Both the position numbers and the translations under genes were made by a program. Positions 1 to 44,577 of a stretch of DNA of 44,577 bases are shown one piece after another. Within the stretch, counting starts at the first letter, position 1; each line of letters opens with the position of its first letter. The notes under the pieces were generated by a model. The model did no database searches and had not been told where the DNA came from. It saw only the letters and a program-made list of their open reading frames with translations. Source of the stretch: a virus; IMG/VR virus record IMGVR_UViG_3300008107_000144, positions 1 to 44,577 of that record; one strand, written 5' to 3'.

Positions 1-111
1 GGATTTGATTATGGGTGTGTTCGTTCAAGAGAAGAATCAATTCCTCTTGGAACTCTTGCTGATATGACTATTCAAGAACTTGTTAATCTTATTAGACCTG
101 ATGATGACTAA
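1..111 (+). CDS. 3' end of an unknown gene (partial)
   Basis: Frame 1 is open from the left edge for 36 codons and stops with TAA at 109-111. The C-terminus reads LGTLADMTIQELVNLIRPDDD, an acidic helical tail. The next gene starts at 104 inside this end, the overlapping arrangement used throughout the region. The family cannot be told from this fragment. Confidence 0.6.
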   Translation, partial: GFDYGCVRSREESIPLGTLADMTIQELVNLIRPDDD

Positions 112-364
112 ACTCTTCCAATACGACAAACAAACTTATGATGATGGTGAAGTAGTAGACCACACTTGGCAGTTTGGTATTATCAAAAACCGAGCACTAC
201 TCTGGGTGAATTATACAAATCCTGGTTGTATCGTTCATTCCTCTGGTGGTATCAACATCTTGTTTTCTTTCTTTGGTAGTTCTCTTATGAGTGTAGATAT
301 CCAACAACAGAGATTTAGTTTAGCATTTGGATTTTTTACAGAATATTTTGAAGGGTTTGGGTAA
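104..364 (+). CDS. small hypothetical protein (86 aa)
   Basis: The ATG at 104 overlaps the upstream stop and begins MTKLFQYDKQTYDDGEVV. The frame is open further upstream from a TTG, but the ATGACT start matches the habit of neighbouring genes. The protein is mixed alpha/beta and rich in aromatic residues, with no membrane segment clear enough to claim. Its stop codon abuts a late-promoter-like TATAAATA. The family is not recognised. Confidence 0.6.
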   Translation: MTKLFQYDKQTYDDGEVVDHTWQFGIIKNRALLWVNYTNPGCIVHSSGGINILFSFFGSSLMSVDIQQQRFSLAFGFFTEYFEGFG

Positions 365-365
365 A

Positions 366-373
366 TATAAATA
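366..373 (+). promoter_or_regulatory. putative T4-type late promoter (TATAAATA)
   Basis: This is an exact TATAAATA just after the upstream stop codon. T4-like phages use this box, with gp55 and gp33, for late transcription. A start near 379 would give an RNA that includes the left arm of the 384-471 inverted repeat and the terminator at 412. Confidence 0.5.
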
Positions 374-411
374 AAAGTGTCTGTTTGGACTGCAATCTCT
401 ACGGACAGATT

Positions 412-434
412 AGGTGCTCTTCGTAGCACCTTTT
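412..434 (+). terminator. intrinsic terminator
   Basis: AGGTGCT at 412-418 pairs with AGCACCT at 425-431 across a CTTCGT loop and is followed by a short T run. It should stop transcription coming from the genes at the left edge before the endonuclease gene. Confidence 0.7.
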
Positions 435-448
435 CTATTATGAAGATG

Positions 449-456
449 CATAAATA
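449..456 (+). promoter_or_regulatory. late promoter (CATAAATA) inside the inverted repeat
   Basis: CATAAATA fits the cyanophage late motif NATAAATA. Transcription would start near 462, inside the right arm of the inverted repeat. The late RNA would therefore lack the left arm and the terminator, leaving the downstream start codon at 482 accessible. Confidence 0.6.
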
Positions 457-481
457 ATAATGCAGTCCAAATAGAATAGAA

Positions 482-1264
482 ATGGAAACTTCAAAAGAGT
501 ATTACTATACCTATTATTCTTATGAAGAATGGGGTAGAGGATATATTGGTAGTAGAGGATGCGAATGTTTACCCGAAGAAGATGTAAAGTATTTTGGTTC
601 ATTCAAAGACAAATCATTTAAACCAACACAAAAGATTATTCTTGAAATTTATGAAACGAGAGAACAAGCAATTGAAGCAGAAGTAATATTGCACGATTTT
701 TATGATGTAGCAAATAATCCTCATTTTGCAAATAGAGCAAAACAAACTTCTACAAAGTTTTATATTTCAAAAGAAATAGCAAAGGTAAATGGGAGAAAAG
801 TAGGAAAAACATATGGAAAAATGGGTGGTGCTATTAGTGGAAAACTGAATTATGAAAAAGGCATAGGTATTCACGCACAAACACCAGAAGAAAGAGCAGA
901 ACTAGTAAAAATGGGTGGACAAAAGGTAAAAGAACTTGGATTGGGTATTCACGCACTCACAACAGAACAACGAAGAGAAATTGGTAAAAAATCAAGTGAA
1001 ACTAATAAAAAAAATGGAACTGGTTTATATGGAATGACCTTTGAACAAAGAAGTAGAAATAGCAAAAAAACAAAAGAACTTGGTGTTGGAATATTTTCTA
1101 TGACTGCTGATGAATTGAGTGAAGCAGGTAAAAAGGGCAATAAAAAAACCAACGCACAAAGATGGGAATGTAATGTAACTGGATATGTAACTAATGCTGG
1201 GGCACTTACAAAATACCAAAGGGCAAGGGGAATAGATACTTCCAAAAGAAAAAGAATATCATAA
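482..1264 (+). CDS. GIY-YIG-like homing endonuclease with NUMOD3-type repeats
   Basis: A 260-aa protein. Residues about 7-90 contain the block YSYEEWGRGYIGSRG and a following alpha/beta region, as in GIY-YIG-type phage endonucleases; the first motif is degenerate. Residues about 100-225 carry four or five repeats of the form KELGxGIHxLTxEQR with GKK or SKK spacers, which resemble NUMOD3 DNA-binding segments. The basic C-terminus contains GALTKYQRARGIDTS, a typical tail of these proteins. Such enzymes cut an intronless or empty site in related phages and spread by repair. No intron boundaries were seen, so it appears free-standing. Expression is probably late, from the box at 449. Confidence 0.8.
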   Translation: METSKEYYYTYYSYEEWGRGYIGSRGCECLPEEDVKYFGSFKDKSFKPTQKIILEIYETREQAIEAEVILHDFYDVANNPHFANRAKQTSTKFYISKEIAKVNGRKVGKTYGKMGGAISGKLNYEKGIGIHAQTPEERAELVKMGGQKVKELGLGIHALTTEQRREIGKKSSETNKKNGTGLYGMTFEQRSRNSKKTKELGVGIFSMTADELSEAGKKGNKKTNAQRWECNVTGYVTNAGALTKYQRARGIDTSKRKRIS

Positions 1265-1322
1265 GGACACTTCCCAAACTGGAACAAGGGCACTTGAACT
1301 TGGTGTCCTGATGCTCTATAAT
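1264..1322 (+). promoter_or_regulatory. early promoter 1 with upstream dyad
   Basis: The dyad element (AGGACAC-N8-CTGGAAC, 1264-1285) is followed after 8 bp by -35 TTGAAC (1294-1299), a 17-bp spacer and -10 TATAAT (1317-1322). It drives the six overlapping genes from 1344 to 2941. The predicted start is about 1329, 15 nt before the first ATG. Confidence 0.75.
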
Positions 1323-1343
1323 AACCTCATAAGCAACCAACCG

Positions 1344-1673
1344 ATGATTTACGCAACCGAACTACTGGACTTTCTCACCAAAGCACAAACAGTTTCTGGT
1401 GTTGGAGCAACCTTCCGTCAAGTAGATGAAGGTTATTACATCACTCTGTATTGTGATTGGTATGATACTAATGATTACGGCAAACAAACTGTTTTCATCA
1501 ACAACGAAAATGAATCTACTTGGGACAAATCAGATTTTGATTTTTATACGATGAATAACATTTTAGATGAGATGGTTGAGAGAGAAAAACAAAAAGAAAT
1601 CAAAGAACAAAAACGACAAGAACTGATTGCTCGTTTGACTGATGAAGAAAGGGATTTATTAGGTGTAAAATGA
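1344..1673 (+). CDS. hypothetical protein (109 aa)
   Basis: This is the first gene of unit 1. The ATG at 1344 lies just downstream of the predicted transcription start, which excludes the more upstream in-frame starts. The protein begins MIYATELLDFLTKAQ and ends with a charged helix and KRQELIARLTDEERDLLGVK, a helical tail of the kind often seen on small cyanophage proteins. The stop overlaps the next ATG (ATGA). Function unknown. Confidence 0.7.
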   Translation: MIYATELLDFLTKAQTVSGVGATFRQVDEGYYITLYCDWYDTNDYGKQTVFINNENESTWDKSDFDFYTMNNILDEMVEREKQKEIKEQKRQELIARLTDEERDLLGVK

Positions 1674-1960
1674 CTAAAACCAAATCCAAACTAAAAGAAA
1701 ATCCATTTCATATTGTTAGTAAAGAGCACTTTGTTGAAGTGTGGTTAGGAGAACCTAATGATGCTGAAAGTGATTACATTCTCTTTAGTGTTGATGAAGA
1801 CGATGGGACTTGGTTTTGTTTTGAGGAAGAGATTTTGAAGTTTGCCCTCGCAATTCACGAAAATGGATACAATAAGGGTTATGATAGAGGTTGTGAGGAT
1901 GGTTATGAAAGTGCTAAAGTAAGCACCGAAATGAATACTTGGAGTTTTGATTATGACTGA
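1670..1960 (+). CDS. hypothetical acidic protein (96 aa)
   Basis: It starts four bases inside the previous gene (ATGA overlap). It is acidic with many aromatic residues: DEDDGTWFCFEEE, then a Gly/Tyr-rich stretch NGYNKGYDRGCEDGYESA that resembles the short GYxxGYxxG helix found at the end of many small phage proteins. No enzyme motif was seen. Confidence 0.65.
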   Translation: MTKTKSKLKENPFHIVSKEHFVEVWLGEPNDAESDYILFSVDEDDGTWFCFEEEILKFALAIHENGYNKGYDRGCEDGYESAKVSTEMNTWSFDYD

Positions 1961-2177
1961 CACCGAAAAACTCACCCATCTTCTCAAAGTTCTCAAACAA
2001 TACGCAGAGACACCACACTGCTACAATAAGTATGGTGATGATTTCAATCCAAATGATTATACTAGTGGTGATGTTGCCTTTGAGGTTGGGTCTGAATATG
2101 GTGAGATTACCTTTGCTCGCACACTTTTAGAACAAATTGGTGTAGAATATGAGTATCCTTGGAGTGATGGAAAATGA
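1953..2177 (+). CDS. hypothetical protein (74 aa)
   Basis: The ATGACT start at 1953 overlaps the preceding gene. The N-terminal helix (TEKLTHLLKVLKQYAETP) is followed by an acidic, aromatic region. It ends in an ATGA overlap with the next gene. Not recognised. Confidence 0.65.
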   Translation: MTDTEKLTHLLKVLKQYAETPHCYNKYGDDFNPNDYTSGDVAFEVGSEYGEITFARTLLEQIGVEYEYPWSDGK

Positions 2178-2614
2178 CTGAAATTGAAGAAGTAAAAGCA
2201 CAACTCAAAGTTCTTGAGAAGAAACTTGCTCTGCTTGAGGAGATTGAGAAGCAACCTAAAACACTCTTTGATGTAATCCGCAATCTTGGTTATTCTGTGG
2301 ATGATTGTTATGAGATTGTAGATGCAGTTGAGGAGTTCCAGAAACCAAAGGAGTATCAACCAACTCCACAAACACCAGAACAAGTTGCTGATGGATTGAA
2401 AGAAGCATTCCGTGAAGCAGTCAAACAAGGTGTGGTATCATCTATCAAACGAGAAACCTTGACTGATGTTATCTGGAACTGGTGGGAGGATGTATTTACG
2501 ACCAACAGTAATGATGATATGGAAACTTCTATTGATGACCTTGAGGAGTGGAAAGAGAAAGCACAAAAGTCCGCCAGAATTGTAAAGCAAACACTTGATG
2601 CAAAAAATGACTGA
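2174..2614 (+). CDS. hypothetical protein with N-terminal coiled coil (146 aa)
   Basis: Residues 1-27 (EIEEVKAQLKVLEKKLALLEE) form a short heptad coiled coil. The rest is helical and acidic with a Trp-rich stretch (DVIWNWWEDVF). It overlaps both neighbours, so it is translated as part of unit 1. It may be an oligomeric adaptor or inhibitor, but nothing identifies its target. Confidence 0.65.
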   Translation: MTEIEEVKAQLKVLEKKLALLEEIEKQPKTLFDVIRNLGYSVDDCYEIVDAVEEFQKPKEYQPTPQTPEQVADGLKEAFREAVKQGVVSSIKRETLTDVIWNWWEDVFTTNSNDDMETSIDDLEEWKEKAQKSARIVKQTLDAKND

Positions 2615-2771
2615 CCCAACCCACGAAGAAATGTTAGATATTGCTGAACGGAGAGAACTCATCAACGAAGCACTTGAAGAACTCAACGCAATCGTAATGG
2701 GAGGGCAAGACACTAGAGAGTTTTATCTTTCAGTGTCTCATATTCGTAATGTATTAGAAAGATTGAAATGA
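2607..2771 (+). CDS. small helical hypothetical protein (54 aa)
   Basis: The ATG at 2607 overlaps the end of the previous gene by 8 bases and the stop overlaps the next start. It reads MTDPTHEEMLDIAERRELIN and continues as charged helices to ERLK. Position and ATGA coupling support it. Function unknown. Confidence 0.6.
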   Translation: MTDPTHEEMLDIAERRELINEALEELNAIVMGGQDTREFYLSVSHIRNVLERLK

Positions 2772-2941
2772 CTTACAAAGTTAGATATACTGGTTTTGGA
2801 CCATATAAAGATAAGTTTGAACCAAACCAAATCTTCACAGTCAAAGAGATGTTACCTTATGCGTGGCACGAGAACTTCACCTTTGAAGAAGTGGAAGGTG
2901 AATATCATACTATTTTCTTTGAGGATGTGAAGGACACTTGA
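2768..2941 (+). CDS. small hypothetical protein (57 aa)
   Basis: The last gene of unit 1, starting in an ATGA overlap. It begins MTYKVRYTGFGPYKDKFEPN and looks like a small beta-rich domain. Its last codons (VKDT, stop) are encoded by the dyad element of the next promoter, so the extreme C-terminus is probably set by regulatory sequence. Confidence 0.6.
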   Translation: MTYKVRYTGFGPYKDKFEPNQIFTVKEMLPYAWHENFTFEEVEGEYHTIFFEDVKDT

Positions 2942-2988
2942 AGAACTGACACAGGGACACGCACAAGACCCCTGTGATGCCCTATAAT
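2931..2988 (+). promoter_or_regulatory. early promoter 2 with upstream dyad
   Basis: Dyad AGGACAC-N8-CTGACAC at 2931-2952, 7 bp, a poor -35 (CGCACA, 2960-2965), a 17-bp spacer and -10 TATAAT (2983-2988). The weak -35 with a perfect -10 at the correct distance suggests the dyad helps recruit polymerase. It drives nine genes, 3012-5353. Confidence 0.65.
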
Positions 2989-3011
2989 ACATTCATACAC
3001 ACAAAACCAAA

Positions 3012-3245
3012 ATGCCTTTCTATACTAATCTCTCTGGAACCGATGTTCTTCGTAGTAAGATTGATGTCTTCACACTTCACGATGAAGCAGAAAATCAAAC
3101 CTATCGTGTAGAACTCACTGTGGATAACTCTGGTGTCTTCATTACCTCTTGTTCTGGTGGTGCTCGTGAAGATATGAGTATTGGTCACAAAGATGTTGCG
3201 ATTGCTGTTGCTCGTGCTATTCTTGAAGCATATCAGGGAGTTTGA
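3012..3245 (+). CDS. hypothetical protein (77 aa)
   Basis: The first gene of unit 2, with its ATG about 17 nt after the predicted RNA start in the leader AAAACCAAA. A beta-rich domain (TYRVELTVDNSGVFITSCSG) is followed by a helix (DVAIAVARAILEAYQGV). The compact fold suggests a stable small protein. Not recognised. Confidence 0.65.
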   Translation: MPFYTNLSGTDVLRSKIDVFTLHDEAENQTYRVELTVDNSGVFITSCSGGAREDMSIGHKDVAIAVARAILEAYQGV

Positions 3246-3247
3246 AA

Positions 3248-3541
3248 ATGACTTATAAACTCAATCCAGAAGCAAAAGCATTCTCATACACTCGTGAGGA
3301 GTTGTTTGATTGCATCACAAAGATTGTTGCACATCCTCATACTGCTATCACAAAACACGATCAATCCCGTGCTCTTGCGATTATGGTAGTGTTTGATGAT
3401 TACTTCACCAATTACACAGAAAGTGAAGGTAATGGACACTGTGTTTATGAACAGGATGCAACTGACTTTACTGATTTTGTGAGGTTCAAACTTGGTATTG
3501 ATGATTATGATGCTGTTGATGTTGATGAGGTTTTGAAGTGA
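3248..3541 (+). CDS. hypothetical acidic protein (97 aa)
   Basis: The ATGACT start at 3248 comes 2 nt after the previous stop; an in-frame TTG at 3242 is less likely. A helical N-terminus (YTREELFDCITKIV) is followed by an acidic C-terminus (GIDDYDAVDVDEVLK). Function unknown. Confidence 0.65.
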   Translation: MTYKLNPEAKAFSYTREELFDCITKIVAHPHTAITKHDQSRALAIMVVFDDYFTNYTESEGNGHCVYEQDATDFTDFVRFKLGIDDYDAVDVDEVLK

Positions 3542-3711
3542 AACTCTTCAAGATATGTTTCCAACTATGGAAAGACCTCATAAAATATGATGGTAGTGAT
3601 AAAGAATGGGACTTAGTAGACTATCAAAATATCTTTTGGGATTATCTAAACTATTCTTATATTAGAAAAGATTGGAGCATTAAAAATGAGCAGATTTACC
3701 GAAAATCCTGA
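3538..3711 (+). CDS. small hypothetical protein with GTG start (57 aa)
   Basis: A GTG at 3538 overlaps the preceding TGA and opens a 57-codon frame, MKLFKICFQLWKDLIKYDGS onward, rich in Trp and Tyr. It overlaps the next gene by 26 bases. It fills what would otherwise be a gap and its composition is coding-like. The non-ATG start lowers confidence. Confidence 0.45.
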   Translation: MKLFKICFQLWKDLIKYDGSDKEWDLVDYQNIFWDYLNYSYIRKDWSIKNEQIYRKS

Positions 3712-3871
3712 TGAGATTGTACTGAAAGATGTTGAGATGTTTCATCTGGAAAGTATGAATGAACGCACACTCTGGGTTGGTGTTTATGGTAAGGATGGTA
3801 AAATCTATCACTTGAATATTTCTGCGGATGGTGATAAACTGAGGTATTATTGGAGTGATGAAACTTGCTGA
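3686..3871 (+). CDS. small hypothetical protein (61 aa)
   Basis: It starts MSRFTENPDEIVLKDVEMFH and contains beta strands (RTLWVGVYGKDGKIYHLNIS), consistent with a small beta-sheet domain. The stop TGA shares its A with the ATG of the next gene at 3871. Not recognised. Confidence 0.6.
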   Translation: MSRFTENPDEIVLKDVEMFHLESMNERTLWVGVYGKDGKIYHLNISADGDKLRYYWSDETC

Positions 3872-4311
3872 TGGATGTTGAAACTTTCAAACAAACTTTA
3901 GAAGGTTTGGAAAACAAACATCTTGATAGTATGATGTTACATCCAAAACATTATGAGGCACTTATGAGGTTTGAAAACCCAACAAAACTTGAACTCTTCC
4001 TTGATGGGTTCCATAACTTCTGGAATTGTCTGGATTGTTATAATGATGGTGATACTTGGGGTTATGATGAGTTCTGGGAAGGATTAAATCTTGGATGGTA
4101 TATGGAATACATCTACCCTTATGATGACCCTTATAACCTTACTATTTCACCAGAACGAAAGTTGAGGTTGGACCAGAAACCACCAGTTGTTTATGTGTCC
4201 GAAGAGGCATATGATAAACTAATAGAAGCAATCAACAAACCACCAGAGTATAATGAAAAGATTGCTAGAGTATTAAGTAGTAAAGCACCTTGGGATGATG
4301 AAAATGACTAA
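3871..4311 (+). CDS. hypothetical protein (146 aa)
   Basis: The start at 3871 overlaps the upstream stop by one base. An aromatic acidic middle (NFWNCLDCYNDGDTWGYDEFWEGLNLGWYMEY) is followed by a helical C-terminus with PPVVYVSEEAYDKLIEAINK. That tail pattern, VVYVSEEAYD, resembles a linker plus helix seen in several phage hypothetical proteins. No catalytic motif. Confidence 0.65.
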   Translation: MDVETFKQTLEGLENKHLDSMMLHPKHYEALMRFENPTKLELFLDGFHNFWNCLDCYNDGDTWGYDEFWEGLNLGWYMEYIYPYDDPYNLTISPERKLRLDQKPPVVYVSEEAYDKLIEAINKPPEYNEKIARVLSSKAPWDDEND

Positions 4312-4774
4312 TGAAGATAAAGTAGCACTCAAAGAGTTTCTAATTGGGTTTGGAATTGCTATTGGTACTAGTGTAGTAGTTCTTGGTATTATCTTTGCTT
4401 CTGGTATTATGCACAGTGCATCAAATGAAAAGTTTCAAGTGATTGATACTTACGAAGGATGTGATGTAGTACAATATCTTCCTGAATATTCTGGTAGGTA
4501 TTATTATTTTCTGATTGATGGTGGTGATATGTCATCTTTGAAGACAAATACTACTTGGGAATCTACTTTCAAGGAGGATACTTATACTAACACTCGTGAA
4601 GAACAACCTCTTTATTATTATGAAAGGGGTGATGAGGATGTAGATCCTAAACACTTCAAAACTTATCAGCAAATGTATAAGTATGCTAAGAACTCTGGTT
4701 GTGAGTTCATCTATACATTTGATGATACTGTAGGTGAAGATCAACCTTGGTGGTCCTATTGTGGAGTTAATTGA
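4304..4774 (+). CDS. single-pass membrane protein (156 aa)
   Basis: The ATGACT at 4304 overlaps the previous stop. Residues about 12-36 (FLIGFGIAIGTSVVVLGIIF) form one clear membrane helix after a charged N-terminus, so the remaining soluble domain of about 115 residues probably faces the periplasm. That domain has repeated Tyr and several Cys. It may act at the cell envelope, for example in exclusion or membrane remodelling, but this is inference. Confidence 0.65.
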   Translation: MTNEDKVALKEFLIGFGIAIGTSVVVLGIIFASGIMHSASNEKFQVIDTYEGCDVVQYLPEYSGRYYYFLIDGGDMSSLKTNTTWESTFKEDTYTNTREEQPLYYYERGDEDVDPKHFKTYQQMYKYAKNSGCEFIYTFDDTVGEDQPWWSYCGVN

Positions 4775-4980
4775 TGCAAACTAAAGTGAAACGTAAAATG
4801 GTTAATGTTGAACCTATTTCTAGTAAAGCAAAGAACAGGTTTGCAAATATGATGGATAAACTGCATGGATGCAATGTAGAGCAAGAAACTGATGATAAAA
4901 TGTTTCTAGCATCCATCAATAAAAAATACTTCTTTTGGGTTGATAAACTTAATGACTCTAATTGGAAGATTGTAAAATGA
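4774..4980 (+). CDS. small basic hypothetical protein (68 aa)
   Basis: The ATG at 4774 shares a base with the upstream stop. The N-terminus is basic (MQTKVKRKMVNVEPISSKAK) and the C-terminus has FFWVDKLNDSNWKIVK. It could bind nucleic acid or the membrane surface, but there is no recognisable domain. The stop overlaps the next start. Confidence 0.6.
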   Translation: MQTKVKRKMVNVEPISSKAKNRFANMMDKLHGCNVEQETDDKMFLASINKKYFFWVDKLNDSNWKIVK

Positions 4981-5168
4981 AAGACTCTACTGCTATTGCT
5001 GCTGTTTTTGTTGTTATTGTTATTGCCACTGCTGGAATTCTCTTTGAAGCATGGTTGCTTGGGGTTATTCTTTCTTGGTTTAATGTATCTTTGACCTTCT
5101 GGCAGAACCTTGCTATGATTGTACTTGCTAATCTTATCTTCAAACCTACTGGAGGTTCTTCTAAATGA
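4977..5168 (+). CDS. small two-helix membrane protein (63 aa)
   Basis: The ATG at 4977 overlaps the previous stop. Two hydrophobic helices, about residues 5-30 (AIAAVFVVIVIATAGILF) and 33-57, cover nearly the whole protein. Both flanks are coupled by ATGA overlaps. Likely an inner-membrane or thylakoid-membrane protein of unknown role. Confidence 0.6.
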   Translation: MKDSTAIAAVFVVIVIATAGILFEAWLLGVILSWFNVSLTFWQNLAMIVLANLIFKPTGGSSK

Positions 5169-5353
5169 CTGAAGATTTTGTTAAATTGAATCTTAATGAA
5201 CTAGAAGTACTCAAAGGTGCATTGCAGTTGCTATCAAGAAATGAGCAGAAGATTATGGAAACTGATAGTAAATTGTCTTTGAATGCCCTGTATAACAAAC
5301 TACAGAGCACAGTAGAGCACATACAGAGGACAGTTGTAGAAGTGGCACAATAA
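5165..5353 (+). CDS. small helical hypothetical protein (62 aa)
   Basis: It starts MTEDFVKLNLNELEVLKGAL and is helical throughout. The last residues VVEVAQ are encoded by the dyad element of promoter 3; the gene at 10856 ends DVEVAQ for the same reason, so this match is not evidence of common ancestry. Confidence 0.6.
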   Translation: MTEDFVKLNLNELEVLKGALQLLSRNEQKIMETDSKLSLNALYNKLQSTVEHIQRTVVEVAQ

Positions 5354-5393
5354 AAGAGCACAGAGGCACTTTATGTGCTATCATACTTGTATG
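5327..5393 (+). promoter_or_regulatory. early promoter 3: dyad, -10 and start-codon inverted repeat
   Basis: Dyad AGGACAG-TTGTAGAA-GTGGCAC at 5327-5348. The -35 position 7 bp later is GAGCAC (5356-5361), a poor match. A 17-bp spacer leads to an extended -10, TGC-TATCAT (5379-5384). The inverted repeat TCATA-CTTG-TATGA includes the ATG at 5391, exactly 6 nt after the -10 box. The centre is CTTG instead of CATG, so the arms are kept while the middle varies. Confidence 0.7.
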
Positions 5394-5672
5394 AATCAAT
5401 CAAACATGACTACTTACTCCAATCTGTCTAAGATTAAACCCAAACTTCGCACTCAGGGTAATGTAACTGGCAACTTTGGACGTCCTAAAACAAAAGCAGG
5501 TTCACCTATTCAATCTCTTGGTATGACTAAAGCAAAGGTTATCAAAGTCACTACTCAAGATGAGTACCTGAAGAAAATGTATCAAGTGTTTGATAACACT
5601 GATGATTCCAAACTCAAGAAGTTTGCTTATACTGAAATTCGTAAGATCCTTGTTCAACGAGGTGAGTGGTGA
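5391..5672 (+). CDS. hypothetical basic protein (93 aa)
   Basis: The ATG at 5391 lies in the promoter inverted repeat and coincides with the predicted RNA start, so the mRNA is likely leaderless; an internal ATGACT at 5406 is an alternative. The protein is basic and disordered at first (KIKPKLRTQGNVTGNFGRPK) and then helical (DEYLKKMYQVFDNTDDSKLK). Possibly nucleic-acid binding; not recognised. Confidence 0.6.
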   Translation: MNQSNMTTYSNLSKIKPKLRTQGNVTGNFGRPKTKAGSPIQSLGMTKAKVIKVTTQDEYLKKMYQVFDNTDDSKLKKFAYTEIRKILVQRGEW

Positions 5673-5854
5673 TGTCTAGGGTTTATTCTTATCCTGAAAT
5701 TGAACAAGCATATAAAATACTCAAGCAAGTTGTAGAACGTGAAAATAGTCTGCATGAAATGGATATGACTATCATGGGACAACATCTAGAGGATATTGAA
5801 TATGAAATCCTCCCAATACTAGAGCAAATTGTATATTTTGATCCTACTCCATGA
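5672..5854 (+). CDS. small helical hypothetical protein (60 aa)
   Basis: The ATG at 5672 shares its A with the preceding TGA. The sequence MSRVYSYPEIEQAYKILKQV continues as acidic helices. Second and last gene of unit 3. Function unknown. Confidence 0.6.
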   Translation: MSRVYSYPEIEQAYKILKQVVERENSLHEMDMTIMGQHLEDIEYEILPILEQIVYFDPTP

Positions 5855-5908
5855 CACTTTGAGAACTGTCCACTACACCTTGACTTTTCCCCTTAAATCT
5901 GGTATTCT
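5851..5908 (+). promoter_or_regulatory. early promoter 4 with upstream dyad
   Basis: Dyad ATGACAC-N8-CTGTCCA at 5851-5872, 7 bp, -35 TTGACT (5880-5885), 17-bp spacer, extended -10 TGG-TATTCT (5903-5908). It lacks the start-codon inverted repeat; the first ATG is at 5930. Confidence 0.7.
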
Positions 5909-5929
5909 TACAGAGTAATCAAAAAACAA

Positions 5930-6055
5930 ATGCCTAACACTCTAGATTTTACAGGTGATGCTGTTACCTTCCTTGGTTTGGTTGGTGTTACTAGCACTTT
6001 TATTATTCTTGTCTCTGTCTTTCGTCGTTATTTCAATAGTCCTTTTATCAAATGA
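5930..6055 (+). CDS. small single-pass membrane protein (41 aa)
   Basis: It starts MPNTLDFTGDAVTFLGLVGV and continues through a hydrophobic helix (VTFLGLVGVTSTFIILVSVF) to a basic tail FRRYFNSPFIK. The size and the helix with a positive end resemble small photosystem or membrane-complex subunits, but there is no identifying motif. ATGA overlap with the next gene. Confidence 0.6.
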   Translation: MPNTLDFTGDAVTFLGLVGVTSTFIILVSVFRRYFNSPFIK

Positions 6056-6276
6056 ACTACAAATCAATTCAAGAATACGAAAAAGATCTCAAAGAAGCAA
6101 AGAAGAAGTATGAAAAATTGACCAAACAAATTAGAAAGTGTAAGTCTGAATATCAATATGAAATTATGTGTGAAGATCTTGAAGATTGCAGACAAGATGT
6201 GATTGAACTGCAACTTATCATCAAAGATCTACGTCAACAAAAGAAACTTGCTGAGGTTGAGTATGGATTTAAATAG
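6052..6276 (+). CDS. coiled-coil protein (74 aa)
   Basis: Almost the whole chain is a Lys/Glu-rich coiled coil (EYEKDLKEAKKKYEKLTKQI and onward) with two or three Cys. It is translationally coupled to the membrane protein before it. Probably a dimer; function unknown. Confidence 0.65.
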   Translation: MNYKSIQEYEKDLKEAKKKYEKLTKQIRKCKSEYQYEIMCEDLEDCRQDVIELQLIIKDLRQQKKLAEVEYGFK

Positions 6277-6397
6277 TTTGATTGAATTTGCACATGATAC
6301 TATTACAGAAAATCTTGGCAATTATAGTGATGCTGAATTAATTGAAGAAATTCAAAATTATGATCCTGATTTGTTGGTAGAAGTTGATACTGTGTGA
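6263..6397 (+). CDS. small acidic hypothetical protein (44 aa)
   Basis: The ATG at 6263 lies inside the end of the previous gene, with a GAGGTTGAG stretch upstream that can serve as a ribosome-binding site. It reads MDLNSLIEFAHDTITENLGN with an acidic C-terminus. The stop lies in the dyad of promoter 5. Confidence 0.55.
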   Translation: MDLNSLIEFAHDTITENLGNYSDAELIEEIQNYDPDLLVEVDTV

Positions 6398-6460
6398 CAC
6401 TTGTAGAACTGGCACTATAAATGAGCACAGTGCCAGTTTTCATGCTATACTGTCAACATG
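6394..6460 (+). promoter_or_regulatory. early promoter 5 with upstream dyad
   Basis: Dyad GTGACAC-TTGTAGAA-CTGGCAC at 6394-6415. The -35 position 7 bp later is GAGCAC (6423-6428), the same weak hexamer as promoter 3. A 17-bp spacer leads to an extended -10, TGC-TATACT (6446-6451). The ATG at 6458 is exactly 6 nt after the -10 box, predicting leaderless RNA. The promoter is interleaved with a terminator hairpin at 6408-6440. Confidence 0.65.
6408..6440 (+). terminator. intrinsic terminator of unit 4
   Basis: ACTGGCAC (6408-6415) pairs with GTGCCAGT (6430-6437), followed by TTTC. The left arm is the right half of the promoter-5 dyad, so stop signal and promoter share bases. Confidence 0.6.
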
Positions 6461-6643
6461 ACAAAAATCAAAATGAACTTTCAAGATTATTCTGTTTGCA
6501 AACCTGATCTAGATTGGTTTGAATCAAGTTGTAATATGTGGGTGGAACATTATAGTTTTCTCCTTGGACTTTCTTTTAACACTGAAGTAGATAATGTGTG
6601 GTTCAGGGAACAAATTTCTTTCAACAAATTGTATGATGTCTGA
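6458..6643 (+). CDS. small hypothetical protein (61 aa)
   Basis: The start codon lies at the predicted transcription start. It reads MTKIKMNFQDYSVCKPDLDW and is rich in Trp, Phe and Cys (WFESSCNMWVEHYSFLLGL). Second gene follows with an 8-nt overlap. Function unknown. Confidence 0.6.
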   Translation: MTKIKMNFQDYSVCKPDLDWFESSCNMWVEHYSFLLGLSFNTEVDNVWFREQISFNKLYDV

Positions 6644-6761
6644 TAAAGTTTGGAAAGGCATCTTTCTCTGTGCAATCCTACTCATTGGAGACCCATTTGT
6701 GGTTCTTAAAGCACAGCAAGTGACACCTGTACAAGTGGCACATAACCTATCTTGGTGTTGA
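6636..6761 (+). CDS. small signal-like membrane protein (41 aa)
   Basis: It starts MSDKVWKGIFLCAILLIGDP; the hydrophobic segment at residues 8-24 resembles a signal or anchor sequence. Its C-terminus (VTPVQVAHNLSWC) is encoded through the dyad of promoter 6. Small single-helix proteins of this kind recur in the window (8309, 10087). Confidence 0.5.
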   Translation: MSDKVWKGIFLCAILLIGDPFVVLKAQQVTPVQVAHNLSWC

Positions 6762-6777
6762 TTATGATGACTATTAT
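6720..6777 (+). promoter_or_regulatory. putative early promoter 6 with upstream dyad
   Basis: Dyad GTGACAC-CTGTACAA-GTGGCAC at 6720-6741. At the distance seen in the other copies there is a poor -35 (ATCTTG, 6749-6754) and, 17 bp on, -10 TATTAT (6772-6777). It would serve the gene at 6900, tRNA-Arg and the genes to 7668. The weakest of the set. Confidence 0.5.
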
Positions 6778-6899
6778 CAACTCATCTATAATCTCCCTGA
6801 TGAAGATGAAGATGTACAAATAGGTCTCACTGATTGATTGATGGGAATGTGTTTGCCCTAAAAGTTACACAACTTTGTTAACTTACCACTTTCTTTATT

Positions 6900-7052
6900 A
6901 TGTCTGCTGATCTGATGGTTTCTGCTCTGCGTCGTGGTCAAACTGGCAATGAGATTCTTCAGATTCTTGATGCTATCACTGGTGCTGATAGTGATAATAC
7001 TGACACTGAAAATGTAGGTGCTCAACCTACTTCAGAGTTTATTGAGTTCTGA
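6900..7052 (+). CDS. small conserved-type hypothetical protein (50 aa)
   Basis: It reads MSADLMVSALRRGQTGNEIL then QILDAITGAD and an acidic tail. This short helical type (ALRxGxTGNEILxILDxI) recurs in marine phage genomes as far as I remember. The gene at 12165 is a paralogue (AKAQDGNQLLEILDAVID). Function unknown. Confidence 0.65.
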   Translation: MSADLMVSALRRGQTGNEILQILDAITGADSDNTDTENVGAQPTSEFIEF

Positions 7053-7053
7053 T

Positions 7054-7061
7054 CATAAATA
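7054..7061 (+). promoter_or_regulatory. possible late promoter before tRNA-Arg (CATAAATA)
   Basis: The box matches NATAAATA and lies between the stop of the previous gene and a hairpin leading to tRNA-Arg. It could allow late transcription of the tRNA, but chance matches are expected in AT-rich DNA. Confidence 0.35.
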
Positions 7062-7077
7062 GGGGCATTGTTGCCCC
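7062..7077 (+). terminator. hairpin between gene and tRNA
   Basis: GGGGCA (7062-7067) pairs with TGCCCC (7072-7077) over TTGT. The downstream run CTTCTTGGG is only partly T-rich, so this may be a weak terminator or a processing hairpin just before the tRNA. Confidence 0.45.
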
Positions 7078-7083
7078 CTTCTT

Positions 7084-7156
7084 GGGCACATAGCATAATG
7101 GATAATGCCACTGCCTTCTAAGCAGTTGATTGGGGGTTCGAGTCCCTCTGTGCCTG
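7084..7156 (+). tRNA. tRNA-Arg (anticodon UCU)
   Basis: A full cloverleaf can be drawn: acceptor GGGCACA with TGTGCCT (one G-T pair), D-stem GCAT/ATGC, anticodon stem ACTGC/GCAGT with loop CTTCTAA (anticodon TCT), variable TGATT, T-stem GGGGG/CCCTC with loop TTCGAGT, discriminator G. CCA is not encoded. It reads AGA codons, which are very frequent in the late structural genes here. Confidence 0.93.
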
Positions 7157-7172
7157 TTCTAACTGTAAAACA

Positions 7173-7298
7173 ATGACTACTCCAAATTGGATACACAACT
7201 CAGGAAAACAAAAGAATACAAAAGGAACTTGCAAAGGAAAACTAAAAGCACGCAAACAAGTATTACAAGCACTAAAAGAAAAATATAATATCAAATGA
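7173..7298 (+). CDS. very basic small protein (41 aa)
   Basis: It starts MTTPNWIHNSGKQKNTKGTC and ends with lysine-rich helix text (KARKQVLQALKEKYNIK). The charge suggests nucleic-acid or ribosome binding. The ATG at 7173 is the first after the tRNA and the stop overlaps the next start (ATGA). Confidence 0.55.
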   Translation: MTTPNWIHNSGKQKNTKGTCKGKLKARKQVLQALKEKYNIK

Positions 7299-7507
7299 CG
7301 TATAATCACACAATACAAACACAAGCAGCATTTGAAAGAATTGATGATGCTTTACTTGGAAAAACAGATGATAATTTATCTCAAATCATTAGAGATTTGA
7401 ATTATATGTTATGGAAAGCAATTGAAATATCAGACACTAAATCATCCTTTGATGATGGGTCTGATTATGACCCACCATCACACTGTAACATTCCTCAAAG
7501 ATACTAA
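7295..7507 (+). CDS. hypothetical protein (70 aa)
   Basis: It begins MTYNHTIQTQAAFERIDDAL. A helical N-terminal two thirds is followed by a disordered acidic, proline-containing tail. Its TAA overlaps the next ATG. Not recognised. Confidence 0.6.
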   Translation: MTYNHTIQTQAAFERIDDALLGKTDDNLSQIIRDLNYMLWKAIEISDTKSSFDDGSDYDPPSHCNIPQRY

Positions 7508-7668
7508 TGCTTGAACTTCTTGCATCTGTTATGATTTCTTCCTCTCAACAATCAGAAGAGATCAATAAGTTTTGTGCTTATGTTGTAGGCATACCTTATG
7601 CAAGTGATAATTTTACAGATGAAGAATGGAATAGATTTGTATATTGTAGAGAGCACCTGAGAATGTGA
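7507..7668 (+). CDS. small hypothetical protein (53 aa)
   Basis: It begins MLELLASVMISSSQQSEEIN and ends FTDEEWNRFVYCREHLRM. It overlaps the previous stop by one base (TAATG). The stop TGA falls in the dyad of promoter 7, closing the unit. Confidence 0.55.
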   Translation: MLELLASVMISSSQQSEEINKFCAYVVGIPYASDNFTDEEWNRFVYCREHLRM

Positions 7669-7731
7669 CAGTTGAGCAAGTGTCCACAACCCCTTGACTT
7701 TTGCTGATTCTTGTGCTATCATACATGTATG
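7665..7731 (+). promoter_or_regulatory. early promoter 7: dyad, strong promoter and start-codon palindrome
   Basis: Dyad GTGACAG-TTGAGCAA-GTGTCCA at 7665-7686, 7 bp, -35 TTGACT (7694-7699), 17-bp spacer, extended -10 TGC-TATCAT (7717-7722), then ACATGT and ATG at 7729. The 14-bp palindrome TCATACATGTATGA contains the start codon. Confidence 0.8.
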
Positions 7732-8145
7732 AAAAATCAAAACACAAATTTGACAACCGAAAACATTATTGACAAGATTGAGCAGTTCTGTGATGTTCTT
7801 CGCACTAACTTTCAATCTACTGCTATTGCTCGCCACAGAGAATATATTGATAAAGGTGAGAATGTAGACTATCACCAGCAACAGATTGATAAACTCTGTG
7901 AGGGTGAAGGTGTGGATGAATATACTTACATCAAAGGCAAAAAGTATGCTAAGATTGTTCATCTTGCTGGTCCTAGTAAGCAACGCAGTGCACATGCCTT
8001 TGTTGATTTGAATACTGGTGATGTGTACAAATCTGCATCTTGGCAATCACCTGCAAAGGGCATAAGGTATAATCTTCTTGATGAACAATCTTGTGTTCAA
8101 ATGTACAAACGTGCAGATTGGGCAGGTGGATATCTTTACAAATGA
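7729..8145 (+). CDS. conserved-type phage hypothetical protein (138 aa)
   Basis: The ATG at 7729 is the one in the promoter palindrome; the mRNA is probably leaderless. The first 17 bases of the gene are identical to those of the gene at 9841. A helical N-terminus leads to a C-terminal beta domain with FVDLNTGDVYKSASWQSPAK and then RYNL, a pattern I remember from many unrelated phage small proteins. Biochemical role unknown. Confidence 0.7.
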   Translation: MKNQNTNLTTENIIDKIEQFCDVLRTNFQSTAIARHREYIDKGENVDYHQQQIDKLCEGEGVDEYTYIKGKKYAKIVHLAGPSKQRSAHAFVDLNTGDVYKSASWQSPAKGIRYNLLDEQSCVQMYKRADWAGGYLYK

Positions 8146-8312
8146 ACTACCTTTGTTTTGTTGATGGTCTGCTAGAATATGCTAGCACCAGTTCCTCAAA
8201 CTTCGCACATTATCAGTTAATGTATGCTGAAGAGCATAAAAATGCTAATGTTCAGTATCTTACTTTGACTGATGAAGAGTATGATGAAATGTTCCCTTAT
8301 GAAGAAGAATGA
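8142..8312 (+). CDS. small acidic hypothetical protein (56 aa)
   Basis: The ATG at 8142 overlaps the previous stop. It begins MNYLCFVDGLLEYASTSSSN and ends LTLTDEEYDEMFPYEEE. Coupled to the gene at 8309 by a further ATGA overlap. Not recognised. Confidence 0.6.
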   Translation: MNYLCFVDGLLEYASTSSSNFAHYQLMYAEEHKNANVQYLTLTDEEYDEMFPYEEE

Positions 8313-8428
8313 AAGCATCAGTTTTTTGTATTCTGTGCCTTGCTATTGGTGCTCTTGTGAGTCTAAATGCTGACCACCAAATGAAACAAGATTTGCAGAG
8401 AATTGATCCCCACACCTATACCATGTGA
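8309..8428 (+). CDS. small signal-like protein (39 aa)
   Basis: It reads MKASVFCILCLAIGALVSLN followed by a short polar tail. The N-terminal Lys plus hydrophobic stretch is like a signal peptide or single anchor. It ends in the dyad of promoter 8. A short secreted or membrane peptide of unknown role. Confidence 0.5.
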   Translation: MKASVFCILCLAIGALVSLNADHQMKQDLQRIDPHTYTM

Positions 8429-8491
8429 CACTTGTAGAACTGACCACTTATGCTTGACTTTCTTGTGAATCTATGGTATCATACATGTATG
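8425..8491 (+). promoter_or_regulatory. early promoter 8: dyad, strong promoter and start-codon palindrome
   Basis: Dyad GTGACAC-TTGTAGAA-CTGACCA at 8425-8446, 7 bp, -35 TTGACT (8454-8459), 17-bp spacer, extended -10 TGG-TATCAT (8477-8482), ACATGT, ATG at 8489. Palindrome TCATACATGTATGA. In this copy the dyad cannot fold into a good RNA hairpin, which argues for a DNA-level role. Confidence 0.8.
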
Positions 8492-8638
8492 AAAGATAAA
8501 TTTATGACTGACTCCACTCTTGATCTCTTTTGTGATCATGCAGATGCACAAATGGCAGATGAATATGCCATGGAACTTGAATCTAAAGCAGCAGAATTAG
8601 AAATTACTGTTGACTATTATATTGCTGAGTTCCTTTGA
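8489..8638 (+). CDS. small acidic hypothetical protein (49 aa)
   Basis: It starts in the palindrome (MKDKFMTDSTLDLFCDHADA); an internal ATGACT at 8504 is an alternative start. Acidic and helical. It precedes the exonuclease gene in the same unit. Confidence 0.55.
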   Translation: MKDKFMTDSTLDLFCDHADAQMADEYAMELESKAAELEITVDYYIAEFL

Positions 8639-8661
8639 TCATTAACAACATTAACAACAAC

Positions 8662-9348
8662 ATGCTTACCATTTCTCAACCCTTTCATCACCTCAATCTG
8701 CCTAAACTTGCAGACATTCCTACTCAAACTGTAGATGGTTCTCGTAAGTATGTGGTGAATGGTAAACTGTTGCCTTCTATCACTAGTGTTACTTCCTATC
8801 AGAATCGCAAATCTATTGCTGAATGGAGGGAACGTGTTGGTGCTGATGTAGCAAACAAGATCAGTCAGTTTGCATCAACTAATGGCACTAAGTTCCACAG
8901 TATTGTTGAGCAATATGTGGATAATTCTATTGACTTTTCAGAATATGAAGGCAATGAGAATTATGAAGTTGCTCTGAAATTGTTCAATCAATTTCAACAT
9001 CTTCTTGATAGGATTAACAATGTTCACTATCAAGAATGTGCACTGTATTCTGAACAACTTGGCATTGCAGGTCGTGTAGACTGTATTGCTGAGTTTGATG
9101 GTCAGTTGTCTATTATTGACTTCAAGAGTTCTTCTAAACCAAAGTATGAATCTCAAATCCTTGGGTATTTTGTACAGGAGACAGGTTATGCTAAAATGTA
9201 TGAAGAAATGACTGGTAAGAAAGTTACTCAAATTGTAACTCTTGTTTCTTGTCACTCTGGTGAAACTCAAGTGTTTATCAAGAATCCTGATGATTATGTT
9301 GACACTCTCAAGCAATATATTGTAGACTATAACAACAAAGGTAACTGA
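8662..9348 (+). CDS. PD-(D/E)XK exonuclease, MGME1/RecB-like
   Basis: A 228-aa protein with the family's ordered motifs: GTKFHSIVEQY (His79, Glu83), GRVDCIAEFDG (Asp140), the catalytic IIDFKSS (Asp153, Lys155) and QILGYFVQE (Gln165, Tyr169). This layout matches single-stranded DNA exonucleases related to mitochondrial MGME1, which cyanophages commonly encode. The likely role is processing of recombination or replication intermediates, or host DNA degradation, in the cytoplasm. The ATG at 8662 was chosen over the TTG at 8635 that overlaps the preceding stop. No Shine-Dalgarno sequence is visible. Confidence 0.8.
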   Translation: MLTISQPFHHLNLPKLADIPTQTVDGSRKYVVNGKLLPSITSVTSYQNRKSIAEWRERVGADVANKISQFASTNGTKFHSIVEQYVDNSIDFSEYEGNENYEVALKLFNQFQHLLDRINNVHYQECALYSEQLGIAGRVDCIAEFDGQLSIIDFKSSSKPKYESQILGYFVQETGYAKMYEEMTGKKVTQIVTLVSCHSGETQVFIKNPDDYVDTLKQYIVDYNNKGN

Positions 9349-9350
9349 TC

Positions 9351-9656
9351 ATGGCAACTTGGCGTGCACAATGCTGGTTAGGTTCTGAGGTTGGTTATCA
9401 AGATCTAGAAGTCCAAGCAAACACTTGGAATGGTGCAAAATCACAACTAGAGAGAGTTTATGGTGCAGAACAAATCATCAATTTGCATGAAGTAAGTGAT
9501 GACGATGATTATTCCTCAGGTGGAGGATTTGATGGTGCAGGTATGCTTGTGCTTGCAGTCATTGTATTTGCTATTGCTGCCTGGAAATATATTCTTATCT
9601 TTGGTGGTATTGCATTAGTTATTTGGTTGCTCATTAGGTTTGCAAATGATAACTAA
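9351..9656 (+). CDS. two-helix membrane protein (101 aa)
   Basis: A small N-terminal soluble domain (MATWRAQCWLGSEVGYQDLE, about residues 1-50, beta/alpha) is followed by an acidic Gly-rich linker (DDDDYSSGGG) and two adjacent membrane helices (MLVLAVIVFAIAAW and ILIFGGIALVIWLLIRF). The soluble part resembles the short domains that cyanophages fuse to membrane anchors. Function unknown. Confidence 0.65.
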   Translation: MATWRAQCWLGSEVGYQDLEVQANTWNGAKSQLERVYGAEQIINLHEVSDDDDYSSGGGFDGAGMLVLAVIVFAIAAWKYILIFGGIALVIWLLIRFANDN

Positions 9657-9667
9657 ATAGATTTTTT

Positions 9668-9741
9668 GCTAGTGTAGCTCAGTTGGATAGAGCAGGGCTT
9701 TTGTAAAGCTCAGGTCGCAAGTTCAAGTCTTGTCACTAGCT
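9668..9741 (+). tRNA. tRNA-Thr (anticodon UGU)
   Basis: Acceptor GCTAGTG/CACTAGC (7 perfect pairs), D-stem GCTC/GAGC, anticodon stem GGGCT/AGCTC with loop TTTGTAA (anticodon TGT), variable AGGTC, T-stem GCAAG/CTTGT with loop TTCAAGT, discriminator T. No encoded CCA. It reads ACA codons, which are common in the late genes. Confidence 0.93.
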
Positions 9742-9776
9742 TTTAACACAAATATGTGGCATTTCAATGATACCAT

Positions 9777-9843
9777 GTGCCAGTTGTAGAAGTGGTCGGT
9801 ATATTTTCGCAAATGCCCAAATCCGTGGTATCATACATGTATG
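9777..9843 (+). promoter_or_regulatory. early promoter 9: dyad and start-codon palindrome
   Basis: Dyad GTGCCAG-TTGTAGAA-GTGGTCG at 9777-9798, 7 bp, weak -35 TTCGCA (9806-9811), 17-bp spacer, extended -10 TGG-TATCAT (9829-9834), ACATGT, ATG at 9841. The palindrome and the first codons match promoter 7 base for base. Confidence 0.75.
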
Positions 9844-10080
9844 AAAAATCAAAACACCTCTGAAGTCTTCCACTATGTCAACAACTGGAAGGAAGGCAAA
9901 GTAAATCAAATGTTCATTCAGCAAGTTACACCTGAATGGCAAGAATGTGACCACAAATATGTTGCCATTGCTCTCAATCCTGTTACTAACAAGAGCATGG
10001 TAATGTCTAAACCTCGCAGTCATTATGATACCCTAATGTGGGTTCGTAAGTTCTGTGGTTCTTTCTCTGTTCTGTATTGA
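9841..10080 (+). CDS. hypothetical protein (79 aa)
   Basis: No other start exists near the predicted RNA 5' end, so this gene is the best case for leaderless translation from the palindrome ATG. It begins MKNQNTSEVFHYVNNWKEGK and looks beta-rich (DHKYVAIALNPVTNKSMVM). Not recognised. Confidence 0.65.
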   Translation: MKNQNTSEVFHYVNNWKEGKVNQMFIQQVTPEWQECDHKYVAIALNPVTNKSMVMSKPRSHYDTLMWVRKFCGSFSVLY

Positions 10081-10086
10081 TTGAGT

Positions 10087-10227
10087 ATGAAACTCTTTTT
10101 TGCTGGTTTGATTGTTGCAACTGTTGGGTTCAATGGTATTGCTAACATTCTAAATGTTGGTCTTAACATTGTACAAACTCATGCACAGCAACTCAACACA
10201 CAACTATCACAAATTGAGTCCAATTAG
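10087..10227 (+). CDS. small signal-like protein (46 aa)
   Basis: It reads MKLFFAGLIVATVGFNGIAN, a signal-like or membrane helix, followed by a polar Gln/Asn-rich tail. It lies 6 nt after the previous stop and ends shortly before the dyad of promoter 10. Confidence 0.5.
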   Translation: MKLFFAGLIVATVGFNGIANILNVGLNIVQTHAQQLNTQLSQIESN

Positions 10228-10236
10228 TGATAGCAT

Positions 10237-10303
10237 GTGCCACATGTACTAGTGGCACAAATCACTTGACAAATCCTTGAAAATGCCCTATAATACACTC
10301 ATG
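10237..10303 (+). promoter_or_regulatory. early promoter 10: dyad plus consensus promoter
   Basis: Perfect dyad GTGCCAC-N8-GTGGCAC at 10237-10258, 7 bp, perfect -35 TTGACA (10266-10271), 17-bp spacer, perfect -10 TATAAT (10289-10294), then ACACTC and ATG at 10301. The spacing from -10 to ATG is again 6 nt although the palindrome is absent. Confidence 0.85.
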
Positions 10304-10771
10304 CAAAAAACAAAATCCTTTTCTAAAGTCATCTACAACGTTTCCAACCCTAAGTGCGTTGTATTCGATCTAGATGCAACTCTGTGTCATCATGGTTCAC
10401 AGTCTGGGTTTGATGAGTGTGATCAATTCCCTGCTATTGATGCTGTTGTTGATGTTGCCAAGTATTGCAAATCTCAGGGATTTGATCTAGTCATTGCAAC
10501 TGCACGTCCTGATACTTATGCAGAGGGCACAGCATACTGGTTGCAGCAACATTTGCCAGAGTTTGATGCTCTCTACATGAAAAATGCAGATGATGATGCA
10601 ACTGGTTCACAGTGTAAGGGTCAACAACTGATGGACATTTGTAGGTTCTGGGATATTCAATTCTGGGTTGATGATTCTCCATACAATGCTGCAGTTATTC
10701 GTGATCATGGTGTAGACTGCATTCGTCCATCCCATAATGATGATTTCTGGGCAAGTTATGGTGATAAATGA
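10301..10771 (+). CDS. HAD-family phosphatase, Pnk 3'-phosphatase-like
   Basis: A 156-aa HAD enzyme. Motif I is VFDLDATL (Asp23 nucleophile, Asp25), motif II is IATARP (Thr67), a candidate motif III Lys is at 106 and motif IV is WVDDSP (Asp124, Asp125). Spacing and sequence around DLDATL resemble the C-terminal 3'-phosphatase domain of T4 polynucleotide kinase; the kinase half is absent. It could remove 3'-phosphates from nucleic-acid ends or act on nucleotides. The ATG at 10301 coincides with the predicted RNA start, excluding the upstream ATGs at 10277 and 10283. Confidence 0.75.
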   Translation: MQKTKSFSKVIYNVSNPKCVVFDLDATLCHHGSQSGFDECDQFPAIDAVVDVAKYCKSQGFDLVIATARPDTYAEGTAYWLQQHLPEFDALYMKNADDDATGSQCKGQQLMDICRFWDIQFWVDDSPYNAAVIRDHGVDCIRPSHNDDFWASYGDK

Positions 10772-10791
10772 TCCCATTATTCATCACTTCA

Positions 10792-10826
10792 TGTTATCAA
10801 GAACCATCATGATGATGTTGATAACA
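10792..10826 (+). repeat. 9-bp inverted repeat in an intergenic gap
   Basis: TGTTATCAA (10792-10800) and TTGATAACA (10818-10826) are perfectly complementary. The 17-nt centre itself contains the palindrome CATCATGATG. The gap from 10772 to 10855 holds no credible gene. It may be an mRNA hairpin between two cotranscribed genes; there is no T run. Confidence 0.55.
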
Positions 10827-10855
10827 ATGAACAACACACTAATTGACATAAACTC

Positions 10856-11086
10856 ATGCAAGAATACTACCAAAACTTCTACAAAACTCTGGTTCTGAAT
10901 GTTGCAACTATTTCCGCAATCATTGTGGGAGTTGTTACATTTGCAGTGCGGAGTTTCAATGAGAACAATGGAACAGATAAGGTCAGGCAAGTTATCCTAA
11001 CTGTTCTAGACAAACTTGATACCATTATCCTCAAAACTATGGATGTGGTTGATACTGATGTGCCAGATGTAGAAGTGGCACAATAG
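10856..11086 (+). CDS. single-pass membrane protein (76 aa)
   Basis: It begins MQEYYQNFYKTLVLNVATIS. Residues about 12-32 are a membrane helix (VATISAIIVGVVTFAV), followed by a helical cytosolic or periplasmic tail. The final DVEVAQ is encoded by the dyad of promoter 11. Confidence 0.6.
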   Translation: MQEYYQNFYKTLVLNVATISAIIVGVVTFAVRSFNENNGTDKVRQVILTVLDKLDTIILKTMDVVDTDVPDVEVAQ

Positions 11087-11127
11087 TGCTTGCAAAATCA
11101 CGAAATCTGTGCTACCATACATGTATG
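11060..11127 (+). promoter_or_regulatory. early promoter 11: dyad and start-codon palindrome (C/G variant)
   Basis: Dyad GTGCCAG-ATGTAGAA-GTGGCAC at 11060-11081, 8 bp, -35 TTGCAA (11090-11095), 17-bp spacer, extended -10 TGC-TACCAT (11113-11118), ACATGT, ATG at 11125. The palindrome is CCATACATGTATGG: compared with TCATACATGTATGA both outer bases changed together. Confidence 0.78.
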
Positions 11128-11403
11128 GAAAAACAAATGACAACTGACTTCCCCACAATTCAATCCAAAGATGGCACTATGAAAGTGTCGTTCTATCCTG
11201 TCAAAACACCCTTTGGAGATATATCTGAGACCTGGACACTTAAGGTGCTTGAGTGGAAAGGAATTGAGACAATTTCTAAGAAGTTCATCAACAAAGTTGA
11301 GAAGAAAGTTCAACTGCGTGAGTATGCTGGTTATGGTTATGTGTTCCTGAAAGATAACACTAACCTTCCACAACTTGGTAATCCTATGGCAGGTGCATGT
11401 TGA
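11125..11403 (+). CDS. hypothetical protein (92 aa)
   Basis: It begins MEKQMTTDFPTIQSKDGTMK; start at the palindrome ATG or at the internal ATGACA four codons later. Beta-rich with basic residues (KKFINKVEKKVQLREYAGYG). The stop overlaps the next ATG by one base. Not recognised. Confidence 0.6.
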   Translation: MEKQMTTDFPTIQSKDGTMKVSFYPVKTPFGDISETWTLKVLEWKGIETISKKFINKVEKKVQLREYAGYGYVFLKDNTNLPQLGNPMAGAC

Positions 11404-11636
11404 TGATTGATACAGTAAACCAAATGACGATTGATGAGATTCTTGATAGGATTATCAAGACCACAAATACAGCAATTTATGTGTCTGAGAGTGCAGTAGA
11501 TGATCCTGAGAAAGGTTATCCCTATGCTGCAGGTTATGCACGCTCTGCCCTGAAAGAAGTGCTAGAAAGCGTTAACCACCTGAAGTGCCTTGTGCCAGTC
11601 AAGGAAGTGTCACAAGACCCCTTGCAAAACCCCTGA
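11403..11636 (+). CDS. hypothetical protein (77 aa)
   Basis: The ATG at 11403 shares a base with the upstream stop. Helical N-terminus (MTIDEILDRIIKTTNTAIYV), then GYPYAAGYARSALKEVLESV. The last 15 residues run through the dyad and -35 of promoter 12, so they are probably not functionally constrained as protein. Confidence 0.6.
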   Translation: MIDTVNQMTIDEILDRIIKTTNTAIYVSESAVDDPEKGYPYAAGYARSALKEVLESVNHLKCLVPVKEVSQDPLQNP

Positions 11637-11659
11637 TCCTGTGCTACCATACATGTATG
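11592..11659 (+). promoter_or_regulatory. early promoter 12: dyad and start-codon palindrome (C/G variant)
   Basis: Dyad GTGCCAG-N8-GTGTCAC at 11592-11613, 8 bp, -35 TTGCAA (11622-11627), 17-bp spacer, extended -10 TGC-TACCAT (11645-11650), ACATGT, ATG at 11657. Palindrome CCATACATGTATGG. It controls the antirestriction-like gene. Confidence 0.78.
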
Positions 11660-12085
11660 GAAAATCAAACCACTAATCAAATGACTGCTGTTGTTACTTT
11701 CTCCTCTGAAGTTCAGGCAAAAATTGATGAACTGAAAGAGCAAAACTATTATGATGAGGATATGTTGGTCTTCATCAGTGAGCATGGGGAAGAAAACTTC
11801 CTTGCTTATTATGAGGAATATGTAGAGAATGGTGAGGACTATTCTTATGAGGTAGTTGATGCATTTGTAGATGAGTTTGGTATTGAGTGCATTGCACATT
11901 TCACTGATGCCTATTATGGACAGTATGACAGTGAGGAACAATTTGCAGAGCAATTTGTAAATGACTGCTATCCTAACAGTCTGCAAGATATGCCAGTTGT
12001 GATTGATTGGAGTGCTACCTGGAATGTAAATCTGAGGTATGATTTCTCCTTTGTTGATGGATACATCTTCCACAAAAACTTCTGA
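11657..12085 (+). CDS. ArdA-like antirestriction protein
   Basis: A 142-aa, strongly acidic protein. The middle region (FGIECIAHFTDAYYGQYDSE, then EEQFAEQFVND) and the C-terminal block WNVNLRYDFSFVDGYIFHKN match the pattern of ArdA proteins: an AYxGxYxSxExFAE segment followed by a Tyr/Asp-rich Y-D-F-x-F-V-D-G-Y-I-F end. ArdA mimics B-form DNA and blocks type I restriction enzymes. The N-terminal third is shorter and less typical than in plasmid ArdA. Its own strong early promoter fits a need for immediate expression. Start: palindrome ATG, or an internal ATGACT at 11681. Confidence 0.65.
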   Translation: MENQTTNQMTAVVTFSSEVQAKIDELKEQNYYDEDMLVFISEHGEENFLAYYEEYVENGEDYSYEVVDAFVDEFGIECIAHFTDAYYGQYDSEEQFAEQFVNDCYPNSLQDMPVVIDWSATWNVNLRYDFSFVDGYIFHKNF

Positions 12086-12087
12086 TA

Positions 12088-12139
12088 GTTGCACTGAATC
12101 CTTCCACCTTGGTGGATTCTCTGCAACCCTCAAGTTGCA
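12088..12139 (+). promoter_or_regulatory. three-arm alternative RNA hairpin in a leader
   Basis: GTTGCA (12088-12093), TGCAAC (12122-12127) and GTTGCA (12134-12139) allow the middle arm to pair with either neighbour. A separate hairpin, TCCACC-TT-GGTGGA, sits between the first two arms. The set lies between the ArdA-like gene and the gene at 12165 and could tune expression of the latter. No T run follows. Confidence 0.4.
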
Positions 12140-12164
12140 CCACTGTTTCACTCTTTCAAAACAA

Positions 12165-12377
12165 ATGACTGCTACTCTTTCGATGCCTAAAGTTGTTGCT
12201 CTGTCTATGCTCGCCAAAGCACAAGATGGCAATCAACTTCTTGAAATTCTTGATGCAGTTATTGACACTCAAGAGGATCAAGTTCCTGTGGTTGATGTAG
12301 AAGATGAAGTTTCCGCAGAGTATCCTACTGATGCCTACATCATGGACAATGATTATGCTGATGATTTTGATTTCTGA
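12165..12377 (+). CDS. small acidic protein, paralogue of the gene at 6900 (70 aa)
   Basis: The start ATGACT at 12165 follows the 79-nt structured leader. The core AKAQDGNQLLEILDAVID aligns with RRGQTGNEILQILDAITG of the gene at 6900. The C-terminus is very acidic (IMDNDYADDFDF). Function unknown. Confidence 0.65.
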   Translation: MTATLSMPKVVALSMLAKAQDGNQLLEILDAVIDTQEDQVPVVDVEDEVSAEYPTDAYIMDNDYADDFDF

Positions 12378-12394
12378 TCACTAAATGACATCAT

Positions 12395-12460
12395 GTGCCA
12401 CTAATCAAAGTGGCACTAACATTTACCGAAACCCCTCAATCTGTGGTATGATACATGTAT
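12395..12460 (+). promoter_or_regulatory. early promoter 13: dyad and palindrome without start codon
   Basis: Dyad GTGCCAC-TAATCAAA-GTGGCAC at 12395-12416, 7 bp, weak -35 TACCGA (12424-12429), 17-bp spacer, extended -10 TGG-TATGAT (12447-12452), ACATGT, then ATC where other copies have ATG. The palindrome is TGATACATGTATCA: the start codon was lost, yet the symmetry was kept by a matching change in the other arm. Confidence 0.75.
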
Positions 12461-12486
12461 CAAAGGTTGAGAAACAACTTCAAACC

Positions 12487-12780
12487 ATGCAAACCATCAA
12501 TCAAACCACACAAACCATCAATCAAACCTATAATGGTTGGGCAAATTATGAAACCTGGAATGTATCCCTGTGGATCCAGAATCAACCTTTTCTGTATAAC
12601 ACTGCTGTTGCATGTGTAGAGTATGTTTCTGACAATGAAACTCCTTACCAAAAGTTCATCAGGAACATGGTAAACATTGATAAACTCACCACTGCTGATG
12701 ATGTTTCCTGGGACAGCAAATTGATCAATCATGATGAGATCAATGAAATGATGATTGATATGCACAAAGAAGAAAACTGA
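12487..12780 (+). CDS. hypothetical protein of the NYETWN family (97 aa)
   Basis: The first good ATG after promoter 13 is at 12487. The N-terminus is repetitive (MQTINQTTQTINQTYNGWAN) because of a duplicated ACCATCAATCAAACC. The signature GWANYETWNVSLWIQNQPFL is a conserved phage domain I remember as DUF7249-like. A helical C-terminus follows. Biochemical role unknown. Confidence 0.7.
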   Translation: MQTINQTTQTINQTYNGWANYETWNVSLWIQNQPFLYNTAVACVEYVSDNETPYQKFIRNMVNIDKLTTADDVSWDSKLINHDEINEMMIDMHKEEN

Positions 12781-12789
12781 TTCCCATTT

Positions 12790-12911
12790 ATCAATAAGAT
12801 AGAGGTTAAGTCCCTGCTATGTCCTGATGAGGCATAATCACACTTAATCCATCAATAAGATAGAGGTTAAGTCCCTGCTATGTCCTGATGAGGCATAATC
12901 ACACTTAATCC
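12790..12911 (+). repeat. two perfect 61-bp tandem repeats, each able to fold
   Basis: Copy 1 is 12790-12850 and copy 2 is 12851-12911, without mismatch. In each copy GGTTAAG pairs with CTTAATC (12804-12810 with 12843-12849; second copy +61), and inside it TATGTC pairs with GGCATA around the loop CTGATGA. The block lies in the non-coding leader between the genes at 12487 and 12935. It may be an RNA regulator, a protein-binding element or a recent duplication. Confidence 0.85.
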
Positions 12912-12934
12912 ATCAACAACTAACAACAAACAAA

Positions 12935-13060
12935 ATGACCATTAAGTACACTTTCGACATTCAATCCAAACAACCTGTGTATGCTATCTTCCAGAATGAT
13001 GTTTGTATTCTCCTGACTACATCTATCACCACTGCTATTAACAAGATCAAAAACAAATGA
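12935..13060 (+). CDS. small hypothetical protein (41 aa)
   Basis: It reads MTIKYTFDIQSKQPVYAIFQ then NDVCILLTTSITTAINKIKNK. The ATG follows an A/C-rich leader after the tandem repeats, and the stop overlaps the next start (ATGA). Small mixed alpha/beta; not recognised. Confidence 0.55.
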   Translation: MTIKYTFDIQSKQPVYAIFQNDVCILLTTSITTAINKIKNK

Positions 13061-13317
13061 TAATCAAGACTAACAAAGTTTTCCAGATTGAGTTATGTCA
13101 AGAGGATGCACAAAGGATCATCAATTCCATTGAACTTTATAAAGATCATTGTAAACAACTGATTGATCAATGTGTAACTGAAGAACAGAAAAGTACAGCA
13201 TGGTTAGAATGGTCTTATGTGAGTGAGTTGCTATACATGGTAGAAGATAAGTTTGATGTCAATCAGTGGTCAAATGGGTATTCCGTGGAATATGTTGAAA
13301 ATCAAATAAATGTGTAA
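13057..13317 (+). CDS. helical hypothetical protein (86 aa)
   Basis: It starts in an ATGA overlap: MIIKTNKVFQIELCQEDAQR, mostly helical with several Trp. It is the last gene before the origin-like region and could be silenced by the leftward RNA predicted there. Not recognised. Confidence 0.6.
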   Translation: MIIKTNKVFQIELCQEDAQRIINSIELYKDHCKQLIDQCVTEEQKSTAWLEWSYVSELLYMVEDKFDVNQWSNGYSVEYVENQINV

Positions 13318-13458
13318 ATAAATGTAGTTGAGTTTTCCACAGGTTGTGTTAATTCTGTGGAAAAAGTGTGAATCAACTGTGTAATCTACCTATTAATCAC
13401 TGTGTATAATCAGTCTAGAGAATGTGTGAATAAATGGTGCATCTTGTTGTGATCTTGG

Positions 13459-13504
13459 CCCCCATTGTATCACAAACTCTCCCCCCTGTCAAGCACCCCC
13501 TCCC
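13459..13504 (-). other. C-rich tract, possible G-quadruplex or R-loop site on the minus strand
   Basis: The + strand has four C runs (13459-13463, 13481-13486, 13496-13500 and 13502-13504), giving G runs on the minus strand. One run lies immediately downstream of the leftward -10 box, so the nascent RNA would begin about G5. Such RNA favours R-loop formation. A G-quadruplex is less certain because two loops are long. Confidence 0.45.
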
Positions 13505-13521
13505 AGTACAATTAGTGGCAC
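13464..13521 (-). promoter_or_regulatory. leftward promoter with upstream dyad inside the origin-like region
   Basis: On the minus strand: dyad GTGCCAC-TAATTGTA-CTGGGAG (13521-13500), 7 bp, perfect -35 TTGACA (13492-13487), 17-bp spacer, extended -10 TGA-TACAAT (13469-13464). The architecture is identical to the rightward early promoters. The predicted RNA starts near 13457 and runs left through four of the DnaA boxes into antisense of the gene at 13057; it has no ORF beyond about ten codons near its 5' end. Confidence 0.75.
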
Positions 13522-13719
13522 AGTGAATAGTTTTCCACAGGTCTTAAGTATAAAACAGTGAAAACACAGTGCCCATCTATGTTTATACCAAAACCCAGTG
13601 AATTTGCCTGTGGAAAACTATAAGAAAACTGTGGAAAACTTGTGGAAAAAGTATAAGAAACCTGTGGAAAACTGTGTATAAGACAGTGTGATATGTGTGA
13701 GAATCAGTGTATATGACAC

Positions 13720-13748
13720 TTGACAGATGTGCAGTCCTGTGATATAGT
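13720..13748 (+). promoter_or_regulatory. rightward promoter after the DnaA boxes
   Basis: -35 TTGACA (13720-13725), 17-bp spacer, extended -10 TGA-TATAGT (13743-13748). No convincing 22-bp dyad is at the usual distance; that space is next to the last DnaA box. It should transcribe the genes at 13836-14453. Confidence 0.7.
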
Positions 13749-13835
13749 GAATTGGCAGGTATTGTGGGGGTTATTGTGTTGTTGGGTTGGGTAATGCGAA
13801 AATCACAAACATCCCTAACCTACAGAGGTGACAAA

Positions 13836-14000
13836 ATGCATGAACGATATCAAGTTTATAAAAAAAATTTTTCCCTGGTAAAAAATGCCCTGGACCTTTT
13901 TGAGGAATTTGAGTATATTAGAGTTTGCCTGTGGGAGACCTTAAATATAATTGGATCCTATTATAGGAAAAAAATTTTCCCAGAAAAAAATGGTCTATAA
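13836..14000 (+). CDS. small hypothetical protein (54 aa)
   Basis: Start chosen at 13836 because AGAGGTGAC just upstream is a good Shine-Dalgarno sequence. The frame extends back to a TTG at 13752 through a hydrophobic stretch, but that start precedes the predicted RNA 5' end and the GT-rich DNA there gives hydrophobic residues in any frame. It reads MHERYQVYKKNFSLVKNALD onward. Not recognised. Confidence 0.5.
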   Translation: MHERYQVYKKNFSLVKNALDLFEEFEYIRVCLWETLNIIGSYYRKKIFPEKNGL

Positions 14001-14151
14001 GTTGATTGCAAGGGACAGGGTATTTTGTGAGGGTACTATGTCTGAGTGTAGAAAATGTCTCACGGGTATCTCCCAGATGATTAGTGCAGGATTATCAACT
14101 AATTTTCAGGTAGAAGAATTTGTGATTGTTTGTGAGGTAGAAAAAGGATGA
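13990..14151 (+). CDS. small hypothetical protein (53 aa)
   Basis: The ATG at 13990 overlaps the end of the previous gene. It begins MVYKLIARDRVFCEGTMSEC, beta-rich with three Cys, and looks like a compact small domain. An in-frame TTG at 13951 is possible but weaker. The stop overlaps the next ATG. Confidence 0.5.
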   Translation: MVYKLIARDRVFCEGTMSECRKCLTGISQMISAGLSTNFQVEEFVIVCEVEKG

Positions 14152-14453
14152 ATTGGTTTGAGTATTGGATAGGGCATTGTTGGATGACTGGGTGGCAATC
14201 TATCAGAGGTGCCTATAAGATCTGGGGAGACCTTCTTACAGGCAATTATGAGGGATATGCCCTATTGAAGGAGGATGACCCTTACACAGAGTGTTATGAA
14301 TGGTTCTGGGCAACACTCAATGAAGATGAAACACTTCCCAAGGAGTTTCTGGAATATCTGATACAACTGGCAGATGATATTGAGACTGGTAAGGTGAAGA
14401 CTTATCCAATGACTTTAGAGGAACTTGAAGAGATTAGTGACCTTTTAGAATAG
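14148..14453 (+). CDS. hypothetical protein (101 aa)
   Basis: It starts in an ATGA overlap after AAAAAGG. The N-terminal half is unusually Trp-rich (MNWFEYWIGHCWMTGWQSIR) and the C-terminal half is acidic and helical (PKEFLEYLIQLADDIETGKV, then MTLEELEEISDLLE). Possibly membrane-surface associated. Not recognised. Confidence 0.65.
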   Translation: MNWFEYWIGHCWMTGWQSIRGAYKIWGDLLTGNYEGYALLKEDDPYTECYEWFWATLNEDETLPKEFLEYLIQLADDIETGKVKTYPMTLEELEEISDLLE

Positions 14454-14496
14454 TGGCGGTAAGTCTCTTACATTATGGGGGTTATCTCTTGCATTT

Positions 14497-14504
14497 GATA
14501 AATA
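14497..14504 (+). promoter_or_regulatory. late promoter (GATAAATA)
   Basis: It fits NATAAATA, lies 17 nt before the first start of the next gene and is followed by a strong ribosome-binding site (AAAGGAG, 14511-14517). It marks the switch from early-type to late-type control in this window. Confidence 0.65.
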
Positions 14505-14520
14505 TTTTTTAAAGGAGTTA

Positions 14521-14763
14521 ATGATGATTACATTCAGGGAATTTTACGACATTTGCGAAGGTAAGAAGTCTTATGAACCTCCACATGCTGTTCCTGGATC
14601 TTTTGTGAGGGATAGTGAGGGTGGTTCATCTTATACCTTACAGAAGTATGAGGGACCAGCAGGGAAACCAAAGAAGAAAGAAATTAATAAACTAGTTGTC
14701 AGTCGTAGTGGAGCTAAAGCAGTAGAAAAATATTTAAAGCATAAAGATAAGAAGACCAGTTGA
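14521..14763 (+). CDS. small basic late protein (80 aa)
   Basis: AAAGGAG precedes two adjacent ATGs (14521 and 14524); the second has the better spacing. The N-terminus MITFREFYDICEGKK resembles short N-terminal targeting helices of T4-like head-associated proteins, and the rest is basic and disordered (KPKKKEINKLVVSRSGAKAV). Late control suggests a virion or assembly role; this is inference. Confidence 0.6.
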   Translation: MMITFREFYDICEGKKSYEPPHAVPGSFVRDSEGGSSYTLQKYEGPAGKPKKKEINKLVVSRSGAKAVEKYLKHKDKKTS

Positions 14764-14768
14764 CAGCA

Positions 14769-14776
14769 GATAAATA
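14769..14776 (+). promoter_or_regulatory. late promoter (GATAAATA)
   Basis: It fits NATAAATA, 51 nt before the glycosyltransferase-like gene. Transcription would begin near 14782, inside the hairpin at 14779-14803. Confidence 0.6.
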
Positions 14777-14778
14777 AG

Positions 14779-14803
14779 GTAGTATCATTGGTGTGATACC
14801 TAC
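14779..14803 (+). promoter_or_regulatory. 5'-terminal mRNA hairpin
   Basis: GTATCA (14782-14787) pairs with TGATAC (14794-14799), extended by GTA/TAC across one bulged C. If transcription starts near 14782, the mRNA begins with a 6-bp stem-loop, a structure that commonly protects RNA 5' ends. Confidence 0.45.
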
Positions 14804-14826
14804 GTACATCAATCTTTGAAAATTTT

Positions 14827-15588
14827 ATGGCAAAAGGATTTACTGTAAAAGCAAAAAATCCTTCTCAGGACGAAGAAGAACCACTTTATAATCTTGAGGA
14901 GTGTAAGGAACGAATTAGGGGTAAGAGTATAGTTTTCTGTCTTCCAGGAAGAGGTGTATCATATATTTTCCTGAAGAACTTTGTTCAGTTGTGTTTTGAT
15001 TTAGTTCAGGCAGGCGCAAAGATTCAGATTTCTCAAGATTATTCTTCCATGGTGAACTTTGCAAGATGTAAAGTTCTTGGGGCAAATGTATTGGCAGGAC
15101 CAGATCAACTGCCTTGGCAAGGTCGTTTAGAGTATGATTATCAACTCTGGATTGATAGCGACATTGTGTTCAGTGGCGATGCCTTCTGGGGTCTTGTACA
15201 GATGGATAAGGACATTGCTTGTGGATGGTATGCTACAGAGGATGGAAGAACTACATCAGTTGCTCATTGGTTAGATGAAGCAGACTTTAAAAACAATGGT
15301 GGGGTTATGAATCATGAGATGGTAGATACTATCTCTAATAGAAAGAAACCATTCACTGTTGATTATACTGGTTTTGGTTGGGTACTGATCAAGAAGGGTG
15401 TGTTTGAACATCCAGAAATGAAGTATCCATGGTTTGCACCTCAGATGCAGGTGTTTGATTCTGGTGAAGTTCAGGATATGTGTGGTGAGGATGTATCATT
15501 CTGTCTTGATGCAACTCGTAAATGTGATTTTGAAATTTGGTGTCATCCAAAGATCAGAGTAGGACATGAAAAAACAAGAGTTATATAA
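14827..15588 (+). CDS. GT-A fold glycosyltransferase-like protein
   Basis: A 253-aa protein. After a polar N-terminus the chain follows a GT-A pattern: a first strand (SIVFCLPGRGVSYIFLKNFV), then DYQLWIDSDIVFSG with a metal-binding DSD motif at residues 110-112, and near the end CGEDVSFCLDA followed by CHPKIRVGHEKTR, consistent with the acceptor-side acid and a late His ligand. Related proteins in cyanophages are annotated as glycosyltransferase or virion-associated proteins. Late transcription suggests modification of virion proteins or a structural role; the substrate is unknown. Confidence 0.65.
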   Translation: MAKGFTVKAKNPSQDEEEPLYNLEECKERIRGKSIVFCLPGRGVSYIFLKNFVQLCFDLVQAGAKIQISQDYSSMVNFARCKVLGANVLAGPDQLPWQGRLEYDYQLWIDSDIVFSGDAFWGLVQMDKDIACGWYATEDGRTTSVAHWLDEADFKNNGGVMNHEMVDTISNRKKPFTVDYTGFGWVLIKKGVFEHPEMKYPWFAPQMQVFDSGEVQDMCGEDVSFCLDATRKCDFEIWCHPKIRVGHEKTRVI

Positions 15589-15736
15589 TATTCTCTGTAA
15601 TGGTAGAGTGATTTATAAAGATCTTTCCGAAGAAGATCTAATGGATACAATGGATGACCTGTCTCAACAATATTATGAGACAGGGGTTCCCAAACCAGAG
15701 GACATTATGGTAGAATCGATAAGTATTGAGGATTAA
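15566..15736 (+). CDS. small acidic hypothetical protein (56 aa)
   Basis: It starts 23 bases inside the end of the glycosyltransferase-like gene: MKKQELYNILCNGRVIYKDL then an acidic helical part ending SIEDIS-like in VESISIED. Overlap and position support coexpression. Not recognised. Confidence 0.6.
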   Translation: MKKQELYNILCNGRVIYKDLSEEDLMDTMDDLSQQYYETGVPKPEDIMVESISIED

Positions 15737-15741
15737 AAATT

Positions 15742-15885
15742 ATGGCAAAGCGTCCTTCTCTTACTGGTGGTCAGAAAATTGAGGGTAAACCAAAGAAAAC
15801 TCGTCAGGGTCGCTCTCAATTTACTAAACTGAGTGCCAGTTCCAGAAATGGAAAGACTAAAAGATACAGAGGTCAAGGAAGATAA
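15742..15885 (+). CDS. small very basic conserved-type protein (47 aa)
   Basis: It reads MAKRPSLTGGQKIEGKPKKT then RQGRSQFTKLSASSRNGKTK and RYRGQGR. This Arg/Lys-rich pattern ending RYRGQGR recurs, as far as I remember, at this place in T4-like cyanophages. It probably binds nucleic acid or another virion component. It lies just before a strong terminator. Confidence 0.65.
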   Translation: MAKRPSLTGGQKIEGKPKKTRQGRSQFTKLSASSRNGKTKRYRGQGR

Positions 15886-15890
15886 TTCAT

Positions 15891-15923
15891 AGAGTGCTTA
15901 AATAAGTTAAGCACTCTTTTTTT
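15891..15923 (+). terminator. strong intrinsic terminator with a late-promoter-like loop
   Basis: AGAGTGCTTAA (15891-15901) pairs perfectly with TTAAGCACTCT (15907-15917), with a 5-nt loop and six more T. The next start codon follows the T run directly at 15924. CTTAAATA at 15897-15904, one mismatch from NATAAATA, lies across the left arm and loop. Confidence 0.85.
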
Positions 15924-16382
15924 ATGACAGAAAAAGAATCACATATTTTTAATTGGATTAAGGATGTATCTAAAGTACATCCAGAATTGAATGGATTTGC
16001 AGTTTGTCCATTTGCATCACAATCAAAATATAAGGTCATAGAGTGCAATGCAGAAGATATTACCTTAATAGATGGGTATGATGTGTTAATTTATATCATA
16101 GAAGACCACTTTGACCTAGATGCAGTTCAATCTTGGGTCAATTATTACAATTCTAAACACAAAGGATGGAAATTTTTTGAAGATTGTGGTACATATGATA
16201 CATTCATCAATGGAATTCAGACCAATAATGGCAAATATAACCTGATTTTATCTCAACCAACAGAAAAACTAAGCAAATTTAGAGAACATTTAGCAAAAAC
16301 TTCATACTACGACCTTTGGGATGATGAGTATCTCAAGGAAATTCTTGAAGATGACTATGATATAATTAGAAACAAGGGATAG
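15924..16382 (+). CDS. hypothetical protein (152 aa)
   Basis: The ATG sits at the end of the terminator T run, leaving no room for a Shine-Dalgarno sequence. N-terminus: MTEKESHIFNWIKDVSKVHP, then GFAVCPFASQSKYKVIECNA, a compact alpha/beta pattern with a Cys-Pro motif that I have seen in conserved phage and marine bacterial hypothetical proteins. The C-terminus is acidic and helical. Function unknown. Confidence 0.65.
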   Translation: MTEKESHIFNWIKDVSKVHPELNGFAVCPFASQSKYKVIECNAEDITLIDGYDVLIYIIEDHFDLDAVQSWVNYYNSKHKGWKFFEDCGTYDTFINGIQTNNGKYNLILSQPTEKLSKFREHLAKTSYYDLWDDEYLKEILEDDYDIIRNKG

Positions 16383-16399
16383 CAACCCCTTAAAAAGTT

Positions 16400-16417
16400 C
16401 TAATTCACATGAATTAG
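16400..16417 (+). promoter_or_regulatory. hairpin overlapping a ribosome-binding site
   Basis: CTAATTCA (16400-16407) pairs with TGAATTAG (16410-16417) around CA. The right arm includes the start of TAGGAG (16415-16420), the ribosome-binding site of the gene at 16425. Folding would hide the site, but the loop is too short for full pairing. Confidence 0.4.
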
Positions 16418-16424
16418 GAGCAAA

Positions 16425-16667
16425 ATGTCAAATTTACCTGTAGATAGAGACCAAAATTACATGTATCAGATGTGGGGCACCACAAATTTAATTACTGATT
16501 ACAATGCAAAACTCGAAAAGAGAACAATTCAAGAAATTATGCATGATGATATTGGTAAAAAGCATTATTTGAAGGAACAAACAGAACTTCATCAGAGAAT
16601 TCGTAACGACGAAGACTATGATGATTGGGAATATGGAACAGAACCAACATATGGTAAACCACAATAA
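16425..16667 (+). CDS. hypothetical acidic protein (80 aa)
   Basis: Preceded by TAGGAG at a good distance. It begins MSNLPVDRDQNYMYQMWGTT, helical and charged, with a Tyr/Asp-rich tail (RNDEDYDDWEYGTEPTYGKP). It lies directly before the baseplate cluster. Cyanophages often carry a short protein here, but I do not recognise a family. Confidence 0.6.
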   Translation: MSNLPVDRDQNYMYQMWGTTNLITDYNAKLEKRTIQEIMHDDIGKKHYLKEQTELHQRIRNDEDYDDWEYGTEPTYGKPQ

Positions 16668-16670
16668 ATA
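16663..16670 (+). promoter_or_regulatory. late promoter of the baseplate operon (AATAAATA)
   Basis: It overlaps the stop codon of the gene at 16425 and lies 26 nt before gp25. Fits NATAAATA. Confidence 0.6.
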
Positions 16671-16695
16671 AAAGTAACCTATTTACTGGTGTAAA

Positions 16696-17100
16696 GTGCC
16701 CGTACAGAATGTATCAAAGTCATTTAAAGATGTCAGTTTGTCATTTTTAAGACATCCTGTGACAAATGACATTGCTGTGCTTAAAAATGAAGATGCTATT
16801 AAAAGATCAGTAGTCAATTTAGTCAGAACTAAGATTGGCGAAAGGTTTTTTAACTCTTTATTAGGGTCTAATGTTGAAGGATATCTGTTTGAATTAGCAA
16901 ATTCTGATTTAGTTGACCCAATTCAAGAAGAAATCACAATATTAATCAATAACTTTGAGCCTAGAGTGAATCTCAGGTCAGTTAATGTGGAATTATTGTT
17001 AGATGATAATGAATTGAATATCAGCATAGTCTATGACATAGTAGGTCTGCCAGTTCCAACACAAGCAATTTCCTTTATATTACAACCAACAAGGTACTAA
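16696..17100 (+). CDS. 25: baseplate wedge subunit gp25
   Basis: A 134-aa protein of the T4 gp25 / lysozyme-like sheath-initiator family. The diagnostic core is present: LKNEDAIKRSVVNLVRTKIG, ERFFNSLLGSNVEGYLFE and the C-terminal VYDIVGLPVPTQAISFILQP. gp25 sits in the inner baseplate wedge and starts sheath polymerisation. The start is GTG at 16696; no earlier in-frame start fits. Its stop overlaps the ATG of gp6. Confidence 0.92.
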   Translation: MPVQNVSKSFKDVSLSFLRHPVTNDIAVLKNEDAIKRSVVNLVRTKIGERFFNSLLGSNVEGYLFELANSDLVDPIQEEITILINNFEPRVNLRSVNVELLLDDNELNISIVYDIVGLPVPTQAISFILQPTRY

Positions 17101-18983
17101 TGGCATTTACACAGTTTACAAATCTGGATTTTGACCAGATTAAGACATCTATTAAAGATTACCTGAGAGCAAATTCAACTTTTACTGATTTTGACTTTGA
17201 AGGTTCAAACCTTTCTATCTTAATTGATATCTTAGCTTATAATGCCTATTTGGTTTCTTATAATACCAATATGGTTGCCAATGAGGCATTCCTGGATGGG
17301 GCAACCTTAAGGGAAAATGTTGTATCATTAGCAAGAAACATTGGTTATGTACCCCTCTCAAGAAGGGCAGCAAGGGCATCAATATCATTCACACTTTCAG
17401 GTATACCTGATACTGTTCAGGATGCTATTCTGAAGGCAGGAATTGTATGCACAGGTAATCTTAATAATACCAATTATATCTTCTCTGTTCCCGAAGATAT
17501 CACTGTTGGAGTGGTTAATGGCACAGCAACCTTCTCCAACATTGATGTTTATGAGGGAACTTTATTAACTAAGAAGTTTACTATTAATACATCACAACCA
17601 AATCAAAAATATATCTTACCAAACCCATATATTGACACCTCAACCATCAGAGTTAAGGTTAAAAATACACCAGCAGACACTACAACAGAAGAATATACTC
17701 TTGTAGATAACATTATTGACATTGATGGAGAGTCTCAAATCTTCTTAATTCAGGAAATTGCTGATGAGAAGTATGAAATATTCTTTGGTGATGGCATTTT
17801 TGGCAAAAAATTAGAAAATAACAATGAGATTACAGCAACCTATATTACCACTAATGGTAAAGAAGGTAATGGAGCATCTTCATTTACATTCTCTGGAACT
17901 ATTTTAAGTTCAAATGACGATAACTTATCACAGTATGTTTCCAATGTAATTACAGAGCAAGCAGCATCTAATGGCGATAACATCCAATCCATTGAATCAG
18001 TAAGATATTATGCCCCTAGACTGTATGCTTCTCAATATAGAGCAGTAACAGCAAATGATTATGAAGCAATCTTAGCTTCAATTTATCCCAATATTGAGTC
18101 AGTCACTGCATATGGTGGCGAAGAGTTGTCACCCCCACAATATGGAAAGGTATTTCTTGCAGCAAAACCAAAGAATGCTGAGTTCCTTTCTGAGTATACA
18201 AAAGAAACTTTAGTAGAATCCCTCAAGAAGTATTCAGTTTCTGGTATTCAAGTAGAATTTGTAGATGTTAATGTAGTTTATATTGAACTAGAATCTTCTG
18301 TTTATTATAATAATAACCTGATTAATTCTCCAAGTGACCTAAGAAGTTTAGTATTATCTTCATTAGATAAGTTTTCTACCTCCACTGACCTCAATAAGTT
18401 TGGTGGAAGATTTAAGTATAGCAAATGTTCTAGCACAATAGACAACACAAGTTCTGCTATTACATCAAACATCACTAAAGTAAGAATTAGAAGAAATGTT
18501 GGTGTTCTGTTGAATGAACCTACAAACTATGAAGTTTGTTTTGAAAATGCATTCAATGTGGTTAATAAGTCACACAACATAAGATCTAGTGGATTTACTA
18601 TTAATAATTCCAATAGAACTCTTTATATTGGTGATACCCCAAATTCAGATTTAAAAACTGGAAGATTATTCTTATTCAGATATAGAAATAACCAAATACA
18701 AATTGTTTCTAATAATATAGGCAGAATTGATTATGAGTCTGGTAAAATTAATATAGATAATATAAATGTTTCTTCTACTGTAGTACCAAACAATATTATA
18801 CAGATTGATGCAATCCCATCATCAAATGATGTAATTGCTAAAAAATCAGTTTATCTTAAACTGGATGTTGGATCAAGTAATATATCAATGGTAAAAGATT
18901 TAATCTCATCTGGTGAAAATTCCTCAGGCAGTAGATTTATTGTAGAATCAAGTTATTTTTCTGATACAAAGATAAGAGTCTAA
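17100..18983 (+). CDS. 6: baseplate wedge subunit gp6
   Basis: A 627-aa protein, close to the 660 aa of T4 gp6. The N-terminus (DYLRANSTFTDFDFEGSNLS, then NTNMVANEAFLDGATLRENV and LARNIGYVPLSRRAARA) is the conserved gp6/J-like baseplate pattern. Two gp6 chains per wedge form the inner ring of the baseplate. It overlaps gp25 and is followed by 1 nt and the gp7-like gene. Confidence 0.9.
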   Translation: MAFTQFTNLDFDQIKTSIKDYLRANSTFTDFDFEGSNLSILIDILAYNAYLVSYNTNMVANEAFLDGATLRENVVSLARNIGYVPLSRRAARASISFTLSGIPDTVQDAILKAGIVCTGNLNNTNYIFSVPEDITVGVVNGTATFSNIDVYEGTLLTKKFTINTSQPNQKYILPNPYIDTSTIRVKVKNTPADTTTEEYTLVDNIIDIDGESQIFLIQEIADEKYEIFFGDGIFGKKLENNNEITATYITTNGKEGNGASSFTFSGTILSSNDDNLSQYVSNVITEQAASNGDNIQSIESVRYYAPRLYASQYRAVTANDYEAILASIYPNIESVTAYGGEELSPPQYGKVFLAAKPKNAEFLSEYTKETLVESLKKYSVSGIQVEFVDVNVVYIELESSVYYNNNLINSPSDLRSLVLSSLDKFSTSTDLNKFGGRFKYSKCSSTIDNTSSAITSNITKVRIRRNVGVLLNEPTNYEVCFENAFNVVNKSHNIRSSGFTINNSNRTLYIGDTPNSDLKTGRLFLFRYRNNQIQIVSNNIGRIDYESGKINIDNINVSSTVVPNNIIQIDAIPSSNDVIAKKSVYLKLDVGSSNISMVKDLISSGENSSGSRFIVESSYFSDTKIRV

Positions 18984-18984
18984 A

Positions 18985-21900
18985 ATGAATAAAGAAAATA
19001 AAGTAGTAAAAATTAGTGATGTCATTGAGAATCACATACCTGAATTTTTAGTATCAGAAAATCCAAACTTAGTAGAGTTTTTAAAACAATTTTATATTTC
19101 TCAGGAATTTCAATCTGGTCCTATTGATCTAGTAGAAAATCTTCTGGATTATAAAAATATTGAAAGTTTTGATAATGCCAATTTACAATCTCAAACTAAC
19201 TTAACTCAGGATGTAGGTTATTTTGATGATGTGATCTATGTTGACTCCACAGATGGATGGCCAGACTCATATGGACTTTTAAAGATTAATAATGAGATAA
19301 TTACTTACACACAAAAAACTAATACTTCTTTTATTGGATGCATTAGAGGATTTAGTGGAATAGATTCTTTGCATCAAGATTCTAATAAAGAATTTTTAAA
19401 GTTTACTCAAACAGAAGTAGCAGAACATCTTGAAGAAGATGTGGTTAATAACCTCAGCATCTTATTCTTACTTGAGTTCTTCCATAAGATAAAATATCAG
19501 TTTGCCCCAGGATTTGAAGAAGTAGAGTTTGCTCCAGAAATTAATGTTCCTAACTTTATTTCAAATTTAAGATCATTCTATGAATCAAAAGGAACTGATA
19601 GTGCATACAAAATCTTATTCAAAATTCTTTTTAACGAAAAAGTAGATGTAATAAATCCATTTGATTATACATTCAAACCTTCAGATGACAAATGGGTAGT
19701 TTGTGAGACATTTGTATGCGAACCAGTAAGTGGAGATCCTACAAAAATAACAGGTCAATCTTTATATCAAGATGCAAGTTTTAATGGTAAGATTTTAGCA
19801 GCAAATGGTTCTATTTACAATATAAGTAGATTTTATTATAAAGACAAGAAGTTTTATAAAATCAATATCTTCTCTGGATACTCAAATAATCTAAATCCAA
19901 AAGGTGCTATCAGTGGAGAGTTTGTTTCCACTCCAAAAACATATGTAGTAGAACCTGTTGCTACAGGGGCAACAACTATATTTGTTAGTTCTACAATAGG
20001 GTTTGAACCCTCAGGAAAGGTCATTATCAATGGTCTGGAGGTATCTTATACAGATAAGACCAACAATCAGTTTTTAAACTGTACAGGAGTAACTGTAGAT
20101 ATTTCAGCAAACACTGAGGTATATGGCGAAAATTATGTTTACTCCTATGAAAATGGAGATCAGAATTTCCCAGTTAAACTAAGAGTTTTAAATGTATTGT
20201 CTGATTTAGATGATACTAATGCAAGATATGCATATAATGGTGATTCTTTTGAAATAGAAAATCTCGGAAATCTAGAAGAAAATGATTTCACTGGTTCTTT
20301 ACTGTATAATTTACCCTCAACAGTTTATTGTGGAAAAATTTTCAGAAGATTAAATAATCGCAATGGAGTGGGAATACTTGATGGAGTATGCAAGTCAAAG
20401 TATAAACATCACTTAAAGGATAAAGATCGTGTAGATCTTTATATCTTAAACACTAAAGAAGTAGTTGCTGCAGATGTTTTAGTTTCAGTATCATCTAATC
20501 AAAAGTATCAATTCTCCTTTGACACATCAACTTTATCAGATTATGTTGGAAAAAATTTAGTAGCAAGAAGAAAGTTATTTAAATCAAACTCTCTGGATTA
20601 TCCAGAAATTCAAAATAAATTTGTTGCAGATGTACAAGATTCATATACAGATTCAAAGTATAATTATGTAACTTCAAATGGATTCCCAAGATTTGCAATA
20701 TCACCATATAAAAGAGAATTTGACTTCACTACAGATTCTGACTATCAAACATTAATAGGTGATCATAATTTTTATGATGGAGAGGAAATTACTGTAGTAG
20801 GATTTACTACATCAGGGACTTATGAGAATATAGTTGGTGTTAATACTGGGATATCTTACTTTGTCAAAAAAGTAAATGATTCTGCTATAAAATTAGCATA
20901 TTCTCCAGAAAATGTAGGTCTTTCTTCTTACTTAAGTTTTGTAGAATTAGTTAATCCTCCAGTAGATAATACTGTTTCTGGATATGTTAGTACATTTAAG
21001 TTAATAGACAATGATTTGTATGACAATGATCTGACATCAAGCAAGTCTTTAAAAGCAATTCCAAAAGCATTAGTTTCTACTACTGTACCCATTGAAACTG
21101 CTCCAGGTCCAATAGGAATATTTGCAAATGGTATAGAGCTGCAAAACTATAAGTCTTATGACAAAATTTATTATGGAAAGATAGAAAAAATAAATGTCTT
21201 AAACTCAGGTCAAAATTATGATTTAAACAATCCCCCAAGATTTACAATATCCAATGACACTGAGACAATCTTACTTCCACAGTTAACAGGTAAAATTGAA
21301 GAAATCATTGTAAAAGATGGTGGATATGATTATGCTGATAATGTAATTCCTTCATTCAAAGTTTTAGGTGGAGGATCCAATGGAAAGTTAAATCTTGATG
21401 TAAAGATGAGGGCTCTTCCTAGAGAAATTGACTTTAATTCTTCCTCTGTTGGTGGGGTAGTAGATACTACAAACAATAAGTTTATTTTTACCACTCCTCA
21501 TGGACTAGTTAATGGAGAAAAAGTAATTTACAATAGTTTTAATTACACTGCTGTTGGTATAGGATCTACCAGTGGAGATGGTGGGTTAACTGATGGTGGT
21601 GCATATTACATTTCTAATGTAGGAGCAGGAACTTCTTTTGGTTTAACATTTACTAGAAATGATGCTAGACAAGGAATTAATACTATAAATTTAAGAACCT
21701 TTGGAGTAGGCATACATCAATTTGTTACAGTAGAGAAGAAAAATTCAATTGAATCAATTAAAGTATCTGATGAAAACAATACTTTTAAATATAAAAAAGT
21801 TTTTTGTGATTATACAGGGGTAAACCATTATGATAATATTTTCATAATTAATAATCATGGATTCAAAAAGAATGATGAAGTAATGTATTCTTATACTGAA

Positions 21901-24900
21901 TCTCCAGTATCAGGAATTAGCACTACATCATATTATTATGTCAAGGTTTTGGATGAAAATGAATTCCAATTAAAGTCATCTAAAACTTCTTCTAATGTAA
22001 TTAATTTTGGATCCTCCAATTCTAGTTCCATTCATTATTTTGAATATTCTCCAATTAGAGTAGAAATTGCATCTAGAAGATTTAAAAAGGGTGCAGTTGG
22101 TAATGATGCAACATTAATACCAGTTGGATTAGGCACTGTAACTGATGTTTTGGTTGCAAGGTCAAAAGATGAGTATGGATATAACAACATCCTAAACTTA
22201 AATGATGCTCCACAAGTAAGGGAATTAGTTGGATCTCAGGCAAGTATTCAACTTATAGTCAATAATGGAATCATTCAAAGAGCTATAGTTAAGAACAAAG
22301 GACAAAATTATTATAATAGAATCTCCTTACAAGTTATTGGAACAGGTTATGGTGCTGTTCTAGAACCAGTTATTTCAAATGGAGAAATAACTGAAGTTAA
22401 AGTATTAAATGGTGGTTTGGGATATTCTAATAATACAGCAGTAAAAGTTGTTGCTTTAGCAACAGGATTAAAAGTTTCTGCAACCATTCAATCTTGGACT
22501 TTAAATGAGATTGATAAATTGGGTCTAGAAAACTCATCTAATGGAAGTTTATTAGGTAAGAAGTATTCTTTATTTGGAAATATCTATGGTCTATTTTTCT
22601 TAAACAAAGAATTGTGTGATTATTATAACATACCAAAATTAAGATTAAATGTAAATCCATCAAGACACTCTCCAATTATTGGATGGGCATATGATGGTTG
22701 TCCAATTTATGGTCCAGATGCATATGCAAACACCGATGGAACTGGAGGATATAGAAGATTAAAATCCAGTTATAGAGAAAAAATTAATCGAGTTAGTCCA
22801 ACTACATTCTTATTTGTAGAAGATTATGAGTTTGTAGAAGGATTAGGTGATTTAGATGAGCACAATGGCAGATTCTGCATCACTCCAGAGTTTCCTAATG
22901 GAGTTTATGCATACTTCTGCACCATGGATAGATCTAGGGTTCCAGTATTCCCATACACTATTGGAAATTCCTTTAAATATACTCCAAATGACAATAACTT
23001 CAATTTAAGGATCAATCAAGATTTAGATTTTAATTCTTTGGGATTAGTTAAGCATACAGCATACTATAACTTAGAAAATAAAGAAAACTATTATGAGTTC
23101 ATAGATTTTAATAGCAAATTCTATGAAAAAGATGGAATTGTTGTTGATGCCTCTTCAGGAAGCATTGATAATATATTAGTAGCAAATGGTGGTTCTTCAT
23201 ATGGAATTGGAAATACTGTTACATTCAATAATGATGGAACAAATGGGTTTGGTGCTTTGGGAGAAGTATCTGAACTGAAAGGTGTAGGAATCAGCAGCAT
23301 TACTTCATCAACTACCACATTAGCAAATATTCCACTTACTTATTCTTTAGGAAGAATTTATGGATATGCTACAGATGCTACTTCATTAATATCAGATAGT
23401 TTTGTAAATATTAGTTCTATATCAACTTCAACCTATTCATCCATTGAAGGATACCATAAAATCAAAGTATCTGACAAAAATGCATCTCTGATTGCAACTC
23501 TTCCCAATTATTCTACTACAGGACCAACAACTTCTATTCAAATTGATGGTGCTCTTGGAAACTTTGAAATAGATGATACCTTTATGTTAGAAAGTGAAAC
23601 TTTGACAATTATAGGATTGGATTATGATAATAATTTAATTAATGTAAGTAGAGAGTCTGGATCTCCAAGTTATTCCATAGGAGAACCATTAGTTCCTATT
23701 TCCAATAAGTTTTATTTTGAAAATAAAGCAAAATTAGACTTACCAAAAAGAGATTCTTCATATTATTTCAATCCATCTCAATCAGTTTCATCTGGATTTG
23801 ATCCAACAGTAAGAAATACTCTTACATTGTATCCATTGGGACCTGGAATTGAAAAGACTAAAGATGTTAAATCTGGATTAATATATCTCCCAAATCATAA
23901 ATTTGTAACTGGAGATAAGATTGTTTATACATCAAGTGTTGTTCCTTTAGTCACTCAAGATTCTTATGCTCTTGATGATACTTCAAATTATCCAGAACTA
24001 TTTGCAATTAGAGTAAGTAATGATTTAATAGCATTAGTTAATGAGAAGAAAAAAATTAAATCATTAGAACAGATCTTGTTATATGATCCATCTTCCTTAG
24101 AGGATAGTGCTCTTCATAAATTTACTACTGATAGAAATCCTGTAACTGCTAGTATTTCATTAAATGAAACCACTGTATACACAGAAAAGCAACATAATTT
24201 GTCATTAAATGACCAAGTTTACTTAAAAGTAAAGTCTGGTATTACAACTACATTTAATGTTACTTATTCTAGTGCTAATGCAAAAGTATTGATAAATTCT
24301 GAAGTAAATCCAAAAATTAATATCTATGAAAATGATGTTGTAGTATTTGATTTATCTTCTGCTACATTAAGTGAATGTAAATTTAAATTATATTCTGACC
24401 CAGAATTTAATAATGAGTATGAAGGTAATCAGGAAAATGGATTAGAAGTAGTAAAAAATTCTACTTCACTCACATTAACTATATCAGATAATACTCCACG
24501 TGTATTATATTACAATTTAACTTCTGATATTGAAGATATCTATTCAGATACTACAGTAGCAAGAAATAATACTATAGTAATAGATGAGAGTTTCTATTCC
24601 AATAAAGTCTTAGGAATCACTACTTATAGTGGAACTAGCTTTGTAGTTAATTATCCAGGAACACCAGAAAGAACCTCATATGGATCTTCTACATCAGAAT
24701 TAGATTACTTTATAACTTCTTCTAATTCATACTTTGGACCAATAAATTCTGTGTCTCTATTGTCAAAAGGAAAAAATTATGAAAAACTTCCAAAAGTAGA
24801 AATAGTAACTGCTTCTGGAAAAAATGCAGATATTATTCCTTTGGGTAATAATATTGGAAAAATTCAAAAATCCAAAATTGTTAATAACCAGTTTATTCTC

Positions 24901-27225
24901 CCTTCAGATAAAACCTTAAAACCATATTCATCATTATACAGTAATTTGTTTGTATATGACAATTACACTGTTAGTGGAATATCTATTTCTTCTGGTGGAG
25001 CAGGTTATTTACAATCTCCAACTATTGCTCTTTATAGTAAAAATAAAAACAAACTAGTAAACAATTTTAGTGCAATATCACAAATTAAAAATGGAGTTGT
25101 TGAAAATATAGTTGTTACTAGTCCTGGATATGGTTTAGAGTCTACAGATGATAAACTAGTATTTTTAGACAATTCCAATGGAATTAACATTCTTAATGCT
25201 TCTTACAGTTCTGGATCAGATACTGCAACTTTAACATTAAAGACTCCATCTACAGGATTTACCACATCAAATCCATTAAAGATCAAAATTGGAGATAAAA
25301 TATTTGTAGAAAATGTGGTTTCTATAAAAACTGTAGGTGCTACAACATCACTTTATGATGGTTATAACTGCTCTGCAAATAATTATGAGTATTTCACTGT
25401 AACTGGTGTTAACACTGCTTATGGGTCCAAGGATGCAGCAACAGTGACTTATTCTATAGACTATGATCCAGGTGTTTATAGTTCCTCAGGAACTTTAGTC
25501 AGATCTAAAGATATACCAGTAGTTGAGGTGACATTAGATAGAAATTCATTCTTACCAAATGAAGGAATTAGAAATAAATCTTCAAAAATATTAGAAAATC
25601 CTAAAAATGCTCCTATACAAACTAATGTAAAACTGACACCTTTAGATAAAATTAAAGTTGGAGATGTGATTACTGGAAAAATTAGTAAGTCAAAAGCAAC
25701 TGTAGAAAGAATAGAAACCTATTCATCTACATTTAATGCCAAAACTAGTGTTACTACTGAAATAGGATGGAAATCTAATAGAGGAAACACATCTGAAATT
25801 TTACAAAAACTTCAAGATAATGATTATTATCAACTCTTCTCATATGCACTTAAGAGCAAGGTGCAGATGAGTGATTGGGAATCTATTGCATATGAGGTAG
25901 CTCATATTGCAGGATTCAAACTCTTTGGAAACATGGTGATAGAGTCTGAACAAAGTCCAACAATTCAAAATGAAGCAATAGATAGTGCCATTGTTAATGT
26001 ATCACTTTCATCTTATGCAGATATTAATACAAAATATGATTTTGATTTGTGTACAGAAAATGTAGATGATTACAATGGTTCTGCCTCTGATATTATCAAC
26101 TTGAACTCTAAAATCATCTCAGATTACATAGTTTCAAAAGATAATAGAGTTCTTTCAATAGATGACATTTCAAACCTATTTGACACTGATAATCCAGTAG
26201 TTCCATTCCCAATTGATACTGTTCCTGTTTATGGTTCAAAGTATATCTTCTTTATTCAGGCATCTTCTTCATTCTTAGGAAACTATGTATTCCCAATGTT
26301 CTTTGAGGCATTTGTTACCAAAGATGGTGACAATGTAAGTATAACAACTTATGCAGTAGATGATGATAGCAATATGGGAACTTTGATTGGGGAAGTTGAT
26401 TCAAATGATTCCATTGTAGTGTCCTTCTCTCCAAAAATAGGTTCTGTAAGTTACTTAGTCAGAGCAATTAGAGAGGACTTTAATTTGAGTGGAATAACTA
26501 CCAATTATTATGGAAATAATAGAAATGTTGGACTTACCACATCATATGCTGCTGAGGTTACTCCTACACAAAAAACAATTTATAGTGTGCCAACTGCAGA
26601 TGTTTCTGGAGGAACTTTATTTGTAGGAATTGCTACAACTACAAGTTCAATACAAGATTATCGTGAATTTACTTTCTTATATGATAATGGTGTTGTTTCA
26701 AACAACAATTATACTGAAAATATTATTGTTGGATTGGGAACTATTGGAATTAGCACTTCTGGATCCAATTTATTGATAACTTATGATGGTGTCCCAAATA
26801 CTGCAGTAACAGTTTACACTAATATGAATTTCATTCATAATACAACTGTTAATCCACAAGAACAAGAATCAGAATTTACTAGATTAAATAGTGGTATAGT
26901 AACTTTTACAGGAACTGCATTAACTGATCAAGAAATTTCAAGATTCTCTTCGGACTATGCAGCATCCAAATATGTTGCATTAATTGAAAAGACTGTTGGA
27001 GTAACAACCACTAAATCAATAGTTTCTGTTGATATGGTGCATTATTATGCAGATTCCTACATGAAGGATATTACCTATGGTCAACTTGGGGATGTAGATG
27101 ATATTAATTTTGTAACCTCATATGATTCTATAAATGATGAGTATGTAGTTTCATTTACACCAAGCGAAAATGCAGATTATGTCATCAAATTCTTCGAGAA
27201 AAACATTTCATCAATAGAAATTTAA
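18985..27225 (+). CDS. giant baseplate wedge protein, gp7-like, with YHYH domain
   Basis: 2746 aa, more than twice T4 gp7 (1032 aa), in the gp7 position after gp6. The N-terminal 230 residues (LVEFLKQFYISQEFQSGPID, then FISNLRSFYESKGTDSAYKI) resemble the start of gp7-like wedge proteins of cyanophages. The long middle consists of many beta-rich repeats of the form NGGxGYxxxPxV. At about residues 1220-1330 there is a YHYH-type domain (GWAYDGCPIYGPDAY, DEHNGRFCITPEFPNGVYAY, FPYTIG). No frame break was seen over 8.2 kb. The gp7 name rests on gene order. Confidence 0.7.
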   Translation: MNKENKVVKISDVIENHIPEFLVSENPNLVEFLKQFYISQEFQSGPIDLVENLLDYKNIESFDNANLQSQTNLTQDVGYFDDVIYVDSTDGWPDSYGLLKINNEIITYTQKTNTSFIGCIRGFSGIDSLHQDSNKEFLKFTQTEVAEHLEEDVVNNLSILFLLEFFHKIKYQFAPGFEEVEFAPEINVPNFISNLRSFYESKGTDSAYKILFKILFNEKVDVINPFDYTFKPSDDKWVVCETFVCEPVSGDPTKITGQSLYQDASFNGKILAANGSIYNISRFYYKDKKFYKINIFSGYSNNLNPKGAISGEFVSTPKTYVVEPVATGATTIFVSSTIGFEPSGKVIINGLEVSYTDKTNNQFLNCTGVTVDISANTEVYGENYVYSYENGDQNFPVKLRVLNVLSDLDDTNARYAYNGDSFEIENLGNLEENDFTGSLLYNLPSTVYCGKIFRRLNNRNGVGILDGVCKSKYKHHLKDKDRVDLYILNTKEVVAADVLVSVSSNQKYQFSFDTSTLSDYVGKNLVARRKLFKSNSLDYPEIQNKFVADVQDSYTDSKYNYVTSNGFPRFAISPYKREFDFTTDSDYQTLIGDHNFYDGEEITVVGFTTSGTYENIVGVNTGISYFVKKVNDSAIKLAYSPENVGLSSYLSFVELVNPPVDNTVSGYVSTFKLIDNDLYDNDLTSSKSLKAIPKALVSTTVPIETAPGPIGIFANGIELQNYKSYDKIYYGKIEKINVLNSGQNYDLNNPPRFTISNDTETILLPQLTGKIEEIIVKDGGYDYADNVIPSFKVLGGGSNGKLNLDVKMRALPREIDFNSSSVGGVVDTTNNKFIFTTPHGLVNGEKVIYNSFNYTAVGIGSTSGDGGLTDGGAYYISNVGAGTSFGLTFTRNDARQGINTINLRTFGVGIHQFVTVEKKNSIESIKVSDENNTFKYKKVFCDYTGVNHYDNIFIINNHGFKKNDEVMYSYTESPVSGISTTSYYYVKVLDENEFQLKSSKTSSNVINFGSSNSSSIHYFEYSPIRVEIASRRFKKGAVGNDATLIPVGLGTVTDVLVARSKDEYGYNNILNLNDAPQVRELVGSQASIQLIVNNGIIQRAIVKNKGQNYYNRISLQVIGTGYGAVLEPVISNGEITEVKVLNGGLGYSNNTAVKVVALATGLKVSATIQSWTLNEIDKLGLENSSNGSLLGKKYSLFGNIYGLFFLNKELCDYYNIPKLRLNVNPSRHSPIIGWAYDGCPIYGPDAYANTDGTGGYRRLKSSYREKINRVSPTTFLFVEDYEFVEGLGDLDEHNGRFCITPEFPNGVYAYFCTMDRSRVPVFPYTIGNSFKYTPNDNNFNLRINQDLDFNSLGLVKHTAYYNLENKENYYEFIDFNSKFYEKDGIVVDASSGSIDNILVANGGSSYGIGNTVTFNNDGTNGFGALGEVSELKGVGISSITSSTTTLANIPLTYSLGRIYGYATDATSLISDSFVNISSISTSTYSSIEGYHKIKVSDKNASLIATLPNYSTTGPTTSIQIDGALGNFEIDDTFMLESETLTIIGLDYDNNLINVSRESGSPSYSIGEPLVPISNKFYFENKAKLDLPKRDSSYYFNPSQSVSSGFDPTVRNTLTLYPLGPGIEKTKDVKSGLIYLPNHKFVTGDKIVYTSSVVPLVTQDSYALDDTSNYPELFAIRVSNDLIALVNEKKKIKSLEQILLYDPSSLEDSALHKFTTDRNPVTASISLNETTVYTEKQHNLSLNDQVYLKVKSGITTTFNVTYSSANAKVLINSEVNPKINIYENDVVVFDLSSATLSECKFKLYSDPEFNNEYEGNQENGLEVVKNSTSLTLTISDNTPRVLYYNLTSDIEDIYSDTTVARNNTIVIDESFYSNKVLGITTYSGTSFVVNYPGTPERTSYGSSTSELDYFITSSNSYFGPINSVSLLSKGKNYEKLPKVEIVTASGKNADIIPLGNNIGKIQKSKIVNNQFILPSDKTLKPYSSLYSNLFVYDNYTVSGISISSGGAGYLQSPTIALYSKNKNKLVNNFSAISQIKNGVVENIVVTSPGYGLESTDDKLVFLDNSNGINILNASYSSGSDTATLTLKTPSTGFTTSNPLKIKIGDKIFVENVVSIKTVGATTSLYDGYNCSANNYEYFTVTGVNTAYGSKDAATVTYSIDYDPGVYSSSGTLVRSKDIPVVEVTLDRNSFLPNEGIRNKSSKILENPKNAPIQTNVKLTPLDKIKVGDVITGKISKSKATVERIETYSSTFNAKTSVTTEIGWKSNRGNTSEILQKLQDNDYYQLFSYALKSKVQMSDWESIAYEVAHIAGFKLFGNMVIESEQSPTIQNEAIDSAIVNVSLSSYADINTKYDFDLCTENVDDYNGSASDIINLNSKIISDYIVSKDNRVLSIDDISNLFDTDNPVVPFPIDTVPVYGSKYIFFIQASSSFLGNYVFPMFFEAFVTKDGDNVSITTYAVDDDSNMGTLIGEVDSNDSIVVSFSPKIGSVSYLVRAIREDFNLSGITTNYYGNNRNVGLTTSYAAEVTPTQKTIYSVPTADVSGGTLFVGIATTTSSIQDYREFTFLYDNGVVSNNNYTENIIVGLGTIGISTSGSNLLITYDGVPNTAVTVYTNMNFIHNTTVNPQEQESEFTRLNSGIVTFTGTALTDQEISRFSSDYAASKYVALIEKTVGVTTTKSIVSVDMVHYYADSYMKDITYGQLGDVDDINFVTSYDSINDEYVVSFTPSENADYVIKFFEKNISSIEI

Positions 27226-27228
27226 AAA

Positions 27229-29994
27229 ATGGCAACAATAGATGTAGTTTATATACCAAATGTTTTTGGTAGAACTAGTTTTCCATTAAAACATCAAAAT
27301 GCACCAATTTTCCATAAGGAATTTGATGCTACAAATCCTATCATAGTTGATGTTGATAATGATACTATTAAAATACCAAATCATTTTTTCAAAACTGGAG
27401 AAAAATTAACATACTCAATTCCAGATTTAGGAACTAGAATAGGAATTAGTACTCTTAGTCCAGGTGCTGGTGGAACTATATCACAATTGCCTTCTACAAT
27501 ATACCCAATAGTTGTTGATAAAGATAGAATTAGAGTATCATTGGCATCATCATTAGCTTTGAGCAATTCCTATGTGAATATAACCTCCTTGGGAGTAGAT
27601 ACACCTCATACTTTTACTTGCGAAAAGCAAAATTCAAAATGTTTGATTTCTATAGACAATGTTATTCAATCTCCAGTTTCTGTTGGATCTACTGTAGGAA
27701 TAACCTCAGTATTTTCCAACAATAGTACAAAAATTAGGATAGATTCTATAGACAATGTTAAATTAGGATCTGTTTTAAAAATAAATAACGAACTTTCTAG
27801 GGTGATGTCTATAGATTATACCTATAATACTTCTCCAAATGGGTATGACATTAATCTCTATAGAAACCAAGATTTTTTAGGAACTCCATCATCAGATATT
27901 GTAGGAATACAAACTGCCTATGTGATGGAAGGAAATTATAATATAGAAAAAGACAAAATCTATTTTACTAGTGCTCCATTAGAAGGAGTAGAATACTCTG
28001 CAAGATTGGATAATGATAGTTTAAATTATGATTCAGATTCATTTGATTTATTTACTACAAAGTTGGATACTGGATCTCAAGTTTTACTATATTCTATCAA
28101 TCCCCCTAATGGTCTCCAAAATGGAAAATCCTATTTTCTTGTAAAGAATTATACTAACAACTATAGTTTTGCATCTTCATATTCTAATGCAATTAATGGA
28201 ATAACATTATCATTCTCAACTCCTGCTTCTGATGGTAGTGCAGTGTCACCAATTGATTTAGTACAAGTCCTTCCTATTGATAATAGTTCTTTCCATGGTA
28301 GAGTTTTCTTAAAATCAAATTATGATGGCAATTTAGTATTTGATGATGTATCACAACAATTTAATGGCATAAACAGTTCATTTACTTTAAAGTCATCAGG
28401 GATTAATACAGTAGGAATTAAATCTGATAATGGAATAGTATTAATTAATAATATTTTTCAATATCCAGAATTTGATGAATCTTTTATTTTTACAGAAGAT
28501 ACTGTTAGTGGAATTACTACTATTTCATTTATTGGAAATAATAGAACTGGTATACTCACAACAAAATCATATGATGTAAATGTAGGAGGATATCCAAGAG
28601 GTGGAATAATAGTAGGATATGCATTATCCTCAGGAATAAACTACCAACCATTAAGAACTGCAGTAGCTAATTGTGGAATAACCCCTGAAGGAACAATTAA
28701 TACAGTAGGAATTGTTACTGGAGGATCTGGATATAGAAGTGGGATTTCTACTTACTATGTTTATTTTGAAGATGAAGATGGAGAAAGATCATCTGCATTA
28801 GGAATTGCAAATGTTTCTTCAGGTACAGTCACCTCAGTGACAATAACCACAAATGTTCCAGAGGGCACATATTCTCCTTCTCAAAATATTTCTGTCTTAA
28901 TTGATCCCCCATTTCCATATGAAAATGTTCCTGTTTCAGGGTCTGCATTAGGAATAGGGGCATCAGTTTCATTTAATATAAGTGATGATGGAAATATTAA
29001 GAATTTTAAATTTACCAATCCTGGATATGGATATACATCTGGAGAAACTTTAACTATACCAAATACTTTAGGCATTTCAACTCAAACTTCTGATGATAGA
29101 GTGAAAATACTGATTACAGAAGTTACCAAAGATAGTTTTTCTGCTTGGAACATAGGTATTCTTAGGAAATTAGATGATTTAACTCCATTTGTCAATGGCA
29201 CAAGAAAAACATTTACTCTAAAGGAAACTATAGATTCTGTTTCCCAAACCATTAGCATTCAAGCAGCAGATGACTCTGAAATAGATTTAAGTTATGTGCT
29301 ATTGGTATTTGTAAATGATGTATTGCAAATACCAGGAAAGTCTTACAGATTTAATGGAGGATCTAAAATTATATTTACTGAGGCACCTCCTGCAAAATTA
29401 ACTTCAGAAGGTGTTTTAGAAAAAAGTACAGTAAAGGTCTATTTCTATGCTGGATATGCTCCAGACACTGAGGAAGTTTCTTCTGATACAAATTTCAAAG
29501 TTGGAGACACAGTATTAATTAATAAAGATCTCTATGAGACATCTCCACTCAGACAATTATCCAGAACTGTGAAAGAAATTTTAACTTCAGATTCATTTGA
29601 AACAGAACTTTATAAAAATAAAGGATTGTCAGATGATTCTGGGCAACTTAGATCTATAAATTGGACTCCTCAGAAAAATGATCTTATTATTTCTGGAAAT
29701 TATGTACCAAAATCAAGAAACTTGTACAGAGCTACAACTGGAATTTACACTGGAATTGGTCAAACAGTAGCAACCTTCACTGGGTTAAGTACTATAGGAA
29801 TAAACACATCTATAGGAATAGGAATTTCTATTGGAGATTATGTTGAATCAACCACCATAGGTGCTGGAATAACTGTTGTTTCTATTGGATCATCTTATGT
29901 TGGTCTTTCTACATATGACCCATCTTTAGTTGGGGTCGAGACAGTTAAGATTTGGAGATATGTCTTTGATGCCACTAATAATTATTGGGCATGA
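27229..29994 (+). CDS. virion structural protein, probably baseplate (921 aa)
   Basis: It lies between the gp7-like gene and gp8 with a 3-nt gap. The chain is beta-rich with Ser, Gly, Ile and Thr, and contains the shared repeat (TGGSGYRSGISTYYVYFED, TNPGYGYTSGETLTIPN). A FTLKE...LLVFVNDVLQIPGKSY segment near residue 690 resembles a small beta domain found repeatedly in cyanophage tail and fibre proteins. Likely a wedge-associated or peripheral baseplate component. Exact equivalent in T4 not known. Confidence 0.7.
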   Translation: MATIDVVYIPNVFGRTSFPLKHQNAPIFHKEFDATNPIIVDVDNDTIKIPNHFFKTGEKLTYSIPDLGTRIGISTLSPGAGGTISQLPSTIYPIVVDKDRIRVSLASSLALSNSYVNITSLGVDTPHTFTCEKQNSKCLISIDNVIQSPVSVGSTVGITSVFSNNSTKIRIDSIDNVKLGSVLKINNELSRVMSIDYTYNTSPNGYDINLYRNQDFLGTPSSDIVGIQTAYVMEGNYNIEKDKIYFTSAPLEGVEYSARLDNDSLNYDSDSFDLFTTKLDTGSQVLLYSINPPNGLQNGKSYFLVKNYTNNYSFASSYSNAINGITLSFSTPASDGSAVSPIDLVQVLPIDNSSFHGRVFLKSNYDGNLVFDDVSQQFNGINSSFTLKSSGINTVGIKSDNGIVLINNIFQYPEFDESFIFTEDTVSGITTISFIGNNRTGILTTKSYDVNVGGYPRGGIIVGYALSSGINYQPLRTAVANCGITPEGTINTVGIVTGGSGYRSGISTYYVYFEDEDGERSSALGIANVSSGTVTSVTITTNVPEGTYSPSQNISVLIDPPFPYENVPVSGSALGIGASVSFNISDDGNIKNFKFTNPGYGYTSGETLTIPNTLGISTQTSDDRVKILITEVTKDSFSAWNIGILRKLDDLTPFVNGTRKTFTLKETIDSVSQTISIQAADDSEIDLSYVLLVFVNDVLQIPGKSYRFNGGSKIIFTEAPPAKLTSEGVLEKSTVKVYFYAGYAPDTEEVSSDTNFKVGDTVLINKDLYETSPLRQLSRTVKEILTSDSFETELYKNKGLSDDSGQLRSINWTPQKNDLIISGNYVPKSRNLYRATTGIYTGIGQTVATFTGLSTIGINTSIGIGISIGDYVESTTIGAGITVVSIGSSYVGLSTYDPSLVGVETVKIWRYVFDATNNYWA

Positions 29995-30001
29995 TTGCTA
30001 T

Positions 30002-30009
30002 CATAAATA
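30002..30009 (+). promoter_or_regulatory. late promoter before gp8 (CATAAATA)
   Basis: It lies 7 nt after the previous stop and 21 nt before the gp8 start. Fits NATAAATA. Confidence 0.6.
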
Positions 30010-30030
30010 ACTTAAAAATGTCCATAGAAA

Positions 30031-31572
30031 ATGTCAGCAATTATAACTGAAAATTTAAAGATAAGAAATTGTACTAATTTTATTAGTGATGTTGTAGATA
30101 ATGGAAATTATTACACATTTATTGGATTGTCTAATTATAATGAGTATCAGTCTGACTGGAATACTAATACTCCAGATCCAGTAGATAGTTTAAATTATCT
30201 GGATTCATATAAAAATACAATTCTTGGTGTTAAGAAAATTTCTTCCACAGATATTATTAGGGTTATTCCTAAAATTGTTTGGAAGACTGGAACAAAGTAT
30301 GATATGTACAGGCATGATTATAGTAGATATAATCTGACACCTGTTACAAATTATACTTCTCTATCTGATAGTAGATATTATGTAATGAATAGTGAGTATA
30401 GGGTTTATATTTGCATTAATAATGGTGCTGCCCCATCAAATAATAATTTGGGAGTAGCATCTGTAAATGAACCAGTACACACATCAGAGACTCCAGAAGT
30501 AGAGGATGATGGATATATTTGGAAGTACCTTTACACTATAACACCTGCAGACTTTGTAAAATTTGATTCTACTGATTATATTTCAGTTCCAAATTATTGG
30601 GATAATGATGCTCTTAATACTGAAGAAATTAGAAGAATTAAAAATGCTTCAGTAGATGGTAAAATTGAAACAGTATTAGTAGAAACTTCAACATCATATG
30701 CAGTAAACACTAATATTTTAACCAATGTCCCAATTATTGGGGATGGAGTTGGTGGAGAAGCATCAGTAGAATTTGATGATGAATTAAAACCAATAAAAGT
30801 TACTGTGACTTCTGGTGGTTTTGGATATACTTTTGGAACCTTAGATTTAGATTCTGTAGTTTCCCCAATCTCAGAAAAATCAGTTTTTAATGTAATTATT
30901 CCACCTCCTGGTGGTCATGGAAGTAACATTTATAAAGAATTAAACTGTAATAAGGCATTAGTTTATTCTAGAATTGAAAATACCATTTCTGATCCAGATT
31001 TTATAGAAGGAAATCAATTTGCTAGGGTTGGAATTATAAGAGATTTAAAAGATTATGCAGGAACAAGTGATTTTACAAACAGCACAGGATCTGGAGTATT
31101 TGCTATTAAATTAACAACTGATGCAAGTTCAGAGGTTGAAGATTCTAAAATAGAACAATCTGCAACAGGGGCAATTGGTAGTTTGGTCAGTGTGGTTTCC
31201 CTGGGATCATCATCAGTAGTTAAGTACACTAAACCTAGAGAGTGGTATGTAGATACTTACTCATCTGGAACAATTACTAAGACATTTGATCCATATTATG
31301 TCAACAGATCTGGATTAACCACTGCCCAAACCTATGAATATACAGATTTTAATACATCAGAAATAGTAATTGGATCTAATACCTATTTTATTGACACTGA
31401 TTTTAATGGCAGTCAGGTAGGTGAAACTTTCTTGGGACAATTATTTACTGATGGTATTTCTACTCCAGACATAAATATAAAGAGTGGTGAGATTGTTTAC
31501 ATAGATAACAGAGTTTCTGTTACTAGACAATCACAACAAAGGGAAGACATCAAAATTATCATAGAGTTCTAA
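30031..31572 (+). CDS. 8: baseplate wedge subunit gp8
   Basis: 513 aa, larger than T4 gp8 (334 aa). The gp8 pattern is clear: NYYTFIGLSNYNEYQSDWNT, then VLG-type and DIIRVIPKIVWKTGTKYDMY, VYICINNGAAPS, and DGYIWKYLYTITPADFVKF followed by YISVPNYW. An insert contains one copy of the Gly-Tyr repeat (VTSGGFGYTFGTLD). gp8 forms dimers on the outer edge of the wedge. Overlaps nothing; one base separates it from the next gene. Confidence 0.85.
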   Translation: MSAIITENLKIRNCTNFISDVVDNGNYYTFIGLSNYNEYQSDWNTNTPDPVDSLNYLDSYKNTILGVKKISSTDIIRVIPKIVWKTGTKYDMYRHDYSRYNLTPVTNYTSLSDSRYYVMNSEYRVYICINNGAAPSNNNLGVASVNEPVHTSETPEVEDDGYIWKYLYTITPADFVKFDSTDYISVPNYWDNDALNTEEIRRIKNASVDGKIETVLVETSTSYAVNTNILTNVPIIGDGVGGEASVEFDDELKPIKVTVTSGGFGYTFGTLDLDSVVSPISEKSVFNVIIPPPGGHGSNIYKELNCNKALVYSRIENTISDPDFIEGNQFARVGIIRDLKDYAGTSDFTNSTGSGVFAIKLTTDASSEVEDSKIEQSATGAIGSLVSVVSLGSSSVVKYTKPREWYVDTYSSGTITKTFDPYYVNRSGLTTAQTYEYTDFNTSEIVIGSNTYFIDTDFNGSQVGETFLGQLFTDGISTPDINIKSGEIVYIDNRVSVTRQSQQREDIKIIIEF

Positions 31573-31573
31573 A

Positions 31574-34500
31574 ATGCCTCAGAATACTAATCTTAACAGA
31601 AGTCCATATTTTGCAGATTTTGATCCTCAAGATAATTATTATAGGGTTTTATTTAAACCTGGGGTTACAGTACAAACTAGAGAACTAACTAATTTACAGT
31701 CAACTCTACAGAACCAAGTAGAACAGTTTGGAAAGACTGTCTATTCAAATACCATTGCGGTTAATGGGGGAGGATATAAGTATAACTCTAATTTTGAGTG
31801 TGTACAGTTAGAAAGCACTTATAATGGTGTAGATGTAGAAGATTATTATACTAATTTAATAGGCGTAGAACTAAAAGGCAAAACATCTGGTGTCACAGCA
31901 GAAGTTGTAAAGGTTTTATCTAGAAACGATTCAACTAAAAATACAACTACTTTATACATTAATTATAAATCTTCTTCGGACAATGGAGATTTGCCCGAAG
32001 GAGAGAAAAATGTAAGTTCTAGATTTAGAAATTCTGAAGATCTTCTAATAACAAAAAAACTTACCATTGGAGAAACTGTTTTACCTGCAGATACTCCAGT
32101 AGCAAAAGTTTATACTCCAGTTTCTGGAAATGCTACTTACACAGCATCTTCAGCAAAACTTCTTGATGGAATTTTCTTCATAAGAGGATTTTTTATAGAG
32201 TATGAATCTGAGTTAATAATCTTAGATCAATATAGCAATTCTCCTTCATATAGAGTTGGATTACAAGTTACAGAGAGTCTTGTAGATTCTAATGAAGATA
32301 ATTCTTTAAATGATAATGCTCAAGGTTTTTCAAACTTTGCTGCTCCTGGAGCAGATAGATTAAAAATAACAATAAATTTAATCAAAAAGTCTTTATCAGA
32401 TCTAAATGATGATAACTTTATAGAAATTTTTAGAGTTCAGGATGGTGTAGTAACAGAAATATTAAAAACTGATCCTTTCAGTTCTTTATCAGATATCTTA
32501 GCAAGAAGAACTTTTGATGAATCTGGAAATTATTATGTTGATGAATTTAAAGTTACTGCAAAAGAATCTTTAAATGATTACTTAGGAAATGGTGGGGTAT
32601 ATTACCCAGGACAAAAAACTGTTGAGGGAGAAACACCTTCTGATGACTTAGCTATTATTAAAGTAAATCCAGGAAAAGCATATGTAAAAGGATATGAAAT
32701 CTCAACTGGAACAAATCTATTAGAATACGAAAAACCAAGAACTACTAGAACTACATCTTTTTCTTCTAGTGCATTTTATGGTGGAACTGCCATCAGAGTT
32801 AATAATGTAGTAGGAGCACCTAAGTTAGGTTTAACTACAACATATACTGTTAGTCTTTTTGATCAGAGATTGGAAACTGGAGTTGGAGCAGGTGATACTA
32901 TAGGTGTAGCTAGAATTTATGATTTTGAGGCACACAATAATTCTTATGAAGATGCAAGCAGTGAGTTTAATGCATACTTGTTTGACATTCAGACTTATAC
33001 TAAATTAACTCTCCAAAGTGGAATTGGAACTATGAGTGTTGGTTCCCATGTAAGGGGAGTCAATAGTGGTGCAACAGGATTTGTAAGAGTTAAGAATGGT
33101 GCTAATGTAACATTATATCAAGTTGCAGGACAGTTTAAAGTTGGTGAAAGATTACTCGTAGATGGTATCCAGGCAAACCCATTAACACTGACAGTAAGTG
33201 ATTATTCAGTCAATGACATTAAATCAATTTATTCTTCATCTGTTGGGTTTGGATGTGATACTGCTTTAAATAGAGTAAAAAGTCTTTCAGGACCATTTAC
33301 AGTTGATGTAGATGGATCTAGTATAGGAACAATCACTAGTGATGATGGAAGTGCCTTTGCTGAAGGTATGGTAATCAATGATATTGTTCAATTATCAAGA
33401 TCTGGTGTAGGAACTCCAGTTTATAGTAGAGTTACTGCTATAAACAACTTAAAAAATAGCATCACGGTAGTAGGAGTTCAAACTGTTACTAATGTATGTC
33501 AGGGAGATATTGGAACCAGTGTTCAGTACTCTGCACAGAATCTTAAACTTAATAGACCTAATGTTTTAACAAATCCAGACAAATCTTCCTCTCTCTACTC
33601 AGAATTAAAAGATAGAGATATTGCTGATGTTGATACTGTAAATTCTAACTTATATGTGAAAAGACAATATACTGTAAACAGAAGTGGAACATCAGTAGTT
33701 CTTCCAAATCTTTCTGCTGATTATGCATATGTACCATTTGATGAAGAAGACTATTTGGTATCTAATGCAGATGGAACTTATGAAAGTTTATCAGCATCTC
33801 AATTTAATTTTTCTACTGGATTCAAGAGTTTAACAATTACTGGATTAAGTAATCAAGCTACTGCAACCACAATATTTACTACTCAGATTAAAGGAAATAT
33901 TACATCTAAGAGTAAGAAATTAAATAGATGTTCTTCTGGAATAGTTTCATTTACTAAGTATTCTACTCCAAAAAATGCTAGTGTTTCATACCAAAAAACT
34001 TATGGAACAAGAATTGAAGACCCTGAAATTAGTTTAAATGTTTCAGATGCAGTTCAGTTGCATGGTGTATTTGAGTCTTCAACAAATTCTAATCCAGAGC
34101 TTCCATATTTAGAAATAACTGGACTGAACAGTACAAATTCTAATACTTCGGATTTGATTATTGGTGAACTTGTTGTAGGAAGAGATTCTAAAGCAGTTGC
34201 TATGGTTACGGAGGAAAAAACATCCTCTCAAATTTATATCATATACAAATCTAAGGAAACTTTTATTGAAGGTGAAGTTGTAAAATTCCAAGAAACTGGT
34301 TACAGAGCAGAAGTTACTCTTTCTAAATCAGGTGATAAGAATATTGTCAATTCATTTAGATTAGATAATGGTCAAAAGAGAGGATATTATGACATTTCTA
34401 GAATTGTCAGAACAGATACTAGAGAACCATCTAGAAGATTAAAATTTGTATTTGATTACTTCTCATTTGAACCAACTGATGGAGGAGATGTAATTACAGC

Positions 34501-37500
34501 AACCAGTTACAATGGTGCAATTGATAGAAAATTAGTTCCAGTATTTAATGGAATTAGAAATACTGATATTGTAGATGTAAGACCAAGAGTATCTAACTAC
34601 ACTGCATCTTCACTAAGTCCCTTTGAGTTTGATTCTAGAAACTTTAGCACTTCTGGTGCTAATGCAGCACAAATTATGGCACCATACAAAAATACTTTAC
34701 TGAAGTATGATTTTTATCTGGGAAGAGTAGATAAGTTAAGATTGAGAAAATCTGGCAGGATGTCAATAAAGAAGGGCACACCAGCAGTTAATCCTGCTGC
34801 CCCCTCACTATCCCCAGAGGTTCTTGATATTGCTACCATTTATGCAAAACCATATGTTTATGATATAGATCAAGATATTGAAATTGTGCTGACTGATGGA
34901 AAGAGATATACAATGAAAGATTTGAGAGATCTTGAATCTAGAATTGACAACATTGAATATCTTACTTCACTGAATTTACTAGAATTAGAAACTAAGAATT
35001 TAACTATTGAAGATGCAGATGGGCTTAACAGATTTAAGTCTGGATTTTTTGCAGATAATTTTAGTACAGACATTTTAAGTAATGTTAGATCATCAAGTTA
35101 TAGAGCAAGAAGAAAGAACAATACTTTAACTGCAGAAAGAGTTAGTGATAGAGTTCCTATGACTTTCTCTAGTTCTAATGCAGTTTTATCTATGGATGAA
35201 ATTGAGTTGAGTGACTTAGACTCTACTAATTTGAAGTTAACTGGAAAAACTTTAACTCTTGATTATTCACCAAAATCTTATATCCAGCAACCTTTTGCTA
35301 GCAGAACTATCAATGTTAACCCATTTAACACTGTAACTTGGTCTGGATTATTAAAACTTAATCCAGAAAAGGATACTTGGGCAGTTAAAATAAAGAAAGG
35401 ATCCATTACAGTTCCCATAAATCTTGAGGGACAAGATAGTGATGGAAAAGATGCCACATACATGAGATCTAGAAATATTGAGTTCAAGGCATTCAGATTA
35501 AAACCAAACACAAGATTTAAAGTTCTTATTGATGGTAATGAAATTTCATCTAATGATGAATCTTCTAGTTATTGCTTCCCCAAACTTCTGGAAATTGATC
35601 CTCCAACCAAGAAGTTTGAGATTGGAGAAACAGTTTTAGTATTTGATCCAGATAACAATTCACAAGAAATTGCAAGTTTCAGACTGTGTGCCCCAAATCA
35701 TAAGAGTGGAAAGCATGATGATCCTACTGAAGTTTATGATGAAAATCCATATGATACTTCAGTTTCCCTTCCAGAAACTTACAATAAAGAATCTACAGTT
35801 TTAAATGTAGACATTGATTCTCTTAAGATTCCTGGACTGAGTGATTTCTATGGAAATATTAAGAGAGGATCTAAGTTAGTTGGTAAGAATAGTAAAGCAA
35901 CTACAAGAGTTAATAGTCTGAAATTAATTAGTGATTCTAATGGTACTTTACTTGGTAGTATCTTTATCCCAGATCCTAGAATATCTACCTTTAAAATTAA
36001 CTCAGGCACTGTAGAAGTAGAAGTAACTGAATTTACAGAAGATATTGACGCAGTAAGTAAAGCATTTGCAAACTATACATCAACTGGAACTATTTTTGGA
36101 AAAATTCCAAATAATTATTATGATCCTATTGCACAAACATTCTTTGTAAAAGAAGAATCTGGTGTATTTTTAAGTTCAATTGATGTTTACTTCTCATCAA
36201 AACCTGGATCTGGTAAAAAGATTCCAGTTACTCTTCAAATTAGAGAAGTTGTAAATGGATATCCTGGAGGTCCTGATAAAATTGTTAATGGAATGGAAGT
36301 AGTTAAAAAATTAGATGATATTAACATTAGCGAAGATGCCTCTGTTCCAACTAAATTTGAGTTTGAAAATCTAAGAAAATTAGATGGAAACAAAGAATAT
36401 GCAATGGTTCTTTTATCAGATTCTTCAGAATATAATGTTTGGATTTCTAGAACTGGAGAAGTAGATATTTCTACAGCAAATAATCCTGATGTATCTCAAA
36501 TAGTTATAAGCAAGCAGCCATCTTTGGGGTCCATGTTTAGATCTCAAAATAATACCACATGGACTGCAGCACAAAGTGATGACTTAAAGTTTGATATTAA
36601 TTGCTGCGAATTTAGTTTAGATGGTGGCTCAATTAAACTTTATAACTCAAGAGATTATGCTTTATCTGATGACAATTTACTTCCAGAAAATCCAATTGGG
36701 ATAACCACTGGGGGATCTGCTCCTAATGATGGAACTTACATGAAGATCTTCCACCCAAATCATGGATTCTATTCTCCAAACTGCAGAGTAAAACTTAATA
36801 ATGTAGAATCTGATGTTCTTCCTGCAAAACTGGGAGTTAGTTATAATGTAGATTCTACAGATTCAATTTCTTTAGATGATACTACAAGTTTTGTTACCTT
36901 TGAGGGAATTACTGTTTCACCTTCTGATCCAGGATATGCTCTCATTGATAATGAGATTGTTGAATATACAGGTGTTTCTGGAAATCAATTAACAGGAATT
37001 ACTAGAGAAATTGATGGAACTTCTGCAGTAGATCATTTAGAGAATGCTTTGGTATACAAGTATGAGTACAATGGAGTTTCTCTTAGAAAGATTAACATTA
37101 ACCATATCATTTCATCAAGTTATCCAATAACAATTGATTCTTACTATATTGGATTATCTACCACTTTTAGTTCAACTGTTGAGGCTGGTGGAGGTACAAA
37201 TGTTCATGCACCTAGAAATAGAGTGTTTGATACTTTAGAGTTGGTAGGTGATAGCATTGATATTCCTGATGGAACTGATTTAGATGTTTCTGTTAGAACA
37301 GTAACTGGAACTAGTGCTTCTGGAACTGAAACTGCATTTGAAGATACTGGATATACTACTTTAGATATTAGGAATGGAAGAAAATTTGATAATCTCAGAA
37401 TGATTCCATCAAATAGAAATGAAACTGATTTCTTAAATTCAACTCAATTTAAGGGCAAGAAATCTTTAACAGCAGACATAGTATTCTCTACAGAAAATTC

Positions 37501-38020
37501 AAATGTATCTCCTGTTCTTATTTTAGATGATGTGGCATTTAAAGCATCTGCTTTTAGAATTGATCAACCAATAAGTCTTAATAGTTATGCAGACAGTGCT
37601 ACAGTAAGTTCTAATACAGATGATCCTCATACTTTCATTCATTTAACAGAAAGAGTTGATCTTGTACAATCTGCAAACTCACTGAAGGTTATCTTTGATG
37701 CCTACAGGCCAAAAGATACTGATATCAGAGTTCTTTACAAGATTTATAGAAATGATGTTCCAAGTAGAGATCAAGTTTGGCAACTGTTCCCAGGTTACAA
37801 AAACTTAGATATAAATGGAAACATCATAGACTCTGATGACAATGATGGAAGACCAGATCAAAATGTAAGATTTAGCAATAAGAATGAATTTATTGAGCAT
37901 CAGTTTACAATTGACAATCTTCCAGACTTTACAGGATTTGCAATTAAAATAGTTGCCTCCAGTACAAATCAAACAGAATCTCCAATAATTAAGAATCTTA
38001 GAGGAATTGCTTTAGTATGA
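31574..38020 (+). CDS. very large baseplate/tail structural protein with DUF4815 N-terminus
   Basis: 2148 aa. The N-terminus NRSPYFADFDPQDNYYRVLF then GVTVQTRELTNLQSTLQNQV and FGKTVYSN is the signature of DUF4815 proteins, common in T4-like cyanophages at this place. Later parts include TDGKRYTMKDLRDLESRIDN followed by a helix (near residue 1115), and DPIAQTFFVKEESGVFLSSI (near residue 1520), a segment typical of these proteins. Probably the outer baseplate or fibre-attachment protein, filling the role of T4 gp10; that assignment is inference. Confidence 0.75.
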   Translation: MPQNTNLNRSPYFADFDPQDNYYRVLFKPGVTVQTRELTNLQSTLQNQVEQFGKTVYSNTIAVNGGGYKYNSNFECVQLESTYNGVDVEDYYTNLIGVELKGKTSGVTAEVVKVLSRNDSTKNTTTLYINYKSSSDNGDLPEGEKNVSSRFRNSEDLLITKKLTIGETVLPADTPVAKVYTPVSGNATYTASSAKLLDGIFFIRGFFIEYESELIILDQYSNSPSYRVGLQVTESLVDSNEDNSLNDNAQGFSNFAAPGADRLKITINLIKKSLSDLNDDNFIEIFRVQDGVVTEILKTDPFSSLSDILARRTFDESGNYYVDEFKVTAKESLNDYLGNGGVYYPGQKTVEGETPSDDLAIIKVNPGKAYVKGYEISTGTNLLEYEKPRTTRTTSFSSSAFYGGTAIRVNNVVGAPKLGLTTTYTVSLFDQRLETGVGAGDTIGVARIYDFEAHNNSYEDASSEFNAYLFDIQTYTKLTLQSGIGTMSVGSHVRGVNSGATGFVRVKNGANVTLYQVAGQFKVGERLLVDGIQANPLTLTVSDYSVNDIKSIYSSSVGFGCDTALNRVKSLSGPFTVDVDGSSIGTITSDDGSAFAEGMVINDIVQLSRSGVGTPVYSRVTAINNLKNSITVVGVQTVTNVCQGDIGTSVQYSAQNLKLNRPNVLTNPDKSSSLYSELKDRDIADVDTVNSNLYVKRQYTVNRSGTSVVLPNLSADYAYVPFDEEDYLVSNADGTYESLSASQFNFSTGFKSLTITGLSNQATATTIFTTQIKGNITSKSKKLNRCSSGIVSFTKYSTPKNASVSYQKTYGTRIEDPEISLNVSDAVQLHGVFESSTNSNPELPYLEITGLNSTNSNTSDLIIGELVVGRDSKAVAMVTEEKTSSQIYIIYKSKETFIEGEVVKFQETGYRAEVTLSKSGDKNIVNSFRLDNGQKRGYYDISRIVRTDTREPSRRLKFVFDYFSFEPTDGGDVITATSYNGAIDRKLVPVFNGIRNTDIVDVRPRVSNYTASSLSPFEFDSRNFSTSGANAAQIMAPYKNTLLKYDFYLGRVDKLRLRKSGRMSIKKGTPAVNPAAPSLSPEVLDIATIYAKPYVYDIDQDIEIVLTDGKRYTMKDLRDLESRIDNIEYLTSLNLLELETKNLTIEDADGLNRFKSGFFADNFSTDILSNVRSSSYRARRKNNTLTAERVSDRVPMTFSSSNAVLSMDEIELSDLDSTNLKLTGKTLTLDYSPKSYIQQPFASRTINVNPFNTVTWSGLLKLNPEKDTWAVKIKKGSITVPINLEGQDSDGKDATYMRSRNIEFKAFRLKPNTRFKVLIDGNEISSNDESSSYCFPKLLEIDPPTKKFEIGETVLVFDPDNNSQEIASFRLCAPNHKSGKHDDPTEVYDENPYDTSVSLPETYNKESTVLNVDIDSLKIPGLSDFYGNIKRGSKLVGKNSKATTRVNSLKLISDSNGTLLGSIFIPDPRISTFKINSGTVEVEVTEFTEDIDAVSKAFANYTSTGTIFGKIPNNYYDPIAQTFFVKEESGVFLSSIDVYFSSKPGSGKKIPVTLQIREVVNGYPGGPDKIVNGMEVVKKLDDINISEDASVPTKFEFENLRKLDGNKEYAMVLLSDSSEYNVWISRTGEVDISTANNPDVSQIVISKQPSLGSMFRSQNNTTWTAAQSDDLKFDINCCEFSLDGGSIKLYNSRDYALSDDNLLPENPIGITTGGSAPNDGTYMKIFHPNHGFYSPNCRVKLNNVESDVLPAKLGVSYNVDSTDSISLDDTTSFVTFEGITVSPSDPGYALIDNEIVEYTGVSGNQLTGITREIDGTSAVDHLENALVYKYEYNGVSLRKININHIISSSYPITIDSYYIGLSTTFSSTVEAGGGTNVHAPRNRVFDTLELVGDSIDIPDGTDLDVSVRTVTGTSASGTETAFEDTGYTTLDIRNGRKFDNLRMIPSNRNETDFLNSTQFKGKKSLTADIVFSTENSNVSPVLILDDVAFKASAFRIDQPISLNSYADSATVSSNTDDPHTFIHLTERVDLVQSANSLKVIFDAYRPKDTDIRVLYKIYRNDVPSRDQVWQLFPGYKNLDINGNIIDSDDNDGRPDQNVRFSNKNEFIEHQFTIDNLPDFTGFAIKIVASSTNQTESPIIKNLRGIALV

Positions 38021-38250
38021 ATTTAGAATCTTTTTCTAAAGTTGAAAACTTTCCCAATTTAATCAGAGATAACAAAACAAATGCTATATTGAATACAGAT
38101 TCTCGTGAATATGAGAATTATATTAGAAACAAAACCAAAATTAATTCCCAAAAACAACACATTAAAAATTTGGAGAGTGAAATATGTGAATTGAAAAATT
38201 CAATTGATGAGATCAAACAATTATTAGGAGATTTAAAAAATGGATCATAA
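38017..38250 (+). CDS. small coiled-coil virion protein (77 aa)
   Basis: It starts in an ATGA overlap. After a segment NAILNTDSREYENYIRNKTK comes a heptad coiled coil (NLESEICELKNSIDEIKQLL) and a short tail. Small coiled-coil proteins of this kind are found next to the baseplate genes of several T4-like phages; role unknown. Confidence 0.65.
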   Translation: MNLESFSKVENFPNLIRDNKTNAILNTDSREYENYIRNKTKINSQKQHIKNLESEICELKNSIDEIKQLLGDLKNGS

Positions 38251-38422
38251 TGACTTTAAACTTGAATCTGTTTCTAAACTATTTGAATTTGAAAAGATTT
38301 CAAGAGAACTTGATACTTGCACTAACATAGATTTGATGAGAAATCTTTGCAAATGTTATGTAAAATTATACTTAGGTCTTGAAGAGACTATGCAGAGGTT
38401 AGATCTTTTATCACCAGAATAA
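38240..38422 (+). CDS. small helical hypothetical protein (60 aa)
   Basis: It overlaps the coiled-coil gene by 11 bases. It reads MDHNDFKLESVSKLFEFEKI then SRELDTCTNIDLMRNLCKCY and VKLYLGLEETMQRLDLLSPE: two helices. The length and the pattern FE...LxKLY...ET loosely recall NblA, but the match is too weak to assign. Similar small proteins occur before gp13 in cyanophages as far as I remember. Confidence 0.6.
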   Translation: MDHNDFKLESVSKLFEFEKISRELDTCTNIDLMRNLCKCYVKLYLGLEETMQRLDLLSPE

Positions 38423-38425
38423 ATA
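38418..38425 (+). promoter_or_regulatory. late promoter before gp13 (AATAAATA)
   Basis: It overlaps the preceding stop codon and lies 20 nt before the gp13 start. Fits NATAAATA. Confidence 0.6.
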
Positions 38426-38444
38426 ATTAAAAAATATTAGAATA

Positions 38445-39275
38445 ATGGCAAAACCAGCATCAAGACAAGAATTAATTGATTATTGCTTAAGGCAACTTGG
38501 TGCTCCTGTATTGGAAATTAATGTTGCTCAAGAACAGCTAGATGATAGATTAGATGATGCCCTTCAGTACTTCAATGAAAGGCATTTTGATGGCGTAGAG
38601 AAAATGTTCTTGAAGTACAAAATTACCCAGGAAGATATTGATAGGGGTAGAGCAAGAGGTGGAGATAAATCAGTAGGAATAGTAACTACCTATGCAACAT
38701 CTGGAATTGGGACTTTTGGTTGGGAAGAAAACTCTAACTATATTCCTGTTCCAGATTCTGTAATTGGTATAGAAAGAGTATTCAAGTTAGATAACAGAAC
38801 TATCACATCTAACTTGTTTAATGTTAACTATCAGTTGTTTTTAAATGATATTTACTGGTTTAGTTCCACTGAACTTTTAAATTACTTTGTGACAAAAAGG
38901 TACTTGGAGGATATTGATTGGATAGTCAATCCCCAAAGGCAGATTAGATTTAATAAAAGACAGAACAGATTATATTTGGATATGAGTTGGGATTCCTTGA
39001 AAGAAGACCAATATTTAATTATGGAGTGCTATAGAATATTAGATCCAACAGATTATACCAAAGTTTATAATGATTCATTCCTGAAGATGTACTTAACCTC
39101 ATTGATTAAGAAGCAGTGGGGACAGAACTTAATTAAATTTAATGGAGTAAAGCTTCCTGGTGGGGTAGAATTAAATGGTAGACAAATTTATGATGATGCA
39201 GTTAAGGAGTTAGAGGAAATAAGACAGAGAATGATGTCAGAATATGAAACTGCTCCATTTGATATGATAGGTTAA
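38445..39275 (+). CDS. 13: neck protein gp13
   Basis: 276 aa against 309 in T4. The N-terminus SRQELIDYCLRQLGAPVLEI, then NVAQEQLDDRLDDALQYFNE is strongly conserved in gp13 of T4-like phages, as are SWDSLKEDQYLIMECYRILD and LIKKQWGQNLIKFNGVKLPG. gp13 forms the neck ring that joins the filled head to the tail with gp14. One base separates it from gp14. Confidence 0.92.
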   Translation: MAKPASRQELIDYCLRQLGAPVLEINVAQEQLDDRLDDALQYFNERHFDGVEKMFLKYKITQEDIDRGRARGGDKSVGIVTTYATSGIGTFGWEENSNYIPVPDSVIGIERVFKLDNRTITSNLFNVNYQLFLNDIYWFSSTELLNYFVTKRYLEDIDWIVNPQRQIRFNKRQNRLYLDMSWDSLKEDQYLIMECYRILDPTDYTKVYNDSFLKMYLTSLIKKQWGQNLIKFNGVKLPGGVELNGRQIYDDAVKELEEIRQRMMSEYETAPFDMIG

Positions 39276-39276
39276 T

Positions 39277-40650
39277 ATGTTAAATCCATTTTTCATACAA
39301 GGAACTAGTTCAGAACAAGGTCTTATTCAAGATCTGATCAATGAACAGTTAAGAATGTATGGCATAGAAGTTTACTATATGCCAAGGCAGTATGTATCTA
39401 AAGGAAAGGTAATAAAGGAGGTTTTATTCTCCAAGTTTAATCACGCCTTTCCAATAGAAGCATACTTAGTAAATTATGAAGGATTTGATAATAATAGCAT
39501 AGCATTATCTAAGTTTGGAATTAGAATTTCTGATGAAATGTCTTTGGTCATTTCTAAAGAAAGATTTGAACTCTACATAGCAGAGCTGGTAAAGGCAATA
39601 CCAGATGTCCCTCAAACAAAGAGACCTAATGAGGGAGATCTGTTGTATATTCCATTATCAGACAGCGTAATGGAGATAAAATATGTTGAGAATAGAAAAC
39701 CATTTTTCCAACTTCAGAAGAATTATGTTTATGAACTGAAGTGCGAACTCTTTGAATATGAGGATGAAGATATCTCTACTGGAATTCTGGATCTTGATGA
39801 TAACTTTAAGGATCTTGGATATGGTGCACTAATCAAAGTTGCTGGTTTGGGAGCAACAGCAACAGCATATACTGGAATTGTTACTGGAGGTGTTCAGTAT
39901 GTCCAGATGATAAACAATGGATATAAGTATACAACTGCTCCCACAATAAGTGTTTCTGGGATTTCTTCCACTAAACCCGTCTTTGTTGGAGTATTAACCA
40001 GTTCTAGAAGATTAACCACTGGATACAGTATTGATAAAATTTTAATAGAGAATGCTGGAAGTGGATATAATCCATCTAATCCTCCAAAAGTAACATTTAC
40101 TGGTGGAGGGGGTTATGGTGCTAATGCAATAGTTGGAATTGCAACATCTGGTAGCATTGGTATAGTGACATTAACCTATGCTGGTCAGGGATACACTACT
40201 GTTCCTACAGTTACATTCTCATCTCCAATTGCTGGTGGTGTTACTGCAACTGGACAGGCATTTATAAGCACAACTGGAACTATCTCTACAATTAGGATTA
40301 CTAATGCTGGTTATGGATATACAGTTGCTCCCACAATTACAATTTCTGCAGGATCTTCAATATCACAAGGAAACTTCATTTTTGGCGAAGAAGTAAGTGG
40401 TTCCATGTCCAATGCAGTTGGAATAGTTAAGTATTGGGATGCTGCTACTAGCACACTTAAAGTTTCTGGAATGGGAACTGATTTTGTAGTTGGCGACCTA
40501 ATAGTTGGTGAGGATTCTAATGCAACTTATAAAATACTTTCATATGATACCTATAAATTAGATAGTGCTTATGATGAGAGTGAAGATATTGAAAAAGAAG
40601 CAGATGGTATTATAGATTTCACAGAAATCAACCCATTTGGGGAAGTTTAA
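39277..40650 (+). CDS. 14: neck protein gp14 with inserted beta-repeats
   Basis: 457 aa against 256 in T4. The first 180 residues carry the gp14 pattern (LINEQLRMYGIEVYYMPRQY, then FEDDI-like acidic end DLDDNFKDLGYG). The extra length, about residues 190-375, consists of four copies of a repeat with Gly-Tyr and Pro-Thr-Val/Ile (NNGYKYTTAPTISVSG, NAGSGYNPSNPPKVTFTG, YAGQGYTTVPTVTFSSP, NAGYGYTVAPTITISAG). The C-terminal domain follows (VVGDLIVGEDSNATYKILSY, then IDFTEINPFGEV). Confidence 0.85.
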   Translation: MLNPFFIQGTSSEQGLIQDLINEQLRMYGIEVYYMPRQYVSKGKVIKEVLFSKFNHAFPIEAYLVNYEGFDNNSIALSKFGIRISDEMSLVISKERFELYIAELVKAIPDVPQTKRPNEGDLLYIPLSDSVMEIKYVENRKPFFQLQKNYVYELKCELFEYEDEDISTGILDLDDNFKDLGYGALIKVAGLGATATAYTGIVTGGVQYVQMINNGYKYTTAPTISVSGISSTKPVFVGVLTSSRRLTTGYSIDKILIENAGSGYNPSNPPKVTFTGGGGYGANAIVGIATSGSIGIVTLTYAGQGYTTVPTVTFSSPIAGGVTATGQAFISTTGTISTIRITNAGYGYTVAPTITISAGSSISQGNFIFGEEVSGSMSNAVGIVKYWDAATSTLKVSGMGTDFVVGDLIVGEDSNATYKILSYDTYKLDSAYDESEDIEKEADGIIDFTEINPFGEV

Positions 40651-40677
40651 ACTAAATAGTACAATTAAGTCTTTACT

Positions 40678-41532
40678 ATGCTTGGAAATTATTTCTATCA
40701 TAAAACTATAAGCAAAACTGTGATTGCTTTTGGAACCCTTTTCAATAATATTCAAATAAGACATAATGACGACAATGATAATCCAGTATCAGTGTTAAAG
40801 GTTCCTCTTGCCTATGGACCAATCCAAAAGTTCTTGGCAAGAATAGAGCAAAATGCAAGTGGTGATAGAAAAATTGCTTTGACACTTCCAAGAATGTCAT
40901 TTGAAATGACATCTATTGATTATGATCCAACAAGAAAAGGATCAGTCATACAAACATTTAAGGCATCTAAAGTTGAAGATGGAAAGGCAGTAAATAAAGT
41001 TTTTATGCCAGTTCCATATAATATTGGGTTTGAACTTAATATCTTAGGAAAACTGCAAGATGATGTTCTTCAAATTATAGAACAAATCCTTCCATACTTC
41101 CAACCATCATTTAATGTTACCGTGAATCTTATTCCAGAAATTGGAGAAAAGAGGGATATTCCTATAGTTTTAAACAGAGTTGGATTTAGAGATGATTATG
41201 AAGATAACTTCAATACCAGAAGATTGTTGTATTATACTTTAAATTTCACAGCAAAAACATACCTCTTCAATGAAGTTCCTGAGGATAGTCAAGGACTCAT
41301 TAAGAAGGTACAAGTTGATTATGCAACAAATGCAATCATCAATGCTAAGAGAGAAGTTAGATATACTGTTACTCCTAAAGCACTTGAAGATTATAATGGT
41401 GATGGTGTAATAGATTCTACTGATGATGAACTGATACCATTTGGAGATGACTTTGGATTCAATGATCAAATAGTAGATTTCCAAGACTTTAAGACATATA
41501 GCAATTCACAAGGAACTGATGTAGATATTTGA
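40678..41532 (+). CDS. 15: tail completion / sheath stabiliser gp15
   Basis: 284 aa against 272 in T4. Conserved features: MLGNYFYHKTISKTVIAFGT, then FNNIQIRH, PLAYGPIQKFLARI and the long GFELNILGKLQDDVLQIIEQ with ILPYFQPSFNVTVNLI. gp15 caps the contracted-sheath end of the tail and binds the neck. Residues 237-250 (DYNGDGVIDSTDDE) match an EF-hand calcium loop in the C-terminal tail. Confidence 0.92.
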   Translation: MLGNYFYHKTISKTVIAFGTLFNNIQIRHNDDNDNPVSVLKVPLAYGPIQKFLARIEQNASGDRKIALTLPRMSFEMTSIDYDPTRKGSVIQTFKASKVEDGKAVNKVFMPVPYNIGFELNILGKLQDDVLQIIEQILPYFQPSFNVTVNLIPEIGEKRDIPIVLNRVGFRDDYEDNFNTRRLLYYTLNFTAKTYLFNEVPEDSQGLIKKVQVDYATNAIINAKREVRYTVTPKALEDYNGDGVIDSTDDELIPFGDDFGFNDQIVDFQDFKTYSNSQGTDVDI

Positions 41533-41534
41533 TT

Positions 41535-41951
41535 ATGAATGATAAAAATTTTAAAGAAATTGAACAGGCATTGGACATAGAAACCAAGTTAGTTCCTGCT
41601 GAGCCAGTAGAAATTGAATCTAAACCAGTTCCAAATGATCCTCAAAAAGATTATGAATATAGTAGAGGTCAACTTTACAATTTAATTGAGAAAGGACAGC
41701 AAGCTATTGATGGGATTCTAGAAGTAGCAGACAGTTCAAATCATCCAAGGGCATATGAAGTTGCAGGTCAATTAATTAAGTCTGTAGGTGATGTGACTGA
41801 TAAACTATTAGATCTTCAGAAGAAAATGAAAGATCTAGATGCTCCTCAGAAAAATGGTCCTACAACTGTTAATAATGCACTGTTTGTAGGTTCTACTGCA
41901 GAATTATCTAAGTTGTTGAAACAAGGTTTACTAAATAATAACGAAGAATAA
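41535..41951 (+). CDS. 16: terminase small subunit gp16
   Basis: 138 aa (T4: 164). The ATG at 41535 follows the gp15 stop closely. The conserved central helices are YEYSRGQLYNLIEKGQQAID, then GILEVADSSNHPRAYEVAGQ and DKLLDLQKK, and the C-terminus ends VNNALFVGSTAELSKLLKQG, a typical gp16 pattern. It forms a ring that binds DNA and controls gp17 during packaging. Confidence 0.88.
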   Translation: MNDKNFKEIEQALDIETKLVPAEPVEIESKPVPNDPQKDYEYSRGQLYNLIEKGQQAIDGILEVADSSNHPRAYEVAGQLIKSVGDVTDKLLDLQKKMKDLDAPQKNGPTTVNNALFVGSTAELSKLLKQGLLNNNEE

Positions 41952-41964
41952 TATAATCTGTGGG

Positions 41965-42849
41965 ATGAAAGATCCAAAAGGTCCTGTTAAAGCATATAAG
42001 TCCCCAGAGGAACTTGCAAAGAAGCACAAGGTTCCTCTGAGTCAAATCATGAAGCAGGTAAAGATTGGCACTAAAGTAGAAGGAGAGCACACTACAAGTA
42101 AGAGTGGTGCTAAAATTACTGCTTTGCAGCATGTAGATGAACTTCCAGATTATTATACAAGACTTAAAAAAGTAGAAAAGAAAGGACCAATGAAAGAAGA
42201 AATTACTGCAGAAAAACAATATAAAGAAGATACTAAGTATTGCTTACTTTGCAGAAAGAACGAGAAGAGAGAAGAATGTTCTTGGGGTCCATCAATGTGG
42301 GATAAGTATAGTATAGCAAAGATTCATCCTACAAATGAATCTAAAATTCATGAAGACCACAAAGAAATTGCTAGTGGTAAGAAGAAAGATGATGAAGGAT
42401 ATATGGCAAAAATTGAGTTTGATCAAATTGAGAGATCTGTTAGTATCTTAAGAAGACTTATTAAAAAACCAGATCAACAACTTCCTGCTTGGGTTCAATC
42501 AAAAATCACTAGAGCAGCAGACTTTATTGATACTGCAGCAGAGTATATGTCTAGTGATGAGGAGGTGAGTGAAGGCATAACTTTCAGTCAGTTTATGACT
42601 GAAGTTGCAGCATGGCAAAGAAAGGAAGGTAAAAATAAAGAAGGTGGATTAAATGAAAAGGGAAGAAAATCCTATGAAAGGGAGAATCCTGGTTCAGACC
42701 TTAAAGCACCTTCAAAAAAAGTAGGCAATCCTCGTAGAGCATCATTTTGTGCTCGTATGAAGGGAATGAAAGCAAAATTAACTAGTGCCAAAACTGCTAG
42801 AGATCCTGATTCAAGAATTAATAAATCATTAAGAGCCTGGAACTGTTGA
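41965..42849 (+). CDS. basic DUF5661/DUF6321-like protein between terminase genes
   Basis: 294 aa, unusual as a complete gene between gp16 and gp17. The N-terminus (KSPEELAKKHKVPLSQIMKQ, then KIGTKVEGEHT...KALQ-type) recalls DUF5661; the middle is a helical four-residue-Cys part (CLLCRKNEKREECSWGP). The C-terminus (AWQRKEGKNKEGGLNEKGRK, RRASFCARMKGMKAKLTSAK, DPDSRINKSLRAWNC) matches DUF6321, a highly conserved basic module in phages. Probably DNA-binding or virion-associated. Names are from memory. Confidence 0.65.
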   Translation: MKDPKGPVKAYKSPEELAKKHKVPLSQIMKQVKIGTKVEGEHTTSKSGAKITALQHVDELPDYYTRLKKVEKKGPMKEEITAEKQYKEDTKYCLLCRKNEKREECSWGPSMWDKYSIAKIHPTNESKIHEDHKEIASGKKKDDEGYMAKIEFDQIERSVSILRRLIKKPDQQLPAWVQSKITRAADFIDTAAEYMSSDEEVSEGITFSQFMTEVAAWQRKEGKNKEGGLNEKGRKSYERENPGSDLKAPSKKVGNPRRASFCARMKGMKAKLTSAKTARDPDSRINKSLRAWNC

Positions 42850-42855
42850 TAACTT

Positions 42856-44505
42856 ATGAGTGATAATGTTTACCTTGGCAATCCTCTACTAAAAAAAGCC
42901 AATACACCTATTGAGTTTACACAAGATCAAATTTTAGAATTTGTTAAGTGTAAAAATGATCCTGTATATTTTGCCAAGAATTATGTGCAAATTGTTACCT
43001 TGGACCATGGACTTCAACTGTTTAAACCATATCATTTCCAAGAAAAACTAATTAGCAATTTCCATAATCATAGATTCAACATTTGTAAGATGCCTAGACA
43101 GACAGGCAAATCTACAACTGTTGTATCTTATTTGCTCCATTATGCAATTTTTAATGATAATGTAAATATTGCAATTCTTGCTAACAAAGCATCTACTGCT
43201 AGAGATTTGTTATCAAGATTACAAACTGCATATGAAAACCTACCAAAATGGTTGCAGCAAGGTATACTTGCTTGGAATAAAGGTTCTATGGAGCTAGAGA
43301 ATGGATCAAAGATTTTGGCTGCTTCTACATCTGCATCTGCTGTCAGAGGTGGATCCTATAATATCATATTCCTTGATGAATTCGCGTTTATTCCAAACCA
43401 TATTGCAGACCAATTCTTTGCATCTGTTTATCCTACTATTTCTTCTGGTCAAAGCACAAAGGTTATCATAGTATCCACTCCTCATGGTATGAACCACTTC
43501 TATAGGATGTGGCATGATGCTGAGAGGGGAATGAATGAATATGTCCCTACAGATGTTCATTGGTCAGAAGTTCCTGGAAGGGATGATAAGTGGAAAGCAC
43601 AAACTATATCCAACACATCAGAACAACAGTTCAAAGTTGAATTTGAGTGCGAATTCTTAGGATCAGTAGATACCCTAATTGCACCAAGTAAACTAAAGAG
43701 TCTTGTCTATGATAAACCAATAAAACAGAGTAAAGGATTAGATGTATATGAAGAATCTAAAGAAGATAGTGATTATGTAATAACTGTTGATGTTGCTAGG
43801 GGTGTTGGAAATGATTATTCTGCATTTGTAGTATTTGATATAACTACTTTCCCACATAAAATAGTAGCAAAGTATAGGAACAATGAAATCAAACCAATGC
43901 TATTCCCAAGCATCATTCATGAGGTTGCTAAAGCGTACAATAATGCATTTATCTTATGTGAAGTCAATGATGTAGGAGATCAAGTTGCTTCCATCATTCA
44001 GTATGATTTAGAGTATCAAAATCTATTGATGTGTTCTATGAGAGGTAGGGCAGGGCAAATTGTTGGACAAGGATTTTCTGGAAAGAAAACTCAACTAGGT
44101 CTTAAAATGTCTAAGACAGTTAAAAAGGTTGGGTGTCTCAATTTAAAGACAATGATAGAAGAGGATAAACTTATCTTTAATGATTATGAAATTATTAGTG
44201 AACTTACTACATTCATTCAGAAACATAACTCATTTGAGGCAGAAGAGGGATGTAATGATGATTTGGCAATGTGCCTTGTAATTTATGCTTGGTTGGTTGC
44301 ACAGGACTACTTCAAAGAACTTACTGATCAAGATGTTAGGAAAAGATTATATGAAGAACAGAAGAATCAGATAGATCAAGATATGGCACCATTTGGGTTT
44401 ATATTGACTGGAATTGATGATGAAACAGAATTTACAGACTCTGATGGTGATTTGTGGAAGGTTGATGAGTATGGTGATAGATCATTTATGTGGGAATACA
44501 GGTAA
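42856..44505 (+). CDS. 17: terminase large subunit gp17
   Basis: 549 aa. ATPase motifs: Walker A RQTGKST (81-87), Walker B IIFLDEF (170-176), coupling motif STPHG (207-211). RNase-H-like nuclease: VITVDVARG with Asp312 and GNDYSAF with Asp320, a further acidic site in CEVNDVGD and the C-terminal GCNDDLAMCLVIYAW. The enzyme packages DNA into the prohead and cuts the concatemer. Length matches other cyanophage gp17 proteins. Confidence 0.95.
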   Translation: MSDNVYLGNPLLKKANTPIEFTQDQILEFVKCKNDPVYFAKNYVQIVTLDHGLQLFKPYHFQEKLISNFHNHRFNICKMPRQTGKSTTVVSYLLHYAIFNDNVNIAILANKASTARDLLSRLQTAYENLPKWLQQGILAWNKGSMELENGSKILAASTSASAVRGGSYNIIFLDEFAFIPNHIADQFFASVYPTISSGQSTKVIIVSTPHGMNHFYRMWHDAERGMNEYVPTDVHWSEVPGRDDKWKAQTISNTSEQQFKVEFECEFLGSVDTLIAPSKLKSLVYDKPIKQSKGLDVYEESKEDSDYVITVDVARGVGNDYSAFVVFDITTFPHKIVAKYRNNEIKPMLFPSIIHEVAKAYNNAFILCEVNDVGDQVASIIQYDLEYQNLLMCSMRGRAGQIVGQGFSGKKTQLGLKMSKTVKKVGCLNLKTMIEEDKLIFNDYEIISELTTFIQKHNSFEAEEGCNDDLAMCLVIYAWLVAQDYFKELTDQDVRKRLYEEQKNQIDQDMAPFGFILTGIDDETEFTDSDGDLWKVDEYGDRSFMWEYR

Positions 44506-44516
44506 AAGGAGAAATT

Positions 44517-44524
44517 TATAAATA
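44517..44524 (+). promoter_or_regulatory. late promoter of the tail sheath gene (TATAAATA)
   Basis: Exact consensus, 12 nt after the gp17 stop and 36 nt before the next start, matching the strong late expression of sheath genes. Confidence 0.75.
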
Positions 44525-44559
44525 CTTTTAGAGCAAAATGAAGCACTAGAGGAGTTAAA

Positions 44560-44577
44560 ATGGCGTTAAGCTTAGCA
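44560..44577 (+). CDS. 18: tail sheath gp18 (first codons only)
   Basis: GGAGTTAAA precedes an ATG that encodes MALSLA before the window ends. Many cyanophage gp18 proteins start this way, and gene order after gp17 supports it. Confidence 0.75.

Follow-up and report, generated by a model that had tools for sequence, protein, structure and literature searches.

A putative mobile antisense-RNA control cassette travelling with homing-endonuclease genes of T4-like cyanophages

Introduction

Why should a free-standing homing-endonuclease gene be preceded by an inverted repeat whose arms enclose both a terminator and a late promoter? The question is raised by an IMG/VR fragment of 44,577 bases, called the window here, which comes from a T4-like cyanophage (it encodes the baseplate proteins gp6 and gp8 and a terminase). 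Cis hairpins in which late promoters are embedded are known to restrain the endonucleases of T4 (PMC2988022; PMC3014915). According to a 2010 review of post-transcriptional control in T4, the function of small trans-acting RNAs had not been characterised for any example from this phage, and genomes related to T4 might suggest candidates (PMC3014915). We describe here the layout of the locus, its relatives and the RNAs that it is predicted to encode.

Layout of the locus

The features of the locus are the following.

366..373, + strand: P1, a T4/cyanophage-type late promoter TATAAATA, with a predicted +1 at 379
379..436, + strand: predicted small antisense RNA of ~58 nt, a 5′ stem-loop followed by an intrinsic terminator (two-hairpin MFE fold)
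379..406, + strand: 5′ stem-loop of the small RNA, with 379–384 paired with 401–406 and a 16-nt loop containing most of arm1
380..394, + strand: arm1, the antisense sequence TCTGTTTGGACTGCA, which covaries with arm2 across 67 types
412..436, + strand: intrinsic terminator AGGTGCT-CTTCGT-AGCACCT (hairpin 412–431), then TTTTCT
449..456, + strand: P2, a late promoter CATAAATA, with a predicted +1 at 462
461..475, + strand: arm2 TGCAGTCCAAATAGA, with which the endonuclease mRNA begins (at 462), with a sharp onset of pairing at the predicted +1
462..481, + strand: mRNA leader of 20 nt, without a Shine–Dalgarno sequence
482..1264, + strand: free-standing homing-endonuclease gene of 260 aa with its ATG at 482 (phrog_314)

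In T4 late promoters the start usually lies five bases after the hexamer, and the starts at 379 and 462 are predicted from this spacing. P1 and P2 both fit the T4-like (gp55-type) late promoter NATAAATA, which is the cyanophage late promoter consensus (PMC2984593), at a fixed distance from the predicted start. The sequence TATAAATA occurs only twice within the 44.6-kb window, at positions 366 and 44517. The endonuclease reading frame matches the phrog_314 homing endonucleases (E value of 2.7e-8); it has no Pfam match, and its GIY-YIG-like N-terminus YYYTYYSYEEWGRGYIGSR, its YYTYYS...GYIGSR motif and its NUMOD-like repeats were recognized by eye.

The initial annotation had reported an 11-bp perfect inverted repeat enclosing a terminator and a late promoter, and this description holds: TTTGGACTGCA (384–394) and TGCAGTCCAAA (461–471) are perfect complements, the pairing extends to 380–394/461–475 with 14 of 15 positions paired, and the terminator hairpin with its TTTTCT tract and P2 both lie between the arms. 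A lone repeat of this kind is only mildly unusual: whole-window shuffles give ~2.6 chance matches of 11 bp at such spacings, and when the local 200 bp were shuffled 1000 times, five of the shuffles contained one or more. We accept it as real because relatives keep the layout with different, mutually complementary arms.

Conservation of the layout and pairing of the arms

Eighteen loci encoding relatives of the window endonuclease were selected by protein only. Read individually, all 18 contain in order a late promoter, an arm, a terminator, a second late promoter, a complementary arm and an ATG; the arms differ from those of the window in nearly all of them, and the longest perfect complements measure 6 to 14 nt. 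A string scan for the terminator and P2, blind to arms and protein, returned 115 stretches, and 73 distinct terminator–P2 sites were compared. The longest perfect complement between a site's own arms reaches at least 8 nt in 59 of these 73 sites, compared with ~5% of swapped pairs. On reading the remaining 14, we found the same pairing with one G–U in 12 and a mismatch in L139; the last, L141, stands before a gene that has decayed. Arms of 9 nt or more are present at 56 sites, picked without regard to P1, and every one of these has TAAATA at set distances upstream of arm1, against a background of 1.3%.

A scan of all fetched loci yielded 207 elements, compared with three in a reversed-sequence control. 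Removal of duplicate contigs left 158 non-redundant elements, most of them in cyanophage metagenome contigs. Detection of these bulk-analysed elements presupposed TAAATA and arms that complement each other; only the 18-locus and 73-site samples are free of this requirement. A terminator-like hairpin is present in 157 of the 158 elements. At P2, TAAATA is preceded by TA (giving TATAAATA) in 152; at P1 the two preceding bases vary (AA, AC, GA or TA). For each of the two RNAs, the base predicted to come first is a purine in 154 of the 158 elements. Single-element blastn is a poor detector of elements. One MAFFT alignment of all types misaligns the arms, and pair statistics were taken instead from direct register-based scripts.

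The 158 elements fall into 67 arm types with pervasive compensatory change. The comparison of arms among related insertions that the initial annotation had proposed thus revealed the compensatory changes in question, as expected for arms under base-pairing selection. Watson–Crick pairing across the 67 types is 98–100% at mRNA positions +1 to +4, ~95% at +5 to +7 and 83% at +10, compared with 30% at −2; the 79% at −1 mostly reflects an invariant T. The mean duplex energy is −21.0 kcal/mol for own arms and −8.8 kcal/mol for crossed arms, a difference that is partly selected by construction. Complementarity begins sharply at the predicted transcription start, which points to RNA–RNA rather than DNA pairing.

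The downstream genes bear on the same issue. The elements precede at least six endonuclease families: sorted on their N-terminal motifs, a grouping that HMM matches back up for representatives, the downstream reading frames comprise four groups with GIY-YIG-like N-termini (131 elements), two HNH groups (16), five others, most with nuclease-like family matches, and six that are truncated or decayed. Among the 27 recurrent arm types, 16 are found before more than one family, and since arm type crosses endonuclease families in this way we do not regard the arms as protein binding sites. It is true that I-TevI represses itself through an operator over its late promoter (PMC2988022) and that the cassettes are mobile, so that the arms might be imagined as DNA operators or recombination sites, for instance binding sites of the endonuclease. 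We consider this extremely improbable given the independence of arm type from family, the halt of complementarity at the predicted start and the existence of G–U intermediates.

How arms change can be followed at one insertion site, of which L116 and L117 are alleles with homologous flanks on both sides and endonuclease genes that are 97.6% identical. Their arm pairs differ and each is internally matched (ACCTGTAAGTCGCA/TGCGACTTACAG in one and ACCTGTGTGGTTCGCA/TGCGAACCATCACAG in the other); both arms have been replaced in concert. More limited changes occur as well, such as GTCGCA/TGCGAC versus GTCGTA/TACGAC. As a separate observation, the mismatched site (L139:323-470) is chimeric, with the small RNA of one type and the leader of another before an HNH-type gene, as if it had recombined at the conserved terminator/P2 segment.

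Structure of the predicted RNAs

P1 and the terminator together define a separate predicted small RNA, whose covarying 5′ stem-loop contains the left arm; its loop complements ~12 nt at the start of the predicted endonuclease mRNA. The window RNA (379–437) folds as this stem-loop and the terminator, with an MFE of −23.1 kcal/mol (z −4.45), and the predicted small RNAs of relatives have the same two-hairpin fold. The pairs of the 5′ stem covary over 104 unique 5′ regions (at position 3, CG 72 and TA 27; at position 5, GC 50, GT 14, TA 14 and AT 12). This stem makes a second helix, independent of the one formed by the arms. By their compensatory changes, two RNA-level pairings, that of the arms and that of the 5′ stem, show selection, and both are placed at predicted transcript ends. 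A match to a known RNA family or a group I intron remnant was considered and rejected: Rfam matched only two tRNAs in the window and nothing at E ≤ 1 within 300–1320, and an apparently ‘conserved’ core, GACTGCAATCTCTACGG, turned out to represent just one of the many arm types.

An RNA that reads through the terminator (379–500) would instead form a 15-position long hairpin (MFE −38.5 kcal/mol, z −5.0). According to the initial annotation, such read-through RNA hides the translation start; the hairpin can indeed fold, but its helix stops at 475, 6 nt before the AUG at 482, which is unpaired in the MFE fold, so that plain sequestration of the start codon does not describe it. The same annotation had late RNA lacking the left arm. 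This suits the mRNA predicted from P2, which starts at the right arm, but P1 had been missed. The late start that P1 predicts, at 379, falls before the left arm and before 384, where the annotation itself had counted a late start as refuting. That late RNA simply lacks the left arm is not supported.

Could a switch acting in cis suffice? RNA entering from upstream would then fold arm1 onto arm2 and be poorly translated, the RNA from P2 alone would be translated and the small RNA would be a by-product. The great stability of the read-through hairpin suits such a switch, and this is how T4 I-TevI, I-TevII, I-TevIII and segB and Aeh1 mobE work (PMC2988022; PMC3014915). Like the cassette, these systems belong to a homing endonuclease and have a late promoter embedded in a long-range hairpin, and RNA that initiates upstream is structured (PMC2988022); the initial comparison with I-TevI was apt as logic (PMC2988022). 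However, I-TevI/mobE-type hairpins cover the ribosome-binding site, whereas the cassette hairpin leaves the AUG free, and the cassette contains three further parts: an additional late promoter upstream, a terminator and the distinct stem-loop of the small RNA. A switch acting only in cis leaves unexplained P1 at its fixed distance before arm1 (56/56), the near-constant terminator (157/158) and the separate covarying 5′ stem around the left arm, and we regard it as unlikely. The two-state hairpin of the initial annotation is thus partly supported, as only part of the story.

Mobility, carriers and a second architecture

In L266 the two genes that flank the cassette in the window are directly adjacent, without it. 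S-PM2 was dropped as the empty-site reference, its next gene being different, and L266 was used instead. Among the elements, upstream conservation drops right at P1, earlier positions carrying little information. From this conservation edge and the empty site, P1, the small RNA, P2 and the endonuclease appear to move as one unit. A sigma70-type promoter (TTGAAC-17-TATAAT) lies directly 3′ of the endonuclease gene at 1294–1322 of the window and is absent from the L266 empty site; insertion may bring this promoter with it, restoring expression of the downstream genes.

Elements occur in cultured isolates: S-SRM01 carries seven and B23 three, all with different arms, and the marine isolate S-B68 carries one further element. 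The element scan found no copy of the module in the S-PM2 genome, and no module lies upstream of the homologues in S-N03, ACG-2014f, RN05-S, Sf-CH5, S-H68, VBP47 and Acinetobacter SH-Ab 15599. Within one genome, cross-pairing between elements was observed seven times against 16.2 expected (P = 0.024) and identical arms twice against 7.4 expected (P = 0.12). Such a depletion of cross-pairing is what a trans regulator would lead one to expect and is only suggestive here; strict within-genome orthogonality, when tested, was not retained for this reason; that orthogonality is selected for is plausible, though not proven. The exceptions to the pattern of pairing and diversity are one contig with two elements of the same type (G004) and the mismatched L139 element.

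In a second architecture, antisense loop and terminator are combined in a single hairpin (TGGGC...GTAAGTCCCATTTTT), which again complements the 5′ leader of an mRNA that encodes an endonuclease and follows TATAAATA. It is found at L216:18161 (S-SRM01), at L155:~733-830 (S-B05) and in contigs L278, L279 and L280. It may also be noted that for another S-SRM01 gene (L152:1170-1871; QPX48040.1) the annotated GTG start falls inside the small RNA, and that the conserved start is the ATG at 1227.

Proposed mechanism and comparison with known systems

We think it likely that the element is a mobile antisense-sRNA control cassette which travels with the homing-endonuclease genes of T4-like cyanophages and is functionally like the RNA-OUT/RNA-IN pair of IS10. 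What can be read from the sequences themselves is the architecture, the pairing and its boundary at the predicted start, the covariation of both helices, the association with endonucleases and the paired swapping of arms; we infer from these the production of the small RNA from P1, its action in trans and its repressive effect, the ends and stability of the RNA being predicted. P1 would give a small RNA of ~55–60 nt whose 5′ stem-loop presents the antisense sequence ahead of an intrinsic terminator, and P2 an endonuclease mRNA whose first ~10–13 nt complement the loop. The leaders of the elements contain no SD-like sequence, and in the relatives the ATG sits 17–25 nt from the mRNA +1. The small RNA would therefore pair with the 5′ end of an SD-less leader of ~20 nt, inside the ribosome footprint, where it would block loading and lower translation. 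RNA arriving from upstream, or reading through the terminator, would contain arm1 as well as arm2, form the cis hairpin and so be silenced too; this is probably an added layer.

The timing counts against this scheme to some extent, since both promoters are of the late class and antisense and target would be made together, for a purpose that is not obvious. Predicted late co-expression of the two RNAs would suit an activator, a small RNA that stabilises the mRNA by protecting its 5′ end from RNases or that aids translation, and so would a pairing that covers the extreme 5′ end from +1 and an unpaired start codon. Yet with leaders of 17–25 nt a duplex from +1 to +13 falls inside the 30S footprint, and the known controls of phage endonucleases are repressive (PMC2988022). 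We therefore give activation little credence and retain repression by an antisense RNA.

The closest functional analogue of the cassette would be RNA-OUT of IS10/Tn10, a short trans-acting RNA antisense to the 5′ end and translation start region of the transposase mRNA, RNA-IN (PMC5006887). Both complement the mRNA of a mobile enzyme near its translation start (in the cassette +1 to ~+13, the AUG lying 17–25 nt from +1). RNA-OUT is, however, transcribed from the strand opposite its target, which it overlaps and matches over 35 nt, whereas the cassette RNA is encoded on the same strand, in tandem upstream, and matches the mRNA 5′ end through 8–14 nt of its loop; the cassette also differs in its phage late promoters and its dozens of specificities. 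ColE1 RNAI and hok/sok exemplify stem-loop antisense RNAs encoded opposite their targets, with loop-first pairing and incompatibility-like specificity groups. The stem-loop, the loop-initiated pairing and the diversified specificity recall the cassette, whose RNA is instead encoded in tandem upstream. Finally, CfrI of S-PM2 is also a non-coding RNA tied to a homing endonuclease in a T4-like cyanophage, but unlike the cassette RNA it is ~225 nt long and runs on the opposite strand across psbA and F-CphI (PMC2984593).

More tentatively, the arm types may be interchangeable specificity groups (incompatibility or immunity groups) among homing elements: a resident small RNA would silence endonucleases of the same leader type, from its own genome or from a co-infecting phage, and new types would be favoured. 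If so, this would explain the 67 types, the concerted replacement of both arms at one site, the sharing of types across unrelated endonucleases and the near-absence of identical types per genome. We found no published description of the cassette in the open-access literature; its more than 60 matched loop and leader versions point to an unreported control system for mobile endonuclease genes. It would be a widespread candidate small RNA of the kind that genomes related to T4 might suggest, with more than 150 instances and cultured carriers, and would reveal how selfish endonucleases of unrelated families are restrained. Its many apparently orthogonal loop/leader pairs would also form a natural set for studies of RNA pairing and for synthetic regulators.

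Elsewhere in the window, the non-coding segment 13333–13671 holds seven exact copies of TTTTCCACA, on both strands, out of eight in the window against 1.2 expected. This sequence matches the cyanobacterial DnaA-box consensus, and the segment may be a site of DnaA binding, or one resembling oriC, in a T4-like phage.
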